Shown one piece after another: positions 1 through 64,000 of a stretch of 64,000 nucleotides of DNA. Each line of letters starts with the position of its first letter. Within the stretch, counting starts at the first letter, position 1. The DNA is taken from contig NZ_JACSEU010000001.1 in the NCBI RefSeq assembly GCF_014334335.1, forward strand, positions 1,426,001-1,490,000, written 5' to 3'. The notes under the pieces were generated by a model, which was not told the DNA's origin, ran no database searches, and worked only from the letters and a program-made list of their open reading frames with translations. This DNA is from Treponema sp. Marseille-Q3903. GTDB taxonomy: Bacteria; Spirochaetota; Spirochaetia; Treponematales; Treponemataceae. The translations under genes were made by a program, and so were the position numbers.

Positions 1-774
1 GTTTATATTCATGACGGTGATTATGAAGACGCAAAAGATTCAGATATAGTTATTTTTACTTCCGGCGTTGGCAGAAAACCTGGTCAGTCACGTCTTGATT
101 TGACTCAGACAAACGTAAATATTGCAAAATCAGTTATACCTCTTATTACTAAGGCTGCTCCAAACGCCCTTTATCTTATTGTCGCAAACCCTGTAGATAT
201 TCTCACATATTTGTTTGTAAAAACATCAGGCATCCCGGCAAGTCACATCTTCGGTACGGGAACAATGCTCGATACCGCTCGTTTCCGTGCACGCATTGCA
301 GAAACTTACAGAGTCGGTGCAACAAATGTTCACGGATATGTATTTGGTGAACACGGTGATTCATCTTTTGTCCCATGGTCATTGGCAAACATCGGTTCAA
401 TTCCCGTAGACAGTTTTGCATCAAGCTTTACAGGTAAAAAACTTCCTGATTTCAATAAAGACGATATTGAAGATTATATCCGTAAGTCTGGAGGAATCAT
501 CATCAATGCTAAAAAATTTACAAACTACGGTATTGGAGCAACTACAGCTGACCTTGTAGACGCTTTGAAATACAGCACGGACTCTGTCCTTACAATTTCT
601 TCGATGATGAACGGTGAATACGGAATCAATGATGTATGTATTTCTATTCCGACGTTGATTGGACAAAATGGAATTAAAGGTCACCTCGCTGCTCCGCTTA
701 CAGATGATGAAGTTACAAAACTCCGTCACTCTGCAGATTGTCTTAAAGATATTATCAAACAGATTGAATTTTAA
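1..774 (+). CDS. mdh: Malate dehydrogenase of the LDH-like family (5' end outside window)
   Basis: NAD-dependent oxidoreductase that would interconvert oxaloacetate and malate in the cytoplasm. The frame is open from base 1, so the N-terminal Rossmann glycine motif lies upstream of the window. Visible family motifs are VANPVDILTY, LDTARFRARIAE (substrate-carboxylate Arg) and GEHGD with the catalytic His. The substrate loop reads SGVGRKPGQSRLDL. Lactate dehydrogenases carry Gln at the position of the first Arg (codon 73-75), while malate dehydrogenases carry Arg, so malate specificity is favoured although the overall sequence is LDH-like. Fumarase follows after 50 bases and fumarate reductase genes lie further downstream, which fits a reductive C4 branch. 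L-lactate dehydrogenase is the main alternative. Confidence 0.82.
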   Translation, partial: VYIHDGDYEDAKDSDIVIFTSGVGRKPGQSRLDLTQTNVNIAKSVIPLITKAAPNALYLIVANPVDILTYLFVKTSGIPASHIFGTGTMLDTARFRARIAETYRVGATNVHGYVFGEHGDSSFVPWSLANIGSIPVDSFASSFTGKKLPDFNKDDIEDYIRKSGGIIINAKKFTNYGIGATTADLVDALKYSTDSVLTISSMMNGEYGINDVCISIPTLIGQNGIKGHLAAPLTDDEVTKLRHSADCLKDIIKQIEF

Positions 775-780
775 TAAAAA

Positions 781-808
781 CTGTTTTGTCATGTAGATGG
801 CAAAACAG
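781..808 (+). promoter_or_regulatory. Intercistronic hairpin between mdh and fumC
   Basis: Arms 781-792 and 797-808 pair over 12 positions (one G-U) around a GTAG loop. No T-run follows, and a ribosome-binding site (AAAGGA) comes immediately after, so an mRNA-processing or stability hairpin is more likely than a terminator. Confidence 0.45.
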
Positions 809-824
809 AAAGGAATAATGATTT

Positions 825-2216
825 ATGGAATATAAAATTGAACATGATTCAATGGGCGAAGTAAAAGTTCCTGCAGATAAATACTGGGGAGCTCAAACTG
901 AACGAAGCCACGAAAACTTTGATATTGGTGTTGGAATTGAAACAATGCCGCGCGAAATAACTAGAGCTTTCGGTTACTTAAAAAAAGCTGCGGCAATGGC
1001 TAACAATTCCCTAAAACCAGAGAAAATGACTGACGAAAAACTCAAGGTAATTTCTCAGGCATGTGAAGAAGTTATAAATGGTTCATTAAACGAACACTTC
1101 CCTCTCGTAGTCTGGCAAACAGGTTCCGGCACTCAGAGCAATATGAATGCAAACGAAGTCATCGCTAACAGGGCTAATGAAATAGCAGGAAAAAAGCTTT
1201 GCCATCCAAACGATGATATCAACATGAGTCAGTCTTCAAACGACACTTTCCCGACAGCGCTTCATATCTCTGCTGTATTTGTGATTGAAGATAAACTTAT
1301 TCCGGCAATCGATACTCTTGTTTCAACTTTCAAAAAACTTGAAAAAGAAAACGAAGGAATTGTAAAATCAGGACGCACACACCTTCAGGACGCTGTTCCT
1401 ATCGCTTTTGAACAGGAAATAAGCGGCTGGAGAACTTCTTTGGAACGCGATAAAGAAATGCTTTTATCTTCACTCCCTTACTTAAAGCAGCTCGCACTCG
1501 GAGGAACTGCAGTTGGAACAGGATTAAACGCTCCAAAAGGGTTTGATAAAAAAGTTGCGGAATGCGTTTCAAAACTCACCGGAAAAGATTTTATTACAGC
1601 TCCTAACAAGTTCCACGCACTGACATCTAAAGATGAACTTGTATTTGCTCACGGTGCAATTAAAGCACTTGCAGCCGATATGATGAAGATCGCAAACGAT
1701 GTTCGCTGGCTTGCTTCGGGTCCTCGTGATGGACTTGGCGAGATTTTTATTCCGGAAAACGAACCCGGCTCTTCAATCATGCCTGGAAAAGTAAATCCTA
1801 CACAGTGTGAAGCAGTTACAATGGTTGCCGTTCAGGTTATGGGCAACGATGCTGCTGTCGGTTTTGCTGCATCTCAAGGTAACTTTGAATTAAATGTCTT
1901 TATGCCGGTGATCGCTTACAATTTTATTCAATCTGCACGTTTGCTTGCAGAATCTATGGTTTCATTCAATAAAAATTGTGCAGTTGGTATAAAAGCGAAC
2001 AAAGAAAAAATGCATCACAACCTTTACAACTCGCTTATGCTTGTCACAGCGTTGAATCCATATATAGGATATGAAAACGCAGCAAAGACAGCGCATAAAG
2101 CATTTGATGAAAACATAAGTCTAAAAGAGGCGTGCGTAGGACTCGGTTTTCTCACAGCAGAAAAATTTGACGAAGTATTTAAACCGGAGAGTATGGCTTT
2201 TCCCCAAAGTAAATAA
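825..2216 (+). CDS. fumC: Fumarate hydratase, class II
   Basis: Reversibly hydrates fumarate to L-malate; an oxygen-stable, iron-free homotetramer in the cytoplasm. The 463-residue length is normal for class II fumarase. Signatures in order are GSGTQSNMNANEV, QSSNDTFPTA, SGRTHLQDAVP and the fumarase/aspartase superfamily signature GSSIMPGKVNP with its mobile-loop catalytic Ser. The aspartase and argininosuccinate lyase alternatives are less likely given the GRTHLQDA motif and the position between malate dehydrogenase and fumarate reductase genes. The ATG at 825 has AAAGGA about ten bases upstream. The gene sits 27 bases before hdrB, so co-transcription with the redox genes is likely. Confidence 0.95.
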   Translation: MEYKIEHDSMGEVKVPADKYWGAQTERSHENFDIGVGIETMPREITRAFGYLKKAAAMANNSLKPEKMTDEKLKVISQACEEVINGSLNEHFPLVVWQTGSGTQSNMNANEVIANRANEIAGKKLCHPNDDINMSQSSNDTFPTALHISAVFVIEDKLIPAIDTLVSTFKKLEKENEGIVKSGRTHLQDAVPIAFEQEISGWRTSLERDKEMLLSSLPYLKQLALGGTAVGTGLNAPKGFDKKVAECVSKLTGKDFITAPNKFHALTSKDELVFAHGAIKALAADMMKIANDVRWLASGPRDGLGEIFIPENEPGSSIMPGKVNPTQCEAVTMVAVQVMGNDAAVGFAASQGNFELNVFMPVIAYNFIQSARLLAESMVSFNKNCAVGIKANKEKMHHNLYNSLMLVTALNPYIGYENAAKTAHKAFDENISLKEACVGLGFLTAEKFDEVFKPESMAFPQSK

Positions 2217-2243
2217 CTAGGTTTCATATAAAAAGGAGCAAGT

Positions 2244-3038
2244 ATGATATATTCTTATTTCCCAGGATGTACGCTTAAAAACAAGGCTCAGGATCTTGAT
2301 TTTTATGCACGTAAATCTGCGGAAGCATTAGGATTCACACTTGAAGAAATTCCCGACTGGCAATGCTGTGGTGGTGAATACCCTATGGCAACAGATGAAA
2401 TTGCAACAAAACTTTCATCTGTTCGTGCTCTTGCAGATGCACAGAAAAAAGGTCATGAATTAGTAACTCTTTGTTCCGCATGTTACAATGTCATTAAACA
2501 GGTAAATAACGATGTTGCGACTGACGAAACAATCGACTTCAAGGTGAACAATTATCTCAAACAAGATGAGATTGAGTACCACGGAGAAACTAAAGTTCTT
2601 CATTATCTTGAAATTCTCCGCGATGTTGTTGGCTGGGACAACGTTAAAAAAGCTGTAAAAAATCCATTTACCGGTAAAAAAATCGGTGCGTATTACGGCT
2701 GCCTTTTACTGCGTCCTGCAAAAGTTCTTCAGCTTGACGATCCTGAAGATCCAAAACTCCTTGAAGACTTTATCAAAGCAATCGGTGGTACTCCTGTTAT
2801 CTATGCACAGAGAAATGAATGTTGTGGTGCGTACACAATGTTCGAAGATAAATCTATCCCACAAAAACGCGTTAAGACTATTTTGAATAATGCTGAAGAC
2901 ATGGGTGCAGACTTCCTTGCTACAAGCTGCCCTCTCTGCCGCTATAATCTCCTAAAAAATAAAGGTGAATCAAAACTTGACGTAATTTATTTTACAGAAT
3001 TGCTTGCGCAAGCCCTCGGATTAAAGGAGGCAAAATAA
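2244..3038 (+). CDS. hdrB: Heterodisulfide reductase subunit B-like protein (two CCG domains)
   Basis: Cytoplasmic subunit that in Hdr complexes carries two noncubane [4Fe-4S] clusters and the disulfide-reducing site. Both CCG domains are complete in 264 residues: C9, C41-C42, C77-x2-C80 and C153, C193-C194, C230-x2-C233, with spacings close to the family pattern. Loss of cysteines would have argued for a purely structural role, but none is lost. The ATG at 2244 follows AAAGGAG. It is the first of a run hdrB-hdrC-hdrA-flxD-flxC-flxB-flxA. The physiological acceptor is not evident, since a Treponema would not be expected to use CoM-S-S-CoB. A DsrC-like thiol protein, or direct relay to the fumarate reductase encoded downstream, are possibilities. 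Confidence 0.88.
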   Translation: MIYSYFPGCTLKNKAQDLDFYARKSAEALGFTLEEIPDWQCCGGEYPMATDEIATKLSSVRALADAQKKGHELVTLCSACYNVIKQVNNDVATDETIDFKVNNYLKQDEIEYHGETKVLHYLEILRDVVGWDNVKKAVKNPFTGKKIGAYYGCLLLRPAKVLQLDDPEDPKLLEDFIKAIGGTPVIYAQRNECCGAYTMFEDKSIPQKRVKTILNNAEDMGADFLATSCPLCRYNLLKNKGESKLDVIYFTELLAQALGLKEAK

Positions 3039-3041
3039 ATT

Positions 3042-3431
3042 ATGGAAAACAAAGAATACTTAAAGGAAACCGTACTCATAAAAAGCGGTGTTAATCCTAA
3101 AAAGTGCATGGTTTGTGGAAAATGTTCAGCGACATGCCCAAATTATGACGCTATGGAATACCATCCGCATCAGTTTGTGCAGATGGTTGAAAACGGTGAC
3201 CTTGAAAAACTCATGCAATCAAAATCTATATATGCATGTTTGAGTTGTTTTGCCTGCCTTGAACGATGCCCTCGTCAAGTTGAACCTGCAAAATTGATCG
3301 ATGCAGTACGTCAAGTTGTCGAAGGACAGCGAGGTCATCACCATTTAGATCCAAGTCAGGTGCCGGAATTTTTGGATGATGATATGCCGCAACAGGCTAT
3401 TGTCAGTGCCTTCAGAAAATACAAGAAATAG
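3042..3431 (+). CDS. hdrC: Heterodisulfide reductase subunit C-like ferredoxin
   Basis: Small electron-transfer subunit linking HdrA to HdrB. The 129 residues contain two [4Fe-4S] motifs, C22-x2-C25-x2-C28-x3-C32 and C66-x2-C69-x2-C72-x3-C76, the second in the family form CLSCFACLERCP. There are no membrane segments, so this is the soluble HdrABC type and not the membrane-bound HdrDE or DsrMK type. The start lies three bases after the hdrB stop, with its ribosome-binding site (AAAGGAGG) inside the hdrB end, indicating translational coupling. hdrA follows after nine bases. Confidence 0.87.
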   Translation: MENKEYLKETVLIKSGVNPKKCMVCGKCSATCPNYDAMEYHPHQFVQMVENGDLEKLMQSKSIYACLSCFACLERCPRQVEPAKLIDAVRQVVEGQRGHHHLDPSQVPEFLDDDMPQQAIVSAFRKYKK

Positions 3432-3440
3432 GTTTAAAAA

Positions 3441-5453
3441 ATGGAAAGAATTGGTGTTTTTGTATGTCACTGTGGCACTAACATTGCAGGAACAGTTGAC
3501 GTAGCTAAAGTCGCAGAAGAACTAGGTAAAGTGCCAGGAGTTGCTTATTCAACACACTACACTTACATGTGTTCATCTGCCGGTCAGCAAATGATTGAAG
3601 ACCACATAAAAGATGATAAATTAACAGGAGTTGTCCTTTGTTCATGTTCTCCACGCATGCACGAGAAAACATTCCGTTCGTGTGCTGAAAGAGCAGGTCT
3701 CAATCCTTATAAAGTTGAAGTTGCAAATATCCGTGAGCAGACATCGTGGGTTATGAAAGATATTGAAAAAGCGACAGAAAAAGCTATTGCCCTTGGTAAA
3801 GCGGCTGTCGCAAAAGCGATCCTTGATACTCCACTAACCCCTGGTGAAACTCCGATGACAAAACGTGCGTTGGTAATAGGCGGTGGAATCGCAGGTATTA
3901 CAGCAGCTCTCGATATTGCAGATGCAGGATTCCCAGTTGATATCGTAGAAAAAGACTACACTGTTGGTGGAAAGATGGCTAAACTCGATAAAACTTTCCC
4001 AACTCTCGACTGTGCGTCTTGTATTGTCACTCCAAAGATGACGGAAGTCAGCCAGAATTCGAACATACGCATCCTTTCTTATTCGGAAGTATGCAGAGTC
4101 AGCGGTTATATTGGAAACTTCGAAATTGATATAAAACGTCATCCTCGTTATGTCGATGAAGTAAAATGTACAGGTTGCGGTGCTTGTGTTGAAAAATGTC
4201 CGAACAAGAAAGTTCCGAACGCTTTCAATTTGAACTTGAACAACAGAAAGGCAATCGATATTCCTTTTGCGCAGGCTGTTCCAAAGATTGCAAATATTTC
4301 TCCATTGCATTGCCTTCACATGAAAGGGCTTCAAAACGGTAAAGACAATGTTTGCGGATTCTGTGAAAAAGTTTGTGCTGCCGGTGCAATCGACTTCCAT
4401 CAAAAAGAAAAAATTATTACAGAAAAATATGGTGCAATTGTCGTAGCTACAGGCTACAACCCGATAGAACTCGAAAAATTTGACGAATACGCTTATAACC
4501 AGAGCCCTGATGTCGTGTCTTCTCTTGAATTTGAACGACTGTGCAACGCTTCAGGTCCTACAAACGGTCATCTTCTCCGTCCATCAGATGGAAAAGAACC
4601 AAAGACAATCGTATTCGTTCAGTGTGTTGGTTCTCGATGTTCTGCAGATTCAACAAAAGGTCATGAATATTGTTCTAAGATTTGTTGTATGTATACTGCA
4701 AAGCACGCAATCCTAACACGCGACCATTATCCTGACACAGAATGTTATGTATTTTACATAGATGTACGAACGCCCGGTAAACTATTTGATGAATTCTACC
4801 GCCGTGCCGTTGAGCAATACGGTGTACATTACATAAAAGGTCAGGTAGGAAAAGTTACTCCTCAAGCTGATGGAAGCCTCGATGTTCAGGGTTCAGACTT
4901 GATTTTGAACAAACAGCTCCACATCAAAGCTGACATGGTTGTGCTTGCGGCATCTATTGAACCTGATAAATCTGCTCGTCCACTTGCAACAATGCTTACA
5001 ACTTCAATGGATAACAACGACTTTTTCCTCGAAGCTCATGCAAAACTTCGTCCTGTTGAATCTCCAACTGCCGGTATTTTCCTTGCAGGTTGCTGTCAAG
5101 GACCAAAAGATATTCCTGAAACAGTTGCGCAGTCATCAGGTGCTGCAGCAAAGGCTATCTGTCTGCTTGTAAAAGATAAACTAAAAGGTGACCCTTGTAC
5201 TGCAAATCCAAATGAAAATATGTGTAATGGTTGTGAACAGTGTGCAAATGTTTGCCCTTACGGAGCTATCACTTATGTTGATAAGGACTTCCGTGGTCCA
5301 AACAGAACAACAATCACACGTCACGTTTCTCAGGTAAACAGTGCAATGTGTCACGGTTGTGGTGCTTGTACAGTTACTTGTCCTTCAGGTGCTATGGATC
5401 TCAGAGGATTCAGCAATAAACAGATTTTGGCGGAGGTTGATTCCGTATTATAA
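3441..5453 (+). CDS. hdrA: Heterodisulfide reductase subunit A-like flavoprotein
   Basis: FAD-containing hub of soluble Hdr complexes, and the site of flavin-based electron bifurcation in characterised HdrA proteins. In 670 residues there is an N-terminal domain beginning IGVFVCHCGTNI, an FAD-binding Rossmann motif (GGGIAG near residue 147) followed by GGKMAKLDKTFPT and a CASC pair, an inserted ferredoxin motif near 243 (CTGCGACVEKCP), a further cysteine set near 305, and two C-terminal [4Fe-4S] motifs near 595 and 637. Length and order match full-length HdrA. Subunits B, C and FlxD flank it. Whether it bifurcates cannot be read from sequence alone. Confidence 0.88.
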   Translation: MERIGVFVCHCGTNIAGTVDVAKVAEELGKVPGVAYSTHYTYMCSSAGQQMIEDHIKDDKLTGVVLCSCSPRMHEKTFRSCAERAGLNPYKVEVANIREQTSWVMKDIEKATEKAIALGKAAVAKAILDTPLTPGETPMTKRALVIGGGIAGITAALDIADAGFPVDIVEKDYTVGGKMAKLDKTFPTLDCASCIVTPKMTEVSQNSNIRILSYSEVCRVSGYIGNFEIDIKRHPRYVDEVKCTGCGACVEKCPNKKVPNAFNLNLNNRKAIDIPFAQAVPKIANISPLHCLHMKGLQNGKDNVCGFCEKVCAAGAIDFHQKEKIITEKYGAIVVATGYNPIELEKFDEYAYNQSPDVVSSLEFERLCNASGPTNGHLLRPSDGKEPKTIVFVQCVGSRCSADSTKGHEYCSKICCMYTAKHAILTRDHYPDTECYVFYIDVRTPGKLFDEFYRRAVEQYGVHYIKGQVGKVTPQADGSLDVQGSDLILNKQLHIKADMVVLAASIEPDKSARPLATMLTTSMDNNDFFLEAHAKLRPVESPTAGIFLAGCCQGPKDIPETVAQSSGAAAKAICLLVKDKLKGDPCTANPNENMCNGCEQCANVCPYGAITYVDKDFRGPNRTTITRHVSQVNSAMCHGCGACTVTCPSGAMDLRGFSNKQILAEVDSVL

Positions 5454-5543
5454 CTTCATGCCGATACGCTGATAAACGCAGAGCTTTGTTGCTGCGAGAA
5501 TCAGTAAGATGTGCGTAGTTATAACTTATGGAAGAATAAGATT

Positions 5544-5984
5544 ATGAGTGAAAATAAATCATGGACACCTAAAATTGTAGCTTTCTGCTGTAACTGGTGT
5601 TCTTATGCAGGTGCCGATTTGGCTGGTAACAACCGTCTCGAATATCCTGGAAACGTAAAAATTATCCGCATTCCTTGCTCATGCCGCTTGAATCCTTTAT
5701 TTATTTTGAGGGCATTTCAGCGAGGAGCTGACGGTGTTATTTTGTGTGGATGTCACCCCGGAGATTGTCACTACTCTACCGGGAACTATTTTGCACGCCG
5801 TCGCATGACACTTCTTTTCTCTATGCTCGACTTTCTCGGCGTAGAAAAAGGCCGAACTCGTGTTGAATGGTGTTCCGCTGCCGAAGGTGTTCGCTTTGCG
5901 GGAATAATGAACGACTTTGTAAAGCAAATCACTGAACTTGGTGAAAATAAGAAACTGGAGGATGTAAGATGCAAGACAAATTAA
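5544..5984 (+). CDS. flxD: MvhD/FlxD-type iron-sulfur subunit
   Basis: Small subunit that passes electrons into HdrA in Mvh-Hdr and Flx-Hdr complexes. The 146-residue product begins with the family's N-terminal cysteines (AFCCNWCSYAGADLAG) and continues with IPCSCRLNP, DGVILCGCHPGDCHY and a late WCSAAEG, which together supply the ligands expected for MvhD-type cluster binding. The ATG at 5544 is chosen because GGAAG lies nine bases upstream; an in-frame ATG at 5511 lacks a good site. The gene overlaps the next one by 16 bases. With no hydrogenase genes nearby and an NAD-binding subunit downstream, FlxD fits better than MvhD of a hydrogenase complex. Confidence 0.82.
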   Translation: MSENKSWTPKIVAFCCNWCSYAGADLAGNNRLEYPGNVKIIRIPCSCRLNPLFILRAFQRGADGVILCGCHPGDCHYSTGNYFARRRMTLLFSMLDFLGVEKGRTRVEWCSAAEGVRFAGIMNDFVKQITELGENKKLEDVRCKTN

Positions 5985-6937
5985 TCGCTCGTGCTAAAGA
6001 ACTTCTTGCCTCTGGAAAAGTTCATAAAGTTGTAGGCTGGAAAAAAGGTCTTTTTGATGATGATATCACACCTGCTGTTTTCAACAGTGCGGAAGAATTA
6101 GATAAAGATTTTGTCTTTAATAAATATTGTAAAGCAAATCTTTCAAAATATCTGGTAAAAATTACACAGGAAATTGAAATTGCGAAGAGCACAACAAGGA
6201 TGAATAATTCAATGGCTAAACAGCGTGATCCGAATGCTGAAGACAAGCCTATTCCTCAGGCTGTCGCTCTTGTATTTCTCAAACCAAGCGATACTTATTC
6301 TTTTACTCAGCTTTTGAAAGAAAAGCGCATCACACGCGAAGACGTCTATGCAATCGGAGTTCCTTGTCAGGACACACTTGACGGTCAAGATGTCTGCAAG
6401 TCTTGCAAAGGGAAAAAACATGTCTCTTGCGATGAATTGATTGGCGTTGATGAAGCAAAAGAAGCAGAACTTGAACCAAATACAGAGCGCATGGAAGAAG
6501 TTGCAAAGTTTGAAGCAATGACAACTGAAGAACGCTATGAGTTTTGGAGAGACGAATTCAGCAGATGTATTCGATGCAATGCATGCCGCAACGTTTGTCC
6601 AGCATGTACTTGCGAAAAGTGCGTATTCGACAACAACGACCTCTACACTTCACAAAAAGTTGCTCAGACTAGTTTTGAAGAAGATTTGTTCCACATAATT
6701 CGTGCATGGCATGTTGCCGGACGATGTACGGACTGTGGAGAATGTTCCCGTGTTTGCCCTCAAAATATTCCGTTGTATCTTTTGAACAGAAAATTTATAA
6801 AAGATATCAATGAAATCTATGGGGAGTATCAGGCTGGCGCTGATATGGAATCAAAACCGGCTATGCTCCACTATGAAACAACTGACCCTGAAACAACAAT
6901 TGTCTACGACAGATCAAAAGATGGAGGTGAAGAATAA
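5969..6937 (+). CDS. FlxC-like iron-sulfur protein with two [4Fe-4S] motifs
   Basis: Probable electron-transfer subunit between the flavin subunit and FlxD/HdrA. The 322 residues include a central GVPCQ segment with a four-cysteine patch (C133, C143, C146, C154), resembling the GxPCQ region of FrhB/FdhB-like proteins, then a ferredoxin-type pair: CIRCNACRNVCPACTCEKC and CTDCGECSRVCPQNIP. It starts inside the end of flxD with GGAGG just upstream. The next gene starts in a TAATG one-base overlap, so this is a tightly coupled operon. The FlxC name rests on position and cluster content only. Confidence 0.65.
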   Translation: MQDKLIARAKELLASGKVHKVVGWKKGLFDDDITPAVFNSAEELDKDFVFNKYCKANLSKYLVKITQEIEIAKSTTRMNNSMAKQRDPNAEDKPIPQAVALVFLKPSDTYSFTQLLKEKRITREDVYAIGVPCQDTLDGQDVCKSCKGKKHVSCDELIGVDEAKEAELEPNTERMEEVAKFEAMTTEERYEFWRDEFSRCIRCNACRNVCPACTCEKCVFDNNDLYTSQKVAQTSFEEDLFHIIRAWHVAGRCTDCGECSRVCPQNIPLYLLNRKFIKDINEIYGEYQAGADMESKPAMLHYETTDPETTIVYDRSKDGGEE

Positions 6938-8007
6938 TGCTATCTATTTCAAGCGATAAAATTGATTCATTATTTGAGCTTATCGGTTCAAAACAGCCTT
7001 TATATTTGCCTGTAGACAATAAAACAGGTAAAGCCGATTTCAAAAAGTGGGAAAAAGGCGTAAAACTCTCAAATAATTTAAAAACAGTTCGTTCCGCTAA
7101 AGATTTTTTCTTTCCTAAAGCAGAAAGAATTGTTGATTATAAAGTTGACGGCAAAAACGTCACTGTAGAAGATCCGAGAAAAGACATAGAAGACTTTGTT
7201 GTGTTCGGTGTTCGCTCTTGTGATGCAGTCGGTTTTTCTGTTATCGACAACGTATACCTCAATATGGCACCTGTAGATTCTTACTATAAGAATCGCCGTG
7301 AACACGGAACAGTTATCGTCCTCGCTTGCAATGAGCCGGAGAAAACTTGTTTTTGTTCTACGTATGGAATTGACGCAGCATTGGAATCAGATAAAAACGG
7401 CTCTTCTGGAGATGTAAGTGCATGGCTTTCAGATGGAAAATACTTTTTTAAGGCGAATACCGAAAAAGGTAAAAAATTTGTGGAAGCAGCTAAAACTCTT
7501 CTCACAGAGTCTGATGAAAAAGCTGTTGATGCAGTAAAAAAAGAAATCAAAGCAAAAATCGAAAAACTTCCATTCGCGCATCTCGATATCTCAAAATTCG
7601 GAAAAGTTTCACCTGCCCAGATGAATACTATTTTCAACTCAAAGATTTGGGAAAAAGTTGCAGAGCCGTGCGTAGGATGCGGGTCTTGTACGTATGTATG
7701 CCCAACATGTATGTGTTTTGATGTTCGGGACTTTGATACGGGTAACGGAATCAGACAAGTACGATGCTGGGATTCATGTATGTATTCTGATTTTACACAG
7801 ATGGCTGGAGCTAACCCTCGTGTTTCTCAAAAGGAAAGGAGCCGTCAGCGTTTTATGCACAAACTCGTTTACTATCCGATGGCTCACGAAGGCTTGTTCC
7901 AATGCGTAGGATGTGGACGTTGTCTTGAAAGCTGCCCTGTCAACATGAACATTGTGAAAGTAATCAAAGCCGTTCAGGAAACAGATGATATTGGAGGTGA
8001 TAAATAA
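6937..8007 (+). CDS. FlxB-like / AsrA-HydB-like 4Fe-4S dicluster protein
   Basis: Iron-sulfur subunit related in pattern to anaerobic sulfite reductase A and sulfhydrogenase beta subunits, which pair with an NAD(P)H-flavin subunit. In 356 residues it has FGVRSCDA and CNEPEKTCFC in the N-terminal half and two C-terminal [4Fe-4S] motifs, CVGCGSCTYVCPTC and CVGCGRCLESCP. A lysine-rich middle section separates them. Its partner is the next gene, two bases downstream, which has the FAD/NAD fold expected of AsrB/HydG/FlxA. The FlxB name is inferred from that pairing and gene order. A dedicated sulfite reductase is unlikely because no siroheme subunit is encoded here. Confidence 0.68.
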   Translation: MLSISSDKIDSLFELIGSKQPLYLPVDNKTGKADFKKWEKGVKLSNNLKTVRSAKDFFFPKAERIVDYKVDGKNVTVEDPRKDIEDFVVFGVRSCDAVGFSVIDNVYLNMAPVDSYYKNRREHGTVIVLACNEPEKTCFCSTYGIDAALESDKNGSSGDVSAWLSDGKYFFKANTEKGKKFVEAAKTLLTESDEKAVDAVKKEIKAKIEKLPFAHLDISKFGKVSPAQMNTIFNSKIWEKVAEPCVGCGSCTYVCPTCMCFDVRDFDTGNGIRQVRCWDSCMYSDFTQMAGANPRVSQKERSRQRFMHKLVYYPMAHEGLFQCVGCGRCLESCPVNMNIVKVIKAVQETDDIGGDK

Positions 8008-8009
8008 TT

Positions 8010-8840
8010 ATGGAAGATAAAGAATCATTTATCCCTTACGTAGGAAAAATAATTGATATCAAGCAGGAAACTCCCGATGTAAAAACATTCAGCGTAGTTG
8101 GGCTCGATGGAAAGAAACTGTTCGACCACATCCCTGGTCAGTGTGCAATGCTGATAGTTCCAGGAGTTGGAGAATCGATGATATCTATTACATCATCTCC
8201 TACTCTGGAAACTCACATGGAATTCTCCATTAAAAAATGCGGTTGTGTAACAGACTGGCTCCATGCTGCCGAAATCGGGCAACAAATTTGTGTTCGAGGT
8301 CCAATCGGAAACGGATTCCCAGTTGATACAAAATTAAAAGGAAAAGATATTCTTGTAATTGCCGGCGGTATCGGGATTGCTCCTGTTCACTCAGTAGTAA
8401 ACTACATGATGGATCATCGCTCCGATTATGGAAAAATTCAGGTAATCTATGGTTCTCGTTCAATGGCAGACTTAGTTCGCCTTGAAGAAATGCAAAACGT
8501 GTGGATGAAACAGCCAAACTGCTCAATTGACCTTACAATTGACCGTGCAGAAGAAGGATGGAAAGGTCACGTAGGTTTTGTTCCTCCTTTTGTAACGGAA
8601 TGTAACCCTGACCCAAGCATGACAGTAATCATGTGTGGACCTCCAATTCTCATCCACCTTTCTCTTGATGCTTTGAAAAAACTTGGTTTTAAAGATCAAC
8701 AGGTTTTTACAACAATGGAGATGAGAATGAAATGTGGTATTGGTAAATGTGGACGCTGCAATATCGGTGATAAATTCGTTTGTAAAGACGGCCCTGTATT
8801 CAGCTTTGACCAGTTAGGTGAATTACCGCCTGAGTATTAA
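8010..8840 (+). CDS. flxA: FlxA-like FAD/NAD(P)H-binding oxidoreductase subunit
   Basis: Likely entry point for NADH electrons. The 276-residue protein has the ferredoxin-reductase fold: an FAD-binding barrel (PGQCAMLIVPG, then MISITSSP as the flavin motif), an NAD-binding segment (VIAGGIGIAPVHSVVNY) and a C-terminal cysteine motif CGIGKCGRCNIG ending with a further Cys, as in PyrK/AsrB [2Fe-2S] proteins. It closes the hdr-flx run and is followed after 57 bases by the fumarate reductase genes. NADH versus NADPH preference cannot be decided by eye. Alternatives are an AsrB-type sulfite reductase subunit or a PyrK, both poorly supported by context. Confidence 0.78.
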   Translation: MEDKESFIPYVGKIIDIKQETPDVKTFSVVGLDGKKLFDHIPGQCAMLIVPGVGESMISITSSPTLETHMEFSIKKCGCVTDWLHAAEIGQQICVRGPIGNGFPVDTKLKGKDILVIAGGIGIAPVHSVVNYMMDHRSDYGKIQVIYGSRSMADLVRLEEMQNVWMKQPNCSIDLTIDRAEEGWKGHVGFVPPFVTECNPDPSMTVIMCGPPILIHLSLDALKKLGFKDQQVFTTMEMRMKCGIGKCGRCNIGDKFVCKDGPVFSFDQLGELPPEY

Positions 8841-8897
8841 TTTATTTCACGCGGATTTTACAATGACAATCCAAGTGGAAATCTTAAGGAGCATTAG

Positions 8898-9581
8898 ATG
8901 TCTGAAAAAAAAGAAATGGCTACAATCTATATTTTTGGGAAAAAATATGATGTACCTGCTGAATTAACAATTATGAACGCCATGGAGTATGCTGGATATC
9001 AGCTTAAACGTGGCTGTGGATGTAGAAACGGTTTTTGCGGTGCTTGTGCTACAATTTATCGTATTAAGGGAGAAAACCAATTACAGACTTGCCTTGCATG
9101 TTCTAAGAAAGTTGAAAACGATATGTATATTGCTACACTTCCTTTCTTTCCTCTTGTAAAACAGATATACGATATCGGTAAACTTAAACCAGAACAGGCT
9201 GTTATGATGCAGCTCTATCCTGAAATATATGCATGTGTCGGATGCAACGCATGTACACGCGCTTGTCCTCAGGAATTGAGCACTATGCAATACATAGCTT
9301 ATGCTCAACGCGGTGATTTTGCAAAATGTGCAGACCTTTCTTTTGACTGCGTAATGTGCGGCTGCTGCTCATCTCGTTGTCCGGCAGGAATTTCTCATCC
9401 GCAGGTTGCAGAACTTGCACGTCGTTTGAACGGTAAATACATTCAGCCTCAATCGCAGCATCTTCTTGACAGAGTTGCAGAAATCGATGAAGGCAAATGC
9501 CAACACGCTTTGGATGAAATGATGAACAAACCTTTGAACGAAATCAAAAATCTTTACAATACTCGTGATATCGAGAAATAA
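8898..9581 (+). CDS. Fumarate reductase iron-sulfur subunit (FrdB/TfrB N-half-like)
   Basis: Electron-wire subunit for the flavoprotein encoded next. The 227 residues carry an N-terminal [2Fe-2S] ferredoxin domain (C42, C47, C50, C65, with an extra C40) and two [4Fe-4S]-type motifs: C113, C116, C119, C123 and C151, C154, C157, C161. Classical FrdB has one [2Fe-2S], one [4Fe-4S] and one [3Fe-4S] cluster and partners with a membrane subunit, which is not encoded here. Methanogen TfrB joins a FrdB-like half to an HdrB-like half. This protein corresponds to the first half only, with hdrB supplied separately upstream. AAGGAG precedes the ATG at 8898. Confidence 0.8.
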   Translation: MSEKKEMATIYIFGKKYDVPAELTIMNAMEYAGYQLKRGCGCRNGFCGACATIYRIKGENQLQTCLACSKKVENDMYIATLPFFPLVKQIYDIGKLKPEQAVMMQLYPEIYACVGCNACTRACPQELSTMQYIAYAQRGDFAKCADLSFDCVMCGCCSSRCPAGISHPQVAELARRLNGKYIQPQSQHLLDRVAEIDEGKCQHALDEMMNKPLNEIKNLYNTRDIEK

Positions 9582-9592
9582 GGAAGGCGAAT

Positions 9593-11236
9593 ATGTACGG
9601 AAATTATCTTGATGATGATGCAAAAATTGTTGCACAAAAACGTGATGAAAACCTTAAATTTGAACATGCTCGTCTTACCGCAGATGAAAAAGACGAGTTG
9701 CTCTTAAAATTCCACCCTGACAGAATCAAGAGCCAGTTTGAAGAATTAAAGATCGGTCCTAATAAAGGACAAAAAGCTCCTCTTGAGCTTACAGCAATGC
9801 TCGAAGCAAAACCTCGCATTGAACCTGAAAAAATAGACTTAAATCATGTTGATTATGAAACTGATGTTCTTGTAATCGGTGGCGGTGGAGCCGGTACTTC
9901 TGCCAGCATCATGGCAGCTGAAGCAGGTGCTAAAGTATTGCTTGTTACAAAACTTCGCGTCGGCGATGCAAACACAATGATGGCTGAAGGTGGAATTCAG
10001 GCAGCAGACAAGCCAAATGATTCTCCGGCTCAGCACTATCTCGATGCTTTTGGAGGCGGACATTTTGATGGAAAACCTGAGCTTGTCTCTACTCTTGTAA
10101 ACAAAGCTCCCGGAGTAATTAAATGGCTCAACGACCTTGGTGTAGAATTTGACAAAACTGCAGATGGAACAATGATCACTACACACGGTGGTGGAACAAG
10201 CAGAAAGAGAATGCACGCTTGTAAAGATTATTCTGGTGCAGAGATAATGCGTACGCTTCGTGATGAAACATTTAACCGCAGTGATTCTATAACTGTTGTC
10301 GATTTTACGTCAGCAATCGAACTTATCAAAAATGACAAAGGTGAAGTTTGCGGTGCGGTTTTAATGAACATGGAAACAAATGAAATTCTCATCGCAAAAG
10401 CAAAAGTTGTCATCATTGCAACAGGTGGGGCCGGACGCATGCACTATCAGGGTTTTCCAACTTCCAACCATTACGGTGCAACTGCAGACGGTCTTGTAAT
10501 AGCTTATCGTGCTGGAGCAAAACTTCTTTATCAAGATTCTTTGCAATATCACCCAACAGGAGCTGCTTACCCAACACAGATTCTCGGCAAACTTGTAACA
10601 GAAAAAGTTCGTTCGCTCGGTGCAAAACTCATCAACAAAAACGGTGAAGTTTATATCCATCCGCTGGAAACTCGCGACGTAAATGCTTCAGGTATCATCC
10701 GTGAAGTGAAAGAAGGTCGCGGAGTTAAAAACGATGTTCAAGATGCTGTTTGGCTCGACACTCCAATGATTGAAATGATTCATGGAGAAGGAACTATATT
10801 AAAATCAATCCCTGCAATGTACAACATGTTCATCAAATACGGCATAGATATCCGTAAGGAGCCAATCCTAGTTTATCCAACACTCCATTATCAAAACGGC
10901 GGTGTTGAAATCGATAAAACTTGTCACACAAACATCGCAAATCTTCTTGTTGCGGGAGAAGCTTCAGGAGGTGTTCACGGAACAAACCGTCTGATGGGCA
11001 ACTCTCTGCTTGATGTTGTTTTGTTCGGTCGTGAAGCCGGAATTGAAGCTGGAAAGATGTTTAAGAATATCAAAATTTCTGAAACAGGAAAAATGAATCT
11101 CGACCATGTAAAGGCATTTGAAAAGGAACGAAATGCGGCTGGCATTAAGTCTGAAGAAATTTCTCCAAAACTTTTGCCACGTTATACGCACGGGAACCCT
11201 GAATTTGAAAAGGCAATTCCTGGTGCGACAAAGTAA
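9593..11236 (+). CDS. Soluble fumarate reductase flavoprotein subunit (FrdA/TfrA-like)
   Basis: Catalytic subunit reducing fumarate to succinate at FAD. After an unusual 88-residue charged N-terminal extension come the Rossmann motif (VIGGGGAGTSA at about 94-104), HACKDYSG, QYHPTGA with H320, ETRDVNASG with the catalytic-type R361, and AGEASGGVHGTNRLMGNSLLD. These are the substrate residues of the SdhA/FrdA/NadB family. The His that covalently holds FAD in E. coli FrdA is replaced by N127, so the flavin should be noncovalent. L-aspartate oxidase was considered, but the adjacent FrdB-like gene and the malate-fumarate context favour fumarate reductase. A strong terminator lies downstream. Confidence 0.85.
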   Translation: MYGNYLDDDAKIVAQKRDENLKFEHARLTADEKDELLLKFHPDRIKSQFEELKIGPNKGQKAPLELTAMLEAKPRIEPEKIDLNHVDYETDVLVIGGGGAGTSASIMAAEAGAKVLLVTKLRVGDANTMMAEGGIQAADKPNDSPAQHYLDAFGGGHFDGKPELVSTLVNKAPGVIKWLNDLGVEFDKTADGTMITTHGGGTSRKRMHACKDYSGAEIMRTLRDETFNRSDSITVVDFTSAIELIKNDKGEVCGAVLMNMETNEILIAKAKVVIIATGGAGRMHYQGFPTSNHYGATADGLVIAYRAGAKLLYQDSLQYHPTGAAYPTQILGKLVTEKVRSLGAKLINKNGEVYIHPLETRDVNASGIIREVKEGRGVKNDVQDAVWLDTPMIEMIHGEGTILKSIPAMYNMFIKYGIDIRKEPILVYPTLHYQNGGVEIDKTCHTNIANLLVAGEASGGVHGTNRLMGNSLLDVVLFGREAGIEAGKMFKNIKISETGKMNLDHVKAFEKERNAAGIKSEEISPKLLPRYTHGNPEFEKAIPGATK

Positions 11237-11306
11237 TAGCGTCCTTTAGTCAATTTGTCATGAGAATTGTTTTGCGGTTCTCAAAAATTTATGACTTGGT
11301 ACGATG

Positions 11307-11340
11307 TTGCCTCAGTTTTTTGCGACTGAGGCAATTTTTA
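11307..11340 (+). terminator. Rho-independent terminator of the mdh-to-frdA operon
   Basis: A perfect 10-bp stem (11307-11316 with 11325-11334) around an 8-base loop is followed by TTTTTA. It lies 70 bases after the frdA stop. Confidence 0.9.
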
Positions 11341-11348
11341 TAATGCGA

Positions 11349-11377
11349 TTGCTTAATTTATTGCATATTAATATAAT
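11349..11377 (+). promoter_or_regulatory. Sigma-70-type promoter for the AspT-family permease
   Basis: TTGCTT and a perfect TATAAT are separated by 17 bases. Transcription would begin near 11384 and give a leader of about 28 bases containing the GAGG ribosome-binding site. Confidence 0.65.
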
Positions 11378-11411
11378 ACAAAAATATTTATAGAGTTATA
11401 GAGGTAAAAAA

Positions 11412-12614
11412 ATGGCTGCTTATTTTGCTGGGGTTATAGCTTCGACCCTGTCATTTATTTTCGTTATTTTTGCCATTGGAACAATTGGGTATCTTATCGG
11501 TGCAATCAAGATTAAAGGTATTGAACTTGGAACTGCAGGGGTATTGCTTTTTGCACTGATTTGGGGAGTCATTATCAATTTTATCCCATCGTTTAAAATC
11601 GATGATAAAGAGATCATATTGTGGTCTTCAAAGATAAAAGGAAACTTCAGCATTGTTTCTAGTATCGGAACGGCATTGTTTGTAACTGCTGTAGGTCTGA
11701 TTGCAGGTCCTAAATTTTTCCGTTCATTCAATAAAAATACACTTTCATACATTGTGATAGGTTTTGTTGTAATTTTGCTCGGAGGTTTAACAGCTATTCT
11801 TTTTATATTGTTAGACAAAAATATGTCTTCATCTATGGCTGTCGGACTTTTGACAGGTGGGCTTACATCAACTCCAGGTTTTAGCTCCGGTAAGGAAGTT
11901 GTCACTGCTATTGAAGAAGATGTGACTGCAGGCTACGGCATCGCATATACATTTGGTGTTCTTGGTGTTGTTCTTTTTGTACAGATTATGCCAAAAATCC
12001 TAAAAGTCAACATGGAAGAAGAAGTCGCTCATTTTCAGGCAGCAAATCAGATTCAGATTCCGCAACCAAAAGGAAGGCTTGTCGCAGTCGACCCATTCGG
12101 ATTTTTTGCATTTTTTCTTGCAGTTTCACTTGGCTGTCTTATCGGTTCAATAAAAATTCCCGGAATTAACTTTTCTCTCGGTAATTCCGGCGGTTGTTTG
12201 ATTGGCGGTCTTATAGTTGGGCACTTCGCTCATCTTGGGAACATTGACTGCCGCCGCAAAAAAGAGACATTGAACTTTATGCGCGAATTGGGACTTGTTT
12301 TGTTTCTCATCGGAGCTGGAGTCCCAGGAGGCGTAAACTTCATCACTAAATTCCGATGGACATACTTTATCTATGGGGCTGTAATGACGACTGTTCCAAT
12401 GGTCGTAGGCTATATAATTGCGCGTTATGTGTTCAAGCTGTCAATATTGAACAATCTAGGTTCAATCACAGGTGGAATGACTTCTACTCCTGCTCTGGGA
12501 ACTTTGATAGCTACTGCCGGTACAGATGAAGTCTCTGCCGCATATGCTGCAACTTACCCTTTCGCTCTTGTATCAGTTGTACTTGTCGCAAAGATAATCA
12601 TTATGGTGTTCTAA
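11412..12614 (+). CDS. AspT/YidE-family permease, putative dicarboxylate or succinate exporter
   Basis: Integral membrane transporter of the aspartate:alanine exchanger superfamily. The 400 residues form two homologous membrane halves (roughly 1-200 and 225-400) with about ten hydrophobic segments. Each half holds the diagnostic motif: GLLTGGLTSTPGFSSGKE in the first and GSITGGMTSTPALGTL in the second. The central TrkA-C domains found in many AspT proteins appear to be missing, with only a short hydrophilic linker present. The family includes Corynebacterium glutamicum SucE, a succinate exporter. Placement directly after the fumarate reductase operon makes succinate or another C4 acid a reasonable substrate, but this is inference; amino-acid exchange is also possible. 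Confidence 0.72.
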   Translation: MAAYFAGVIASTLSFIFVIFAIGTIGYLIGAIKIKGIELGTAGVLLFALIWGVIINFIPSFKIDDKEIILWSSKIKGNFSIVSSIGTALFVTAVGLIAGPKFFRSFNKNTLSYIVIGFVVILLGGLTAILFILLDKNMSSSMAVGLLTGGLTSTPGFSSGKEVVTAIEEDVTAGYGIAYTFGVLGVVLFVQIMPKILKVNMEEEVAHFQAANQIQIPQPKGRLVAVDPFGFFAFFLAVSLGCLIGSIKIPGINFSLGNSGGCLIGGLIVGHFAHLGNIDCRRKKETLNFMRELGLVLFLIGAGVPGGVNFITKFRWTYFIYGAVMTTVPMVVGYIIARYVFKLSILNNLGSITGGMTSTPALGTLIATAGTDEVSAAYAATYPFALVSVVLVAKIIIMVF

Positions 12615-12650
12615 AACAAAAAAATATTGGTCGCATTTTGAGCGCTTATT

Positions 12651-15557
12651 TTATTTAGATGTCATATTGATAACTCCATCCCAATCTTCAGGCACTCCGT
12701 TTTCAATAAAATTTTTACATCTTTCTGCAAATATAAGTGAAGTTGGGTCTCCGCCTTCTATTGAGTCTGCTTGAATAAAAAGTTTTCCGGCATTTTTAAA
12801 ATCGCGGTCAAGATATTTTTCAAGCGCCGCATGGAAAATATCAATTTGCTCACGCTTTTCATTAGATATTCTATCGTTGAAGTCTACAATGTTGTATAAC
12901 TGAACAGGAGTTGAACGCCCAACTACGCGAACTTGATCTAGTTTCCGAACAGCTATCGTGCCTTTGTGTTCTCCACTGTCAGCCATATTCCACGTGTCTC
13001 CAGAACATAAAATCCATGATGAGTATGCTTTGTTCACACCCTCGAGCCTTGCAGCAAGGTTTACAGTATCTCCAATCATCGTGTAGTTTAATTTAGAGAA
13101 TGTTTCTGTTTTACTTCCCATCAGTCCGACAAACGCTTCACCTGTGTTTATGCCGATTCGAGTTTTGAACGGATTTAAAACTACAGGTTCTTCCAGATGA
13201 GGAAATTCATCAGGCGTATATGTCCTGAACAATTCAGGGTGTGTCTCATTGAATTCCTTTTCAATGTGCTTCATCCTGATCGCAGAATCGAGTGAATAAT
13301 ATGCCCATTCTTCTGGAGTGTGGAGATTTCCCGGATCTGGAGCTCCGAACATTGAAATTATTGCGTCGCCTTCATATTTATCGATATTTCCGCTGTTACG
13401 AAGAATCTCGTTAGACATAGAGCCAAGATAATCGTTTAGATGTTGAATCAAATGGTTAGCGCCGTTTTCCTGATATATCTTTGTAATTGCTTCGCTGAAT
13501 GTTGAAAACTTTTGTATATCAGTAAACAAAGCTGTGATTATTCGTTTTTGACCTGTCGTGTTGAACAGCTCAGGGTTTTTGCGCAGCTGTTCTACAGTAT
13601 CTTTGTTTGCAAATGAAGATGCAATCTGTGTGATGAATTTCTTTTCTTTTGTGCTTATATAAAAGCGCAAACTCATACCGGTTGCAAGGTCTACAGCAAG
13701 ATATATCATTGTTCCGATAAAACGGATATAGAATTTTGAGAATATGAAAGATGAACAGACTAAAACACAGAAAATAAAATATGCGATAAATGCAATAGCA
13801 TTTTGTTTTGCATTTGATAATCCTGTAAAAAACAGCATAAGAAATGCCAGCAAAGCAGCGAGTGCAAATCCTATTCCCCATCGTATATTTACAATAAAAT
13901 CCTGATTCAGCAACGTATTCAATATGTTTGCGTGAATACCGACATTCATATACTTTTTAATAAACGGCGTCGCTCCTGTATCGGTTGTAGATGTCGCTGT
14001 GTTTCCCAATATGCAATACGAACCGTTTAGGATTTTCTTATATTCGTTATATTGAGAATGATAAAAATCATTATCTTCTTTTAGATACTGAAAGGTAGAT
14101 TGCATATTGTCTATTAAATCATTTGCTTCATCTTCGCCGATATAATCTAAAAGTTCCGCAAGTTTTGCCTGAACAGTCGGAAAATAATCAGCGTCGATAT
14201 ATTCTGTGAGATTTTTGTAAAACTCATCGCGCATGCTGAAATAATTGCTATATTCTTCGGATTTTATTCCATCAAATGGAACGTTGTTTTCATCATATCC
14301 TGTACATTTTGAAAGCATTTCCTCTTTTGCTTTTGTAATCTGATCGTAAAGAATTAAAAGTTTTTCCGCTTCGTCTGTAAAAACAGTTGGAGAACCGTCT
14401 GCTTCGCTTATGTTTAACGAATATATATATTCAAGTGAATTGATGATGTTTTTTTCGATAGTGTCGAAATTAATCATGTTTATCACCGGAACATGCTTAA
14501 AATTATCGTTCCATGAACCATGTCCGTAATTGATAAGCATGCGTCCTTTTTCATCGAGTGGAATTTTGATATCTTCGATTCGCCCTGATATAGGATTTTT
14601 TGCATTTCTGATAACGATGCGATCTCTTTCCCTTAAAATATCAGTTGATTCAACGATCTTTAAAAAAGGTCCGAATGCAAGTTGGCAGAGGTAGTGGTCT
14701 TGAAAATCAAACAAAAGTTCCATTCTTCGGCGAGTTCCGTCGGCATCTACTACAGAGTTTGTAAAATTTGAGCTGAATGCTCTTGTCATCAGTTTGTGGA
14801 GAGCCGGAGAAAATCCCGGTGCCTCTTCAGCCTCGCTTGCTGTGCTCTGATTCCCATATTTAATCAGATTTTTCTTGTCTGTTACGGAAGTTAAAAGCAT
14901 ACGTTTTTTTACGTAGTCAATGTCTTCCTGTGAAATCTGATACATTAAATCAGTGTGATTTACAGTCAGATACGCTTTGCCAAAAAATTGAAGAGCTTGT
15001 GCAAAATATTCATCATAATCACGTGCAATATTGTTTGAAATATAATCATTTAAATTTTTGAAAGTGGGAGTTATATATCCGTTTATTATTTCATCTTTTT
15101 GAGCGCGCAATTCAGATTTTGAATACACCCCTGATGTCGAAGCCTGAGAATACTGTCCTATCAATTTATTGACAGTATCTTCTGTATTTTCTATGCTGTT
15201 ATAAATTTTTTCTTTAGCAGTCGGGTTGATTCCATCTTTTGAAGGAGAAATATATTCAATATCGAAAATCGCTGAATCGGCATTAAATTCTTTCATTCTC
15301 AAAAGAACATCACCGATAACATCACGCGTCCATGGCCACTCTCCTAATGCAACAATCGACTGATCATCTATTTCCATCAAAACGATTCTGTCATCAATTT
15401 CAGGAGCTTTCCTCTTTTTCAACATAGAATCGTAAAAACGATAGTCAAGCTTTTGAAAGAAATTAAAAAAACACATTAAGAAGAAAAGAATTAGGACAAA
15501 TAATTTAATTAAAAAACTTACTAAAACATTTTTATTTTTTTTTATTTTATTTTTCAT
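12651..15557 (-). CDS. CHASE2-domain adenylate cyclase (class III)
   Basis: Membrane-bound sensor cyclase that would make cAMP in response to an extracytoplasmic signal. Order in 968 residues: membrane segment (about 11-35), a CHASE2 sensor opening with RIVLMEIDDQSIVALGEWPW, three closely spaced membrane segments, then a class III cyclase domain. The cyclase has both metal-binding Asp residues (FTDIQKFS and KYEGDAIISMFG), and LNYTMIGDTVNLAARLE carries Thr where adenylyl cyclases typically have Asp or Thr. The sensor region is about 500 residues, longer than usual CHASE2, with extra helical sequence. The ATG at 15557 has no Shine-Dalgarno; a TATAAT ends six bases upstream. It is convergent with the permease gene. 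Confidence 0.87.
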   Translation of the reverse strand: MKNKIKKNKNVLVSFLIKLFVLILFFLMCFFNFFQKLDYRFYDSMLKKRKAPEIDDRIVLMEIDDQSIVALGEWPWTRDVIGDVLLRMKEFNADSAIFDIEYISPSKDGINPTAKEKIYNSIENTEDTVNKLIGQYSQASTSGVYSKSELRAQKDEIINGYITPTFKNLNDYISNNIARDYDEYFAQALQFFGKAYLTVNHTDLMYQISQEDIDYVKKRMLLTSVTDKKNLIKYGNQSTASEAEEAPGFSPALHKLMTRAFSSNFTNSVVDADGTRRRMELLFDFQDHYLCQLAFGPFLKIVESTDILRERDRIVIRNAKNPISGRIEDIKIPLDEKGRMLINYGHGSWNDNFKHVPVINMINFDTIEKNIINSLEYIYSLNISEADGSPTVFTDEAEKLLILYDQITKAKEEMLSKCTGYDENNVPFDGIKSEEYSNYFSMRDEFYKNLTEYIDADYFPTVQAKLAELLDYIGEDEANDLIDNMQSTFQYLKEDNDFYHSQYNEYKKILNGSYCILGNTATSTTDTGATPFIKKYMNVGIHANILNTLLNQDFIVNIRWGIGFALAALLAFLMLFFTGLSNAKQNAIAFIAYFIFCVLVCSSFIFSKFYIRFIGTMIYLAVDLATGMSLRFYISTKEKKFITQIASSFANKDTVEQLRKNPELFNTTGQKRIITALFTDIQKFSTFSEAITKIYQENGANHLIQHLNDYLGSMSNEILRNSGNIDKYEGDAIISMFGAPDPGNLHTPEEWAYYSLDSAIRMKHIEKEFNETHPELFRTYTPDEFPHLEEPVVLNPFKTRIGINTGEAFVGLMGSKTETFSKLNYTMIGDTVNLAARLEGVNKAYSSWILCSGDTWNMADSGEHKGTIAVRKLDQVRVVGRSTPVQLYNIVDFNDRISNEKREQIDIFHAALEKYLDRDFKNAGKLFIQADSIEGGDPTSLIFAERCKNFIENGVPEDWDGVINMTSK

Positions 15558-15563
15558 ACCAAA

Positions 15564-15592
15564 ATTATAACATTATACTATATAGAAGTAAA
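15564..15592 (-). promoter_or_regulatory. Promoter of the cyclase gene, close to the start codon
   Basis: Reading the minus strand, TTTACT (15592-15587), 17 bases, then TATAAT (15569-15564), and only six bases before the ATG. It overlaps the 3' end of rnc. The geometry predicts a transcript starting at or near the start codon. Confidence 0.5.
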
Positions 15593-16282
15593 ATCATATT
15601 TTTGTAGTGCGATTTGAGCGGCAAGCTGTTCCGCTTCTTTCTTTGTCTTTCCTTTTGCGGGACCAAAAGTTTTATCTCCGAGTTGAACCGAAACTTCGAA
15701 AGTCTGGTCATGGTCGGGACCTGTTTTTGAAATCAATTGATAGCGAGGTGTCTGCTTTGAATATTTTTGAAATCTTTCCTGAAGCTGGGTTTTAAAATCT
15801 TTTAGCCCATTAGAGACAGTTTTTTCAACTTCCGGAATTATAAACGAAAGCACATATTTTTCCGCAGCTTTATAGCCTTGGTCAAGATAATATGCGCCGA
15901 TTATCGCTTCCATGCAGTCTGCAAGAATCGCAGGCTTCGTCTGCCCTCCACTCATCTGTTCCCCGTGACCCATCAGCAAAAGACTGTTTATATGCAAGCT
16001 CAGAGCAATTGGAGCTAGAGTTTTTTCTGATACAACTTGAGATTTTATTTTTGCAAGGTCGCCTTCCGGATTTTCAAGCGATTTATAAAGATACGATGCA
16101 GTCACCATTCCTAAGACGGAATCTCCTAAAAATTCGAGCCGTTCGTTGTTTTTTGCAGATTTTATTTCGTTTGTAAGGGAGCGATGATGAAAAGCTTGTT
16201 CAAGAAGTTCAATATTTTTAAACTTAATACCTACTGATTTGCAGAATTTGAGGAGTTTTGATTTTCGTTCGGCAGATATCAT
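15578..16282 (-). CDS. rnc: Ribonuclease III
   Basis: Double-strand-specific endoribonuclease for rRNA and mRNA processing. The 234-residue product has the catalytic signature ERLEFLGDSVLG, the second acidic motif ADCMEAIIGAYYLDQG, and a C-terminal dsRNA-binding domain (about 160-230: DFKTQLQERFQKY, then GKTKKEAEQLAAQIAL). The ATG at 16282 is chosen. An in-frame TTG at 16294 would put the start at the edge of a terminator stem and lacks a ribosome-binding site. It follows acpP in the rpmF-acpP-rnc order common in bacteria. Confidence 0.95.
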   Translation of the reverse strand: MISAERKSKLLKFCKSVGIKFKNIELLEQAFHHRSLTNEIKSAKNNERLEFLGDSVLGMVTASYLYKSLENPEGDLAKIKSQVVSEKTLAPIALSLHINSLLLMGHGEQMSGGQTKPAILADCMEAIIGAYYLDQGYKAAEKYVLSFIIPEVEKTVSNGLKDFKTQLQERFQKYSKQTPRYQLISKTGPDHDQTFEVSVQLGDKTFGPAKGKTKKEAEQLAAQIALQKYDFTSI

Positions 16283-16296
16283 ATCTTTTTTCAAAA

Positions 16297-16326
16297 AAAA
16301 AGCACAAGATTTAACTTGTGCTTTTT
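16297..16326 (-). terminator. Terminator or attenuator between acpP and rnc
   Basis: A 12-bp stem (16297-16308 with 16315-16326) has a 6-base loop. On the minus strand it runs into a T-stretch, and A/T runs on both sides could allow function in either direction. Because rnc starts only 15 bases beyond it, it probably limits rnc expression relative to acpP. Confidence 0.7.
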
Positions 16327-16348
16327 AATTTATTCTCTAAAAACTGAC

Positions 16349-16588
16349 TTATTTGCTCTGTTCAGCTTTGATAAAGTCATAAGCATCACGAACTGTTTCA
16401 AATTCATTAGCTTTTTCATCAGGAATGCTTACTCCCAATTCTTCTTCGATAGCATATACCAATTCGTATGTATCGAGACTATCAGCTCCGAGATCATTTC
16501 TGAAAGAAGAATCAAGTGTAATTTTTCCTTCATCAATTTCCAATTTGTCAGCAATAAGCTTCTGGATTTTTTCAAACAATTCGTCCAT
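16349..16588 (-). CDS. acpP: Acyl carrier protein
   Basis: Carries acyl chains on 4'-phosphopantetheine during fatty acid synthesis. The 79-residue acidic protein has the attachment motif GADSLDTYELV with S37 as the modified serine, and the following acidic helix II. The sequence around the site is slightly unusual (DTYELV, where DTVELV is more common). It lies between rpmF and rnc. CoaD, which makes the cofactor precursor, is encoded nearby from a separate promoter. Confidence 0.95.
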   Translation of the reverse strand: MDELFEKIQKLIADKLEIDEGKITLDSSFRNDLGADSLDTYELVYAIEEELGVSIPDEKANEFETVRDAYDFIKAEQSK

Positions 16589-16604
16589 CTTTTACTCCTA
16601 AGAA

Positions 16605-16793
16605 TTAGCCTTTAGTTTCAGGTGTAATAACCTGGCGTCCACGGTAAAAACCGCATTTTGGACAAACATGATGAGACTGTACTAAGTTACCACAGTTGTT
16701 GCATTCAACAAGCTGCGGCGCTGTAAGTTTCATATTGATTGTCTGACGTCTTTTTGTAACGGCTTTTGATGTTTTACTTCTTGGTACTGCCAT
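16605..16793 (-). CDS. rpmF: 50S ribosomal protein L32
   Basis: Large-subunit ribosomal protein of 62 residues. The start MAVPRSKTSK at 16793 is supported by GTGAGG upstream. Four cysteines in CNNCGNLVQSHHVCPKCG form the zinc-ribbon version of L32, not the zinc-independent paralogue. Two tandem promoters precede it. Confidence 0.96.
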   Translation of the reverse strand: MAVPRSKTSKAVTKRRQTINMKLTAPQLVECNNCGNLVQSHHVCPKCGFYRGRQVITPETKG

Positions 16794-16835
16794 ATATATA
16801 ACCTCACTTAAATGTATCAAATATAACTGAAACTA

Positions 16836-16865
16836 AATATACAACAGTTCCAACCTGAATGTCAA
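16836..16865 (-). promoter_or_regulatory. Second promoter (P2) of rpmF-acpP
   Basis: On the minus strand TTGACA (16865-16860), an 18-base spacer and TATATT (16841-16836). It lies between P1 and rpmF. Confidence 0.55.
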
Positions 16866-16868
16866 TCT

Positions 16869-16896
16869 ATTATAACAAATTTTGTATCTTTGTCAA
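16869..16896 (-). promoter_or_regulatory. Main promoter (P1) of rpmF-acpP
   Basis: On the minus strand a perfect TTGACA (16896-16891), a 16-base spacer and a perfect TATAAT (16874-16869). This is the best sigma-70 match found in the window, fitting a strongly expressed ribosomal-protein gene. Confidence 0.8.
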
Positions 16897-16939
16897 ACAA
16901 AAATGTAAAATTTGTCATTTAAATATATTTTTTATTTAA

Positions 16940-17419
16940 TCATTTTGAATATTTTTCCATCAGCGCCTTTTCTACTAACGGCGGAACCATCCTTGAAATA
17001 TCACCGCCAAACTTAGCTAGCTCTTTTATCGATGATGACTTCACAATTGCAAATTTTTCTTTTGACTGGAGCAATACAGTTTCAATCTCAGGATTTAAAT
17101 TCTGATTCATCAAGGCAAGCTCAAACTCGTATGCAAAATCATTAGACGACCTCACACCCCTTACAAGAACTTTTGCATTATTTTGCTTTGCATAATTCAC
17201 TATAAGACCTGTATATGCGTGAACCGAAACGTTTTTTATTGAAGAAACGAGTTCTTTTAGCATTGAAACCCTTTCTTCTTGTGTAAACATATATTTTTTA
17301 TCGGGATTGACAGAGACCACAACATCAACTTTTTCAAAAAGTTTTGCAGCACGGCTTATTATATCTAAATGTCCATTTGTAGGAGGATCAAATGACCCTG
17401 CAAAAACTGCTTTAATCAT
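16940..17419 (-). CDS. coaD: Phosphopantetheine adenylyltransferase
   Basis: Fourth step of coenzyme A synthesis: ATP plus 4'-phosphopantetheine gives dephospho-CoA. The 159 residues match the family length. The nucleotidyltransferase motif AGFSDPPTNGH-type start reads AVFAGSFDPPTNGHLDI, and the C-terminal signature SSSIKELAKFGGDIS is present. No Shine-Dalgarno is visible before the ATG. A -10-like TAAATT ends six bases upstream, so the message may be leaderless. It is divergent from the lipoprotein gene at 17474, with overlapping promoters. Confidence 0.94.
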   Translation of the reverse strand: MIKAVFAGSFDPPTNGHLDIISRAAKLFEKVDVVVSVNPDKKYMFTQEERVSMLKELVSSIKNVSVHAYTGLIVNYAKQNNAKVLVRGVRSSNDFAYEFELALMNQNLNPEIETVLLQSKEKFAIVKSSSIKELAKFGGDISRMVPPLVEKALMEKYSK

Positions 17420-17425
17420 AACAAG

Positions 17426-17454
17426 AATTTATCTTATTTGACGAAAACGGGCAA
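17426..17454 (-). promoter_or_regulatory. Putative coaD promoter
   Basis: On the minus strand TTGCCC (17454-17449), 17 bases, TAAATT (17431-17426), six bases, ATG. Each box matches four of six consensus positions. It overlaps the opposing promoter at 17438-17466. Confidence 0.35.
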
Positions 17455-17466
17455 TAGATGTAAACT
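17438..17466 (+). promoter_or_regulatory. Putative promoter of the lipoprotein gene
   Basis: TTGACG, 17 bases, TAAACT, then seven bases to the ATG at 17474. No ribosome-binding site fits between, so a leaderless transcript is predicted. Confidence 0.4.
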
Positions 17467-17473
17467 TCAATCT

Positions 17474-18094
17474 ATGGAAAAATTCAAATTTGCAATAGCT
17501 GCTATTATTTTGGGAATTAGTTTGATTTCATGCGGGACGACACCTGCAAATGAAAAAAAATCAAAGACAGAAGCGCCGAACATCAAAACAACTGCGGAGC
17601 AAAAAAAATCGCAAAATTTTGACGATGAAGTTGAGCTTGTCAACGATGAAGTTGGAACTGATGATGAAGAGTACAAACGTTCTACAAAAGAGCTTTCTAT
17701 GCAGGACACTGTAACAAAGAAAGAATTCAACGAAGACAAAACTGAAGTTTTAAGAATTATCGGCAAACTCCAAAAAATCATGGATGAAGAGAATGTTGAA
17801 GAATGGTTAAAATATATCGACCCTGCATCAAAAAGATATTATACAAATCCTGCAAACATCAGAGCGGCACAAAAAAAATTGCCTAACAAAGCAATTATCT
17901 TGAATGGAATTGGAGACTATTTTAAGTACGTTTTTATTCCTTCAAGAAAACGAAGCGAAGTAAAAGAAATCCGCTATATTTCTAAAACAAATATAAAAGC
18001 TGTAGATGTAAAAGAAAACGGAGGAATTATCGTTTATTATTACTTTGTCAAAATAAATAATAAATGGCTTGTTCAAATCCCTACTCTTAATTAG
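17474..18094 (+). CDS. Hypothetical lipoprotein, possibly NTF2-like fold
   Basis: Not recognised as a named family. The 206-residue product has a charged N-terminus, a hydrophobic stretch and a lipobox LISC with C20 as the lipid-modified cysteine, so it should be membrane-anchored on the periplasmic or surface side. After a low-complexity acidic linker (about 25-85) comes an alpha+beta region (about 95-206), with a helix followed by strand-like segments ending NNKWLVQIPTLN. This layout resembles NTF2-like or SnoaL-like domains. The ATG at 17474 is preferred because the lipoprotein signal begins there. A HEAT-like secreted protein follows from its own promoter. Confidence 0.7.
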   Translation: MEKFKFAIAAIILGISLISCGTTPANEKKSKTEAPNIKTTAEQKKSQNFDDEVELVNDEVGTDDEEYKRSTKELSMQDTVTKKEFNEDKTEVLRIIGKLQKIMDEENVEEWLKYIDPASKRYYTNPANIRAAQKKLPNKAIILNGIGDYFKYVFIPSRKRSEVKEIRYISKTNIKAVDVKENGGIIVYYYFVKINNKWLVQIPTLN

Positions 18095-18101
18095 TTTTAC
18101 A

Positions 18102-18130
18102 TTGATTTTTTGAACCCGATATTTTATAAT
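18102..18130 (+). promoter_or_regulatory. Sigma-70-type promoter of the HEAT-like protein gene
   Basis: TTGATT (18102-18107), a 17-base spacer and a perfect TATAAT (18125-18130). The start point would be near 18137. Confidence 0.7.
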
Positions 18131-18140
18131 AGATTGAATT

Positions 18141-18152
18141 GTTGTATACAAC
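18141..18152. promoter_or_regulatory. Perfect 12-base palindrome just after the predicted transcription start
   Basis: GTTGTATACAAC sits between the promoter at 18102-18130 and the GGAGGA ribosome-binding site. Its placement suits a repressor operator; no regulator is identified. Confidence 0.4.
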
Positions 18153-18163
18153 GGAGGAACCTT

Positions 18164-18949
18164 ATGTATATTTCTAAAAAAGTTTTGATTTCAACTTTTC
18201 TGATTTTATCATCAGTTTTTGTATTTGCTCAGGAACAAAAAGTTCAGAGTAAAAAAAATAGTGACAAAGAGGAAGAAACATCTGTAGAAAGCGAATATTT
18301 AACTGATGTTGATGGAGACATCATTATGACACTCGCAGAATCAGATGACTATGATAATAAACTCGTAGCTTTACAATATTTGCAAAGTGCTCTTGACGAA
18401 GGCAATACTTCCGATTCTGTTATTCAGGCGCTTGATAGGCTCGCAGGTGAAGGTATCACTTCGCAATCGAGAACAAAGGGAAGAGTTACAAACAATTTTC
18501 CTGAAATAAGACGTCAAGCTTGTTTATTGATGGCAAAAGTCCCTACTGAGCATACAAAGAACACTTTGATTTCAATTGCTGTCGCTGACAATGAACCGAT
18601 GGTAATCGCTGCTGCTGTAAAATCTCTCGGACAGATTGGAATAAACAACAATGATGAAACTGTTGAAGCGATTGCTTTTGCTAACAGACGCAATCAAGTT
18701 TTAAATCCGACAAGTTCACTTGCCCTTGAAGTTTTGAATGCTTTTGAGGCACTTGCAAATTCAACAGAGAACAGAAAAACAATGATAGATTCGATTTCAA
18801 GAATTTCTGTTGATTACCATTATGTTACGCCTGTTCGCCAGAAAGCATACAAACTTTTGAAATCTATTTCATCAAATGGAAACGGCGATAAGAAAAAGAA
18901 ATCTGAAAAAAAATCAAAATCTTCCGACTCTTCTGTCGTTGAAGAATAG
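18164..18949 (+). CDS. Secreted HEAT-repeat-like protein
   Basis: No specific family recognised. The 261 residues start with a signal peptide (about 1-21, ending FVFAQ), so the protein is exported. The body (about 45-240) is almost all helical, with repeated segments such as VIQALDRLAGEG, IRRQACLLMAKVP, VIAAAVKSLGQIG and LALEVLNAFEALA, a HEAT/armadillo-like pattern for protein-protein contact. The C-terminus is a Lys/Ser-rich tail. The ATG at 18164 has GGAGGA five bases upstream and its own promoter; a terminator follows, so it is monocistronic. A periplasmic scaffolding role is a guess. Confidence 0.72.
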   Translation: MYISKKVLISTFLILSSVFVFAQEQKVQSKKNSDKEEETSVESEYLTDVDGDIIMTLAESDDYDNKLVALQYLQSALDEGNTSDSVIQALDRLAGEGITSQSRTKGRVTNNFPEIRRQACLLMAKVPTEHTKNTLISIAVADNEPMVIAAAVKSLGQIGINNNDETVEAIAFANRRNQVLNPTSSLALEVLNAFEALANSTENRKTMIDSISRISVDYHYVTPVRQKAYKLLKSISSNGNGDKKKKSEKKSKSSDSSVVEE

Positions 18950-18979
18950 ATTAGATTCAAAATTATAATATTGTTTGAT

Positions 18980-19006
18980 TCCCGTGAGTTAATCACGGGA
19001 TTTTTT
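18980..19006 (+). terminator. Rho-independent terminator after the HEAT-like gene
   Basis: A perfect 8-bp stem (18980-18987 with 18993-19000), a 5-base loop and six T residues. Confidence 0.88.
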
Positions 19007-19028
19007 ATGTAAATAATGGAAATATATT

Positions 19029-19619
19029 ATGGAACCGATAATCCTCGCTTCTTCTTCACCTAGAAGGCAAGACATATTAAAAATGCTGAAAATCCCATTC
19101 AGGGTAATTATTCCAAACATAGACGAAACATTATCTACGGTAAAGGAGCCTGAACTCATACCAGAGGTTTTTGCGCGTGAAAAAATTTCTGCTGTGATAC
19201 ATTCTCTCCCCTCAGGTCAGGAGATTCCATGGATTTTGGGCGCAGACACTGTGATTGTCTTTGAAGGAAAAATTTTCGGAAAACCGCAATCTCATCAGCA
19301 GGCTATAGAGTATCTAAGTCAATTGCAAGGTAAAAAACATACTGTTGTAACTGCAATTGTTTTGTATAATGGCAGGGTTCGCGAAATTTCAAGCAGAATC
19401 TGTAAAACTGATATAACTTTTTCACCTATGTCTCAACAGGAAATAGAATGGTATGCAGAGACAGGAGAATGGCATGGAGCTGCCGGCGGATATCGTATTC
19501 AAAGTCTCGCATCGTGTTTTGTAAGCAAAATAGAAGGTTCATATTCTGGAGCAGTAGGATTGCCTGTTTTTGAACTTTATGATATATTGAAAGAACAAGG
19601 TTATTCTATTTTAGAATAG
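19029..19619 (+). CDS. maf: Maf-family nucleoside triphosphate pyrophosphatase
   Basis: House-cleaning enzyme that hydrolyses dTTP/UTP or modified nucleotides to monophosphates. The 196 residues have the N-terminal motif LASSSPRRQDIL, the catalytic segment ILGADTVIVF, GKPQSHQQA and GKKHTVVTAI, all standard for Maf. The late segment GAAGGYRIQ is where Maf subfamilies differ; it fits the dTTP/UTP type (YhdE-like) better than the YceF type. It stands alone between a terminator and the rpsB leader. Confidence 0.93.
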   Translation: MEPIILASSSPRRQDILKMLKIPFRVIIPNIDETLSTVKEPELIPEVFAREKISAVIHSLPSGQEIPWILGADTVIVFEGKIFGKPQSHQQAIEYLSQLQGKKHTVVTAIVLYNGRVREISSRICKTDITFSPMSQQEIEWYAETGEWHGAAGGYRIQSLASCFVSKIEGSYSGAVGLPVFELYDILKEQGYSILE

Positions 19620-19750
19620 CTTTGAAAATCGGTTAAACAAAATCTGTGATTCTGCTTAACCGTAATCCTCCGGCCCGTATGGGTACGAGAAATAGAGTTT
19701 GGTGGTATATTCTATACGATTAAAAGAATTTACCCGTGAAGGAGTTACTC
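19620..19750 (+). promoter_or_regulatory. Leader region of rpsB-tsf
   Basis: This stretch holds a 7-bp inverted repeat (19630-19636 with 19656-19662), a small CCC-GTAT-GGG hairpin (19674-19683) and a palindrome at 19705-19717. No clear promoter could be assigned. An autoregulatory S2-binding leader is possible but unproven; GAAGGAG before the ATG is clear. Confidence 0.3.
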
Positions 19751-20617
19751 ATGGCAGTAGTAACAATGAAAAACCTTTTGGAATCCGGAGTTCACTTCGG
19801 ACATCAGGTAAGACGTTGGGATCCACGTATGAAGAAGTATATCTTCGCAGAACGCAATGGAATCCACATTATCGATTTGCAGAAAACAATTGCTGCAATC
19901 AAAGACGGCTATGATGAAGTACGCAGAGTTACTGCATCAGGCAAATCAGTTCTATTTGTAGGAACTAAAAAACAGGCACAGCAAGCTGTACAAAAAGAAG
20001 CTGAGCGCTGTGGAATGTATTACGTAAACAACCGCTGGCTTGGTGGTATGCTTACAAACTTCTCTACAATCAAAAAATCACTTCAACGCCTAAAAAAAAT
20101 CGAAAAGATGGAAATTGACGGCACTTTTGAAAATCTTACAAAAAAAGAAGTAGCAGCTTTACTTAAAGAAAAAAGCAAGCTCGAAAAAAACCTTGGCGGT
20201 ATAAAAGAAATGAAAGAGCTGCCGGGTGTTCTCTTTGTTATCGATACGCACAAAGAACAGCTCGCAGTTGCTGAAGCTCGCAGAATGGGTATTCCTATCA
20301 TCGCCGTCGTTGATACAAACTGTAACCCAGAAGGAATCGACTTCCCTATTCCGGGCAACGATGACGCTATCCGCGCAATTTCACTGTTTACTTCAATTAT
20401 CGCTAACGCTGTAATTGAATCTGACAATGAAGCAGGTCTCAAGATTCTCGAAAACTTGAACGATGAAGAAGAAGTTACAACGGATGCAGCAGTTAAGAAT
20501 GAAGACGAAGAAATAGTAGACTATTCTAACTACCAGCCGACAGAAGTAAAAGAAGAAGATGTAGAAGCTGATGAAAAAGACAGCCTCGTCGATGAAGATA
20601 GGATTTATAAGGATTAA
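19751..20617 (+). CDS. rpsB: 30S ribosomal protein S2
   Basis: Small-subunit ribosomal protein of 288 residues. The N-terminus [19 protein letters not shown] and the motifs [11 protein letters not shown] and [12 protein letters not shown] are diagnostic. It has a longer acidic C-terminal tail (from about 235) than E. coli S2 (241 residues). The start at 19751 is set by GAAGGAG seven to thirteen bases upstream. tsf follows after two bases, the usual rpsB-tsf pair. Confidence 0.97.
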
Positions 20618-20619
20618 TT

Positions 20620-21453
20620 ATGGCAATTACAGCAGCTGACGTAAAGGCACTCAGAGAAAAAACAGGTGCCGGCATGATGGAATGCAAAAAAGCCCTTACA
20701 GAATGTAACGGTGACAGTGCAGAAGCAGAAAAATATCTTAAAGAAAAAGGACTTGCAGCAGTAGCAAAACGTTCAGAACGAGCAACAACAGAAGGTCGCT
20801 TGTTCATCCGTCAGGACGGAAACAAAATTTACGTTGTTGAACTGACATGCGAAACTGACTTTGTCGCTAAAAACGCAGATTTCATTGCACTTGGTGAAAA
20901 GATGCTCGATGTAATAATTGCAAAAGGTTACACATCAGTTTCTGACGAACTAAAAGCAATGATGGAAGACCTTGCAGTAAAAATTCGAGAGAACATGGCT
21001 GTTTCTAAAGTAGAAGTTATTGAAATCCCTGAGAATTCAGTTGGTTCATTCTACATTCACTCAGATAAAAAGACAGGTGCAGTTGTGGTGATTTCAGGTT
21101 CAACTTCTGATGCAGTAAAAACATTTGCGTATGATTGTTGTCTTCACATTGCAGCATTTACCCCGTCTTACATATCTAAAAAAGATGTTCCACAGTCTTA
21201 CATTGATGAACAAAAAGAAATCTTCAAAGCACAGATGGATCAGGACGAAAAGATGGCTTCAAAACCTGAAAACGTGAAAGAAGGCATTTTGATTGGTAAA
21301 ATCAACAAGCACCTTGCTGAAATCTGTTTTGAAGACCAGATGTTTGTAAAAGATGACAAAAAAACAGTTATTGCAAAGATTGCAGAAGTTGGAAAAGAAA
21401 ACGGTGCAACTCTGAAATTTATAACTGCAAAACTTTTTGTGCTTGGGAAATAA
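20620..21453 (+). CDS. tsf: Elongation factor Ts
   Basis: Nucleotide exchange factor for EF-Tu. The 277 residues begin with the UBA-like domain (VKALREKTGAGMMECKKAL) and contain the EF-Tu contact motif TCETDFVAKN. The ribosome-binding site (AAGGA) lies within the rpsB end, so the two are translationally coupled. A hairpin with T-rich flank follows and probably ends the rpsB-tsf transcript. Confidence 0.97.
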   Translation: MAITAADVKALREKTGAGMMECKKALTECNGDSAEAEKYLKEKGLAAVAKRSERATTEGRLFIRQDGNKIYVVELTCETDFVAKNADFIALGEKMLDVIIAKGYTSVSDELKAMMEDLAVKIRENMAVSKVEVIEIPENSVGSFYIHSDKKTGAVVVISGSTSDAVKTFAYDCCLHIAAFTPSYISKKDVPQSYIDEQKEIFKAQMDQDEKMASKPENVKEGILIGKINKHLAEICFEDQMFVKDDKKTVIAKIAEVGKENGATLKFITAKLFVLGK

Positions 21454-21463
21454 TTAAATACTG

Positions 21464-21500
21464 AAGCTGTCCGAAAATTTGTTTTTTGGACAGCTTTCTT
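21464..21500 (+). terminator. Terminator after tsf
   Basis: A 9-bp stem (21464-21472 with 21488-21496), extended inward by A-T pairs, is followed by TTCTT. It may allow partial read-through into frr. Confidence 0.72.
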
Positions 21501-21525
21501 AATTTATACAAATCAGGAGACCAAT

Positions 21526-22068
21526 ATGGCAGAAACTAACGAAGTACGCATGGAAAAAACAATCGCTTCATTAAAAGATTCATTCAATACAATCAGAACC
21601 GGACGTGCCAATGCTGCAATTTTTGATAAGGTACGTGTAGATTACTATGGCACAAAATCGCCTCTCAATCAGGTTGCTTCAATTGCAATTCCCGAAGCAC
21701 GTTCTGTCATCATTACTCCGTTCGATAAATCTCTTATAGGTGAAATTGAAAAAGCTATTCAAGTTGCAGATCTTGGATTTAACCCGTCAAACGATGGAAA
21801 AGTAATCCGTATCGCAATTCCTCCTCTTACAGCAGATCGTCGTAAAGAACTAGTAAAACAGGCTAAGACAATTGCAGAAAACAGCCGAACAGCAATCCGC
21901 AACATCCGCCGAGACGGCAACGACGACCTTAAAAAACAGGAAAAATCTGGAGAGCTTACGGAAGATGGACTTAAGGCTGAAACTGATAAACTTCAAAAAT
22001 TGACAGATAAATATATCGATGAGATCAACAAAATTTACGATGCAAAAGAAAAGGAAATATTAAACTGA
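21526..22068 (+). CDS. frr: Ribosome recycling factor
   Basis: Splits post-termination ribosomes together with EF-G. The 180-residue length is typical. Family motifs include SFNTIRTGRANAAIFD, the central PFDKSLIGEIEKAI and the C-terminal helix with EDGLKAETDKLQKLTDKYI. CAGGAG precedes the ATG at 21526. uppS follows after six bases, in the widespread frr-uppS-cdsA-dxr-rseP order. Confidence 0.97.
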   Translation: MAETNEVRMEKTIASLKDSFNTIRTGRANAAIFDKVRVDYYGTKSPLNQVASIAIPEARSVIITPFDKSLIGEIEKAIQVADLGFNPSNDGKVIRIAIPPLTADRRKELVKQAKTIAENSRTAIRNIRRDGNDDLKKQEKSGELTEDGLKAETDKLQKLTDKYIDEINKIYDAKEKEILN

Positions 22069-22074
22069 TTTTCT

Positions 22075-22779
22075 ATGTCTATCGATAAACAAAATCTTCC
22101 GCTGCATGTCGCAATTACAATGGACGGCAACGGAAGATGGGCTCAAGCAAAGAATCTACCGCGAACTTCTGGTCACAACGAAGGTCTTCATGTTGCAAAA
22201 CGAATTGTAAAAGCTTCATCAGACCTTGGTATAAAATTTTTGACTCTGTATGTTTTTTCTACAGAAAACTGGAAACGTGCCCAGCAGGAAGTCGGATTTC
22301 TCATGAATCTTATTCACTCACATCTGTGCGGTGAACTAAACTTTTACAAAAAAAATAAAATTAAAATCAACCATATCGGTGATTTTAAAGGGTTGCCGGA
22401 ATCTGTTCAAAAAGATATAGCAAAAGCGATAGAGGATACTAAGGATTTTACAGGAATGACTGTAAACCTCGCAATAAACTACGGCGGCAGAAATGAGATT
22501 GTACGCGGAATAAAAAAAATCGTCGACAACAATATAAAATCGGAAAATATAGATGAAAAACTTGTCTCTCAGTATATGGATATGCCAGAGTCTCCAGATG
22601 TTGATCTTTTAATTCGCACCGGCGGAGAGAAACGATTGAGCAATTATCTGTTATGGCACATACCGTACGCTGAGCAAGTTTATACAGATACTTTGTGGCC
22701 TGATTATTCAAATGAAGAATTTTATTCAAATATAGAAATTTTCCAACACAGAAACAGACGGTTTGGTGCTGAAAAATAA
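22075..22779 (+). CDS. uppS: Undecaprenyl diphosphate synthase
   Basis: Cis-prenyltransferase that builds the C55 lipid carrier for peptidoglycan and surface-polysaccharide precursors, so it indirectly supplies the WbaP-type enzyme encoded at 48443. In 234 residues are the catalytic motif MDGNGRW (D17), then SGHNEG, STENWKR and the late RTGGEKRLSNYLLW. That last motif usually reads RTSGE; Gly replaces Ser here. Length is normal to slightly short. Confidence 0.95.
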   Translation: MSIDKQNLPLHVAITMDGNGRWAQAKNLPRTSGHNEGLHVAKRIVKASSDLGIKFLTLYVFSTENWKRAQQEVGFLMNLIHSHLCGELNFYKKNKIKINHIGDFKGLPESVQKDIAKAIEDTKDFTGMTVNLAINYGGRNEIVRGIKKIVDNNIKSENIDEKLVSQYMDMPESPDVDLLIRTGGEKRLSNYLLWHIPYAEQVYTDTLWPDYSNEEFYSNIEIFQHRNRRFGAEK

Positions 22780-22806
22780 ACGATGAAATTCAAAAGGAAT
22801 TGGTTT

Positions 22807-23643
22807 ATGTCAAAAACATTGAAAAGATTATTAACATTTTTTATCGGTGTACCGTTGGTGCTCTCACTTGTATATGTTAATTTTATGTACCATCTGCCGT
22901 TGCAAATTGTCATTGGAATTTTTGCAGTTTTAGGTGCAAGTGAATTCCACGACATGCTTTCACAAAAATATAAATTGTTTTCAAAAGAAATAGTTTTGAT
23001 TCTTGTTGCATTGCTTCCTTTTTCTTCATACATATTTACTTTGGCAGGTCTTTCTTTTGATGTTACACAATGGTTTTTTGTTTTTGAAATCATTTTTTTG
23101 ATGGCTTTTGAATGTTTTTCTCAAAAATCGTTTGAACAATCATCTTCTAAAATCGCATTTTCACTTTTGATAGTTTTTTATACAGGATTTTTGCTTACAT
23201 TCCTTTCGAGAATGGCATTGTTAGAAAATTCAAGATATGTGATTTCACTGTTCTTAGTTTATGTATTTATGTGTGATTCTTTTGCATGGTTTTTCGGTAT
23301 TTTATTTGGTAAAGGAACGCGCGGAGTTGTCGCTGCAAGCCCGAACAAAAGCGTTGTAGGATTCGCAGGTGGAATCGTATGTGCTACAGGCTGTGGGTTA
23401 TTGTTTAAAGTTTTTTTCCCATCAATCTTTGATGTACCGTATCTGAATCTCATCATTCTAGGAATTTTTACTTCTTTGGCTGGCATTTCTGGCGACCTTG
23501 TTGAATCTGTCTTCAAACGTTCGTGTGAAGTAAAAGACAGTGGAAATTTGATTCCGGGTCGCGGTGGAGTGCTCGATTCAATCGACTCGATTTTAGTTGC
23601 AGGACCGATTTTCTATATCGGTTATAATTTTTTGATAAAATAA
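22807..23643 (+). CDS. cdsA: Phosphatidate cytidylyltransferase
   Basis: Makes CDP-diacylglycerol from phosphatidate and CTP, feeding phospholipid synthesis. The protein is a polytopic membrane protein with about eight hydrophobic segments. The C-terminal family signature is present as ESVFKRSCEVKDSGNLIPGR followed by GGVLDSIDSI, containing the metal-binding Asp residues. The ATG at 22807 is preferred because AAAGGA lies nine bases before it. An upstream ATG at 22783, three bases after the uppS stop, has no such site and would add eight residues. The product has 278 residues. Confidence 0.92.
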   Translation: MSKTLKRLLTFFIGVPLVLSLVYVNFMYHLPLQIVIGIFAVLGASEFHDMLSQKYKLFSKEIVLILVALLPFSSYIFTLAGLSFDVTQWFFVFEIIFLMAFECFSQKSFEQSSSKIAFSLLIVFYTGFLLTFLSRMALLENSRYVISLFLVYVFMCDSFAWFFGILFGKGTRGVVAASPNKSVVGFAGGIVCATGCGLLFKVFFPSIFDVPYLNLIILGIFTSLAGISGDLVESVFKRSCEVKDSGNLIPGRGGVLDSIDSILVAGPIFYIGYNFLIK

Positions 23644-23651
23644 ACAGGATT

Positions 23652-24740
23652 ATGAAAAAAGTTTTAGTTCTCGGCTGTACTGGTTCAATTGGAACAAATG
23701 CACTAAAAATAGCAGACAACATGCCTGAAGATTTTTCAGTATGTGGGCTTCAGGCTAATTTAAATGAAAAAAAACTCGCAGAATTGAGCAAAAAATACAA
23801 TTGCCCTTCTCTGCTTACTTCAAAAGACAGCTCTCAAGCGGCATTCCAAAAACTTATAGAGCAGTCAAAACCTGACATAGTCGTAAATGGAATTGCAGGA
23901 AGCGCAGGCCTTCTTCCATCTAAAGTCACACTCCAAAATGGAATAGACCTTGCGTTGGCAAATAAAGAGACAATCGTCATGGCAGGTCTACTTATAAAAG
24001 AATTAGCGCAATCTAAAAATGCAAAAATTCTTCCTGTAGATTCAGAGCATTCTGCAATTTTTAATCTTGTTGAAAAGATTGGAAAAAAGAATATATCTAA
24101 AATAATAATCACGGCGAGCGGCGGCCCATTTAGAAATTACACAAAGCAGCAGCTTGAAAACGTCACACTTGAGCAGGCTCTAAATCACCCTACTTGGAAA
24201 ATGGGTCCTAAGATTACTGTCGATTCATCTACGTTGGCAAATAAAGGGCTTGAAGTTATAGAAGCCGCCTTTTTGTTTGATGTAAACGCAGATCAAATTG
24301 AAGTCGTAGTTCATCCTCAAAGCTTGGTTCATTCTTTAGTCAGAGCGAACGACGGAATGCTTTATGCTCAGATTTCCGACCCTGATATGAAACATCCGAT
24401 TTTCAGTGCGCTTACTTGGCCTGAAAATAAAAAAACATACCTGCCGCCTTTTGACCTTTTTGATAAGGAAATGACTTTTTTTAAGGCAAGGACAGATGAT
24501 TTTCCTTTGCTTGATTATGCCTTTGAATGTGTAAAACTTAAAAACTGTTATCCTGTCGCTTTTAATGCGGCAAATGAAGTTGCAGTTCACGCATTTTTAG
24601 ACGGAAAGATCAAATATACGAAGATTGCAAAAATTGTCAGAAGCGTGCTTGATAAAGACTGGAATATAAGGCTTGATTCTTTTGAGACTGTTTTTGAATT
24701 AGATAAAAAAGCGCGCAAAATTGCCACGGAGTTGATATGA
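23652..24740 (+). CDS. dxr: 1-deoxy-D-xylulose 5-phosphate reductoisomerase
   Basis: Second step of the MEP isoprenoid pathway, NADPH-dependent. The N-terminal nucleotide motif is VLGCTGSIGTNAL, followed by ALANKETIVMAG, the metal-binding PVDSEHSAIFN, ASGGPFRN and TVDSSTLANKGLE. At 362 residues it is somewhat shorter than the usual 385-400. ispG, a later step of the same pathway, lies at 52656. CAGGA precedes the ATG. The last four bases overlap the rseP start. Confidence 0.95.
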   Translation: MKKVLVLGCTGSIGTNALKIADNMPEDFSVCGLQANLNEKKLAELSKKYNCPSLLTSKDSSQAAFQKLIEQSKPDIVVNGIAGSAGLLPSKVTLQNGIDLALANKETIVMAGLLIKELAQSKNAKILPVDSEHSAIFNLVEKIGKKNISKIIITASGGPFRNYTKQQLENVTLEQALNHPTWKMGPKITVDSSTLANKGLEVIEAAFLFDVNADQIEVVVHPQSLVHSLVRANDGMLYAQISDPDMKHPIFSALTWPENKKTYLPPFDLFDKEMTFFKARTDDFPLLDYAFECVKLKNCYPVAFNAANEVAVHAFLDGKIKYTKIAKIVRSVLDKDWNIRLDSFETVFELDKKARKIATELI

Positions 24741-25849
24741 AATGGATATTTGGCATAATTGGCTTGTGTTTTTTGATTTTATTTCATGAGCTGGGACATT
24801 TTCTTGCCGCAAAATTGTTTGGCGTAAAAGTTGAAACTTTTTCGATAGGTATGGGGCCAATTCTTCTTCATAAAAAAATCAGAGGGACAGATTACAGAAT
24901 TTCTCTTTTTCCGATTGGCGGATATTGCGGAATGAAAGGTGAAAAAGATTTTCAAAAAGCGATAGAAGAAAAATTGCCATTCATTGACGGAGAGGCAGAC
25001 TCTTTATATGGCGTTCATTCGATTAAGCGTGCTCTTATCGGTTTTGCAGGTCCTTTTTTTAACTTTTTTCTCGCATTTATCGCATACACCTTAATTGTAG
25101 GAATCGGATACACTTACTATACATATTCAAACAAGATAAAAATTACAGATGAAATTTCATGCAAAGTTGCAAAAAATGCGGGATTGATAACTGGCGACAA
25201 AATCATAAAAGTAAACGGGAAAAACACTGATGATTTTTCACACATAATCGAAAACATCGGTTCAAGACCTGATGAAGATATTGTAGTGACAGTTGACCGC
25301 GATGGACAGATTTTAGACTTTAAAATGCACACCCAAATCAATAAATCAGATGGGACAGGAAAGATTGGAGTTGTGGCAGATTCTTCTGAAGTTCTTGAAA
25401 AAAGTACCCCAAAATATGGATTTTTCGGAACTATCGGACATGGATTTTTAGATACATTAAATGCAGTGAAACTCACAATAAAAAGTATCGGGATTTTATT
25501 CAAAGGAGTCGATTTAAACAATGCAGTCAGCGGACCTGCTCGTGTGACAGACTTGCTCGGCTCTACAATTCAAGAAAGTTTTGCTTCAGGAAAAAAAGAA
25601 GGTTTTATCAGCATTTTGTATCTATTTTCAATGATAAGTATTTCTCTTTTTATCATGAATCTTTTGCCGATTCCTGTTTTAGACGGAAGTTTAATTCTTT
25701 TAGCGTTGATTGAATTTGTCACTCATAAAAAAATAAATCCTAAAATTCAATATTACATACAATTTGTAGGCCTCGCTGTCATCATTTTGTTATTTTTTAT
25801 AGGATTGAAAGGCGATATCACATATTTTATAAACAGAGGTAAAAATTGA
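24737..25849 (+). CDS. rseP: RIP metalloprotease RseP-like (site-2 protease)
   Basis: Intramembrane zinc protease that releases regulatory factors from the membrane. Residues H17, E18 and H21 (HELGH) form the zinc motif in the first membrane helix. A single PDZ domain lies at about 140-205 (AGLITGDKIIKVNGKN), and the third zinc ligand is in the late NLLPIPVLDGSLIL motif. E. coli RseP has two PDZ domains in 450 residues; this one has 370 residues and one PDZ. Its substrate, probably an anti-sigma factor, is not in the window. ATGA overlaps link it to dxr and to the next gene. Confidence 0.92.
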   Translation: MKWIFGIIGLCFLILFHELGHFLAAKLFGVKVETFSIGMGPILLHKKIRGTDYRISLFPIGGYCGMKGEKDFQKAIEEKLPFIDGEADSLYGVHSIKRALIGFAGPFFNFFLAFIAYTLIVGIGYTYYTYSNKIKITDEISCKVAKNAGLITGDKIIKVNGKNTDDFSHIIENIGSRPDEDIVVTVDRDGQILDFKMHTQINKSDGTGKIGVVADSSEVLEKSTPKYGFFGTIGHGFLDTLNAVKLTIKSIGILFKGVDLNNAVSGPARVTDLLGSTIQESFASGKKEGFISILYLFSMISISLFIMNLLPIPVLDGSLILLALIEFVTHKKINPKIQYYIQFVGLAVIILLFFIGLKGDITYFINRGKN

Positions 25850-27756
25850 TGAAAAAAATAATTTCTTTTGGAATTATCACAGCTTTATTTTTTTGTATTT
25901 ATGCTCAGTCTCACATGTCTACACAATCGCATCAGCAGCAAGTAAATAAAATACTGCCAGTGACTGTTCGAAACAATGACGGTTCTTTTTACAGCGCCTC
26001 TGATGACGGTTTTGTAATAAAATGGTCGTTCGATAATCAAGGGGAACATTATCAGTTTTCCGATGTTGCAATAAAAATGTTGGCTGTTTCGCCTGATGGA
26101 AATGACATTGCGCTATATGAAACTGATGGCGGCTCTATCAATAAAGTGACAGTTTGGGATTTTAATACTTTTAACCGCAAATATCAAAAAAAGTTTTCAG
26201 ATTCGATCACTTCACTTTCGTATTCCTCAAAAGGGACTTATCTGATTGTCGGAACAGCAACTGTAGATGGTGCTGTTTTTATCCGCACGAACGGCTGGAA
26301 AGTTGTAGATAAAATCAAGGGAAACACAGGGATTGTCAGTTATGTGACTACAAGTGAATCTGAAAAAAGTTGTGTTTTTTATTCTCCGTCTGGAACACTT
26401 TCGTTTTACAACATGCAAACTGGAATGCTAAAACAAAAACTCGGTATCGTAAACGGACTGAATCAAACTGTGATGTTTAATCAAAACAAATTGTTTGCAG
26501 GCGTAAAAGACAACTCGATTTATGTGACAGCAGCCGGAAAAACAATCTCTAAAATTTCAGCACAAAATCCTATAATTTTATCATCTTCTGCCGACTATAA
26601 TCTTTATTATCTTGAAAACGATGGAAGAAGCAATTACGAAATTAAAATGCTTGAAAACTTGGACGAAGGTAAAGTTTCTAATCCTCGCACAGTAAAGACG
26701 ATGAAAGGACCTAGAGGAAGTTCTGTCATCACGACTGCCTGTAAAGATGCCGTAAACGTGTATCTCGGCGGACGAGACGGCGCAATCTATAAAACAGAAG
26801 TTGAACCATCTTTTATATCTGAAACGTTAAATCCTATAACTGAAAATACATATTCAAAGATTTACGGAATGGCTCCTTCCGAAACTGATTTTTACTTTTT
26901 GACAGCATCTTCAATTTACCAGTCTTCGTATGATACTGGTGTTATAAACAAACTGTATACGACAAACGGTCAAAACAGAATTACAAAATATAAAGATGGA
27001 AATGTGATTCTATGGTCTAAATCAGATAAAATGCCGGTTATTCAACTTGACCTTGATAAAAAAACTTCAAAAACACTGTATACGCCTAAGAATAATGTTG
27101 AACAACTTCGTATTTGCACAGTTGACGGAGACGATTTTATTGTTGAAGTTGAAAGCAATGGTTCTGTCTATATGTATGACTTTCAGACAGAGTATATCAA
27201 AGAAGTTTATACAGGAACCGGAATTCAAGATGCAGTTTATATGAACGACAGACAAGTCTACGTTGCAAAATCAGCTTCGACAAATCCAAAGTCGCCGTTG
27301 CTGAGCGTAAATCCAGAAACGCTCGAAACAGTTCCTGTAAACATAAAAGGGAACGTTATCTATGCGTTGAGTGCAGACGAAAAAACAATTTACGGAATCA
27401 ATGTAATTCAAGATGATTCTTCGTTGAACACTTATGTATTTTCTTATGAAACTTCAACAAAAAGGATTGTAAATATCCTTAAATTTCCAAATGAAGATTC
27501 TGAAGCGTTTACATATTTAAACGGAACTAACTTATTTACAAACATCGGACGAAATAAAGTCTACTGCTACAATTTGAATTCAAAGAAAAGATTTGCTTAT
27601 AATCGCTCGGCTTCGATTCCGCAGAGCATCGTTCAAAACGGAAACAGAGTTGTCATTTTGAACAACAATGGAAGTATCTCATGGTGCGGACCAAACGACC
27701 AGAAACTGCTCGCCGATTGGTATCTTACAAAAGACGAGCAGTGGTATGAGTTCTAA
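25849..27756 (+). CDS. Secreted WD40/quinoprotein-like beta-propeller protein
   Basis: No named family recognised. A signal peptide (about 1-20, ending CIYAQ) predicts export. The remaining 615 residues are beta-strand rich with repeated blade-like units, for example SASDDGFVIKWSFD, GTLSFYNMQTGMLKQ, YLGGRDGAIYKTE and SNGSVYMYDFQTEYI, giving one or two seven-bladed propellers. The ATG at 25849 overlaps the rseP stop (ATGA), with GAGGT upstream, so it is translated with rseP. A propeller in this operon position may have an envelope-assembly or stress-sensing role; that is inference. A terminator follows directly. Confidence 0.75.
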   Translation: MKKIISFGIITALFFCIYAQSHMSTQSHQQQVNKILPVTVRNNDGSFYSASDDGFVIKWSFDNQGEHYQFSDVAIKMLAVSPDGNDIALYETDGGSINKVTVWDFNTFNRKYQKKFSDSITSLSYSSKGTYLIVGTATVDGAVFIRTNGWKVVDKIKGNTGIVSYVTTSESEKSCVFYSPSGTLSFYNMQTGMLKQKLGIVNGLNQTVMFNQNKLFAGVKDNSIYVTAAGKTISKISAQNPIILSSSADYNLYYLENDGRSNYEIKMLENLDEGKVSNPRTVKTMKGPRGSSVITTACKDAVNVYLGGRDGAIYKTEVEPSFISETLNPITENTYSKIYGMAPSETDFYFLTASSIYQSSYDTGVINKLYTTNGQNRITKYKDGNVILWSKSDKMPVIQLDLDKKTSKTLYTPKNNVEQLRICTVDGDDFIVEVESNGSVYMYDFQTEYIKEVYTGTGIQDAVYMNDRQVYVAKSASTNPKSPLLSVNPETLETVPVNIKGNVIYALSADEKTIYGINVIQDDSSLNTYVFSYETSTKRIVNILKFPNEDSEAFTYLNGTNLFTNIGRNKVYCYNLNSKKRFAYNRSASIPQSIVQNGNRVVILNNNGSISWCGPNDQKLLADWYLTKDEQWYEF

Positions 27757-27778
27757 ATGCAAACTCGTGCATTTTTTT
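27755..27778. terminator. Bidirectional terminator between the rseP operon and glgA
   Basis: A 7-bp stem (27755-27761 with 27768-27774), 6-base loop and T-run to 27778. It overlaps the stop codons of both convergent genes. Confidence 0.75.
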
Positions 27779-29267
27779 ATTTCCAGTCAGCTGTATTTAT
27801 ACCGCAGCCTCGCCACAGTGCGTCGCTGTAAACAAGTACATAGTTTTTAGCGCTTTGCTCCCAGCTGAAGTTTTTTTGCATGCCTCGTTTTTGCATTTTT
27901 TCAATGTGTGCCTTTTTGTTGTAGTACGCATGGACAGCCCAACCGACAGTGTCATAAATCGCACCCGGAGTCAGGTTATCGAACAAAAATCCTGTTCCGT
28001 CTCCTGTTGATTCATTGTATTGCTCAATTGTATCTGCGAGCCCTCCTGTTCTGCGAGCTATCGGCAATGTTCCATACAGCATAGAATACATCTGATTTAG
28101 ACCGCAAGGTTCGTAACGAGACGGCATCAAAAAGAAATCAGAACCGGCCTCAATGAGGTGACTAAGTCCTTCATCATAACCGATATACGCACGAAGATTA
28201 GGCAGATTTGATTGAAGTGTGTTTATTTCGTCTTCACACCATTTTTCACCGCTTCCAAGCACTGCAAATTGAATGTTCATATTTTTGCACATCGCATAGA
28301 TGCTTCCGTAATTAGGTGCAAAAATTTCTGCAATACCTTTTTGGTCTGCAAGCCTTGTTATTATTCCGATTACAGGAACATCTTTATTTTCGGAAAGTCC
28401 CATTCTCTTTTGCAAAGCCTTTTTACAAAGAGCTTTGTTTGCGATGTTTTTATAATCAAAATTAGCAGGCAGAAGCTTATCTGTTTTTGGATTCCATACA
28501 TCGAGGTCGCAACCGTTCAAAACTCCACGTACAACATTTGAACGAACTCTGAGCAATCCGTCAAGTCCAAATCCGCCTTCAACTGACTGGATTTCGTTTG
28601 CATAAGTCGGAGATACTGTTGTAATCATATCTGCTGACGAAATACCTGCTTGCAGCAAGTTGATAGAACCGTCTCTTTCAAAACCAGCTCCGTAATAAAG
28701 ATCCCAACCGATTCCGAGAGCCGGATATGAATCTTTTGGATACCAGCCTTGATAACCTAAATTGTGGATTGTGAGGATAGATGCAGTGTGGGCAAAATAT
28801 CCGTTTCGGCAAACGTGTTTTAACAGAACAGGAACAAGAGAACAAAACCAGTCGTGAGCATGCATTATATCTGGATACCAGCCAAGCATTCGGCATATTT
28901 GAAAAGCTCCGTGACACAACAATGCAGAGCGATAAGGATTGTCGTGAAAATCAGGTTCGGCTTTTGTGCCGTAAATACCATCTCGCCCGAACGCTCCTTC
29001 GTGGTCTATGAAGTAAACCGGAACTTTTGAATTTGGCAAAGTAGAGCTGTAAACTTTTACCCATGTTTCAACCTGCCCTGCTGCAACAGCGAGAGGCTCT
29101 TCAATAGCGCTGAGCTTGCTCCTGTCAATTTTATAATAACGAGGCATCACAACCCTTACATCATGCCCTTGTTTTTCTAGAGTTATCGCAAGTGCAGACA
29201 CAGCGTCTGCAAGTCCGCCTGTTTTTGCAAACGGTACAATCTCTGAAGTCACCATTAAAATTTTCAT
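27777..29267 (-). CDS. glgA: Glycogen synthase (ADP-glucose type)
   Basis: GT5 enzyme adding glucose from ADP-glucose to alpha-1,4-glucan. The 496-residue protein begins MKILMVTSEIVPFAKTGGL, with K15 and the KxGGL loop binding ADP-glucose. The C-terminal half has ITRLADQKG and PSRYEPCGLNQ, the GT-B nucleotide-sugar motif, then RRTGGLADT. The ATG at 29267 has AGGAG eight to twelve bases upstream. Upstream on the same strand is an aminotransferase gene, separated by 122 bases rich in inverted repeats. Confidence 0.94.
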   Translation of the reverse strand: MKILMVTSEIVPFAKTGGLADAVSALAITLEKQGHDVRVVMPRYYKIDRSKLSAIEEPLAVAAGQVETWVKVYSSTLPNSKVPVYFIDHEGAFGRDGIYGTKAEPDFHDNPYRSALLCHGAFQICRMLGWYPDIMHAHDWFCSLVPVLLKHVCRNGYFAHTASILTIHNLGYQGWYPKDSYPALGIGWDLYYGAGFERDGSINLLQAGISSADMITTVSPTYANEIQSVEGGFGLDGLLRVRSNVVRGVLNGCDLDVWNPKTDKLLPANFDYKNIANKALCKKALQKRMGLSENKDVPVIGIITRLADQKGIAEIFAPNYGSIYAMCKNMNIQFAVLGSGEKWCEDEINTLQSNLPNLRAYIGYDEGLSHLIEAGSDFFLMPSRYEPCGLNQMYSMLYGTLPIARRTGGLADTIEQYNESTGDGTGFLFDNLTPGAIYDTVGWAVHAYYNKKAHIEKMQKRGMQKNFSWEQSAKNYVLVYSDALWRGCGINTADWK

Positions 29268-29300
29268 TCTTACATCTCCTATTAAACACCGCGTTAGCGG

Positions 29301-29393
29301 CAGCGCATGGAGGCGCTGAATCAAAGTTTACACAGCGCAAACGCGCGAAGTAAACTTTCGTGATAAAAATTACAAGGAAGTAATTTTTATCAC
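29301..29393. repeat. Cluster of three inverted repeats upstream of glgA
   Basis: Three hairpins lie in about 93 bases: a 6-bp stem (29301-29306 with 29313-29318), a 9-bp stem (29323-29331 with 29350-29358) with a GC-rich loop, and a perfect 14-bp stem (29360-29373 with 29380-29393). The last overlaps the aminotransferase stop codon and may act as its transcript end, though without a classical T-run. A small mobile palindromic element is the alternative. Confidence 0.6.
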
Positions 29394-30580
29394 ACTCCGT
29401 CTACAGCTTTTTTGAATGCCTGTTTACTGTTTAAAATTGTTGCTTCACTACAGCAATAAGCAAGACGAATCCAACCTTTTCCTGCAAAACCGATTCCCGG
29501 TGCACAAAGTATATTGTATTTTTTTAAATGATTTACGAACGCCATATCATCGTCGTTGAATTTTTGCGGAACTTTTACCCAAAGATAAAAAGCGCCATCA
29601 GGTTTGTTGTAACGAAGCCCTGCATAGTCCATCACTTCGCATATCTTTTCGCATCTTTTTTCGTAAGTCGAATAATCGCATTCTGCATCCCAAGATTTTG
29701 TTATAACTTTTTGAAAAAATGCAGGTGCGTTTACGAAGCCGAGTGTTCGTGTACAAAAAATTGCAGCGGCTATAAAATCTTTTGCTTCGGGGCATTCGGG
29801 GTTTACGCAGATATAACCGATTCGCTCTCCTGGAAGACTCAAGTTTTTTGCAAAGCTTGTCACGACAATCGAATATTTATATTTGTCAAAAACAGAAGCG
29901 ACTTTTTTTCCGCCGTAAGTGATGGCACGGTAAGGTTCGTCACATATAAGATACGGATATCGCCCTGTTCTATCTCCGTGTTCCTGAAGCACTTCAACAA
30001 GCTGGCTTATTTCATAATCGGAATAGATACGACCTGTCGGATTGTTCGGAGAATTTATAAGAACGGCGGCAGTGTTGTCATTTATGAGGCTGTCGATAGC
30101 TTCGGCGTCTATTCCAAAATCATTTGAAGTTCGCACCCGCACAATTTCGCCGCCTGCATTGTGTATGTAATGATCATATTCTGCAAAGTATGGGCAAGGA
30201 ACTATCACATCTTCACCTTCGTTTAAAAGCGCTTTAAAAGTGACGTTCAAAGCACCGGCAGCTCCTACAGACATAACGACGTTTGAAAAATCTACAGGAA
30301 CTCCCTGTTCTTTCGAAGTTTTATCAGCCATTGCTTTGCGAGCTTCGATATAACCTGCATTTGGCATATACCCATGGCACAGATGAGTCTCTTCTTCACA
30401 AACCTTTTTTATCGCTTCTATCACTTTTGAAGGAGGGTCGATGTCAGGATTTCCGATGCTAAAATCAAAAACTTTATCTTCACCGTACTTTGCCTTAAGA
30501 GCAGAACCTTCTTCGAACATCTTGCGGATTACTCCGGCAGACGGGCTTTCCACTAATGCTTTAATTTTTTTAGCTATCAT
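29390..30580 (-). CDS. Class I/II pyridoxal-phosphate aminotransferase
   Basis: Probable amino-acid aminotransferase of the aspartate-aminotransferase fold. In 396 residues are IGNPDIDPP, VGAAGALNVTFKALL, NSPNNPTGRIYSD, CDEPYRAITY and the PLP-lysine motif SFAKNLSLPGERIGY, with the late GIGFAGKGWIRLAYCCS holding the carboxylate-binding Arg. These fit type I AspC/AlaT-like enzymes; exact substrate cannot be assigned. The ATG at 30580 lacks a Shine-Dalgarno, and TATAAT ends exactly seven bases upstream, so the transcript is probably leaderless. Divergent from the gene at 30728. Confidence 0.88.
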   Translation of the reverse strand: MIAKKIKALVESPSAGVIRKMFEEGSALKAKYGEDKVFDFSIGNPDIDPPSKVIEAIKKVCEEETHLCHGYMPNAGYIEARKAMADKTSKEQGVPVDFSNVVMSVGAAGALNVTFKALLNEGEDVIVPCPYFAEYDHYIHNAGGEIVRVRTSNDFGIDAEAIDSLINDNTAAVLINSPNNPTGRIYSDYEISQLVEVLQEHGDRTGRYPYLICDEPYRAITYGGKKVASVFDKYKYSIVVTSFAKNLSLPGERIGYICVNPECPEAKDFIAAAIFCTRTLGFVNAPAFFQKVITKSWDAECDYSTYEKRCEKICEVMDYAGLRYNKPDGAFYLWVKVPQKFNDDDMAFVNHLKKYNILCAPGIGFAGKGWIRLAYCCSEATILNSKQAFKKAVDGV

Positions 30581-30587
30581 GATGGTG

Positions 30588-30616
30588 ATTATAACATAAA
30601 CTTCGGCCGGTTGCAA
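30588..30616 (-). promoter_or_regulatory. Promoter of the aminotransferase gene
   Basis: On the minus strand TTGCAA (30616-30611), 17 bases, a perfect TATAAT (30593-30588), seven bases, then ATG at 30580. Confidence 0.6.
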
Positions 30617-30689
30617 AAATAAATCACCGTCTCAAAGAAACAGATTGTATTATTATTTAAGGCTCAGCAGTCAGAAAATCTTTGTTTTG

Positions 30690-30718
30690 TTGAATATAAC
30701 ATCGATTTGCAATATAAT
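30690..30718 (+). promoter_or_regulatory. Promoter of the secreted protein gene at 30728
   Basis: TTGAAT (30690-30695), 17 bases, a perfect TATAAT (30713-30718). The in-frame ATG at 30722 is too close to be included in a transcript starting near 30725, so the ATG at 30728 is favoured. Confidence 0.6.
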
Positions 30719-30727
30719 CGTATGACA

Positions 30728-31453
30728 ATGAAAAAACGATTGTTGTTGATTTTTCTTGAAGTCTGTTTAATTTCTCTTTCATGTTTTTCAAATCCTTTTA
30801 ATGAAAAACTCTCAAAAGACGAAAAAAATCAGTTGGAAGCAGGTGAAATCGTAATTAAAAATATAAATTTTGAAAAAAATATATGCTTGAATAAAAATCT
30901 TTCGCCTGTTGCAGACTCTCTTTTATCGGAGATTCATAACTTAAATCCCAAATACCTTGCAGAAGTAATTCAGTATAAGCGATATAAAGGAAACGAAGAT
31001 TTGCCTCAACGTCTTGAGGCGCTTTTAAACAATGTGGCCGATTATGCAGGAATTCCGTATTATTCAGTGCGAGCGGAAGCGTGGTATAACCTTTACGATT
31101 CTGCAACAATCACAGAAAAATACACGTCAGATGATAAAACTGTTATCAAAGCTGATATGCAAATGGAACCTTTCGGGACTGTCAATGAACACATCGAGAT
31201 GACAAAATCTGAAGAAACAATTCTTTACATTGCGAAAAACACAAACAAACTCCGTTATCTTGATAAATTCGACTGTATCTGGCCGGAAAGAATGCGAATA
31301 TGCATTTTGCTATTTAGAGATGGAGACAATTGGGTACTTTATGGAATCGGCGGCGTAAATGCTCCACGAATTCCATTTTTTACAGAGAGAATTCAAACAT
31401 CTTTTATAAACAGAATCAGGGCTTTTTGTACGTTTATATTTAAGAAATTTTAA
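30728..31453 (+). CDS. Hypothetical exported protein, possible lipoprotein
   Basis: Not recognised. The 241 residues start with Lys-rich then hydrophobic sequence ending LISLSC, which could be a relaxed spirochaetal lipobox (C19) or an ordinary cleavage site. The body is mixed alpha/beta with a segment reading PYYSVRAEAWYNLYDSA and an amphipathic C-terminus. No catalytic motif was seen. No Shine-Dalgarno precedes it; the promoter -10 box ends nine bases upstream. rfbD follows after 31 bases with its own strong ribosome-binding site, but the gene need not belong to the polysaccharide locus. Confidence 0.65.
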   Translation: MKKRLLLIFLEVCLISLSCFSNPFNEKLSKDEKNQLEAGEIVIKNINFEKNICLNKNLSPVADSLLSEIHNLNPKYLAEVIQYKRYKGNEDLPQRLEALLNNVADYAGIPYYSVRAEAWYNLYDSATITEKYTSDDKTVIKADMQMEPFGTVNEHIEMTKSEETILYIAKNTNKLRYLDKFDCIWPERMRICILLFRDGDNWVLYGIGGVNAPRIPFFTERIQTSFINRIRAFCTFIFKKF

Positions 31454-31484
31454 TTGCCTTAAAAATTCTAGGGAGGAATTGAAA

Positions 31485-32435
31485 ATGATTTGGTTAATTG
31501 GCTGTAAAGGAATGCTTGGTTCAGAAATTGCACGCCAGCTTGAAGAAAATAAATTACCATGGATCGGGACTGACAGAGAAGTTGATATAACAAATCCGCA
31601 GGCATTAGAGGCTTTTTCCAAGTCGGTTGAAACTGATTCATATTTTCCGTCAAATCTTTCATATAAAGAGAGAAAAATAAAATGGATTATAAACTGCTCC
31701 GCTTACACAAATGTCGATAAAGCCGAAGAAGATACAGAGCTTGCTTCAAAACTAAACGAAGACGGTCCTAGAAATATAGCGCGTGAAGCACGCAAAATCG
31801 GAGCTCGACTGATTCACATTTCAACAGATTATGTCTTCAACGGGGAAGGAAACAAGCCATATACAGAAGAGATGGAAAAAGACCCTCTCGGAGTTTATGG
31901 AAAAACAAAGGCGGCCGGTGAAGATGCTATCTGCAAAGAGATGAATCAATATTACATAATAAGGACAGCATGGCTATATGGCTTTGACGGTCGCAATTTT
32001 GTCTACACGATGACTAAGGCAATGAACAGCCGGGAATCTGTCAAAGTTGTAAACGACCAATTCGGGACTCCCACTTGTGCCGTAGATTTGGCAAACGTAA
32101 TACTGAAACTCATTTTAAAATCAGATAACGCAAAATCTTTTTTTGGAAAAGACAGCGCTCCGTCTTACGGTATCTATCATTTTACTGATTCGGGACAGAC
32201 AAGCTGGTTTGAATTTGCCACAGAAATCTATAAATTTGGACGCAAGACAGGACGCATAACAAATGTCTGTCAGGTAAACCCATGCACAACGCAAGAATTC
32301 GGCGCAAAAGTCGCTCGCCCGTCATATTCTGTCTTGAGCAAAGAAAAAATAATCAAAGCGATGAAGATAAAAATCCCAAGCTGGCAGCAAAGCCTTGAAA
32401 AATTTATGAAAAACGAAAGGTTTAATCCGCTATAA
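31485..32435 (+). CDS. rfbD: dTDP-4-dehydrorhamnose reductase
   Basis: Last step of dTDP-L-rhamnose synthesis, NAD(P)H-dependent. The 316-residue SDR-type protein has the nucleotide motif GCKGMLGSEIARQ, ISTDYVFNGEG and the catalytic YGKTKAAGE (Tyr-x3-Lys), then IIRTAWLYG. GGGAGGA lies seven bases before the ATG at 31485, fixing the start. rfbA, rfbB and rfbC are not in the window, so they must be elsewhere if rhamnose is made. An RgpF-like rhamnan-type gene and a possible rhamnosyltransferase lie downstream. It opens the polysaccharide locus. Confidence 0.9.
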   Translation: MIWLIGCKGMLGSEIARQLEENKLPWIGTDREVDITNPQALEAFSKSVETDSYFPSNLSYKERKIKWIINCSAYTNVDKAEEDTELASKLNEDGPRNIAREARKIGARLIHISTDYVFNGEGNKPYTEEMEKDPLGVYGKTKAAGEDAICKEMNQYYIIRTAWLYGFDGRNFVYTMTKAMNSRESVKVVNDQFGTPTCAVDLANVILKLILKSDNAKSFFGKDSAPSYGIYHFTDSGQTSWFEFATEIYKFGRKTGRITNVCQVNPCTTQEFGAKVARPSYSVLSKEKIIKAMKIKIPSWQQSLEKFMKNERFNPL

Positions 32436-32490
32436 AAAAAGTCAGCAGTAAAAACGCCTTTATTACATGGATATAAAAAGGAATTTATAA

Positions 32491-34197
32491 ATGAAAAAAA
32501 TATCTTTTTTTACAAGTTTATTTGTCATTTCGGCATTGTGTTTCTCGCAAGAAGCGCTAAAGTCAGTCGAAGAAGAATATTACGATTTTCTTTCGCTTCA
32601 GGGAATCGTTGAGCGCCCTACACTCGGCTACAGAACTTTGAGCGACAGCCGATGGCAATTTTTACCTGTTGAAAAGATTACGGAAAATGAAGACGGAACA
32701 TTTTCAAAAACTGTAATTCCCGGAAATCAAACAGACAAAAATTTTTGGAAAAACAACAATCTCGGCACAACACACATACTTTGGGAAAGCGAGTCGCAGG
32801 GAATAAACTGGTTTTCCAGCGGATTTTACCACGGAATAAAAGCTAAAGTTTTCGGACCCGAATGGTTTAATTCTTATAACACGGCAGCTCCTTATGGTCA
32901 AAACGACGGCGCATTATGGCAAGGAGTTGGGTATAACAGCTCTTTGACAGGCGGAATTCGAGTCGAGGCGTTTGGATTTGAAGGAACTTTTAAACCTGTT
33001 GTTACGTTTAGTCAGAATAAAGAATTTGAATTGATGCCATCTGCGTATGACAATAAGTACGCATATATTTGGGGATACGGCGGAAATAAAGGTATAGATC
33101 TCCCACAACGGTTTGGGGATAAATCATACTTTCAGTTTGACTGGGGCGATTCCGAAGTCAGATATACTTACCACAATTTTACTGTAGGGTTTGGAACTCA
33201 GTCTCCATGGCTCGGACCTGCATGGCTTAATCCTATGCTTGGAAGCAATAATGCGGGTACATATCCGAAACTTGACTTTGGCTTTAGGAAGACTGATATA
33301 ATTGTTCCAAAACTCAGGTGGAATCTCGGCAAGTTTGAAACTAGAATCTGGATTGGGCAGCTTACAGAAAGCGATTATTTTGACAATGACGGCAAACTAG
33401 ACAAAAACTTACTCAACGGGTTTAACTTTTCCTACTCACCTTCATTTATCAAAGGATTGACTGCCGGAATCACAAAAGTGTGTCTTACGCGCTGGGGAAA
33501 CAACTTTTGGAGATACATTAATCCGTTTTACAGTTCAAATGACATAACAGGAATTGGAGAAGATCAAAAAGCTTCGGTTTATGTTGATTGGGTTTTCCAA
33601 GAGGCGGGATTTGAGTTTTTTGCGGAAATCGGAGTTGATGATTATACCCCTAACGGAATTAAAGGAATACTAAATTATCCTTATGACACGATGATTTATA
33701 CGTTAGGGTTAAAAAAAGTATTTAATCATAAAAGCTCCCCGATAATCGCAAGCGAGTTGATTTTTGAATGGAATGCTATTGAAAAAAACATACACCGCGC
33801 ATCAGGGATTTCATACTATTCATATTATTTTCATGCGCAAATAGGTCAAGGCTACACAAACAGAGGGCAGTTGTTGGGATGCGGTTTAGGTTCCACAAAC
33901 AGTCAGTATGTTTCATATAAGATGTATTTTAAAAATTGTTCAGTGAGCTTGTTCTTGCATCATTACAATGTCGACAATGATTATGCATATCTTTTATGGA
34001 ACAACAAAGGGTTATACTCTTATAAAGCAAATTTGGCATTTGGAATCAGCGGTGAATATTTTATCAAGCCGAATTTTTATGTAGCATATAAATTTGTTGA
34101 TGACTTTATCCTTAATCCTCATTACAAAAATACCCTTGAGACATCAGAAAAACTAAACAATTTACATATAGAAATTAGTCTAAAATATTTATTTTAA
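32491..34197 (+). CDS. Outer-membrane beta-barrel protein, Wzi-like (capsule assembly) candidate
   Basis: Probable outer-membrane protein linked to surface polysaccharide. The 568 residues begin with a signal peptide (about 1-20, SALCFSQ) and end in IEISLKYLF, with the terminal Phe typical of outer-membrane barrels. The body is rich in alternating aromatic strands and Gly/Asn turns. The N-terminal third (GYRTLSDSRWQF) and the long barrel suit the Caps_assemb_Wzi type, which is a judgement by eye. It sits between rfbD and the flippase gene, and two further proteins of the same general plan are encoded at 44739-48355. Confidence 0.55.
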   Translation: MKKISFFTSLFVISALCFSQEALKSVEEEYYDFLSLQGIVERPTLGYRTLSDSRWQFLPVEKITENEDGTFSKTVIPGNQTDKNFWKNNNLGTTHILWESESQGINWFSSGFYHGIKAKVFGPEWFNSYNTAAPYGQNDGALWQGVGYNSSLTGGIRVEAFGFEGTFKPVVTFSQNKEFELMPSAYDNKYAYIWGYGGNKGIDLPQRFGDKSYFQFDWGDSEVRYTYHNFTVGFGTQSPWLGPAWLNPMLGSNNAGTYPKLDFGFRKTDIIVPKLRWNLGKFETRIWIGQLTESDYFDNDGKLDKNLLNGFNFSYSPSFIKGLTAGITKVCLTRWGNNFWRYINPFYSSNDITGIGEDQKASVYVDWVFQEAGFEFFAEIGVDDYTPNGIKGILNYPYDTMIYTLGLKKVFNHKSSPIIASELIFEWNAIEKNIHRASGISYYSYYFHAQIGQGYTNRGQLLGCGLGSTNSQYVSYKMYFKNCSVSLFLHHYNVDNDYAYLLWNNKGLYSYKANLAFGISGEYFIKPNFYVAYKFVDDFILNPHYKNTLETSEKLNNLHIEISLKYLF

Positions 34198-34220
34198 TTT
34201 TGTATAAGGTGTGTTTTTTT

Positions 34221-35672
34221 ATGGGAATAAAATCTGTCAAAGTTAATGCAGTATTGAATTTTGTTCGTTCTATAATGTCTTTAATATTTCCTCTCATCAG
34301 TTTCCCATACGCATCTAAAATTTTGCACCCTGAAGGAATTGGAAAAGTAAATTTTGCTAATCAAACAGTATCTTTATTTTCTGTGATTGCAGGATTAGGG
34401 ATTTATACATACGCTGTTCGAGAAGCTTCAAAAATTCGTGAAAACAAAGAAAAGCTCAATCAGTTTTGTTCCGAAGTGTTCACTTTAAACCTTCTTTCAA
34501 CTCTTTTTGCATATTTAATTTTTTTTAGCGTTATATTTACAGTTCCTAAATACACTGAATATATTCCGTTGCTTTTAATCTCGTCTATAACAATGATTTT
34601 TTCGGTTTTAGGACTTGAATGGTTTTATAGCGCACAAGAAGATTTTTTATATATAACAATAAGGTCAATACTTTTCCAAATAATCGGTTTAATCTTGTTA
34701 TTTGTTTTAGTAAGAGATGAAAATGATTTTTTACAGTATTGTTTTATAACTGTAATAACATATGTAGGTTCAAATTTTCTAAATTTCATTCATTCAAGAA
34801 AATTCATAAAAATCAGGATTGTGAATCCTAAAAAAATATTAAAACATTTTAAGCCGGTTTTTATTTTTTTTGGAATCGTCGTTGCCTCAAGCATTTACAA
34901 TGTTTTAGACACAAACATGCTTGGTCTTTTTTCCAATGATACACAAGTTGGACTTTACACTGCCGGTACAAAAGTGATTCGCATAGCGATTTCTGCTTTG
35001 GCATCTGTCAGTGTTGTGATTGTACCTCGCCTTTCGTATATGTCTGAAAATTCGTCTAAATCGGAATTCGGTGAAATGTTTAAAAAATCTATAAACGTGA
35101 TAGAATTTTTGTGTATCCCAGCCACTTTCGGTATTTTCATATTGAGCGAACCGATCATCTATATTTTATGCGGAATAGAATTTTTTGATTCAATCAATGT
35201 GAGCAGGATTATTTCACCGATTTTATTTTTTATCCTTACAGGAGGTGCTATCGGTGACCAAATTTTTATCCCTCTTCGCAAAGATAAATTGAACCTTTAC
35301 CCTGTGATTGCGGGTGCTTTTATAAATATCATATTAAATTTTATCCTTATTCCTAAATTTGGAGCGGTAGGAGCTGCAATCGGAACAGTTTTTGCAGAAT
35401 CAACTGTAAACATCATTAAATTGATTTTTGCGCGACCGTTTATAAAAGAATATCGTTGTTTTTCAGAAGAATGGAAATATATTTTATCTTCACTTATAAT
35501 GGTCATATCTATTTACTTATTTTTTGTTGTTGTAAAAAATCAATTTATTCGTTTAATAGGCGGATTATTTATAGGTATTTTTGTATATTTTGCGATATGC
35601 TTTCTTTTAAAAACTAAAATTTTACTTTTATTAAATGATAGAATAATAAAACACACAAAGAATAAAAGATAA
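34221..35672 (+). CDS. Wzx-type polysaccharide flippase (MOP superfamily)
   Basis: Membrane transporter that moves undecaprenyl-linked repeat units across the inner membrane. The 483 residues contain about 12-14 hydrophobic segments. The N-terminus FPLISFPYASKILHPEGIG and the motifs LGLEWFYSAQEDF and TKVIRIAISAL are typical of RfbX-like O-antigen flippases. The ATG at 34221 has AAGGTG about ten bases upstream. Its presence implies a Wzx/Wzy-like route, but no Wzy polymerase was recognised in the window. Confidence 0.88.
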   Translation: MGIKSVKVNAVLNFVRSIMSLIFPLISFPYASKILHPEGIGKVNFANQTVSLFSVIAGLGIYTYAVREASKIRENKEKLNQFCSEVFTLNLLSTLFAYLIFFSVIFTVPKYTEYIPLLLISSITMIFSVLGLEWFYSAQEDFLYITIRSILFQIIGLILLFVLVRDENDFLQYCFITVITYVGSNFLNFIHSRKFIKIRIVNPKKILKHFKPVFIFFGIVVASSIYNVLDTNMLGLFSNDTQVGLYTAGTKVIRIAISALASVSVVIVPRLSYMSENSSKSEFGEMFKKSINVIEFLCIPATFGIFILSEPIIYILCGIEFFDSINVSRIISPILFFILTGGAIGDQIFIPLRKDKLNLYPVIAGAFINIILNFILIPKFGAVGAAIGTVFAESTVNIIKLIFARPFIKEYRCFSEEWKYILSSLIMVISIYLFFVVVKNQFIRLIGGLFIGIFVYFAICFLLKTKILLLLNDRIIKHTKNKR

Positions 35673-35683
35673 GGAGATGTTTT

Positions 35684-36808
35684 TTGTTTTTTATAAATAT
35701 ACTCAAAAAGAACGTAAAAAACTATTTACAAAATAAAAAACTCAAAAAATTGATTGCTATAATAAAAAAAAGCTCTTATTTTGATGAAGCCTTTTATAGA
35801 AAAACTTATAACATTCCAAAGAATGTCGATTGTGCAGAACATTATCTTACAAAAGGCTACTTATGCGGCTATAATCTCTCTCCTGAGTTTGATTCCATTA
35901 AATATGAAAATTATTATAAATTATTTTTTAAAAATAATGGAAATCCGCTGATTCGCTTTGAGCAGGATCATAAAAGCATTGAAGACAAACATGATATATC
36001 ATTCCCAAGCAATTGCATAGAAATCGAAAGAAAATTTGCTTTGCAAAAACCAAAGCACAAGCGAGTTGCAATTTTTGCGAGTTTTTCAAATGACGGCAAA
36101 ATCCACGATGATGTTATTTTTTATCTAAAAGGATTAAAAGAGATTGTCGATAACATTATTTTAATCGGCGACAACCCTGTTTTTGAAGACGAAATATCAA
36201 AAATACGAGATTTGGTTTATTTTTGTAAATTTATAAAACACAACGAATACGATTTTGGGTCATATAAAATCGGATATCGATTTTTAAAAGAAAACAATTT
36301 ATTAAAAGATGTCGATGAACTGCTGTTTTGCAATGATTCTTGTATCGGACCGATTTTTCCTTTTTCGGAAGTGATAGAGCAAGCAAAGCCAATAAAGTGT
36401 GATTTTTGGGGATTGACTTCATCAACTACTATCTGTTTTCACATACAATCTTATTTTTTCGTATTGCGCAATTCAGTCATCAAATCAAATGTGATGGACA
36501 GCTTTTTTTCTTACGTAAAACCACAAGAGTCTCCCGAAAATATTATTTTTTATTACGAGATGAAGCTGACTCAATTTTTGGAATTCCACAATTTTGATGG
36601 ATTTGCCGTTTATAAAAGATACGGCATACAAAATCTGCATGAAGATTATGAACTGATTTCTAACCCTTTGGAATTTATGCTCAATTATAGAATGCCTTTG
36701 GTCAAGAAAAAAGTTTTAGACAAAGATAGTGAATATGGAAAATCTGCAAAGTATATCAAAAAAACAAAAGATTATATAAAATCAATTCAGCCCAAGTTGA
36801 TATATTAA
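35684..36808 (+). CDS. RgpF-like rhamnan/polysaccharide synthesis protein
   Basis: Resembles the rhamnan synthesis F family, which modifies or extends rhamnose-rich polymers. In the 374-residue product the family-like core runs from about 120 to 345 with KRVAIFASFSNDGKIHDDV, HNEYDFGSYKIGY, LLFCNDSCIGP and CDFWGLTSS. Initiation uses TTG at 35684, since a strong AAGGAG lies seven bases upstream and the nearby ATG at 35677 is out of frame. The gene follows the flippase by 11 bases. Confidence 0.75.
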   Translation: MFFINILKKNVKNYLQNKKLKKLIAIIKKSSYFDEAFYRKTYNIPKNVDCAEHYLTKGYLCGYNLSPEFDSIKYENYYKLFFKNNGNPLIRFEQDHKSIEDKHDISFPSNCIEIERKFALQKPKHKRVAIFASFSNDGKIHDDVIFYLKGLKEIVDNIILIGDNPVFEDEISKIRDLVYFCKFIKHNEYDFGSYKIGYRFLKENNLLKDVDELLFCNDSCIGPIFPFSEVIEQAKPIKCDFWGLTSSTTICFHIQSYFFVLRNSVIKSNVMDSFFSYVKPQESPENIIFYYEMKLTQFLEFHNFDGFAVYKRYGIQNLHEDYELISNPLEFMLNYRMPLVKKKVLDKDSEYGKSAKYIKKTKDYIKSIQPKLIY

Positions 36809-36825
36809 ATTATTATAGGAGTTCT

Positions 36826-37725
36826 ATGAAAACACTTTATGAATCATTTATAGATTTTAGGTTCTTTCTTGAAAAAGTTTACTCATTTTTCTTTAGAAAT
36901 GATAAAGAAAAAGATACTTACGAATACAACATTTCTTATGTATTGATATTTAAAAATGAAGTTGACTACATAAGAGAATGGATTGAATATCACAGATTGA
37001 TTTCTGGACAAAATACTCATTTTTATCTTTATGATAATAAAAGTACAGATAATCCAAAATTTATTCTTCAAAAATATATTGACGATGGCATTGTAACGTA
37101 TAAATATGTCAACGCAGAAACTTACCCACAAGTTCAAATTTATACAGATGCAATACTAAGATACAGATTTAAAACAAGATATATGGTTTTTATAGATGCC
37201 GATGAATTTATTGTACCTACAGATTCATCTTCAACACTTCAAGATATCATCGATAAACAATTCTCAAAAAAAAATGTTGGTGGAATATGTATAAATTGGC
37301 TTTGTTTCGGCTCTTCAGGAAGAATCTCAAAACCTGAAGGTTTAGTGATCGAATCGTACTTACAACGTTCGAAATTTGAATATGATGCAAATAAACATAT
37401 AAAGACAATCGCAAATCCAAGAAAAGTTATGTGGTTTTCTTGTGCGCATAATCCAAAATATTACAAAAATAATCACAACATCAATGATGAAGATGAATTT
37501 GTGGATGATTTTTATAATTTAAACAGAACTTATAAGCTGTTGAGTCTACATCATTACGCATCAAAATCTTTAGAAGAATCTGAAAAAAGAGTTCAAAAAG
37601 GATTTGGGAAAAAATGGTATGGAAATAAAACAAATTCTAAGCATTCTCCTCACGATTTTAATGATGTCTTTGATGATTCGATCTTAAGATATGCGGAGGA
37701 AGTAAAAAAGAGGCTTCAGTTGTAA
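36826..37725 (+). CDS. Glycosyltransferase, GT92/GT2-like
   Basis: Putative sugar transferase with a GT-A fold. The 299 residues have LIFKNEVDYIREWIEYH at the start of the nucleotide-sugar domain, FYLYDNKSTDN, and the metal-binding motif FIDADEFIVP near 120, followed by HHYASKSLEES late in the sequence. The ExxYIREW-IEYH and DADEF pattern matches glycosyltransferase family 92 (DUF23-like). Donor and acceptor are unknown. An AGGAG ribosome-binding site precedes the ATG. The 3' end overlaps that of the convergent GT2 gene by ten bases. Confidence 0.75.
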   Translation: MKTLYESFIDFRFFLEKVYSFFFRNDKEKDTYEYNISYVLIFKNEVDYIREWIEYHRLISGQNTHFYLYDNKSTDNPKFILQKYIDDGIVTYKYVNAETYPQVQIYTDAILRYRFKTRYMVFIDADEFIVPTDSSSTLQDIIDKQFSKKNVGGICINWLCFGSSGRISKPEGLVIESYLQRSKFEYDANKHIKTIANPRKVMWFSCAHNPKYYKNNHNINDEDEFVDDFYNLNRTYKLLSLHHYASKSLEESEKRVQKGFGKKWYGNKTNSKHSPHDFNDVFDDSILRYAEEVKKRLQL

Positions 37726-38597
37726 TCTTTTAGGCTTTTTTTTGCATTTTTGTATATCTTCCAGTGATTTATGCATTTTATGCTGAAAATACACTCTTGA
37801 ATTATCAGTTTCCGCAGATTTTTTTTATATTCAAAAAGTTTTGAGTAATTCGGGTAATATTTTTGTATAAATAAATTATTTCGCATTATATAAAACAATC
37901 TGAAATCCGAATGGTTGTTGATTTTGTAAAAAAAAGTTTTTTTATCATCGCCTAAACTGTGTTTAAAAACAATATTATCATTTATTATGATTAAATATCC
38001 GGCATCTCTGAGACGATAGCAAAATTCATGGTCTACTTCATCGATGAATAACCACTCGTTGAATTTTCCAACATTTTTCCATGCAGTTAAATTAATTATA
38101 TTTGCGCTCGTAAGCACTCTTTCACACTGATGAATCGGCGAGAGTTTATTTTTAATTTTTAATGCTTTTTTTATAATTTGTTTTATTTTTTGCTTAATTA
38201 TCTCAACTTTTGCTGTAGGTTTTAAGTTTGCATTTGCTGCAAAACTGACTATCTTATTGTTTTCGTTAAATGCGGATTCGACGTAATTCAGATAATTCGT
38301 CAAATTGACAGAATCCCATGAAGAATCCTGATCCATCGTCATTATCCAGTCAAAATTGTCATCGAGCGCTTTTTCGCACCCCTGATTCAATGCAGCAGCA
38401 ATTCCTTTATTTTTCATATTTGGAATATAAATCGCATTATCGATTTTTTTTGCTAGAAAAGCGTTATCTGATTGTGAGTTGTCAATTATATAGACTGATT
38501 TAAAAAATTTTGAATATGTGAGTATATTTTTTATACATTCTGCTTCACCTACAGATTCAATTGGGTTATACCATATCACAGTACAAGCTATCTTCAT
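37716..38597 (-). CDS. GT2 glycosyltransferase, rhamnosyltransferase-like
   Basis: Inverting GT-A enzyme, opposite in strand to the surrounding locus. The 293 residues begin MKIACTVIWYNP and contain YIIDNSQSDN, NKGIAAALNQGCEKA, the metal motif TMDQDSSW and FIDEVDHEFCYRLRDAGY, which together resemble WbbL/RfbF-type rhamnosyltransferases. That fits the presence of rfbD. The ATG at 38597 has GGAGTG about 12 bases upstream. The upstream 180 bases contain no other gene. Confidence 0.82.
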   Translation of the reverse strand: MKIACTVIWYNPIESVGEAECIKNILTYSKFFKSVYIIDNSQSDNAFLAKKIDNAIYIPNMKNKGIAAALNQGCEKALDDNFDWIMTMDQDSSWDSVNLTNYLNYVESAFNENNKIVSFAANANLKPTAKVEIIKQKIKQIIKKALKIKNKLSPIHQCERVLTSANIINLTAWKNVGKFNEWLFIDEVDHEFCYRLRDAGYLIIINDNIVFKHSLGDDKKTFFYKINNHSDFRLFYIMRNNLFIQKYYPNYSKLFEYKKNLRKLIIQECIFSIKCINHWKIYKNAKKSLKDYN

Positions 38598-38778
38598 TTT
38601 ATTTATCACTCCAATTCTCACACACTATTAATTATCAATTTTGATATATTCTTTGAGAACGCTTTTTTACATAAAAACTATAACTATCATAACGATTTTG
38701 ATGATGGTTTGAAAGTATAAGTTCAGCCTAATAAAATTACTGGAATAAAAAAAATATATATGCTAAAATTTTAATGAA

Positions 38779-39656
38779 ATGATTTCTATAGCGATGACAA
38801 CATTCAATGGAGAAAAATATCTTCGCAGTCAATTAGATTCAATATTAAATCAAACACATACCGATTTTGAACTTATAATTTGCGACGATTGTTCTACAGA
38901 CTCAACAGTTTACATATAAACGAATATAAAGCTAAGATTCAAGAATAAAATTGTTTATAAATGAAACTAATCTTGGATTTAAATTTTGAAAAGCGATTTC
39001 TTTATGTAAAGGGGAATATATTGCTTGGATCAAGATGATTGCTGGACAAAAATCACCTTCAGCTTTTAGTTGAAAATATTAAAGATAGCTATTTAATATG
39101 CGGAAACAATCTTATAGTAAACGATGATGGTAAATCTACCGGAATTGATTTTTTTAATAGCAATAAATTTTCGCCTAAGATTTTTAAAACGAATAAAGAT
39201 ATATTAAAAAGAATTTTATTATGCGGAAATTGTTTTCAAGGTGCTTCAATGATGATGACAAAAGAATTTGCAGAGCGATTGTTACCTTTCCCAGAAAACA
39301 TAGAATATCATGATTTATGGATGTCTTCATTAGCTTCTGCACAGAACAAGTTTTCTTATACGACAGAGATTGTAACTTTGTATCGGCAGCATTCTTTACA
39401 AGTAACTAGAAAAAGTATAAAAGCGGAACAGTTTTATATTTCGAGATTGGAATTGATTTCAAACTTAAAGAAAAATAATATTTATAAAGAAAACGCCAAA
39501 GAAATAGAAAATATAGAAAAATTTTTATTAAATCAAAACAATTTATCAGGTCGAGTAAAAAATACAGTTTACTTTTTTGAAAATTATAAGTACATTCACC
39601 CGTTAAAATATAAACATATATTCCATTATTTAAAATATTTATTAAAAGGACTATAG
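38779..39656 (+). pseudogene. Broken GT2 glycosyltransferase
   Basis: The N-terminal piece starts at ATG 38779 (MISIAMTTFNGEKYLRSQLD) and stops at 38917-38919 after CDDCSTDST. Conserved GT2 sequence then continues in other frames: NETNLGF near 38963-38980, AISLCKGEYIA at about 38993-39025, and DQDDCW near 39030. The rest, from about 39039 to 39656, reads on as a normal GT2 C-terminal part (SMMMTKEFAERLLPFPE). At least four small indels within about 135 bases are needed to restore one frame. The long 3' frame still lacks the catalytic start, so the product is very likely inactive. Confidence 0.8.
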
Positions 39657-39661
39657 ATAAA

Positions 39662-40474
39662 GTGAAAAAACTAAATAGCGATGAAATCAAAAAAATAGAA
39701 AATAATATCCTCTCCGTCTATGCCGATTTTTGTGAAAAAAATAATTTAAAATATTATCTCGCATACGGAACATTGCTTGGAGCTGCAAGACACAAAGGTT
39801 TTATTCCTTGGGACGATGATATAGACGTCATCATGCAGCGTCAAGATTATGATAAAATGCAACAGATATTAAAAGAAAAAGGCAACCACATCTCTCAAAA
39901 TATTGTGTTAAAAACTCCTTACGATAAAGATTATGCATACCAGTACTGTAAAATCATAGATACGAATACTGTCGTGTATGAAAAGAATATAAAAAATAAG
40001 TTTAAGACATCTCTTTGGATCGACATATTTGTGTACGACAAAATTCCGGAAGATAAAAAAAATCAGAAAGCTTTCCAAAATAAATTGTACAAAATGAGAA
40101 AATATTACTTTTATTCAATAGAAAAAAAATACCAAGGTCACAGCGTTCCGGGCTTAATTAAATACAATCTAATTAAATTTTTTGTCACTCCAATATATTC
40201 TATAATCAATCAAAAAGTACGCATCGCAAAGCTCGCCGATAAATACGCAAACTCAGATTCAAACACATGGTTTTGTTCTTTGTTTTCAGAACCGAACACA
40301 AAATTTATCATGTCAAATGAATTTGAACAAACAAAAATACAATTTGAAGGCAAGGAATATACTACATTTAAAAACTATGATAAAGTTTTAAGAGACTATT
40401 ATGGTGACTACATGCAGTTACCTGATGAAGATAAACGAATTTCACACGATATGGATGCGTATCTAAAAGAGTAA
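39662..40474 (+). CDS. LicD-family phosphotransferase
   Basis: LicD-type nucleotidyltransferase-fold enzymes attach phosphocholine or other phospho-groups to surface glycans. The 270 residues have the diagnostic YGTLLGAARHKGFIPWDDDI segment with the catalytic Asp cluster, and later YCKIIDTNTVVYEK and SLWIDIFVYDKIP. The start codon is GTG at 39662, with AAAGGA about 11 bases upstream. It lies five bases after the broken GT2 gene and four before the GT8 gene. The transferred group cannot be told from sequence; no choline uptake or licC gene was seen here. Confidence 0.88.
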   Translation: MKKLNSDEIKKIENNILSVYADFCEKNNLKYYLAYGTLLGAARHKGFIPWDDDIDVIMQRQDYDKMQQILKEKGNHISQNIVLKTPYDKDYAYQYCKIIDTNTVVYEKNIKNKFKTSLWIDIFVYDKIPEDKKNQKAFQNKLYKMRKYYFYSIEKKYQGHSVPGLIKYNLIKFFVTPIYSIINQKVRIAKLADKYANSDSNTWFCSLFSEPNTKFIMSNEFEQTKIQFEGKEYTTFKNYDKVLRDYYGDYMQLPDEDKRISHDMDAYLKE

Positions 40475-40478
40475 AAAG

Positions 40479-41465
40479 ATGATCAATATAGCGATTTGTA
40501 TAGACAATAGATTTGTGATGCAGGCGGGAGTTTTTATGACTTCTGTCTGCGTATCGAACACATGTAACGACATCACTTTTTATGTTGTAAGCGACTCTCT
40601 GTCAGATGATGACAAAGTAAAATTGACAGACACAGTTATAAAATACAACAAAAACATTGAGTTTGTGTCTCTCGATTTAAATAAACTAAAAGATTTCCCC
40701 GTTAGAAAAGGCGATCATATTTCTCTTGCTACATATTATAGACTCCTCTTGCCTGTTATCCTCCCTGAATCTGTAGATAAAGTGCTTTATGCAGACTGCG
40801 ACATGCTCGTCGTAGATAATTTAAAAGATTTTTACGACACTGACATATCAAATTACTCAGTCGCTATGACCGCAGATATGTTTTATGATGATGACAAAAT
40901 CACAACACGGCTTCTCTACGATGTAAAATATCATTACTTTAATGCCGGCATGCTCCTTATAAACCTCAAATGGTGGCGTAAAAATGATATTGCAAAAAAA
41001 GCAATTGCGTTTGTAGTAGAACATAAAGAATTATGTCTCGCGCACGATCAAGATGCGTTGAACGCTGTGCTTCATGGAACTATTTTACGAGCTCCATCAA
41101 GATATAACATTCAGCTTGATTTTTTGCGAAAAAATCCATCAAATATGATTATAAAAGATGACGATGTGTTAAAAGAATCTCTAAACTCCCCTCGTTCACC
41201 GTGTATAATTCACTTTACAGGTCCTTCAAAACCATGGCACACGCACAGTTTTAATCCGTATGATCCTCTTTGGGATTATTTTCAAGAACGGACGCAATGG
41301 AAGACTCTTCAAAAATCTGAAGAATACGTCGGATACATGAAGTTTAAAAAATACACAAAACTGATTCTTGGAAAACTTCACATAATGCCGGCGCTTATCA
41401 CACGATATATAAGTGTTGATAGAGAAATATTGGAAATTAAAAATAAATTTAAGGGAATACAATGA
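40479..41465 (+). CDS. GT8-family glycosyltransferase
   Basis: Retaining glucosyl- or galactosyltransferase of the WaaO/J, glycogenin-like family. The 328 residues carry ISLATYYRLLLP, the DxD metal motif LYADCDMLVV, FNAGMLLINLKWW, AHDQDALNAVL and the C-terminal IIHFTGPSKPW motif. These are classical GT8 features in the correct order. Sugar donor is probably UDP-glucose or UDP-galactose. The stop overlaps the next start (ATGA), so it is translationally coupled with the GT4 genes. Confidence 0.9.
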   Translation: MINIAICIDNRFVMQAGVFMTSVCVSNTCNDITFYVVSDSLSDDDKVKLTDTVIKYNKNIEFVSLDLNKLKDFPVRKGDHISLATYYRLLLPVILPESVDKVLYADCDMLVVDNLKDFYDTDISNYSVAMTADMFYDDDKITTRLLYDVKYHYFNAGMLLINLKWWRKNDIAKKAIAFVVEHKELCLAHDQDALNAVLHGTILRAPSRYNIQLDFLRKNPSNMIIKDDDVLKESLNSPRSPCIIHFTGPSKPWHTHSFNPYDPLWDYFQERTQWKTLQKSEEYVGYMKFKKYTKLILGKLHIMPALITRYISVDREILEIKNKFKGIQ

Positions 41466-42514
41466 TAATTGTAAACGGCGCTTTTTTATGCAGAAATCTC
41501 ACGGGAATTGAGAGATTTGCCTTTGAAATATGCAAAAATCTTGACAGCATTATTCCTAAAGATAAGATTGGAATCTACATTCCTGCAAATGCGAAAATCA
41601 AGCCAAAATATAAAAATATAAAATGTTTGTATTCAAAAAAAGAATGCAAAAGATTTCCATATTGGGATCATGTTATTTTTAGAAATTTTGTAAAAAAAAA
41701 TCGTTTTATTCCTCTAAGTTTTTCAAATGTTGCTCCACTTTTTTGTCCAGGCATAGTTTTTATTCACGATATTTATGCAAAACTTTATCCTAAAGACTTT
41801 AGCTCTTTTAAAGATAAATTGATAAAAATTTATATGTGTATGATGTATTTTTATGCCGTAAAGTGTGCAAAACTTTTGCTTACCGTAAGCGAGTTCAGCA
41901 AGAAGCAGATTGCAAAAGCATATAAAATTCCTGAAGAAAAAATTTTTGTCATACCAAACGGATGGGAGCATTTTTCTGAAGTTGAAGAAGATTTTTCAAT
42001 TTTTGAAAAGTTTCCTTTGTTGAAAGCAAGAGATTTTTATTTTACGCTTGGAAGCCTTTCAAAGCGTAAAAATCTTAAATGGATTGCAGATTATGCTGAA
42101 AAAAATCCGAAAGAGCTTTTTGCAATTTCAGGAAAAGCGATATCCGGTCTTGTACCACCTGAATTAAAAAAACTTCAAACATTGAAAAATGTCATACTTT
42201 TAGGATATGTCAGCGACGGGAATGTAAAAGCCCTCATGAAAAAATGCAAAGCGTTCATCTTCCCAAGTTATTACGAAGGATTTGGAATCCCTCCTCTCGA
42301 AGCTCTTTCTGTAGGGGCAAAGGCTGTTGTTTCAAATGCAGCATCTTTACCGGAAATCTATCAGGACTGTGCTTACTATATTTCGCCTGACAATACAGAT
42401 GTAAACCTCGAAGAGCTTATTTCAAAAAATGTTGAAAATCCTTCAAAAATTTTAGAAAAGTACACTTATAAAAATGCGGCGCATCGGCTTTATCAGCTCT
42501 TGGAATTCGAGTGA
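41462..42514 (+). CDS. GT4-family glycosyltransferase
   Basis: GT-B glycosyltransferase of 350 residues. The N-terminal domain opens MIIVNGAFLCRNLTGIERFA, a start common among mannosyl/rhamnosyl GT4 proteins. The donor domain carries FTLGSLSKRKNLKW and PSYYEGFGIPPLEAL, the E-x7-E nucleotide-sugar motif. Donor sugar is unknown; GDP-mannose or dTDP-rhamnose are candidates by family. It overlaps the GT8 gene by four bases, while 93 bases without a visible gene separate it from the next GT4. Confidence 0.88.
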   Translation: MIIVNGAFLCRNLTGIERFAFEICKNLDSIIPKDKIGIYIPANAKIKPKYKNIKCLYSKKECKRFPYWDHVIFRNFVKKNRFIPLSFSNVAPLFCPGIVFIHDIYAKLYPKDFSSFKDKLIKIYMCMMYFYAVKCAKLLLTVSEFSKKQIAKAYKIPEEKIFVIPNGWEHFSEVEEDFSIFEKFPLLKARDFYFTLGSLSKRKNLKWIADYAEKNPKELFAISGKAISGLVPPELKKLQTLKNVILLGYVSDGNVKALMKKCKAFIFPSYYEGFGIPPLEALSVGAKAVVSNAASLPEIYQDCAYYISPDNTDVNLEELISKNVENPSKILEKYTYKNAAHRLYQLLEFE

Positions 42515-42607
42515 TTGTGCTTCCTACCGCGTTACATAAACTTGCCGTACGTAATAAAAACTATTATGATTTATTATAAAAACTTTAACAGGATATAAAA
42601 TAATTTT

Positions 42608-43651
42608 ATGAAACTTTTCATCGATTGCAGAATGATTAAAAGCGGAGGAATCGGTTCTTATCTGAAATCCCTTCTCCCGTTTTTTGTTGAAAATTATCAA
42701 TGTACGTTACTCGGAGACGCAGACTTATTAAAAGAATACTTAAATTTTAAGTCTGTGAAAATAATCGACTGCAATATAAAAAGTTTTTCACTGAAAGAAT
42801 TATTTTTTTTCCCAAAAGCGATTTTGGCTGAAATAAATAAATGCGATATCTATTACACTCCATACTGCAACATTCCGTGCAGGATAAAAATTCCAATCTA
42901 TTCGACGATTCACGATGTAGTTTTTCTTGATGTGAAAGAACTTGCTGGAAAAATCGGGACAATTATCAGAAAGTGGTTTTATCAGCGTGCGATAAACAGA
43001 TCAAAAGCCGTTTTTACAGTCTCTAATTTTTCTAAAGAGAGAATTGAACATCACTTAAAAACTTTGAACACTCCTGTCATCGTCACTTACAATGCAGTCC
43101 CACAATGGTTTTGTAAAAATGATAGCAAAATAGTTGCAAAATCTGATATGATTTTGTTTACAGGAAATATAAAAAAACACAAAGGGCTTGATATTCTCTT
43201 ACATGCATTTCAAAAAGCATTATCAAAAGGATTAAATGCAAAACTTTTTATTGTCGGGAATGCAGAAAATTTTCGCACTGAAGACTCTTCTATCTTTGAA
43301 AAAATCAACGCAATGCCAAAAGATTCGGTTGAATTTACTGGCAGAATATCTGATGAAAAATTAAATCAATATTATTCCAAAGCAAAATTGCTTGTTCAAC
43401 CGTCTTTATATGAAGGGTTTGGAATGCCTCCGATGGAAGCATTGAGTCTTGGGACAAATGTCGTACTGTCCGATATCCCCGTCTTCAAAGAAATCTATAA
43501 AGATTTTCCCGTAACTTATTTTAAGGCTGGCAATTCCGATGATTTATGTAAAAAAATCATAGAAAGCTTTAATAAGCCTTCTCCAAAAATAAAAAACAAT
43601 CGATACTCTTTTGAAAAAACGTTTGAAATTATAAAAGGAGCTCTAAAATGA
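42608..43651 (+). CDS. GT4-family glycosyltransferase
   Basis: GT-B glycosyltransferase of 347 residues. The N-terminal part reads MKLFIDCRMIKSGGIGSYLK and includes STIHDVVFLD and VFTVSNFSKERIEHH. The donor half has FTGNIKKHKGLDILLHAF and PSLYEGFGMPPMEALSLG. It resembles the neighbour at 41462 in plan but differs enough in sequence that it is not a recent tandem copy. It ends in a four-base ATGA overlap with the next gene. Confidence 0.88.
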   Translation: MKLFIDCRMIKSGGIGSYLKSLLPFFVENYQCTLLGDADLLKEYLNFKSVKIIDCNIKSFSLKELFFFPKAILAEINKCDIYYTPYCNIPCRIKIPIYSTIHDVVFLDVKELAGKIGTIIRKWFYQRAINRSKAVFTVSNFSKERIEHHLKTLNTPVIVTYNAVPQWFCKNDSKIVAKSDMILFTGNIKKHKGLDILLHAFQKALSKGLNAKLFIVGNAENFRTEDSSIFEKINAMPKDSVEFTGRISDEKLNQYYSKAKLLVQPSLYEGFGMPPMEALSLGTNVVLSDIPVFKEIYKDFPVTYFKAGNSDDLCKKIIESFNKPSPKIKNNRYSFEKTFEIIKGALK

Positions 43652-44742
43652 AAGTTGCAATTGTACATTACTGGCTCGTAACGATGCGCGGTGGTGAAAA
43701 AGTCCTTGAAGAACTCTGTAAAATTTATCCTGAAGCTGATATTTACACGAATGTCTATAACGAAAAAAATATTTCAGAGACGATAAAAAAACATAAAATA
43801 TATACGACAAAAGTCAATAAATACCCTTTTGCAAAAAAATTATATCAAAAATATATGCCTTTTATGCCGAACGCTCTTATGGAGTTGGATTTAACTTCTT
43901 ATGATTTAATTATTTCAAGTGAATCCGGCCCTGCAAAAGGAGTCTGCCCTAACCCAAACGCATTTCATCTGTGTTATTGCCATACCCCTATGCGTTATCT
44001 ATGGGATATGTATCATCAATATTTTTCAAAATCAAACGCAATCGTAAAGTTTTTTATGAAAAAGATGATTCCGAGTTTGCGGCAGTGGGATGTTATGTCG
44101 AGCAATTTGGTAGATCATTTTGTTGCAAACTCTTCATTTGTCGCTTCCCGAATAAAGCGCTATTATAATCGAGAATCAGATGTCGTTTTTCCGCCTTGCA
44201 ACATAAACAAATACATAAATAATCCTCGCAATCCAAAAGATTTTTACCTTTTTTTTGGACAACTAGTAGGATATAAACGTGCAGACATTGCGATTGAAGC
44301 CTGCATCAAAGCCGGACGAAAAATCGTAGTGATTGGAGATGGAAAATCAAAAGACGCTAGAAGATATGTCCGTTCAGGTCTCGTCGTTTTTACAGGACGA
44401 GTGAGCGATGAAAAAGTTGCCGAATTTTTAAGTCAGGCAAAAGCTCTTTTATTTCCGGGTATAGAAGACTTTGGAATTATTCCTGTAGAAGCAAACTCTG
44501 CCGGATGTCCTGTAATTGCATATCGTAAAGGCGGCGCAATAGATTCTATCAAAGAAAACGTCACCGGTTTATTTTTTGATGAACAGACAACAGACTCCTT
44601 AGTAGAATGTATTAAAAAATTCGAAGACAATGCAAAGCAGTTTTCAGATAGAGAATCATATACAAAACACGTCCGGCAGTTTGCTCCTGAAGAATTTATC
44701 TTCAAAATGAAAAAACTGCTCGATGAAAGAAAACGTATTTAG
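43648..44742 (+). CDS. GT4-family glycosyltransferase, mannosyltransferase-like
   Basis: The 364-residue GT-B protein begins MKVAIVHYWLVTMRGGEKVL, then shows CYCHTPMRYLWDMYHQY, FVANSSFVASRIKRYY, VVFPPCNINKY, LFFGQLVGYKRADIAI and FPGIEDFGIIPVEANSAG. The CHTPMRYLWD and EDFGIxPVE motifs are typical of GDP-mannose-using GT4 enzymes such as WbaZ. The stop codon overlaps that of the convergent barrel gene by four bases, so no terminator sits between them. Confidence 0.88.
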   Translation: MKVAIVHYWLVTMRGGEKVLEELCKIYPEADIYTNVYNEKNISETIKKHKIYTTKVNKYPFAKKLYQKYMPFMPNALMELDLTSYDLIISSESGPAKGVCPNPNAFHLCYCHTPMRYLWDMYHQYFSKSNAIVKFFMKKMIPSLRQWDVMSSNLVDHFVANSSFVASRIKRYYNRESDVVFPPCNINKYINNPRNPKDFYLFFGQLVGYKRADIAIEACIKAGRKIVVIGDGKSKDARRYVRSGLVVFTGRVSDEKVAEFLSQAKALLFPGIEDFGIIPVEANSAGCPVIAYRKGGAIDSIKENVTGLFFDEQTTDSLVECIKKFEDNAKQFSDRESYTKHVRQFAPEEFIFKMKKLLDERKRI

Positions 44743-46646
44743 AATGAAAACTTTGCACCAATTGTAAGCACAGAGCCAAAAATCAACGGATATTCTTCCG
44801 TATTTACAGTTGAATATGGCGTATTAAAATTTGCGCCTTTCGACGCTCGTCCGCTTTTATCATAAGAATTATAATCGATCATTGTATAATAACTGACAAT
44901 AAATCCTAGATTGCCGTACAGTTCAACAGGAACTTTTGATTTTGACAGATTTAACTTACCGCCAAAAGACAGCACGTGAATCCAGTTATAAGCGCCGTCG
45001 TGTAAAAAATATTTTTTCAAACTGTCGCGATTATACGGAGTCATCTCGGAATATAAAGAGCTTCCGGGAACTTGTTGAGAACCATAATCAGCTCCGTGTC
45101 GGATAAATTGATACGAAGCATTGAAATCAAAAATGCTGACAGGAGTCCAATCAAACTTAAGTAAAAATTCATCTGAATTCGGCGGAAGATAATATCCAAG
45201 ACATTCGCCATTGTTTGTATAGTTTTCACTTATGTAATAAGGATACCACGGCGTGTAGTTGATCGCATGATGTGTATAACAATATGGCTCAATTTTTGTG
45301 TAACGGAATGAAATAGTCGCAAGAGCAAGTTTGGGAACAACATATTTTACGCCTGCTTGATAAGCAAACATGTCTCTTGAATCTGTGAACGGGTTATTAT
45401 TTAAACCATTAATTTCGTCAATAAAGCAAGAAGTCCAAACTTCACCGATATTCGGTAATCTCAATTTTAGGTCTGCAAATAACGAGAGATTGTCACAGTC
45501 CCCTATATGGTTTTGATATTCAAGATAACTTGTAAGCGGAAAAATATACCCGATTTCAAAACGCTTCGGCCAGACTACAGTACCTCCGAAATCAGCATGA
45601 ACATGTTTTGTATCTATTTCAATCATGTTTACAGAAAAAGCATTCTGCCACATCTGCGTGTCGTCATATTTTGAAGGATTTGATTTTGGTAAATAATTCT
45701 TGTTGATATAGTCCTGATTCGGATATTCAAGAATTCCTGTAACGCTTGTATATTTTATAAAAGAAAAAGGATTTGCTTGAAAGTCTACAGAGAAAAAAGG
45801 CTGTGCTTTTGAATTTAACACAAGAGAACTCCCCTCGTTCATTCCCGCAATCTCTCGTCTAAAGCGACCGCCTCCAACAATAATTTTTTCATCAAGAAAT
45901 GACGTTCTCATCTCAGATTCAACACCGCCGCTTAAACCTGTTTTAAATGCCCAGCCTTCAAGACCTGATGCACTCATGTTTTCAAGATAGTACATCTGAC
46001 CGTTCCATCTTTTAGAATATGAATACGGCAGATAAGCTGTGTTTAAATATTTTTTTATTGTTCTCTCTTGGCTTCCACTGCTTCCTGTATCATACCATGC
46101 GTAACCGCATAAATAATCATCTGAAAGATGAACCAAAGGCATCCTTGTCAAATCTGCGACAGCCTTAATCATGTAAGAAAAATTGTCTCCAATATCGCCT
46201 CTAAACCGAATCTGAAAAAGGTTGTCGAATCCCCACTGTAAGTAAGATTTTTTATTGTAAAGTCCACCTGAAGCTATTGTCTCATTAGATGAATCATATA
46301 AAAACAACACGTGAACTTTGCTGTCTTTTGAATTTTGAAATCTAAAATTGACAACGCTGTTTTTTTTGCCATCGTCAAGCATATTTTTGTTTTTATAATC
46401 ATTTAAAAGCTGAATAAACTCTTGTGAAAAATCAACGCCGCTTTCAAGAATTTCATCGACTGCCTTAAGAATCATTTTTTTTGGATACGGTTTATTACCG
46501 GAAAGCGATAAAATCACACCTTTCAACTTTGCATAATCTAGGATGTTATATATTTCATTACCTAATTCTTCGGAAACATAATTTTGAGTAAATGCCGAGA
46601 AGAACATTGTCAGCAAAGTCAAAGTAGTTAAAATTATTTTTTTCAT
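44739..46646 (-). CDS. Outer-membrane beta-barrel protein, Wzi-like candidate
   Basis: Predicted outer-membrane protein of 635 residues. The signal peptide (about 1-21, ending FSAFTQ) supports the start at 46646, which also has AGGGAA upstream. The first 80 residues are helical (EIYNILDYAKLKGV), and from about 95 on the protein is an aromatic-rich barrel ending TIGAKFSF with a terminal Phe. It lies 23 bases downstream of a similar gene on the same strand. Assignment to the Wzi-type capsule-assembly group is by general architecture and location beside glycosyltransferase genes; a general porin or adhesin cannot be excluded. Confidence 0.55.
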   Translation of the reverse strand: MKKIILTTLTLLTMFFSAFTQNYVSEELGNEIYNILDYAKLKGVILSLSGNKPYPKKMILKAVDEILESGVDFSQEFIQLLNDYKNKNMLDDGKKNSVVNFRFQNSKDSKVHVLFLYDSSNETIASGGLYNKKSYLQWGFDNLFQIRFRGDIGDNFSYMIKAVADLTRMPLVHLSDDYLCGYAWYDTGSSGSQERTIKKYLNTAYLPYSYSKRWNGQMYYLENMSASGLEGWAFKTGLSGGVESEMRTSFLDEKIIVGGGRFRREIAGMNEGSSLVLNSKAQPFFSVDFQANPFSFIKYTSVTGILEYPNQDYINKNYLPKSNPSKYDDTQMWQNAFSVNMIEIDTKHVHADFGGTVVWPKRFEIGYIFPLTSYLEYQNHIGDCDNLSLFADLKLRLPNIGEVWTSCFIDEINGLNNNPFTDSRDMFAYQAGVKYVVPKLALATISFRYTKIEPYCYTHHAINYTPWYPYYISENYTNNGECLGYYLPPNSDEFLLKFDWTPVSIFDFNASYQFIRHGADYGSQQVPGSSLYSEMTPYNRDSLKKYFLHDGAYNWIHVLSFGGKLNLSKSKVPVELYGNLGFIVSYYTMIDYNSYDKSGRASKGANFNTPYSTVNTEEYPLIFGSVLTIGAKFSF

Positions 46647-46669
46647 GGTTTTTCCCTTATTTCCCTTAT

Positions 46670-48355
46670 TTAAAACAAATTGCATTCGACAGCTGCTGAA
46701 AGTTCAATTCCATGCTGAAAATTGCCTGGCAAGTTGTTGCAATTAAAAATAAAAGAATACACTGTCTGAGCCATAACACTTATATGTTTATTAAAAATGT
46801 ATTTTCCTTTTAATGCGATCGTATTTGTGTATTCAATATCGCCTGTCATCCACATATTGCGGCTTTCTTTGACAGCGTTTTTTCTTTCTTCTTCGTTTTT
46901 TGCTTCGTTGTATTTAACCCATGGATAATAATGATATCTTCCATCGGCTTTACTTTTTTGGCTGAATAAGTATTGTGCAGAGTTTCTTCCGTGTAATGCG
47001 AGAAGATATGAGATTCCAGCTTCCCATTTTGCATGATTTTGATATTCGGCGCTGAGTTGGGCTGCAAATGTATCAGGACCGAGAGGAGAACCTATCCAAG
47101 TGTAAATTGGTCCACCGCGATGCATATCGTATCTTTCTTTGAGCAAAGACCAGTCGGGGCTCTGTTTTACGTATAGATACGGAGATGTATATAGTCCTTC
47201 AAAACCTATGCTCAAGTAGTTATCAAATAGTGGAATGTTGTATTTTATACCGATTTGCCCACCTAAACTGTCCGGCATGCAAAGAGCTTTGTCAGAACGA
47301 TTTCCACCCGGATCGAGCATTTCATTTTGCGCATACATTCCATAAATTGTTAAATTTGATATAGGAGTATATTCAAAATTCATGCAAAAATATGCACAGA
47401 ATTTCCCTTCACCGTAATGTTCATAATCGCCTTTAGGCATTTTGTTTCCATACTGCGTCCAAGAGCCGAAAGAATGCATCGCCATAAGCGGATTCAAATA
47501 TCGCAGTTCAAAAGAATCGTTCAAAAGAGAGCCTTCAATAACTCCAATATAAAAGTTTTTGAAAGGTCTGACTCTCAGCTCGTGCAGATATAAATACTTA
47601 TCGACATCGACTTGCGCCACATCGATAGAATATTTTACATAATCGGAATACAGATCAAGCTTAAAATATACGTCAGTTTCAAAAGTATCGTTGTATACGA
47701 TGCTTCCTAATTTTGATTTTCCGATTTTAAGACCTTCTTTTCCGATAATAAAATTAAATCCCCAATTTTTAAAACTGTGCGCTATGCTTGAATATACAAA
47801 CCGCGGTTGCATAAATTCAATCTCGCTGATTCCAAAAGGAATATTTGTAAGATTATTTTTTTCCTGCTGAGCATAATAATTTTTGCCTACGAAATAATCT
47901 GATTGAATTGTAACCCAGTTTGAAAACCCGATGATTGCAGGGAACGTAATTGCATTGTCGTTAAAAAAGTAATTGAAAGTCCAGTTTATTTGTGGATTTG
48001 ATTTAAAGTAGAGTTCAGGAGAAGCAATTGCGTTGACAAAAAAGATTAAATCGCTGTTTTTCACAAAGTTTTTTTTGTTTTCTTCTTCAAAAAAAGATGT
48101 GCATTTGTCATAAAGGACTTTCCCTGAATCAGACAGATTTTCGTATTCGATTTTATCTAGGTAATATTTCATCTCAAAAATTGTCATAGGCTGTACATCT
48201 AAAAATTGTGTTAGCCCTGCTTCTGAAGAAATCGTATTTAAAGCATCATAAACCCAATGTCTGCTTTTTATCACTTGTGTGTTGTTTTGAGCTGAAAAAA
48301 ACGAGTACGAAAATAAAAATAAAATTGAAATTGAAAGAAAAAATCTTTTCCGCAT
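46670..48355 (-). CDS. Outer-membrane beta-barrel protein, Wzi-like candidate
   Basis: The 561-residue product has a signal peptide (about 1-22, ending SFFSAQ), a helical N-terminal segment SRHWVYDALNTISSEAGL of the kind seen before Wzi-type barrels, and a long aromatic-rich strand region ending SAAVECNLF. It includes PLMAMHSFGSWTQYG and TSPYLYVKQSPDW within the barrel. First gene of a two-gene minus-strand unit, divergent from the WbaP-type gene, with a shared 87-base region containing a 12-bp inverted repeat. A role in anchoring or exporting the locus polymer is inferred. Confidence 0.58.
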   Translation of the reverse strand: MRKRFFLSISILFLFSYSFFSAQNNTQVIKSRHWVYDALNTISSEAGLTQFLDVQPMTIFEMKYYLDKIEYENLSDSGKVLYDKCTSFFEEENKKNFVKNSDLIFFVNAIASPELYFKSNPQINWTFNYFFNDNAITFPAIIGFSNWVTIQSDYFVGKNYYAQQEKNNLTNIPFGISEIEFMQPRFVYSSIAHSFKNWGFNFIIGKEGLKIGKSKLGSIVYNDTFETDVYFKLDLYSDYVKYSIDVAQVDVDKYLYLHELRVRPFKNFYIGVIEGSLLNDSFELRYLNPLMAMHSFGSWTQYGNKMPKGDYEHYGEGKFCAYFCMNFEYTPISNLTIYGMYAQNEMLDPGGNRSDKALCMPDSLGGQIGIKYNIPLFDNYLSIGFEGLYTSPYLYVKQSPDWSLLKERYDMHRGGPIYTWIGSPLGPDTFAAQLSAEYQNHAKWEAGISYLLALHGRNSAQYLFSQKSKADGRYHYYPWVKYNEAKNEEERKNAVKESRNMWMTGDIEYTNTIALKGKYIFNKHISVMAQTVYSFIFNCNNLPGNFQHGIELSAAVECNLF

Positions 48356-48382
48356 TTAAAAAAAATAACATTTTTTCCCATT

Positions 48383-48420
48383 TTTTACAATTGCAAAACT
48401 AAACATTCGCAGTTGTAAAA
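48383..48420. repeat. Inverted repeat in the divergent region before the WbaP-type gene
   Basis: Arms 48383-48394 and 48409-48420 pair over 12 positions (one G-U) around a 14-base loop. It may be a shared operator or cruciform; no regulator is known. Confidence 0.4.
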
Positions 48421-48442
48421 AAAATAATCTCATAGTAGAATT

Positions 48443-49912
48443 ATGAAGATGTCGCTCGACGAGTTTACAAAATATTTACGAAAAAATTTTCCTCACAGAA
48501 GTTCTTTCATTTCGGGTTTTTCTTTATTTTTGGTTGACACTTTAATTCTCAGTTTGTGTTTTGTAATCGGTTTTTTTATAGCGAACCTCATTTCTCCTTC
48601 TCCTCTAAATTTCAAATCAGTAATAAACTATTTTATTTTTGTTCCGTTTATCTTGATTTTATATGGAGTTACAGGGCTTTATCCTGGAATTATGATTCCT
48701 CCAACTGAAGAAGTTCAAAAATTTACCGCATGCAATTTTTTCGGATTCACTGCAATTTTAATTGCACTTATTTTTTCTGATTATGTAGATATTGAAGAAG
48801 TAAAGAAATTTATTATTCGCGACAGCTATAACAGAGCCATAGCACTCGCATTTTTCTTTTCATTTTTCATCTCGATATTTCTCATGCCGGGAGTTCGCCA
48901 ATTTTCAAAGATTCTATTCTCTCGTTACAAATGGTGGGGAGTTCCCTCGATCATCTACTGTACAGGAAACAGCGCTGATGAAGTTATAGACAGAATGATT
49001 GCGCACAAATCTTTAGGTTATCATCCCGCAGCAATAATTGATTCATCTGCAACAAAAAATGGAGAATACAAAGGGATTCCTGTTTTTCCGCCTTCTGATG
49101 ATATCTTAAAGAGGATAAAGGCATATAACATAAAAACAGCAGTTATATGCAGCTATAAGGGAGAAATCAGAGAAATCATGTACTCTTACAGATATACGAT
49201 TTCAGTTGCTCTCAATCAAAGCACATTTACGTCAACACAGCAGATAAAAGATATTGCAGGAATCATCGGTTTCTCTTCAATCCACAATTTGACTTTTAAA
49301 TTTAATCTTTTAATCAAACGGCTTATGGATATCTGCATTATTGTCTTTTTCAGTCCAATATGGATTCCGGTTTTCATTATTCTTGCAATTATAACTAAAC
49401 TCACTTCAAAAGGTCCTGTTTTCTACTGCCACAAACGAGTTGGAAAAAACGGAAAAAGCATCAGCTGTCTGAAATTCCGTTCAATGTGCATAAACTCGCA
49501 GGAAATACTCAAAGAGATTCTTGAAACAGATCCTGTCCGTCGTGCTGAATGGGAAAAAGACAGAAAATTTACAGATGATCCGCGCATAACAAAATGGGGC
49601 AAATTTTTAAGAAAGACAAGCCTTGATGAACTTCCACAGCTTTTGAATATCATTGCCGGACAGATGAGCCTTACAGGACCTCGTCCTGTGACTGAACCTG
49701 AACTTGTAAAATATGGCAGTTATAAAGATTATGTGCTTTCAGTTACGCCGGGACTGTCGGGGATGTGGCAGATTTCAGGACGGTCAGACACAAGTTACGA
49801 AGAGAGAATTGCGCTTGATTCTTACTATATCCAAAACTGGTCAATCTGGCTTGATATTTGGATTTTAATAAAAACTGTTTATGTAGTTCTGCTTGGCAAA
49901 GGTGCATACTGA
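48443..49912 (+). CDS. WbaP-type undecaprenyl-phosphate sugar phosphotransferase
   Basis: Polyprenol-phosphate hexose-1-phosphate transferase, the committed first step of lipid-linked repeat-unit synthesis. The 489-residue protein has four or five N-terminal membrane segments (about 20-155), a soluble CoA-binding-like domain (about 165-260), one membrane hairpin (RLMDICIIVFFSPIWIPVF) and the C-terminal catalytic domain with KFRSMCINS, FLRKTSLDELPQLLN, MSLTGPRPV and PGLSGMWQISGR. This arrangement is the WbaP/WcaJ large form. The Omp85-like gene follows at once. The transferred sugar is unknown. Confidence 0.92.
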   Translation: MKMSLDEFTKYLRKNFPHRSSFISGFSLFLVDTLILSLCFVIGFFIANLISPSPLNFKSVINYFIFVPFILILYGVTGLYPGIMIPPTEEVQKFTACNFFGFTAILIALIFSDYVDIEEVKKFIIRDSYNRAIALAFFFSFFISIFLMPGVRQFSKILFSRYKWWGVPSIIYCTGNSADEVIDRMIAHKSLGYHPAAIIDSSATKNGEYKGIPVFPPSDDILKRIKAYNIKTAVICSYKGEIREIMYSYRYTISVALNQSTFTSTQQIKDIAGIIGFSSIHNLTFKFNLLIKRLMDICIIVFFSPIWIPVFIILAIITKLTSKGPVFYCHKRVGKNGKSISCLKFRSMCINSQEILKEILETDPVRRAEWEKDRKFTDDPRITKWGKFLRKTSLDELPQLLNIIAGQMSLTGPRPVTEPELVKYGSYKDYVLSVTPGLSGMWQISGRSDTSYEERIALDSYYIQNWSIWLDIWILIKTVYVVLLGKGAY

Positions 49913-49914
49913 TA

Positions 49915-51528
49915 ATGAAAAAAGTAATTTTTTGTCTGTGCCTGATTTTTAATTTTTTCTTTGCCTTTTCACAGCAGCCGGAAACTTCAGATTCATCATA
50001 TCCGATAAATGAAACAGGATATAAAATTTCAGCTACAGAATACTCAATCACTGAATCAGGTTTTAAATTTCTTGGAAAAACTGGCAAAGCAGCACTTTTT
50101 AGAAATTATCCACTCGATAAAAAAAGAATCTTTAAAAACGAAGACGAGTTGTCTCAATATCTCGAAAAATATAAAAAAGAATTAATCAACTCAAGGCATT
50201 TTCAAAGCGTCGATATCTCATACGAATCAGTTATCGGTTCAAATAAATCAGCTTCACCTTCGGATAATTATGATAAAAACATTACAGATATAATTGTAAA
50301 AATAGCGTTGCATGATTCTCTCCATCTTCTTGCAATACCTTATGGAAAATATAACTCAAATTCAGGGCTTTCGTTTAAAATAAAAGTCAAAGATACTAAC
50401 TTTTTGGGTACGATGAATCCGTTGAATGCTGAAATCGCTTTAAAGCACTCATCAAAAGGGCTTGAACCTGTTGCAGGGTTTTCTTATGATTTTCCATTTA
50501 CAATCGGCAAAATTTCTGCTGCGTGGCTGAACAATTACGAAATTTCATATACGATTGGAAATAAAACTCCTGAATGGAATCTAAAAACAGGGGTAAAATT
50601 TCTTTTTCCTTACGAAAATATTTCTTTTGTATGCGAAGCGTATCAGTATTTTTTTAAAAATTACGATTATCAAAAATTTAATGATGATACATATTTTAAA
50701 GAAGAAGCAATTTTTTCGATGCCGATAATTCTCGCAAAATTTGAAAACCTTTCAAAACTGTATTATATACCGTATATTTCATTTGATTACAATTGGGATT
50801 TTGACGGAATTTCAAAAGGAAATTCGGATCTTTCAAGCCCTGCCGTCACAATCGGACAGAAAATATATTCCGCAAAAGTAAACTGGAATGATAATTTTCG
50901 AACTGGTTATGATATTGTTTTTAAAAACTCGTATACATACAACTTTCAAAGAAATGATTTTTCGCCTTATATCTCTTTAGAAGCAAAATTTTATGCGAAT
51001 ACACAGCTGTTCGATACTCCTGTCTTAAACATATATGGTTTTTCTCTTGATTTTTATGCATTTCATTATTTTTACAATTCGGGAAACACATACAGTTACG
51101 GTGAAAAAATCGGTCCACGTTTGCGAGGAATTCTTGACGAACAAAATGATATAAACTACGGAAACCTCACAGACCCAATGGCTCCAAAATATTCAACTTC
51201 TACAGCAGTCGTTGTAAATTTTGATTTTCCATTCCATCTTTTTACGACCGATTTTAAATATCAGCTCATCAACTTCAGCTGTCAGCTCTCTCCTTTTTTT
51301 GATGCTGCTTTGATTTATAACAGAGAGACAAGCGAAATGCTTTCTATAAAAGAAGGCTTATATGCAGCAGGGCTCGAAGTTCTTGTCTATCCGCTTAAAT
51401 GGTCAAGTTACACAATTCGTGCAAGTATAGGTTTTGATATAAAAAAGATTTTAAAATCAGATGAAGATAAGTTATCAGCGCTTTTTCACAATAACGAAGT
51501 GTTCATCGGAATTGGACTTTTCTATTGA
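49915..51528 (+). CDS. Omp85/BamA-superfamily-like outer-membrane protein with one POTRA
   Basis: Exported 537-residue protein with a signal peptide (about 1-20, FFFAFSQQ). Residues about 65-140 look like a single POTRA domain (KNEDELSQYLEKYKKELINS, then HFQSVDIS and ITDIIVKIALHD). The rest is a beta-barrel starting with SGLSFKIKVKDTNFLGTMNP, as in BamA/TamA/FhaC barrels, and ending VFIGIGLFY. It begins two bases after the WbaP-type stop, so it is co-transcribed with the polysaccharide initiating enzyme. BamA itself has five POTRAs and is much longer; this is a distinct paralogue of unknown task. Confidence 0.65.
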   Translation: MKKVIFCLCLIFNFFFAFSQQPETSDSSYPINETGYKISATEYSITESGFKFLGKTGKAALFRNYPLDKKRIFKNEDELSQYLEKYKKELINSRHFQSVDISYESVIGSNKSASPSDNYDKNITDIIVKIALHDSLHLLAIPYGKYNSNSGLSFKIKVKDTNFLGTMNPLNAEIALKHSSKGLEPVAGFSYDFPFTIGKISAAWLNNYEISYTIGNKTPEWNLKTGVKFLFPYENISFVCEAYQYFFKNYDYQKFNDDTYFKEEAIFSMPIILAKFENLSKLYYIPYISFDYNWDFDGISKGNSDLSSPAVTIGQKIYSAKVNWNDNFRTGYDIVFKNSYTYNFQRNDFSPYISLEAKFYANTQLFDTPVLNIYGFSLDFYAFHYFYNSGNTYSYGEKIGPRLRGILDEQNDINYGNLTDPMAPKYSTSTAVVVNFDFPFHLFTTDFKYQLINFSCQLSPFFDAALIYNRETSEMLSIKEGLYAAGLEVLVYPLKWSSYTIRASIGFDIKKILKSDEDKLSALFHNNEVFIGIGLFY

Positions 51529-51535
51529 TTTTGAT

Positions 51536-52630
51536 TTAGTCTATTTGTGACATAATCAAAACTGCGTTTTTCTGCCAGTATTCATCAGGCATATACTGTA
51601 CAAGAACTTTTAAAAGATTTCTCGAAAACTTTTTATATCCGGCTTTCTCTGCGTAGAGTGCAAAAATATTAAAACTTTGCCAGACTCCGTATTTATTGCC
51701 CCATTCAATTATGTCATTGTAAAATGATACTTCTTGAAAAAATGTTTCGAGGTCTTTGTAAGAATATTCTGAATTGCGAAACTGAAGGATTTCAATTGTC
51801 TTTGTCAGGCTTGTGATAACGCTCAACGAAGCAAAATCAATCGCTTTATCGAGGGCACCTTCATCATAGTAATATTTTGCAAGCTGATTGTAAGCGTCAA
51901 TCGAATTGTAAGAATCAGCTCTGTAAAGATTAAAAAACTTTGCCATCGAATCGTCTTTTTCCGATTCCAAGACAAATCGCATCGCACTTTTCAAGGCTCT
52001 ATCTTTAAAATTTTTATCTTCTGTCAAAATATTTAAAAGGCGGATTTCCATTTTTTCTTTATCATTTTTCAATCTGCTTATATCGGCGAGCATGTACAAA
52101 ATTTCATATTTTTCGTCAGGAATATCAAGTACGGCAGAATTTTCAAGCGCCAGATTGTAATATTGTTCGGCAAAAGTGTATTCGCCTTCCAATTTGTAAA
52201 TGTCCCCGATTATTTTGTGCGCTTCGGGGTAAACTTTTGACGCATTCATATAATCAAGAAGATTTTGCAAAGAGTTGTTAAAATAATCATTTCCTTTCTT
52301 TTTGAGATAGCTGTTTATAATGCTGATTGTCTCTTTTTCTTTGCGGCTTTCAAGAATTTTCAAAATTGATGATATGCTGTCTCCTGCCATTTGAACTTTT
52401 TTAGAAGAAAGGGATTTTTTCAACACATCGATCTGCTTTTCAATCTGCTGACTCCTGTATAAAATCGCGTTTTCTGAATATTTCAACGCTTTTCCATAGT
52501 CCTGTTCGTCAAACGCCTCAACAGCTTTGCGATACTCTTTTACGCTCTGGTCAACAGACTCTGTGCTGACCGCAAAAAAATTAAAACTCAATAAAAAAAA
52601 CGTAAAAACAAAACTTGTGATTTTTCTCAT
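51536..52630 (-). CDS. Exported TPR-like repeat protein
   Basis: The 364 residues start with a signal peptide (about 1-21, ending NFFAVS). The body is all helical with TPR-type units, for example YRKAVEAFDEQDYGKALKYS, IGDIYKLEGEYTFAEQYYNL and QLAKYYYDEGALDKAIDFAS. TPR proteins mediate complex assembly, here in the periplasm or at the envelope. The start at 52630 fits the signal peptide. It lies 25 bases after ispG on the same strand, so it is probably co-transcribed, and it converges on the Omp85-like gene with an 8-base gap. Confidence 0.8.
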   Translation of the reverse strand: MRKITSFVFTFFLLSFNFFAVSTESVDQSVKEYRKAVEAFDEQDYGKALKYSENAILYRSQQIEKQIDVLKKSLSSKKVQMAGDSISSILKILESRKEKETISIINSYLKKKGNDYFNNSLQNLLDYMNASKVYPEAHKIIGDIYKLEGEYTFAEQYYNLALENSAVLDIPDEKYEILYMLADISRLKNDKEKMEIRLLNILTEDKNFKDRALKSAMRFVLESEKDDSMAKFFNLYRADSYNSIDAYNQLAKYYYDEGALDKAIDFASLSVITSLTKTIEILQFRNSEYSYKDLETFFQEVSFYNDIIEWGNKYGVWQSFNIFALYAEKAGYKKFSRNLLKVLVQYMPDEYWQKNAVLIMSQID

Positions 52631-52655
52631 ATTATAAACATCCAAAATCTGATCG

Positions 52656-53741
52656 CTAAAAAGATTTTAATTCTTCTTCGAATACTTTATCGGCATCTTT
52701 TTCATCAATCGTTCGCACTATTTTGCCTTTTTTAAAAATAATTGCTTTACCGTTTCCGCCGGCAATTCCAATGTCGGCATGTTTACCTTCTCCAGGCCCG
52801 TTGACAACACAACCCATCACGGCAACTGAAATATCTTTATTCATGCACAAAAGTTTGTTTTGCCATCTGTTGATAAAACTGTGGACATCAAAACCAATTC
52901 GGCCGCAGCGCGGACAGCTAATAATTTTTACACCGCCTTTTCTTTTGCCACATTCTTTTAAAATGTTCAAACCAGCGATAACTTCATTTTCTGGGCTTGA
53001 AGAAAGGCTTACCCGAATCGTATCACCGATTCCTTGATTTAAAAGAGTCTGAAATGCCATCGTCGATTTTACGATTCCGCCGATAAGAGGACCTGCTTCT
53101 GTAACTCCAAGATGAAGCGGATTGTTGTATTTTTCAGCATAAAATTCGTTGCATTCAACAGTTTCAGTGACATCGCTAGATTTCATGCTGACGACATATT
53201 GATTAAAATTCAGCTTGTCAAACACTTCAGCTTCTCGTACAGCAGTTTCGCAAAGTCCTTGTGAGCGGCTCATATTCCCAAGCGCAATCTGTTCCTGTAA
53301 ATCTTTGGGGAGGCTTCCTGAATTGATTCCAATCCGAATGGCAACTCCGTTTTCGCGGCAAGCCTCAACTACCTTTTTTGTATTTTCGAAAGAACCTATA
53401 TTGCCGGGATTGATTCTAATTGCAGCAACGTTTCCTTTTAGGCATTCAATGGCAAGCCTATAGTCAAAATGGATATCTGCGACAAGCGGCATCGAAGTTC
53501 TTTCTGCAATGATGGAAAGAGATTTTGCACTTTCAATATCGGGAACGGCAAAACGGATTATATCACAGCCTAAAAGTTGCAAATCATTTATCTGTTTTAG
53601 TGTACTATCTAGTTTTTGTGTATCGGAAGAGATATCGTTGATCGGCTCTTTCCACATAGTCTGTAGAGAGATTGGAGAATCACCACCTATAGAAATTCGA
53701 TTTGTAATCCCCTTGCCGCCTAAAAAAATCTTTATTGACAT
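52656..53741 (-). CDS. ispG: 4-hydroxy-3-methylbut-2-en-1-yl diphosphate synthase
   Basis: Iron-sulfur enzyme of the MEP pathway, using reduced ferredoxin or flavodoxin to convert MEcPP to HMBPP. The 361 residues have ISIGGDSPISLQTMW, IRFAVPDIESAKSL, IRINPGNIGS and the cluster-binding cysteines in CPRCGRIGFD and VMGCVVNGPGEGKHADIGIA. This is the short bacterial form. It complements dxr at 23652. No Shine-Dalgarno precedes the ATG; TATTAT ends six bases upstream. A MITE-like repeat lies immediately beyond the promoter. Confidence 0.95.
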   Translation of the reverse strand: MSIKIFLGGKGITNRISIGGDSPISLQTMWKEPINDISSDTQKLDSTLKQINDLQLLGCDIIRFAVPDIESAKSLSIIAERTSMPLVADIHFDYRLAIECLKGNVAAIRINPGNIGSFENTKKVVEACRENGVAIRIGINSGSLPKDLQEQIALGNMSRSQGLCETAVREAEVFDKLNFNQYVVSMKSSDVTETVECNEFYAEKYNNPLHLGVTEAGPLIGGIVKSTMAFQTLLNQGIGDTIRVSLSSSPENEVIAGLNILKECGKRKGGVKIISCPRCGRIGFDVHSFINRWQNKLLCMNKDISVAVMGCVVNGPGEGKHADIGIAGGNGKAIIFKKGKIVRTIDEKDADKVFEEELKSF

Positions 53742-53747
53742 ATATTG

Positions 53748-53777
53748 ATAATATCACATGATTGAAAGATAAATCAA
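53748..53777 (-). promoter_or_regulatory. Putative ispG promoter close to the start codon
   Basis: On the minus strand TTGATT (53777-53772), 18 bases, TATTAT (53753-53748), six bases, ATG. It predicts a leaderless or near-leaderless message. Confidence 0.45.
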
Positions 53778-53791
53778 TTGTACAAAAAAAA

Positions 53792-53932
53792 TGGGGCTGT
53801 CTCAAAAGTCGATTACTTTCTCGACAGCCTGTCGAGTTTAAAATTAAGTCTTTATATTATAATGACTTAATTTTAAACGTCGCACATAAAATCAAGGAAG
53901 CTGTCCAAAAACTGAAGTTTTTGGACAGCCCC
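53792..53932. mobile_element. MITE-like nested inverted repeat (about 141 bases)
   Basis: The ends are inverted copies: GGGGCTGTCTCAAAAGT on the left, and GGGGCTGTCCAAAAACT on the right read from the opposite strand. Inside are a 7-bp palindrome (53820-53826 with 53830-53836), a perfect 15-bp inverted repeat (53836-53850 with 53864-53878) and a 13-bp stem (53900-53912 with 53917-53929). No coding capacity was seen. The end sequence resembles the termini of some insertion sequences. No clear target duplication is visible. The stems may also terminate the V-ATPase operon transcript. Confidence 0.5.
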
Positions 53933-53959
53933 TTCGTGTTTTCATTTACGTGATTGTGA

Positions 53960-54388
53960 CTATGCTATCATAGAGAATACCATAGCGAACAATGCTACAG
54001 ATTCACAAAGACCAACGACCATGATGTACTGGGCAAAACCTTTTCCTGTGTCTCCAAGGGCATCAGAACCGGCAGCTCCGGCTTTTCCCTGTGCAATAGC
54101 AGAGAAACACATTGCAAGACCTGAAGCTAAACCAAGTCCAAGAGCCATACCCGGATTTTCGGCACCAAGAGTTTTCAATTTAATATTCATCAAAAGAAAA
54201 CCGTAAATTGTCTGAGTCAGAGGAGCACCTGCAAATACAGTCAAAATGAAAGGAGCTGGTTTGTTATTAACATAGCAGCGTTTCCAAGCCCCGATTGCAC
54301 CTTGACCGGCAATCCCAATACCAATTGCTGAACCTATTGCAGCAATACCCATACAAATAGCAGCTCCGAGCATACCAAAAAAATCCAT
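53960..54388 (-). CDS. atpK: V-type ATPase subunit K (membrane rotor ring)
   Basis: Proteolipid subunit of the rotor ring. The 142 residues make four membrane helices, i.e. two fused hairpins. The ion-binding residues seen in Na+-binding Enterococcus hirae NtpK are all present: T58 and Q59 in APLTQTIYGF, Q100 in SAIAQGKAG and E129 in GLCESVALF. This suggests Na+ as coupling ion. The gene lies last in the operon, 65 bases after atpI, with a hairpin between that may raise K expression; the ring needs about ten copies. TACTCCT on the plus strand marks the AGGAG ribosome-binding site. Confidence 0.95.
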   Translation of the reverse strand: MDFFGMLGAAICMGIAAIGSAIGIGIAGQGAIGAWKRCYVNNKPAPFILTVFAGAPLTQTIYGFLLMNIKLKTLGAENPGMALGLGLASGLAMCFSAIAQGKAGAAGSDALGDTGKGFAQYIMVVGLCESVALFAMVFSMIA

Positions 54389-54404
54389 ATTTTACTCCTT
54401 GTAA

Positions 54405-54423
54405 ACACCCACTTTTTGGGTGT
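54405..54423 (-). promoter_or_regulatory. Hairpin between atpI and atpK
   Basis: A 7-bp stem (54405-54411 with 54417-54423) with a 5-base loop lies 17 bases before the atpK start. It could protect the 5' end of a processed atpK message. Confidence 0.45.
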
Positions 54424-54453
54424 ACTTATTTCTTTATATTTTAAGTCTACGAC

Positions 54454-56391
54454 TTATTTTTCACTAAACGGCTGGTATTTTTTCCCAGACCAAGATACAC
54501 CTAAGTGCTGTGAGAATTCCAAAGTGTTCAAACGGACACCGTGTACAATTACAGACAAAAGGTTCAAAACCATGTTTAATCCATGACCAAATACAAGCAG
54601 GATGATTGCCAGTGCAAACATTGCGAGGTGTCCCAAAATCGGGCCTGCCAAAGTATTTACTGTGCTTGAAATCGCCGCACCTGCCAAACCTACGGCCCAC
54701 AATCTGATGTAAGAAACGATATCAGAGAATACGTTTACTACTCCAAGCAAAACTGAAATGATGTTCTTCAAACTCGCAAGAATTGATTGAACCAAGCTTC
54801 CTTCATAATTTGAAAAAACAAAACTCAATGTAAATCCTACAGCGATTAACGAAATTGCAATCTTGCCAACCGGGACGTTTTCTATCGGTTCAGTCATCAA
54901 AAATACATCAGAATTGACGACCATTGAAAGAACAATCCAGAGCATACCGATAAGCTGCATAAGTGCACCGATATCTCCAAAAGCTTTTACCACGTGCTTT
55001 TCTGAAATATTTCGCTTTGTAGCCTTTACGTGGGCAATTGAAAGTTGGAGCAACGCAAGAGCAAAGCAGAAAATCTGCAAATTCTGATCTTTTGTCAATC
55101 CAACTCCTTCTTTTGTCACCCAGAAAGGAATCCACAGAGAATCTTCGTAAGCGCTTGAGACTAATGGTATCGAAAGATTTGTCAGCCATGAAGGTAACAT
55201 TTTTGCAGGAATTCCAAACCATGTACAAGTGACAATGCCCCATATTACAGTTGCAATACCAAGCAAGAGCACTAGACCGAGCAAAGGGGATACAGGCTTT
55301 TTTGCCGCTTTATTTTTTAACATCAAAATAAAAGAGACAACTGTAACTAAAAGACCGTACCCGCCGTCACCGAAAATCATTCCAAAGAAAATCGTGAAGA
55401 ATAACAAAAACCAGCCTGAAATATCAAATTCGTTGTATCCGGGAACAGTGCCGAGAAAATCGGTAAGAGGATAAACAAGGCTTACAAGTCTGTTGTTTTT
55501 AAGTTTTGTCGGAACTTCAGCATCATCTCTTTCAGCATCTTCCATTGCCAAAGCCCAGTGATTCTTTTTACATTCATTTTTGAAATTTTCGATATCGGCT
55601 TTTGGAACAAATCCGCCAAGCCAAGCGAGGTCGCTTTCTGTCCCTGCAGATTCGTGGCTGATTCCCGAATTAACATTCTCAAATTCAATATCCGATTGAA
55701 GCGCCTGTCTGAACTTCAAAATCGCATCGATATACTTTGCGTTTTCAGCATAGAAAGATTCAATTTTTTCAATTTCTGCTTTGTTGTTTTTTATATCTTC
55801 TTCCAAATCTGTTGTTGTCAGACGTGGCAAAGGAACTTCAAAAGCTTCTGGCAATAAATTTTCAGGACGCTCTTCTCCACCGTTTATAATGAGAAAACGA
55901 ACTGTTTTCTTGTCATTATTTACAAGGATTGTGTGAATATTCGCATCAATCTGATGGTATTTATCAGTTGGAATTTCATACATTTTAAGCTGAATGCCTT
56001 TTTCTTTAAGGTATTTTATATCTTCAAGATTTACAGTACCCCATTTTGAAAAGCGGTCAAGTTCTGTTGTGTTTGCAGAAATTTCATCAAGAAGCTGCTT
56101 TTTTCTATCAGCTTTTGCAACAATTTCAGAGCATAGAGAAATAACTTTTTCATCGGATAAAGAAAGTTTTTGAGCTTTCGTATCTTTTGATTTTTTAGAT
56201 TTATTGAATTCTCCTAAAATCGCTTCAGAAACATTTGTGTTGTTTGTATATTCTTTGAATGCTGAAAGTTTTTCGCTTGCACCCTCAATTTTTTCAAGAT
56301 GAACTACACCGACTTTGCGCAATGCTTTTAGTGCATCCTCTTTTTCCTTGTTGAGAAGTACAATAGAGACTTTCATCATGTCTTCAATCAT
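54454..56391 (-). CDS. atpI: V-type ATPase subunit I (membrane stator)
   Basis: Equivalent of the eukaryotic a-subunit; forms the ion half-channels with the K ring and anchors the peripheral stalk. The 645 residues divide into a cytoplasmic N-terminal half (about 1-320) with coiled coils, and a membrane half with about seven or eight hydrophobic segments (FLLFFTIFFGMIFGDGGYG, then FSDIVSYIRLWAVGLAGAAI with the conserved Arg). Length is normal for bacterial V-ATPases. The start overlaps the atpD stop (ATGA). Confidence 0.94.
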   Translation of the reverse strand: MIEDMMKVSIVLLNKEKEDALKALRKVGVVHLEKIEGASEKLSAFKEYTNNTNVSEAILGEFNKSKKSKDTKAQKLSLSDEKVISLCSEIVAKADRKKQLLDEISANTTELDRFSKWGTVNLEDIKYLKEKGIQLKMYEIPTDKYHQIDANIHTILVNNDKKTVRFLIINGGEERPENLLPEAFEVPLPRLTTTDLEEDIKNNKAEIEKIESFYAENAKYIDAILKFRQALQSDIEFENVNSGISHESAGTESDLAWLGGFVPKADIENFKNECKKNHWALAMEDAERDDAEVPTKLKNNRLVSLVYPLTDFLGTVPGYNEFDISGWFLLFFTIFFGMIFGDGGYGLLVTVVSFILMLKNKAAKKPVSPLLGLVLLLGIATVIWGIVTCTWFGIPAKMLPSWLTNLSIPLVSSAYEDSLWIPFWVTKEGVGLTKDQNLQIFCFALALLQLSIAHVKATKRNISEKHVVKAFGDIGALMQLIGMLWIVLSMVVNSDVFLMTEPIENVPVGKIAISLIAVGFTLSFVFSNYEGSLVQSILASLKNIISVLLGVVNVFSDIVSYIRLWAVGLAGAAISSTVNTLAGPILGHLAMFALAIILLVFGHGLNMVLNLLSVIVHGVRLNTLEFSQHLGVSWSGKKYQPFSEK

Positions 56392-57011
56392 TGATCAGCC
56401 TCCTGTGCTTCATCGCTTTTAGCTTGCAATTTCTTTTTAGAGATTTTGCTTCTAACTACCGCAGCAACCTGTTCATCGCCGAGATAAACAGTGATTTTCT
56501 TTATATTCGCTTTTGTCTCAGGAATCTTTACTTTTTCGAACAAGTTTACACGCTGTGTAGTTGTTCTAAGTTCTTTAGCGAGCAGGCGAACTTGTTCATC
56601 AAGAACATCTGCTTCCAGATCTAAAGACAACGCTTTTTCCATTCGGTCTGCCGCCATATCGATCCAAAGAGGAGTTTCAAACAAATCGTAGTCTCCTCTT
56701 CCGAAATCGGCACCTTCATAAATCGGAATATTTACGCCGGCAATATTTCCGATGCTTTTTTTTATGTTTTTTACGGTGACCATGTCGGGTTTAAATGCTT
56801 CCCTTTCCCCAAATACTGCAATCCACTGGTCAAACTCTTTTTCAAGTTTAACTCTGGCTGCACGTACTTCTCTGGCTTTAGCGTCTATTGTGCGGATCTC
56901 TGTCTGAAGCTGCTGCTTTTTGAGCATAAGAGTCGGAAGGTATCGTTGAAACATTTTCAACGCATCTTTTTGTACCTTAAGCTCATTTTTTGTCAGCTTT
57001 ATTTTTGCCAT
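56388..57011 (-). CDS. atpD: V-type ATPase subunit D (central rotor shaft)
   Basis: Forms the central axle linking A3B3 to the membrane rotor. The 207 residues are almost entirely helical, opening KIKLTKNELKVQKDALKMF and containing the long N- and C-terminal antiparallel helices expected of this subunit, with LAKELRTTTQRVNLFEKVKI matching the conserved C-terminal RRVNALE-like motif. It sits 60 bases after atpB and overlaps atpI. A separate F subunit gene, usual next to D in many V-ATPase operons, is not present here. Confidence 0.94.
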   Translation of the reverse strand: MAKIKLTKNELKVQKDALKMFQRYLPTLMLKKQQLQTEIRTIDAKAREVRAARVKLEKEFDQWIAVFGEREAFKPDMVTVKNIKKSIGNIAGVNIPIYEGADFGRGDYDLFETPLWIDMAADRMEKALSLDLEADVLDEQVRLLAKELRTTTQRVNLFEKVKIPETKANIKKITVYLGDEQVAAVVRSKISKKKLQAKSDEAQEADQ

Positions 57012-57071
57012 TTAAACATCCTTTTATATCCGCGAGTCTAAAAAACTCGTTACGATAAAATCAAAATGATT

Positions 57072-58367
57072 TTATTTTGGCCAATACTGTTCTATAAGAG
57101 AAGATTTTAATCCGGTTTCTTCCGAATCAAAACATTCTGCAAGAATTTTCCATCCTAGATCAAGAGCATCTTCGAGGGAGATATTCTTTGACAGATCCAT
57201 CATATTGTTTTCGAATTTTTTACCGTAATTCAAAAGTTTTTCATCCCATCTGCTCATATTGAAACCCATTGATTTTTTTTCAAGGGTATCTTTATAAGAA
57301 GAATAAAGTCGAATCATACCGTCCATCAAAGCGCGGTGGTCAGGGCGTGTAGAACCGTTTACATTCTGCTTTAGACGAGACAAAGAACCGAACGGCTCAA
57401 TACGTCCACCTTTAAGATAATACTGCCCTTCTGTGATGTAGCCTGTGTTGTCTGGGACTGGGTGTGTTACGTCATCACCAGGCATTGTCGTAACGGCGAG
57501 AATTGTTACAGAACCTGCGTCAGCAAAGTCTACTGCTTTTTCATAACGAGCGGCGAGCTGAGAATACAAGTCTCCAGGATATCCTCGGTTTGAAGGAACT
57601 TGTTCCTGCGTGATAGCGATTTCTTTCATAGAGTCGGCATAGTTTGTCATATCTGTGAGGAGCACAAGAACATCTTTTCCTTTAAGGGCAAACTGCTCAG
57701 CGACCGCAAGAGAAAGGTCTGGAATCTTTTGACATTCTACAGTTGGATCTGCGGCTGTATGCATAAACATTACAGTTTTTGAAAGAGCACCTCCATTCTC
57801 AAGTGTTTTCTTGAAATAAAGGTAATCGTCATATTTAAGTCCCATGCCGCCAAGAACGATTACGTCAACCTCTGCCTGCATAGCAATTCGAGCTAAAAGC
57901 TGGTTGTAAGGTTCTCCTGAGATAGAGAATATCGGAAGTTTTTGAGATACGACAAGAGTATTGAACATATCGATCATTGGAATACCTGTACGGATCATTC
58001 GGCGTGCCATGATACGTTTTGTAGGGTTTACAGAAGGTCCACCGATTGTTACAAGAGAATCTGCAAGAGCAGGTCCCTTGTCGCGAGGATGAGCAGACCC
58101 GTTGAAAATACGTCCAAGCAAATCATCAGAAAAAGAAACTTCCATCTGATGTCCAAGAAATTTAATGTGGTCACCGGTAGAAATACCGCGTCCTCCGGCA
58201 AAAACCTGCAAACTGACTACATCGCCGTCGATTTTGTTTACTTCGGCAAGAGATTTTCCAAAACGAGTCTCTATTTCGGCGAGTTCTCCGTATGCAACAT
58301 TATCAGCTTTTACTGTAATTACACTACCAACGATGGATTCAATTTTACTGTATACTTTGTTCATCAT
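57072..58367 (-). CDS. atpB: V-type ATPase subunit B (noncatalytic)
   Basis: Regulatory nucleotide-binding subunit of the A3B3 head. The 431 residues have [34 protein letters not shown] in place of a P-loop (no GKT), [17 protein letters not shown] and [20 protein letters not shown]. The missing Walker A is normal for B. The start (tandem ATG at 58367 or 58364) overlaps the atpA stop. Confidence 0.96.
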
Positions 58368-60133
58368 TCACCATCCTTGAGCATTGCTGCAACTTCATCA
58401 CGAATCTTGCCTTTTGCCGATTCATAATGAGTTTCAACTGCTTTTTCATTTTCTTTAAATTTATCAGACTTCCATTTAGAATAGTTCCAGTCTATAAATT
58501 TCTGACGCAACTGGTTGAAGAAGTTACGTGCTGTATCTTTATCAGAAAGTTCAAAATCGGAACCTAAAACTGTAAGAACTTTTGCAAAAGTATATTTTTG
58601 GCGTTCTACGCTAACTGCCGCATCTATCTCATCGAATGAGTTTTGCTGCATGTAAACTGCATCAAGAAATTCGCTCTTGAGATATACGATGTAATCTTGA
58701 GTTGTCGTACCGTCTTCTCCGATAACTTTCATCATCTGGTTGACTTCAACGCCGGAAAGGAATATATTGCGCGCATAAGAAACCCAGTTTTCAGGAAGCA
58801 CTGATTTATATTTTGACCACGAGATGATTGGGTCGATTGCAGGATATTTACGTGCATCAGAGCGTTCCCGCGAAAGTCCGTGGAAAGCGCCGACAACTTT
58901 AAGCGTTGCTTGAGTTACTGGTTCTTCAAAGTTACCGCCGGCAGGAGATACTGTACCACCGATTGTTACAGAGCCTGTAGAACCGTCACGGAGTTTTACG
59001 ATGCCGGCACGTTCATAGAACGCTGCGATATAAGATTCTAGGTAAGCAGGGAACGCTTCTTCTCCAGGTATCTCTTCAAGACGTCCTGACATTTCACGCA
59101 GAGCCTGCGCCCAGCGAGAAGTTGAGTCGGCAAGCAGCAATACATGCAACCCCATCTGACGATAATATTCAGCCAATGTAACTGACGTATAAACAGACGC
59201 TTCACGGGAGGCAACAGGCATAGATGATGTATTACAAATTATGATTGTACGTTCCATCAAGCTGCGTCCTGTTCTCGGGTCTTTAAGCTCAGGGAACTCT
59301 TTGATTGTCTCAACAACTTCACCGGCACGTTCACCGCAAGCCGCTATAATTACGATATCAACATCGGCATTTCGCGATGTTGTATGCTGAAGCACTGTTT
59401 TTCCGGCACCAAATGGACCTGGGATACAATATGTACCACCTTTGCAAACAGGATAGAATGTATCTATCAGACGAACTTGAGTTACCATCGGGTCAGTTGG
59501 AGCAAGCCTCTCTGCATAGCAGTCGACTGCACGTTTTACAGGCCATTTAAATGACATTTTTAGTTCATGTTCTTTGCCTTTTTCATCTGTCACAACTGCA
59601 ACTGTATCTTTGATTGTATAGCTGCCTTCTTTTGACACTGATTTTACTGTATACATTCCAAGCAGATCAAAAGGAACTAAAATTTTATGTGTAAATGGAC
59701 CTTCAGGTACGTGACCGATTGAATCTCCGCGGAGAACTTTATCTCCTTGTTTTACAGTTGGAGTCCATTCCCATTTTTTTTCTGATGAAAGAGGTTCTAT
59801 ATAAACGCCTCGTTCAAGGAAAAATCCAGCCTTCTCAGCGACGAGAGGAAGTGGGTTTTGTAAACCGTCAAATGTCTGACCGAGTAGTCCGGGGCCTAAT
59901 TCTGCACAAAGAAGGTCACCTATTAATTCAACAGTATCACCGGTTTTAATTCCCTGTGTCATTTCGAAAATCTGCATCTGAGCTTTATTTCCGCGAATAC
60001 GGATCACTTCACCTCTGAGCTTTTTTCCGTCTACGTTAACGTAGCCTACTTCATTCATAGAAACGCTGCCGTCAAATTCGATAGTGACCATGTTTCCGTT
60101 GATGCCGACTACTTTTGCTTTTGTATCCGTCAT
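58364..60133 (-). CDS. atpA: V-type ATPase subunit A (catalytic)
   Basis: Catalytic ATPase subunit of 589 residues. The Walker A motif is [11 protein letters not shown], followed by [14 protein letters not shown] and [20 protein letters not shown], the Walker B and glutamate-switch region. The characteristic A-subunit non-homologous insert lies before the P-loop (about 110-200). The start overlaps by one base the stop of the DUF2764 gene, so translation of the operon is coupled. ATP synthesis versus hydrolysis direction is not visible in sequence; a fermentative spirochaete could use it mainly as an ion pump. Confidence 0.97.
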
Positions 60134-60675
60134 TATTTATCTCCATCCAAAATTGTATCGTAAATCTTATGATAAGATGTCTTTCCGTTTTCAACTTCAA
60201 ACTTGCGCATACGCTCAATCAGCATAAGTCTTAAGCCATAAGCATATACCGAGTCAATGGAAAAAGCGTCCAAAGGGCGCAAATCATCAAGCAAGTTTAA
60301 TCTATAATCGTAAAGAAACTGTTCCGCACTCAAAGGACTGTTCATTCCAACAGCGGTTCTTGCTGCTGAAATAATATCTGCTGTGCAACCCGAAGGCAAC
60401 GGCAAACTGTCTTTTTTTAATTTTTGTGCACGAATTTGCGCAAGTGCAAATCGTAAGTTTCTTTCTTTTTCGTACCAAGTATCTAAAAAAGCAGAACCTG
60501 TAGCAACTCTTTTCCTAGGAGGAACGAGTGAGAGTGAATTAATAATAGCTTTTTCGCTGTCAGAAACAAAGCGGCACGCCAATTCACAAAAAGATTGTGT
60601 GTTCAAAGGCAATGCGGTTTTTCCTTCTGAAGATGAGATATTCGGTAACTGTGAAACCAAATAATAATAAGCCAC
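60133..60675 (-). CDS. DUF2764 protein of the V-ATPase operon
   Basis: Spirochaete-type hypothetical protein that occurs between V-ATPase E and A genes (as in Borrelia, between atpE and atpA). The 180 residues open MAYYYLVSQLPNI and are largely helical, with LRFALAQIRAQKLKKD and LSAEQFLYDYRLNLLDDLRP. No membrane segment or catalytic motif is seen. Subunit C, which couples the rotor shaft to the K ring in other V-ATPases and is also helical with a YY-type start, has no gene in this operon, so this protein may replace it. That role is inference; it overlaps both neighbours by one base. Confidence 0.8.
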   Translation of the reverse strand: MAYYYLVSQLPNISSSEGKTALPLNTQSFCELACRFVSDSEKAIINSLSLVPPRKRVATGSAFLDTWYEKERNLRFALAQIRAQKLKKDSLPLPSGCTADIISAARTAVGMNSPLSAEQFLYDYRLNLLDDLRPLDAFSIDSVYAYGLRLMLIERMRKFEVENGKTSYHKIYDTILDGDK

Positions 60676-61295
60676 TATTGAACGTCCTTTGCAGCGTTTT
60701 TGAGAAGTGCTGCAACTTTTGGGTTGAGATATGCGGCAAACATTTCTGCAAGGCTCTCCGCTGAATAATCATAGAAAGCCGCCCCATTTTTAACGCCGAT
60801 TCTAAATCCTGCCGACAAAGTCTTATCAGGTTTAATTTCAAGACCTTTAGAAATCTCTGCTTTAAGAGATGCTGTGAGTGATTTTTCAAGCTCTTTAAGA
60901 TCTTTTTCATTTAACAATACTGAAAGTTCGGAAGCATCTGCATTTTTTGACCATGCTTTTACTGTCTCGGGAACAAGTTTTTCAAGAACGGTTTTTGATT
61001 CAGCAGCTGTCGTTTCACTCAAAATTAAGCTATCAAGTTCTTTTATCAAAGAATCTTTAAATGAAAGAAGCATATTTCTTCCAGCCTGTGTAATGGCTTC
61101 TTCGCTGGCTTTCTCCATTCTTTCTGTTTCTGCTTTAGATTTTTTGACGATTTCAGAAGATTTTTCCTGAGCAGCGGCAATTATCGATTCAGCTTTTTTA
61201 TTTGCCGATTCAATAATTTCAGCAGCTTTAGCTTCTGCAGCAGTGACACCATCTTTTTTGATCTTATCGATCAATTCCTGTAACTGTACATCCAT
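60675..61295 (-). CDS. atpE: V-type ATPase subunit E (peripheral stalk)
   Basis: Stator-stalk subunit of 206 residues. The N-terminal half (about 1-90) is a long charged helix (AAEAKAAEIIESANKKAESI), the form that pairs with a G/H-type partner; the C-terminal half is the globular alpha/beta domain with GFRIGVKNGAAFYDYSAESL. First gene of the operon, with GTGAGG before the ATG and a promoter at 61388-61416. No obvious G/H partner gene is adjacent. Confidence 0.92.
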   Translation of the reverse strand: MDVQLQELIDKIKKDGVTAAEAKAAEIIESANKKAESIIAAAQEKSSEIVKKSKAETERMEKASEEAITQAGRNMLLSFKDSLIKELDSLILSETTAAESKTVLEKLVPETVKAWSKNADASELSVLLNEKDLKELEKSLTASLKAEISKGLEIKPDKTLSAGFRIGVKNGAAFYDYSAESLAEMFAAYLNPKVAALLKNAAKDVQ

Positions 61296-61387
61296 TACTT
61301 TTTACCTCACAATTCATTTCGTTAACTTTTTTACAAATTATTTAATCATATATATAAAGAGCTTTTACACCTATTTATATTTTATAT

Positions 61388-61416
61388 GTTATACAGATTT
61401 AATTTTTTATTGTAAA
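61388..61416 (-). promoter_or_regulatory. Promoter of the V-ATPase operon
   Basis: On the minus strand TTTACA (61416-61411), 17 bases, TATAAC (61393-61388); each box differs from consensus at one position. It overlaps the galM 3' end and gives a leader of about 85 bases. Confidence 0.65.
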
Positions 61417-62466
61417 GGAATAAACTGTCTTTGCTTTCATTTTTTGTCCCGGTTTCAAAATACATATCGGAAATGTTTTTTGATTTGGGGAATCTGGGAA
61501 ACATTGAGTTTCAAGACAAAAACCATCGTATTTATCATATATTCTGCCATTTTTACCGACAACGCCTTTGATGTAATTTCCTGAATAAAACTGACAGCCT
61601 TCCATGTTTGTAAAAACAGACATTTCGTGACCTGATTTTTCTTCTTTTACAACTGCAAAATGAACTAAATCCGAATCGTCGAGAGGAAGCCCACATTGTT
61701 CATTTTCAGGATTATACATCTCTGTGACATAGCAGTGGTCGTAGCCGACCCCAACATCTTTTATCTGCTTTCCGATTTTCTTTTCTTTAGTAAAGTCAAA
61801 CGGAGTGCCTTCTACGTCGAGAAAATTTCCGGTCGGAATCAATTTTGAATTGACTTCAATATATTTAGTCGAATTCATCTGAAGAGAGTGCTGGCAAATG
61901 CTTCCTTTTCCGGCAAGGTTGAAATATGCATGGTTTGTGATATTTATAGGGGTAGCTTTGTCAGTCTCGGCGTTATATATACATGAAAAATTGTTGTTTT
62001 TATCAAGGAGATAAGTAACGGAAAGTTCTACATTTCCGGGAAAGCCCTGTTCTCCATCCGGCGACAACCTTGTAAATTTAACGCCGCAAGATTTTTCATC
62101 ATCTATGATTTTTGCTTTCCACATCATTTTGTCGTATCCGTCAAAACCTCCATGAAGAGTATTTTGACCGTCATTTTTGTCGAGGTTATATTTTTCCCCA
62201 TCCAAAGAAAACTCCGCTTTAGCGATGCGGTTTGCAAATCGTCCTACGATTGAACCGAAAAAGAAATGAGAATTTATGTATCCGTCCAATGTTGAATATC
62301 CGAGCAAAACGTCTGTTTTTGACCCATCTTTATTTTTAAGGATTATACTTGTGAGGATACAGCCATAATCAGTGCAGGAAAATGACATATCATCATTTTT
62401 TACAGTATAAAGGTTTACTTTAGTTCCATCAGACAGCATACCGAACTTCTGCTTTGTAACTTTCAT
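61399..62466 (-). CDS. galM: Aldose 1-epimerase (mutarotase)
   Basis: Interconverts alpha and beta anomers of glucose or galactose, feeding the Leloir pathway. In 355 residues are GRFANRIAKAEFSLDGEKY, NTLHGGFDGYDK with its catalytic-type His, PINITNHAYFNLAG with the second His, and the late FCLETQCFPDSPN with the catalytic Glu. Length and order are those of GalM. GAGAGG precedes the ATG at 62466. No gal operon partners are adjacent. Confidence 0.94.
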   Translation of the reverse strand: MKVTKQKFGMLSDGTKVNLYTVKNDDMSFSCTDYGCILTSIILKNKDGSKTDVLLGYSTLDGYINSHFFFGSIVGRFANRIAKAEFSLDGEKYNLDKNDGQNTLHGGFDGYDKMMWKAKIIDDEKSCGVKFTRLSPDGEQGFPGNVELSVTYLLDKNNNFSCIYNAETDKATPINITNHAYFNLAGKGSICQHSLQMNSTKYIEVNSKLIPTGNFLDVEGTPFDFTKEKKIGKQIKDVGVGYDHCYVTEMYNPENEQCGLPLDDSDLVHFAVVKEEKSGHEMSVFTNMEGCQFYSGNYIKGVVGKNGRIYDKYDGFCLETQCFPDSPNQKTFPICILKPGQKMKAKTVYSFTIKN

Positions 62467-62506
62467 TATATCTACCTCTCTAAATGCTAAAATCCAATAA
62501 AAAGCA

Positions 62507-63211
62507 CTATTGTAACATGTCTATTATAAACTGAACTTCTGAAATTGAACAAGATAGTTCTGATGCAATATCTTCAATCTGCATGCCGGAATTAAAAAGT
62601 TTTTCAATTTTAGTGTTGAGAAAAGAAGGCGATTTTTGTTTATCTATCATTTTTTCATCGTATACTTTTGTGATGATAAGAGGCACTTCTTTATATGCGG
62701 CGCCATCTTTTGTAACTTTTGTCTCATCTTTTAAAACAGACGTTTCTTCCTGTTCAAAAAGCGATTGCTGTCCGTTTTCATCGATTTTTTTTGTCACAGA
62801 AAATGAATCATCAGGATTGATATAAGATTTGGAAAAAGATTGCTTTATCTGTCCGACAGGTTTTATGCCACCGAGCTTATCATTTTCAACATAGACAACC
62901 CTGTTGCTTTTTTTTGCGCCGAATTTTTCGGCTTCGGCAATCATCTCTCTAAGCCTTTGAGTCGCTTCGTGAAATTCTTTCATTTTTTTGTTTGCTTCGT
63001 TCATAAATTCTGAAGTGCGCCTTGTAGCTTCATTGATTAATTCAAGGTCGCGTTTTGTATTGTTGTTTACATCTATGATGATTTGATTCATCTTGTTTTT
63101 TGTTGTATCGATGATTGAATCTGTAGAAAACAATTTTTTGAAACGTACGAGAATTATCAGCATCAAAACAATGCTTATACATGAAAGAATTATCGCAATT
63201 ACAGAAAGCAT
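62507..63211 (-). CDS. Membrane-anchored coiled-coil protein with C-terminal HTH-like segment
   Basis: Not a named family by eye. The 234 residues have one N-terminal membrane helix (about 3-24), a charged coiled coil (about 30-95, with ATRRTSEFMNEANKKMKEFH), a variable linker and a short C-terminal helix-turn-helix-like stretch, LFNSGMQIEDIASELSCS. This plan recalls DUF6115/SwrB-like proteins next to motility genes in Gram-positives. It starts three bases after the upstream small gene, which in turn overlaps fapA, so a motility-linked operon is likely. Confidence 0.65.
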   Translation of the reverse strand: MLSVIAIILSCISIVLMLIILVRFKKLFSTDSIIDTTKNKMNQIIIDVNNNTKRDLELINEATRRTSEFMNEANKKMKEFHEATQRLREMIAEAEKFGAKKSNRVVYVENDKLGGIKPVGQIKQSFSKSYINPDDSFSVTKKIDENGQQSLFEQEETSVLKDETKVTKDGAAYKEVPLIITKVYDEKMIDKQKSPSFLNTKIEKLFNSGMQIEDIASELSCSISEVQFIIDMLQ

Positions 63212-63214
63212 ATT

Positions 63215-63550
63215 TTATCCTGTTATATCTATGACTGTGCCTAAGTTTGAATTGTCGCTTTTTAGTGGTCTATTTATAAAATCATCTGTTTGTTCTTGAT
63301 TTTCCGGCTTTTTTCTTTTTTGTTGTTCAGTAAAATCGGTGGAATTTGAACCGTTTTGATTTATGGAATTTGCTTTAGCTTTTTCGTTTGAAGTTTCTTG
63401 AACTTTTTTATTTTCTTCAAGTTTTCGCTGAATATTGCTTTGCTGATGCATAGCTTCTGTAAGCTGAGTTTGCTGTGACGCAGATAACGTTTTTGCAACA
63501 TTCTCTAGCTGCGAGTACATTGTCTGGAGGTCAATTGGTGATATAGCCAT
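63215..63550 (-). CDS. Small low-complexity protein downstream of fapA
   Basis: Hypothetical 111-residue protein. A short helical N-terminus (MAISPIDLQTMYSQLENVAK) is followed by Gln/Asn/Lys-rich sequence with no membrane segment or motif. The ATG overlaps the fapA end by 20 bases, which argues that it is a real, co-translated gene. It may bind a partner through the N-terminal helix; no function can be assigned. Confidence 0.6.
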   Translation of the reverse strand: MAISPIDLQTMYSQLENVAKTLSASQQTQLTEAMHQQSNIQRKLEENKKVQETSNEKAKANSINQNGSNSTDFTEQQKRKKPENQEQTDDFINRPLKSDNSNLGTVIDITG

Positions 63551-64000
63551 CTGTCTGCTCCTCAGTTAATGAAGGTGGCTCATAAGGACCACGTTTACTG
63601 AAACTCTTGTCATAGTAGAAAGTAACATTTTTAGTGTCGAGTTTAACTTCGTCTAAAACATCTCGAACATAAACTTTTACGCCGGCGTAAACATCGCCTT
63701 CAACTTTCACCTTGCCAACCGCTTTAAGTTCTCTAAGATGTGCTTGTATTGCATTTATTTCTTTTGTCATTTCTTCGAGGTCTGTACTTATGTGTTCGCA
63801 GTGCTCTTTCAATGATTTGAGTTTTTCTTCTTTTTCCTGAGGCAGTTTGCGGCGTACCTTTTTTTGTTGTTCAAGCGTCTGAATATCCAAGTCGCAGTTT
63901 TCATACTCTTTTGTCGCTTTTGCCTGCATATTCTGAAGTTCTTCAAGCCGCTTTTTTGCTCGTGGGTCAATTCCAACTTCGAGGATTGTCTCTGTACCGC
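63531..64000 (-). CDS. FapA/DUF342-family protein, C-terminal part (5' end outside window)
   Basis: The frame is open to the window edge. It begins with ETILEVGIDPRAKKRLEEL, the FapA motif that follows the beta-helical DUF342 core, then a coiled coil (LEQQKKVRRKLPQEKEEKLK), and ends with a small beta domain (GKVKVEGDVYAGVKVYVRDV). FapA-type proteins occur in motility-gene regions and are often annotated flagellar assembly protein A. Spirochaetes have periplasmic flagella, which suits this. The last 20 bases overlap the next gene. Confidence 0.78.
   Translation of the reverse strand, partial: GTETILEVGIDPRAKKRLEELQNMQAKATKEYENCDLDIQTLEQQKKVRRKLPQEKEEKLKSLKEHCEHISTDLEEMTKEINAIQAHLRELKAVGKVKVEGDVYAGVKVYVRDVLDEVKLDTKNVTFYYDKSFSKRGPYEPPSLTEEQTDGYITN

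Follow-up and report, generated by a model that had tools for sequence, protein, structure and literature searches.

A nine-gene hdr-flx-frd run in Treponema sp. Marseille-Q3903 that may couple NADH oxidation to the reduction of ferredoxin and fumarate

Gene content and boundaries of the locus

The window analysed is a 64,000-bp stretch of the genome of Treponema sp. Marseille-Q3903 (contig NZ_JACSEU010000001.1, positions 1,426,001 to 1,490,000). On its plus strand, nine ORFs are arranged head to tail in the order hdrB-hdrC-hdrA-flxD-flxC-flxB-flxA-frdB-frdA (2244–11236, Table 1), all of them present as originally predicted and with names supported by Pfam and NCBIfam profile matches. Adjacent genes overlap by at most 16 bases or are separated by at most 90 bases, and the arrangement goes beyond chance since it is conserved across genomes. 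The two halves, Flx-Hdr and Frd, had been called fused, which has to be corrected as they are separate genes.

The transcription unit probably begins upstream of hdrB and includes an LDH/MDH-family gene and fumC, which are separated by short gaps, the one between fumC and hdrB being 27 bases. The product of the LDH/MDH-family gene exceeds the cut-offs of two L-LDH models and has an Arg at the LDH/MDH specificity position (GRKPG); it is perhaps a malate dehydrogenase. The absence of a terminator before the end of frdA had also been claimed, and this holds only in part: the strongest plus-strand terminator-like site does follow frdA, while a second, weak site is located at 8814–8833 at the end of flxA, and the number of such sites (12 against a mean of 11.0 in shuffled sequences) is at the chance level. 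The AspT-family transporter encoded beyond the hairpin is a candidate succinate carrier; in several loci of the family, a relative of it lies beyond frdA. No membrane anchor subunit was detected among the genes of the stretch from fumC to the terminator-like site.

Table 1 Features of the hdr-flx-frd locus (coordinates within the window)
Feature	Position	Strand	Characteristics
LDH/MDH-family dehydrogenase	1..774	+	truncated at window edge; full ORF in the genome is 313 aa
fumC	825..2216	+	class II fumarase; TIGR00979, 706.1 bits (cut-off 664.75)
hdrB	2244..3038	+	two CCG domains; would pass electrons to FrdB
hdrC	3042..3431	+	4Fe-4S dicluster protein, two [4Fe-4S]
hdrA	3441..5453	+	FAD subunit; proposed bifurcation site
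flxD	5544..5984	+	MvhD-like; PF02662 (FlpD/MvhD), 177.4 bits; link to HdrA
flxC	5969..6937	+	4Fe-4S protein
flxB	6937..8007	+	4Fe-4S protein; AsrA/sulfhydrogenase beta-like (ShyB)
flxA	8010..8840	+	NAD_binding_1, FAD_binding_6, DHODB_Fe-S_bind; AsrB-like; FAD/[2Fe-2S]; proposed NADH oxidation
frdB	8898..9581	+	2Fe-2S and dicluster domains; ligands for [2Fe-2S] and two [4Fe-4S]
frdA	9593..11236	+	flavoprotein; fumarate-site residues; no covalent-FAD His
Intrinsic-terminator-like hairpin	11306..11335	+	3′ of frdA; 12 pairs, 5 of them G-C
AspT-family transporter	11412..12614	+	Pfam/NCBIfam match; beyond the terminator-like site

The FlxABCD-HdrABC gene set is complete, with the FAD/NAD protein FlxA, the FeS proteins FlxB and FlxC, and the MvhD-like FlxD adjoining HdrABC. 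The flxD product, for which ATG 5544 is a more likely start than GTG 5511, is the sole match to the FlpD/MvhD family in the genome. HdrA and FrdA are also represented by a single copy each (E ≤ 1e-30 and E ≤ 1e-60, respectively). HdrA scores 764.6 bits with an HdrA2-like model, which is under the cut-off of 1100, and 636.3 bits with the solved HdrA proteins 8rvu_a (residues 3–669) and 5odc_A (3–668); its Cys motifs, including the C-terminal ferredoxin-like ones, align with those of 8rvu.

For residue counts, 99 loci yielded 83 FrdA sequences (X-free, 450 aa or longer) and 69 HdrB sequences (240 aa or longer), from which rows 33 FrdA, together with 36 FrdB, were chosen for structure alignments. 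HdrB possesses two noncubane (CCG) cluster motifs, and each of its ten cluster Cys is retained in 68 or 69 of the 69 rows. Four fumarate-site residues of FrdA are present in all 83 rows and the fifth in 80, with gaps in the other three, whereas the position of the covalent-FAD His is occupied by Asn in all 82 of the 83 rows having a residue there. The predicted fold of FrdA is closest to flavocytochrome c3 fumarate reductases.

The best NCBIfam match of FrdA is TfrA of the methanogen thiol:fumarate reductase, and separate stretches of the TfrB model are matched, weakly, by HdrB (265–487, 30.7 bits), HdrC (133–216, 27.1 bits) and FrdB (19–94), so a known enzyme unites parts of this kind. The cut-offs of both models are unmet (FrdA 339.3 against 718 bits, FrdB 36.5 against 385 bits), and the methanogen TfrB carries its own CCG part, which is here a separate HdrB. 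The top match of HdrB itself is SdhE of the 8-methylmenaquinol:fumarate reductase SdhABE (147.6 bits, under the cut-off of 500); its score with the HdrB model is 138.2 bits.

Linkage of the modules across genomes

The 145 family genomes include 68 with both FrdA and FlxB, five with FrdA only, one with FlxB only and 71 with neither. The synteny search that had been proposed as a check found the halves contiguous in 66 of the 74 genomes carrying FrdA and/or FlxB; they are apart with both kept in four and broken by contig ends in another four. In three genomes (G055, G079 and G105) the halves lie on different contigs and flxA adjoins frdB at a contig end. The six one-sided genomes, namely G069, G117, G129, G139 and G143 without FlxB and G030 without FrdA, do not count as exceptions, since in each of them either the cluster or the match extends up to a contig end. 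Separation of the halves, which had been named as evidence against the coupling, is seen in four of the 70 resolvable genomes, and both halves are kept even there.

A wider scan covered the best 80 of at least 568 loci encoding a FrdB relative. FrdB relatives and hdr genes occur together in 62 of these 80 loci, in both bacteria and archaea, with hdrB located less than 400 bases ahead of frdB in 38, while in ten an hdr gene is absent over more than 6.8 kb upstream; an HdrB search in one genome of the latter kind gave no match. As for the donor module in the best 80 of at least 568 loci, 14 have Flx and 29 a Vhu/Mvh-type hydrogenase (both hydrogenase genes in 22 of them), and neither was seen in 37; the labels are rough, and "neither" or "other" takes in truncated loci. 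In L062 and L067, which are among the 14 Flx loci, the Flx-like genes are on the strand opposite frdBA, leaving 12 loci with all of them on the same strand.

In the FrdA tree the donor label switches on starred branches at least six times for Flx and at least nine for Mvh. The locus L040, still included in this tree under the label Flx, was rejected as a case of Flx-Frd without Hdr, as its flxC region contains a run of N and the genome encodes HdrA at another place on that contig.

Queries representing the hydrogenase, kor and class I fumarase markers were chosen by eye and later checked with profiles: the first are VhuG/VhuA, with scores under the model cut-offs, the second are subunits of 2-oxoacid:acceptor oxidoreductases, for which 2-oxoglutarate would be the substrate, and the third are fumarase subunits scoring above the cut-offs. 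The class II fumC of the window, used as a query, had no match in the best 80 of at least 568 loci. A search of the loci from L040 on for ORFs combining two of the marker genes, meant as proof of contact, revealed no frdB-hdrB fusion; the fusions detected were flxC-flxD and mvhG-mvhA, each in a single locus.

Proposed electron path and competing explanations

It is reasonably probable that the products form one soluble FlxABCD-HdrABC-FrdAB complex, which would bifurcate the electrons of NADH between ferredoxin and fumarate, the reduced ferredoxin feeding Rnf. NADH would be oxidised at FlxA and the electrons relayed by FlxB, FlxC and FlxD to the FAD of HdrA, where they would be split into a ferredoxin branch and an HdrC branch. 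The latter, high-potential branch would lead from HdrC through the two noncubane clusters of HdrB to FrdB and the non-covalent FAD of FrdA, at which fumarate supplied by FumC would become succinate. The one-NADH stoichiometry given in the original prediction is unsupported, as two electrons on each branch need two NADH; the net reaction would be 2 NADH + Fd(ox) + fumarate → 2 NAD+ + Fd(red)2− + succinate, with an energy of about −49 kJ/mol as computed from standard potentials.

The reduced ferredoxin would be converted into an ion gradient by Rnf, and the genome does contain rnfC, D, G, E, A and B as consecutive genes. No UbiA prenyltransferase was detected in this genome (E ≤ 0.001; 14 of 14 controls positive), given as 98.66% complete, and the bacterium seems unable to make quinones. 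Taken together, the lack of a UbiA match and the Rnf operon make membrane quinol fumarate reduction unlikely. A membrane quinol:fumarate reductase would call for a UbiA-type prenyltransferase to make its quinone and for the covalent-FAD His in FrdA, in place of which Asn is found here. Fumarate as the high-potential end of Flx-Hdr, the central claim examined, fits these observations as well as the gene content, the single HdrA, the cofactor and active-site residues and the conserved linkage. Bifurcation by the complex is unproven by such sequence evidence; probably, the operon lets fumarate serve as an electron sink helping NADH to charge ferredoxin.

The same gene content would serve a non-bifurcating NADH:fumarate oxidoreductase with HdrA as a mere relay passing all electrons to fumarate. 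Since fumarate reduction by NADH is strongly exergonic, a second acceptor would be unnecessary, and a review cautions that bifurcation is unproven by homology alone (PMC5861303). This explanation is nevertheless unlikely, as HdrA retains the Cys of the solved HdrA, C-terminal ferredoxin-like ones included, and a plain relay hardly needs HdrABC, yet FrdBA of this type occurs with hdr in 62 of the best 80 of at least 568 loci.

Rather improbable, too, are two enzymes encoded by one operon and connected through a small dithiol or thiol protein: the HdrB of Flx-Hdr would reduce a disulfide, and the resulting dithiol would feed FrdAB. Both CCG sites are retained in HdrB and the parts are known to be related to the methanogen thiol:fumarate reductase, but a profile search of FrdB for the CCG domain, presumably the part of TfrB that oxidises thiols, gave no match, and none of the unit's ORFs of 80 aa or longer was seen to encode a thiol carrier. 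A DsrC-like carrier is named as an option for Riftia symbionts (PMC11636981).

Complexes of this sort are reversible in principle, and confurcation, in which succinate oxidation together with reduced ferredoxin makes NADH, would be the opposite direction. We find it very improbable, as loss of the covalent-FAD His, replaced by Asn here, is reportedly tied to lost succinate oxidation in E. coli FrdA mutants, the predicted fold of FrdA is nearest that of flavocytochrome c3, a one-way enzyme, and the neighbouring genes suit a path from malate to succinate. One paper considers succinate oxidation in the case of an archaeal cluster containing sdhA and hdr genes (PMC9723716). Finally, an FrdAB that works as a soluble fumarate reductase fed by a different donor, and is encoded beside Flx-Hdr for purely regulatory reasons, is hardly credible: frdBA lies apart in four of the 70 resolvable family genomes and without hdr over more than 6.8 kb upstream in ten of the best 80 of at least 568 loci, one such genome having no HdrB match, but the six half-only genomes are all broken by contig ends and the linkage recurs in bacteria and archaea with differing donor modules.

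Related systems and significance

The bifurcating FlxABCD-HdrABC-FrdAB complex proposed here has counterparts among described systems. The same seven Flx-Hdr subunits constitute the FlxABCD-HdrABC of Desulfovibrio vulgaris, which Ramos in 2015 reportedly linked to ethanol metabolism and not to a fumarate reductase.

The coupling itself, thought to be possibly new, is not, as a 2020 paper citing a 2019 preprint had put forward both this layout and the link between fumarate and ferredoxin reduction for Pseudoclostridium thermosuccinogenes (PMC7282089), and related coupling appears in PMC6315080 and PMC8542988. In the published gene listing, as in the window, a single run holds the gene for a fumarate hydratase, those for Flx-Hdr (seven, judged from the locus-tag range) and two for fumarate reductase; a hypothetical, possibly transporter gene is listed with that operon, while here a terminator-like site precedes the transporter. 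According to the same source, this "succinate operon" was about 4-fold up under CO2 limitation, though not significantly for every subunit (PMC7282089). No biochemical test of the fumarate-coupled Flx-Hdr idea was found in the literature searched.

In tubeworm symbionts, tfrAB, flxABCD-hdrABC and korABCD form a cluster in which the NADH module, Hdr and fumarate reductase are brought together as here, and direct electron hand-over has been suggested; that is a reductive TCA cycle cluster, whereas the unit in the window has no kor genes (PMC6315080 and PMC11636981). Hdr and fumarate reductase are likewise clustered in the Mvh-Hdr-thiol:fumarate reductase-OGOR arrangement of Ca. Celaenobacter (Cloacimonadota), with a hydrogenase as the input instead of Flx; heterodisulfide is given there as the general Mvh-Hdr acceptor (PMC8542988). 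In the Moorella MetFV-HdrABC-MvhD, HdrABC also has an enzyme module rather than a disulfide at its acceptor end, the acceptor being methylene-tetrahydrofolate and thus different from that proposed here (PMC5861303).

With a little less than even confidence, it can be suggested that HdrABC-FrdAB is a widespread and perhaps ancient core for fumarate reduction in bacteria and archaea, independent of the donor and of quinones and membranes, its carriers including records titled Heimdallarchaeota, Bathyarchaeota and Thermoplasmata. Fumarate would replace the heterodisulfide in this core and the donor would be exchanged (NADH via Flx, H2 via a Vhu/Mvh-type hydrogenase), with reduced ferredoxin passed to Rnf here, whereas clusters containing kor-like genes would direct it to the synthesis of 2-oxoacids.

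To our knowledge, bacterial HdrABC often has no known high-potential acceptor, because use of the CoM/CoB heterodisulfide is not expected in bacteria with HdrABC. A 2025 paper on WOR-3 still names this heterodisulfide (PMC12542636). Fumarate is a candidate for such an acceptor that can be read from the genes. If the proposed reading is true, energy would be conserved in the cytosol during fumarate reduction without quinones, the fermentation yields of such succinate formers would need recalculating, and, in several groups without cultured members, the same core would tie reductive carbon metabolism to NADH or H2.

The operon and its genome setting

All nine genes of the original prediction, hdrB-hdrC-hdrA-flxD-flxC-flxB-flxA-frdB-frdA, were found in that order on one strand, with short intergenic gaps and names backed by profile matches, but they are separate genes, so the term "fused" was dropped. 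Directly upstream of hdrB there are a gene of the LDH/MDH family and a class II fumarase gene. Two L-lactate dehydrogenase models match the dehydrogenase above their cut-offs, but it possesses Arg at the specificity position, as is typical of malate dehydrogenase, which would fit a malate-fumarate-succinate path. An AspT-family transporter gene lies downstream, beyond a hairpin; this family includes a succinate exporter according to the available text of PMC9527358.

Coordinates of features in the window and in surveyed genomes
Feature	Position	Remark
LDH/MDH-family dehydrogenase gene	window 1-774 (L154:6834-7775 in the extracted locus)	operon head
Nine-gene run	window 2244-11236	hdrB to frdA
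Hairpin	window 11306-11335	between frdA and the AspT-family transporter gene
HdrA frame with FlxD-like end	L043:7918-10350	genome G368, single ORF, 810 aa
Very long HdrA-like frame	G181:C38:14833-19257	1701 aa
Very long HdrA-like frame	G147:C1:590456-594838	1480 aa

The window's genome contains a single HdrA (E ≤ 1e-30), a single FlpD and a single FrdA (E ≤ 1e-60). UbiA, required for known quinones, had no match in it, with the control genomes positive in 14 of 14 cases, and rnfC, D, G, E, A and B are contiguous with an adjoining apbE-like gene, rnfG scoring under its model cut-off. A quinol route to fumarate is therefore unlikely, and an outlet exists for reduced ferredoxin.

Linkage in the family and the phylum

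Among 145 genomes of the family, FrdA and FlxB were detected together in 68, FrdA alone in five, FlxB alone in one and neither in 71, for totals of 73 with FrdA and 69 with FlxB; all six genomes with only one of them reach contig ends. The Flx-Hdr genes and frdBA lie within 2.5 kb on one strand in 61 of the 74 genomes with either marker; flxA adjoins frdB at a contig end in five further genomes (G055, G079, G105, G117, G129), and in four (G030, G069, G139, G143) the genes are cut off by contig ends. A split of the two halves, which by the original prediction would refute it, does occur in G023, G096, G107 and G098, with intervening genes or on different contigs, but all four retain both halves. 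In the loci of G107 and G098 (L050, L056) hdrB also lacks fumC directly upstream, so the unit is rearranged beyond the flxA-frdB junction alone.

Among 296 genomes sampled from the phylum, 33 gave an FrdA match. In G368, which is among these 33, genes for fumarase, HdrA, HdrC, HdrB, FrdB and FrdA are contiguous and flxABC gave no matches; the FlxD-like end of its HdrA frame is a weak match (29%), and HdrA and FlxD may be fused in this genome. Several HdrA-like stretches occur in the very long frames of G181 and G147, two genomes from a distantly related family within the phylum.

Exchange of the donor module

Genome contigs were scanned with an FrdB alignment, and the best 80 of 568 loci encoding a relative, with record titles spanning many bacterial and archaeal groups, were examined. 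An hdr gene is present in 62 of these 80, and hdrB precedes frdB by less than 400 bases in 38. Eight of the 18 loci without hdr have less than 3.1 kb upstream and ten more than 6.8 kb; two of the ten carry Flx-like genes and two hydrogenase genes, and of six of these ten genomes that were checked, five have HdrB elsewhere. Six loci with FrdBA and no nearby hdr genes (L062, L065, L066, L071, L107, L135) come mostly from records titled WOR-3 or Stahlbacteria, and a different donor could feed their FrdBA; HdrB had no match in the genome of L066. The L108 genome (titled Clostridiales bacterium A05DMB-I-28) belongs to the class of G395, the genome of an Aminicenantes record, so its title may be wrong, and a run of N in the flxC region of L040 makes that cluster's join to upstream genes untrustworthy.

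By marker genes, flxA and flxB occur in 14 of the best 80 loci (12 on the same strand), Vhu/Mvh-type hydrogenase genes in 29 (both genes in 22) and neither type in 37; kor-like genes are present in 34 and class I fumarase in ten. In a quick FrdA tree with 83 rows, 66 of them taken from the scan, the Flx label requires 9 changes, of which at least 6 fall on starred branches; for the Mvh label the figures are 14 and at least 9. Both labels change less often than in any of 500 shuffles, which indicates that the donor module clusters yet changed repeatedly. Truncation of some loci makes the donor labels less sharp, in these counts and in the tree.

Proposed coupling and prior work

TfrB of thiol:fumarate reductase is an FrdB-like part joined with HdrC- and HdrB-like parts. 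The window's FrdB, HdrC and HdrB weakly match three different stretches of one TfrB model and hdrB directly precedes frdB in many loci, which suggests that HdrB would pass electrons directly to FrdB. The fumarate/succinate potential is about +33 mV. Those of NADH and ferredoxin are -320 and -420 mV in the available text of PMC5861303. By hand calculation from these potentials, 2 NADH, ferredoxin and fumarate, which would be coupled in one reaction, give about -49 kJ/mol (fumarate branch -68, ferredoxin branch +19 kJ/mol). No assay of this coupling was found; we consider the Flx-Hdr-Frd coupling plausible and rather probable, bifurcation itself being unproven.

This interpretation is not new. 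In the portions available, PMC7282089 describes the same order of functions in Pseudoclostridium thermosuccinogenes, hand-over to thiol:fumarate reductase was proposed for tubeworm symbionts (PMC6315080, PMC11636981), where tfrAB is an exception to the common expression pattern (PMC11636981), and PMC8542988 describes an Mvh-Hdr-TFR-OGOR cluster. The window's operon is thus a further example of a proposed system, to which this work adds, a 2019 preprint cited by PMC7282089 aside, a survey of how often the two halves are linked or split and how the donor module is exchanged, together with the finding that three subunits match TfrB.
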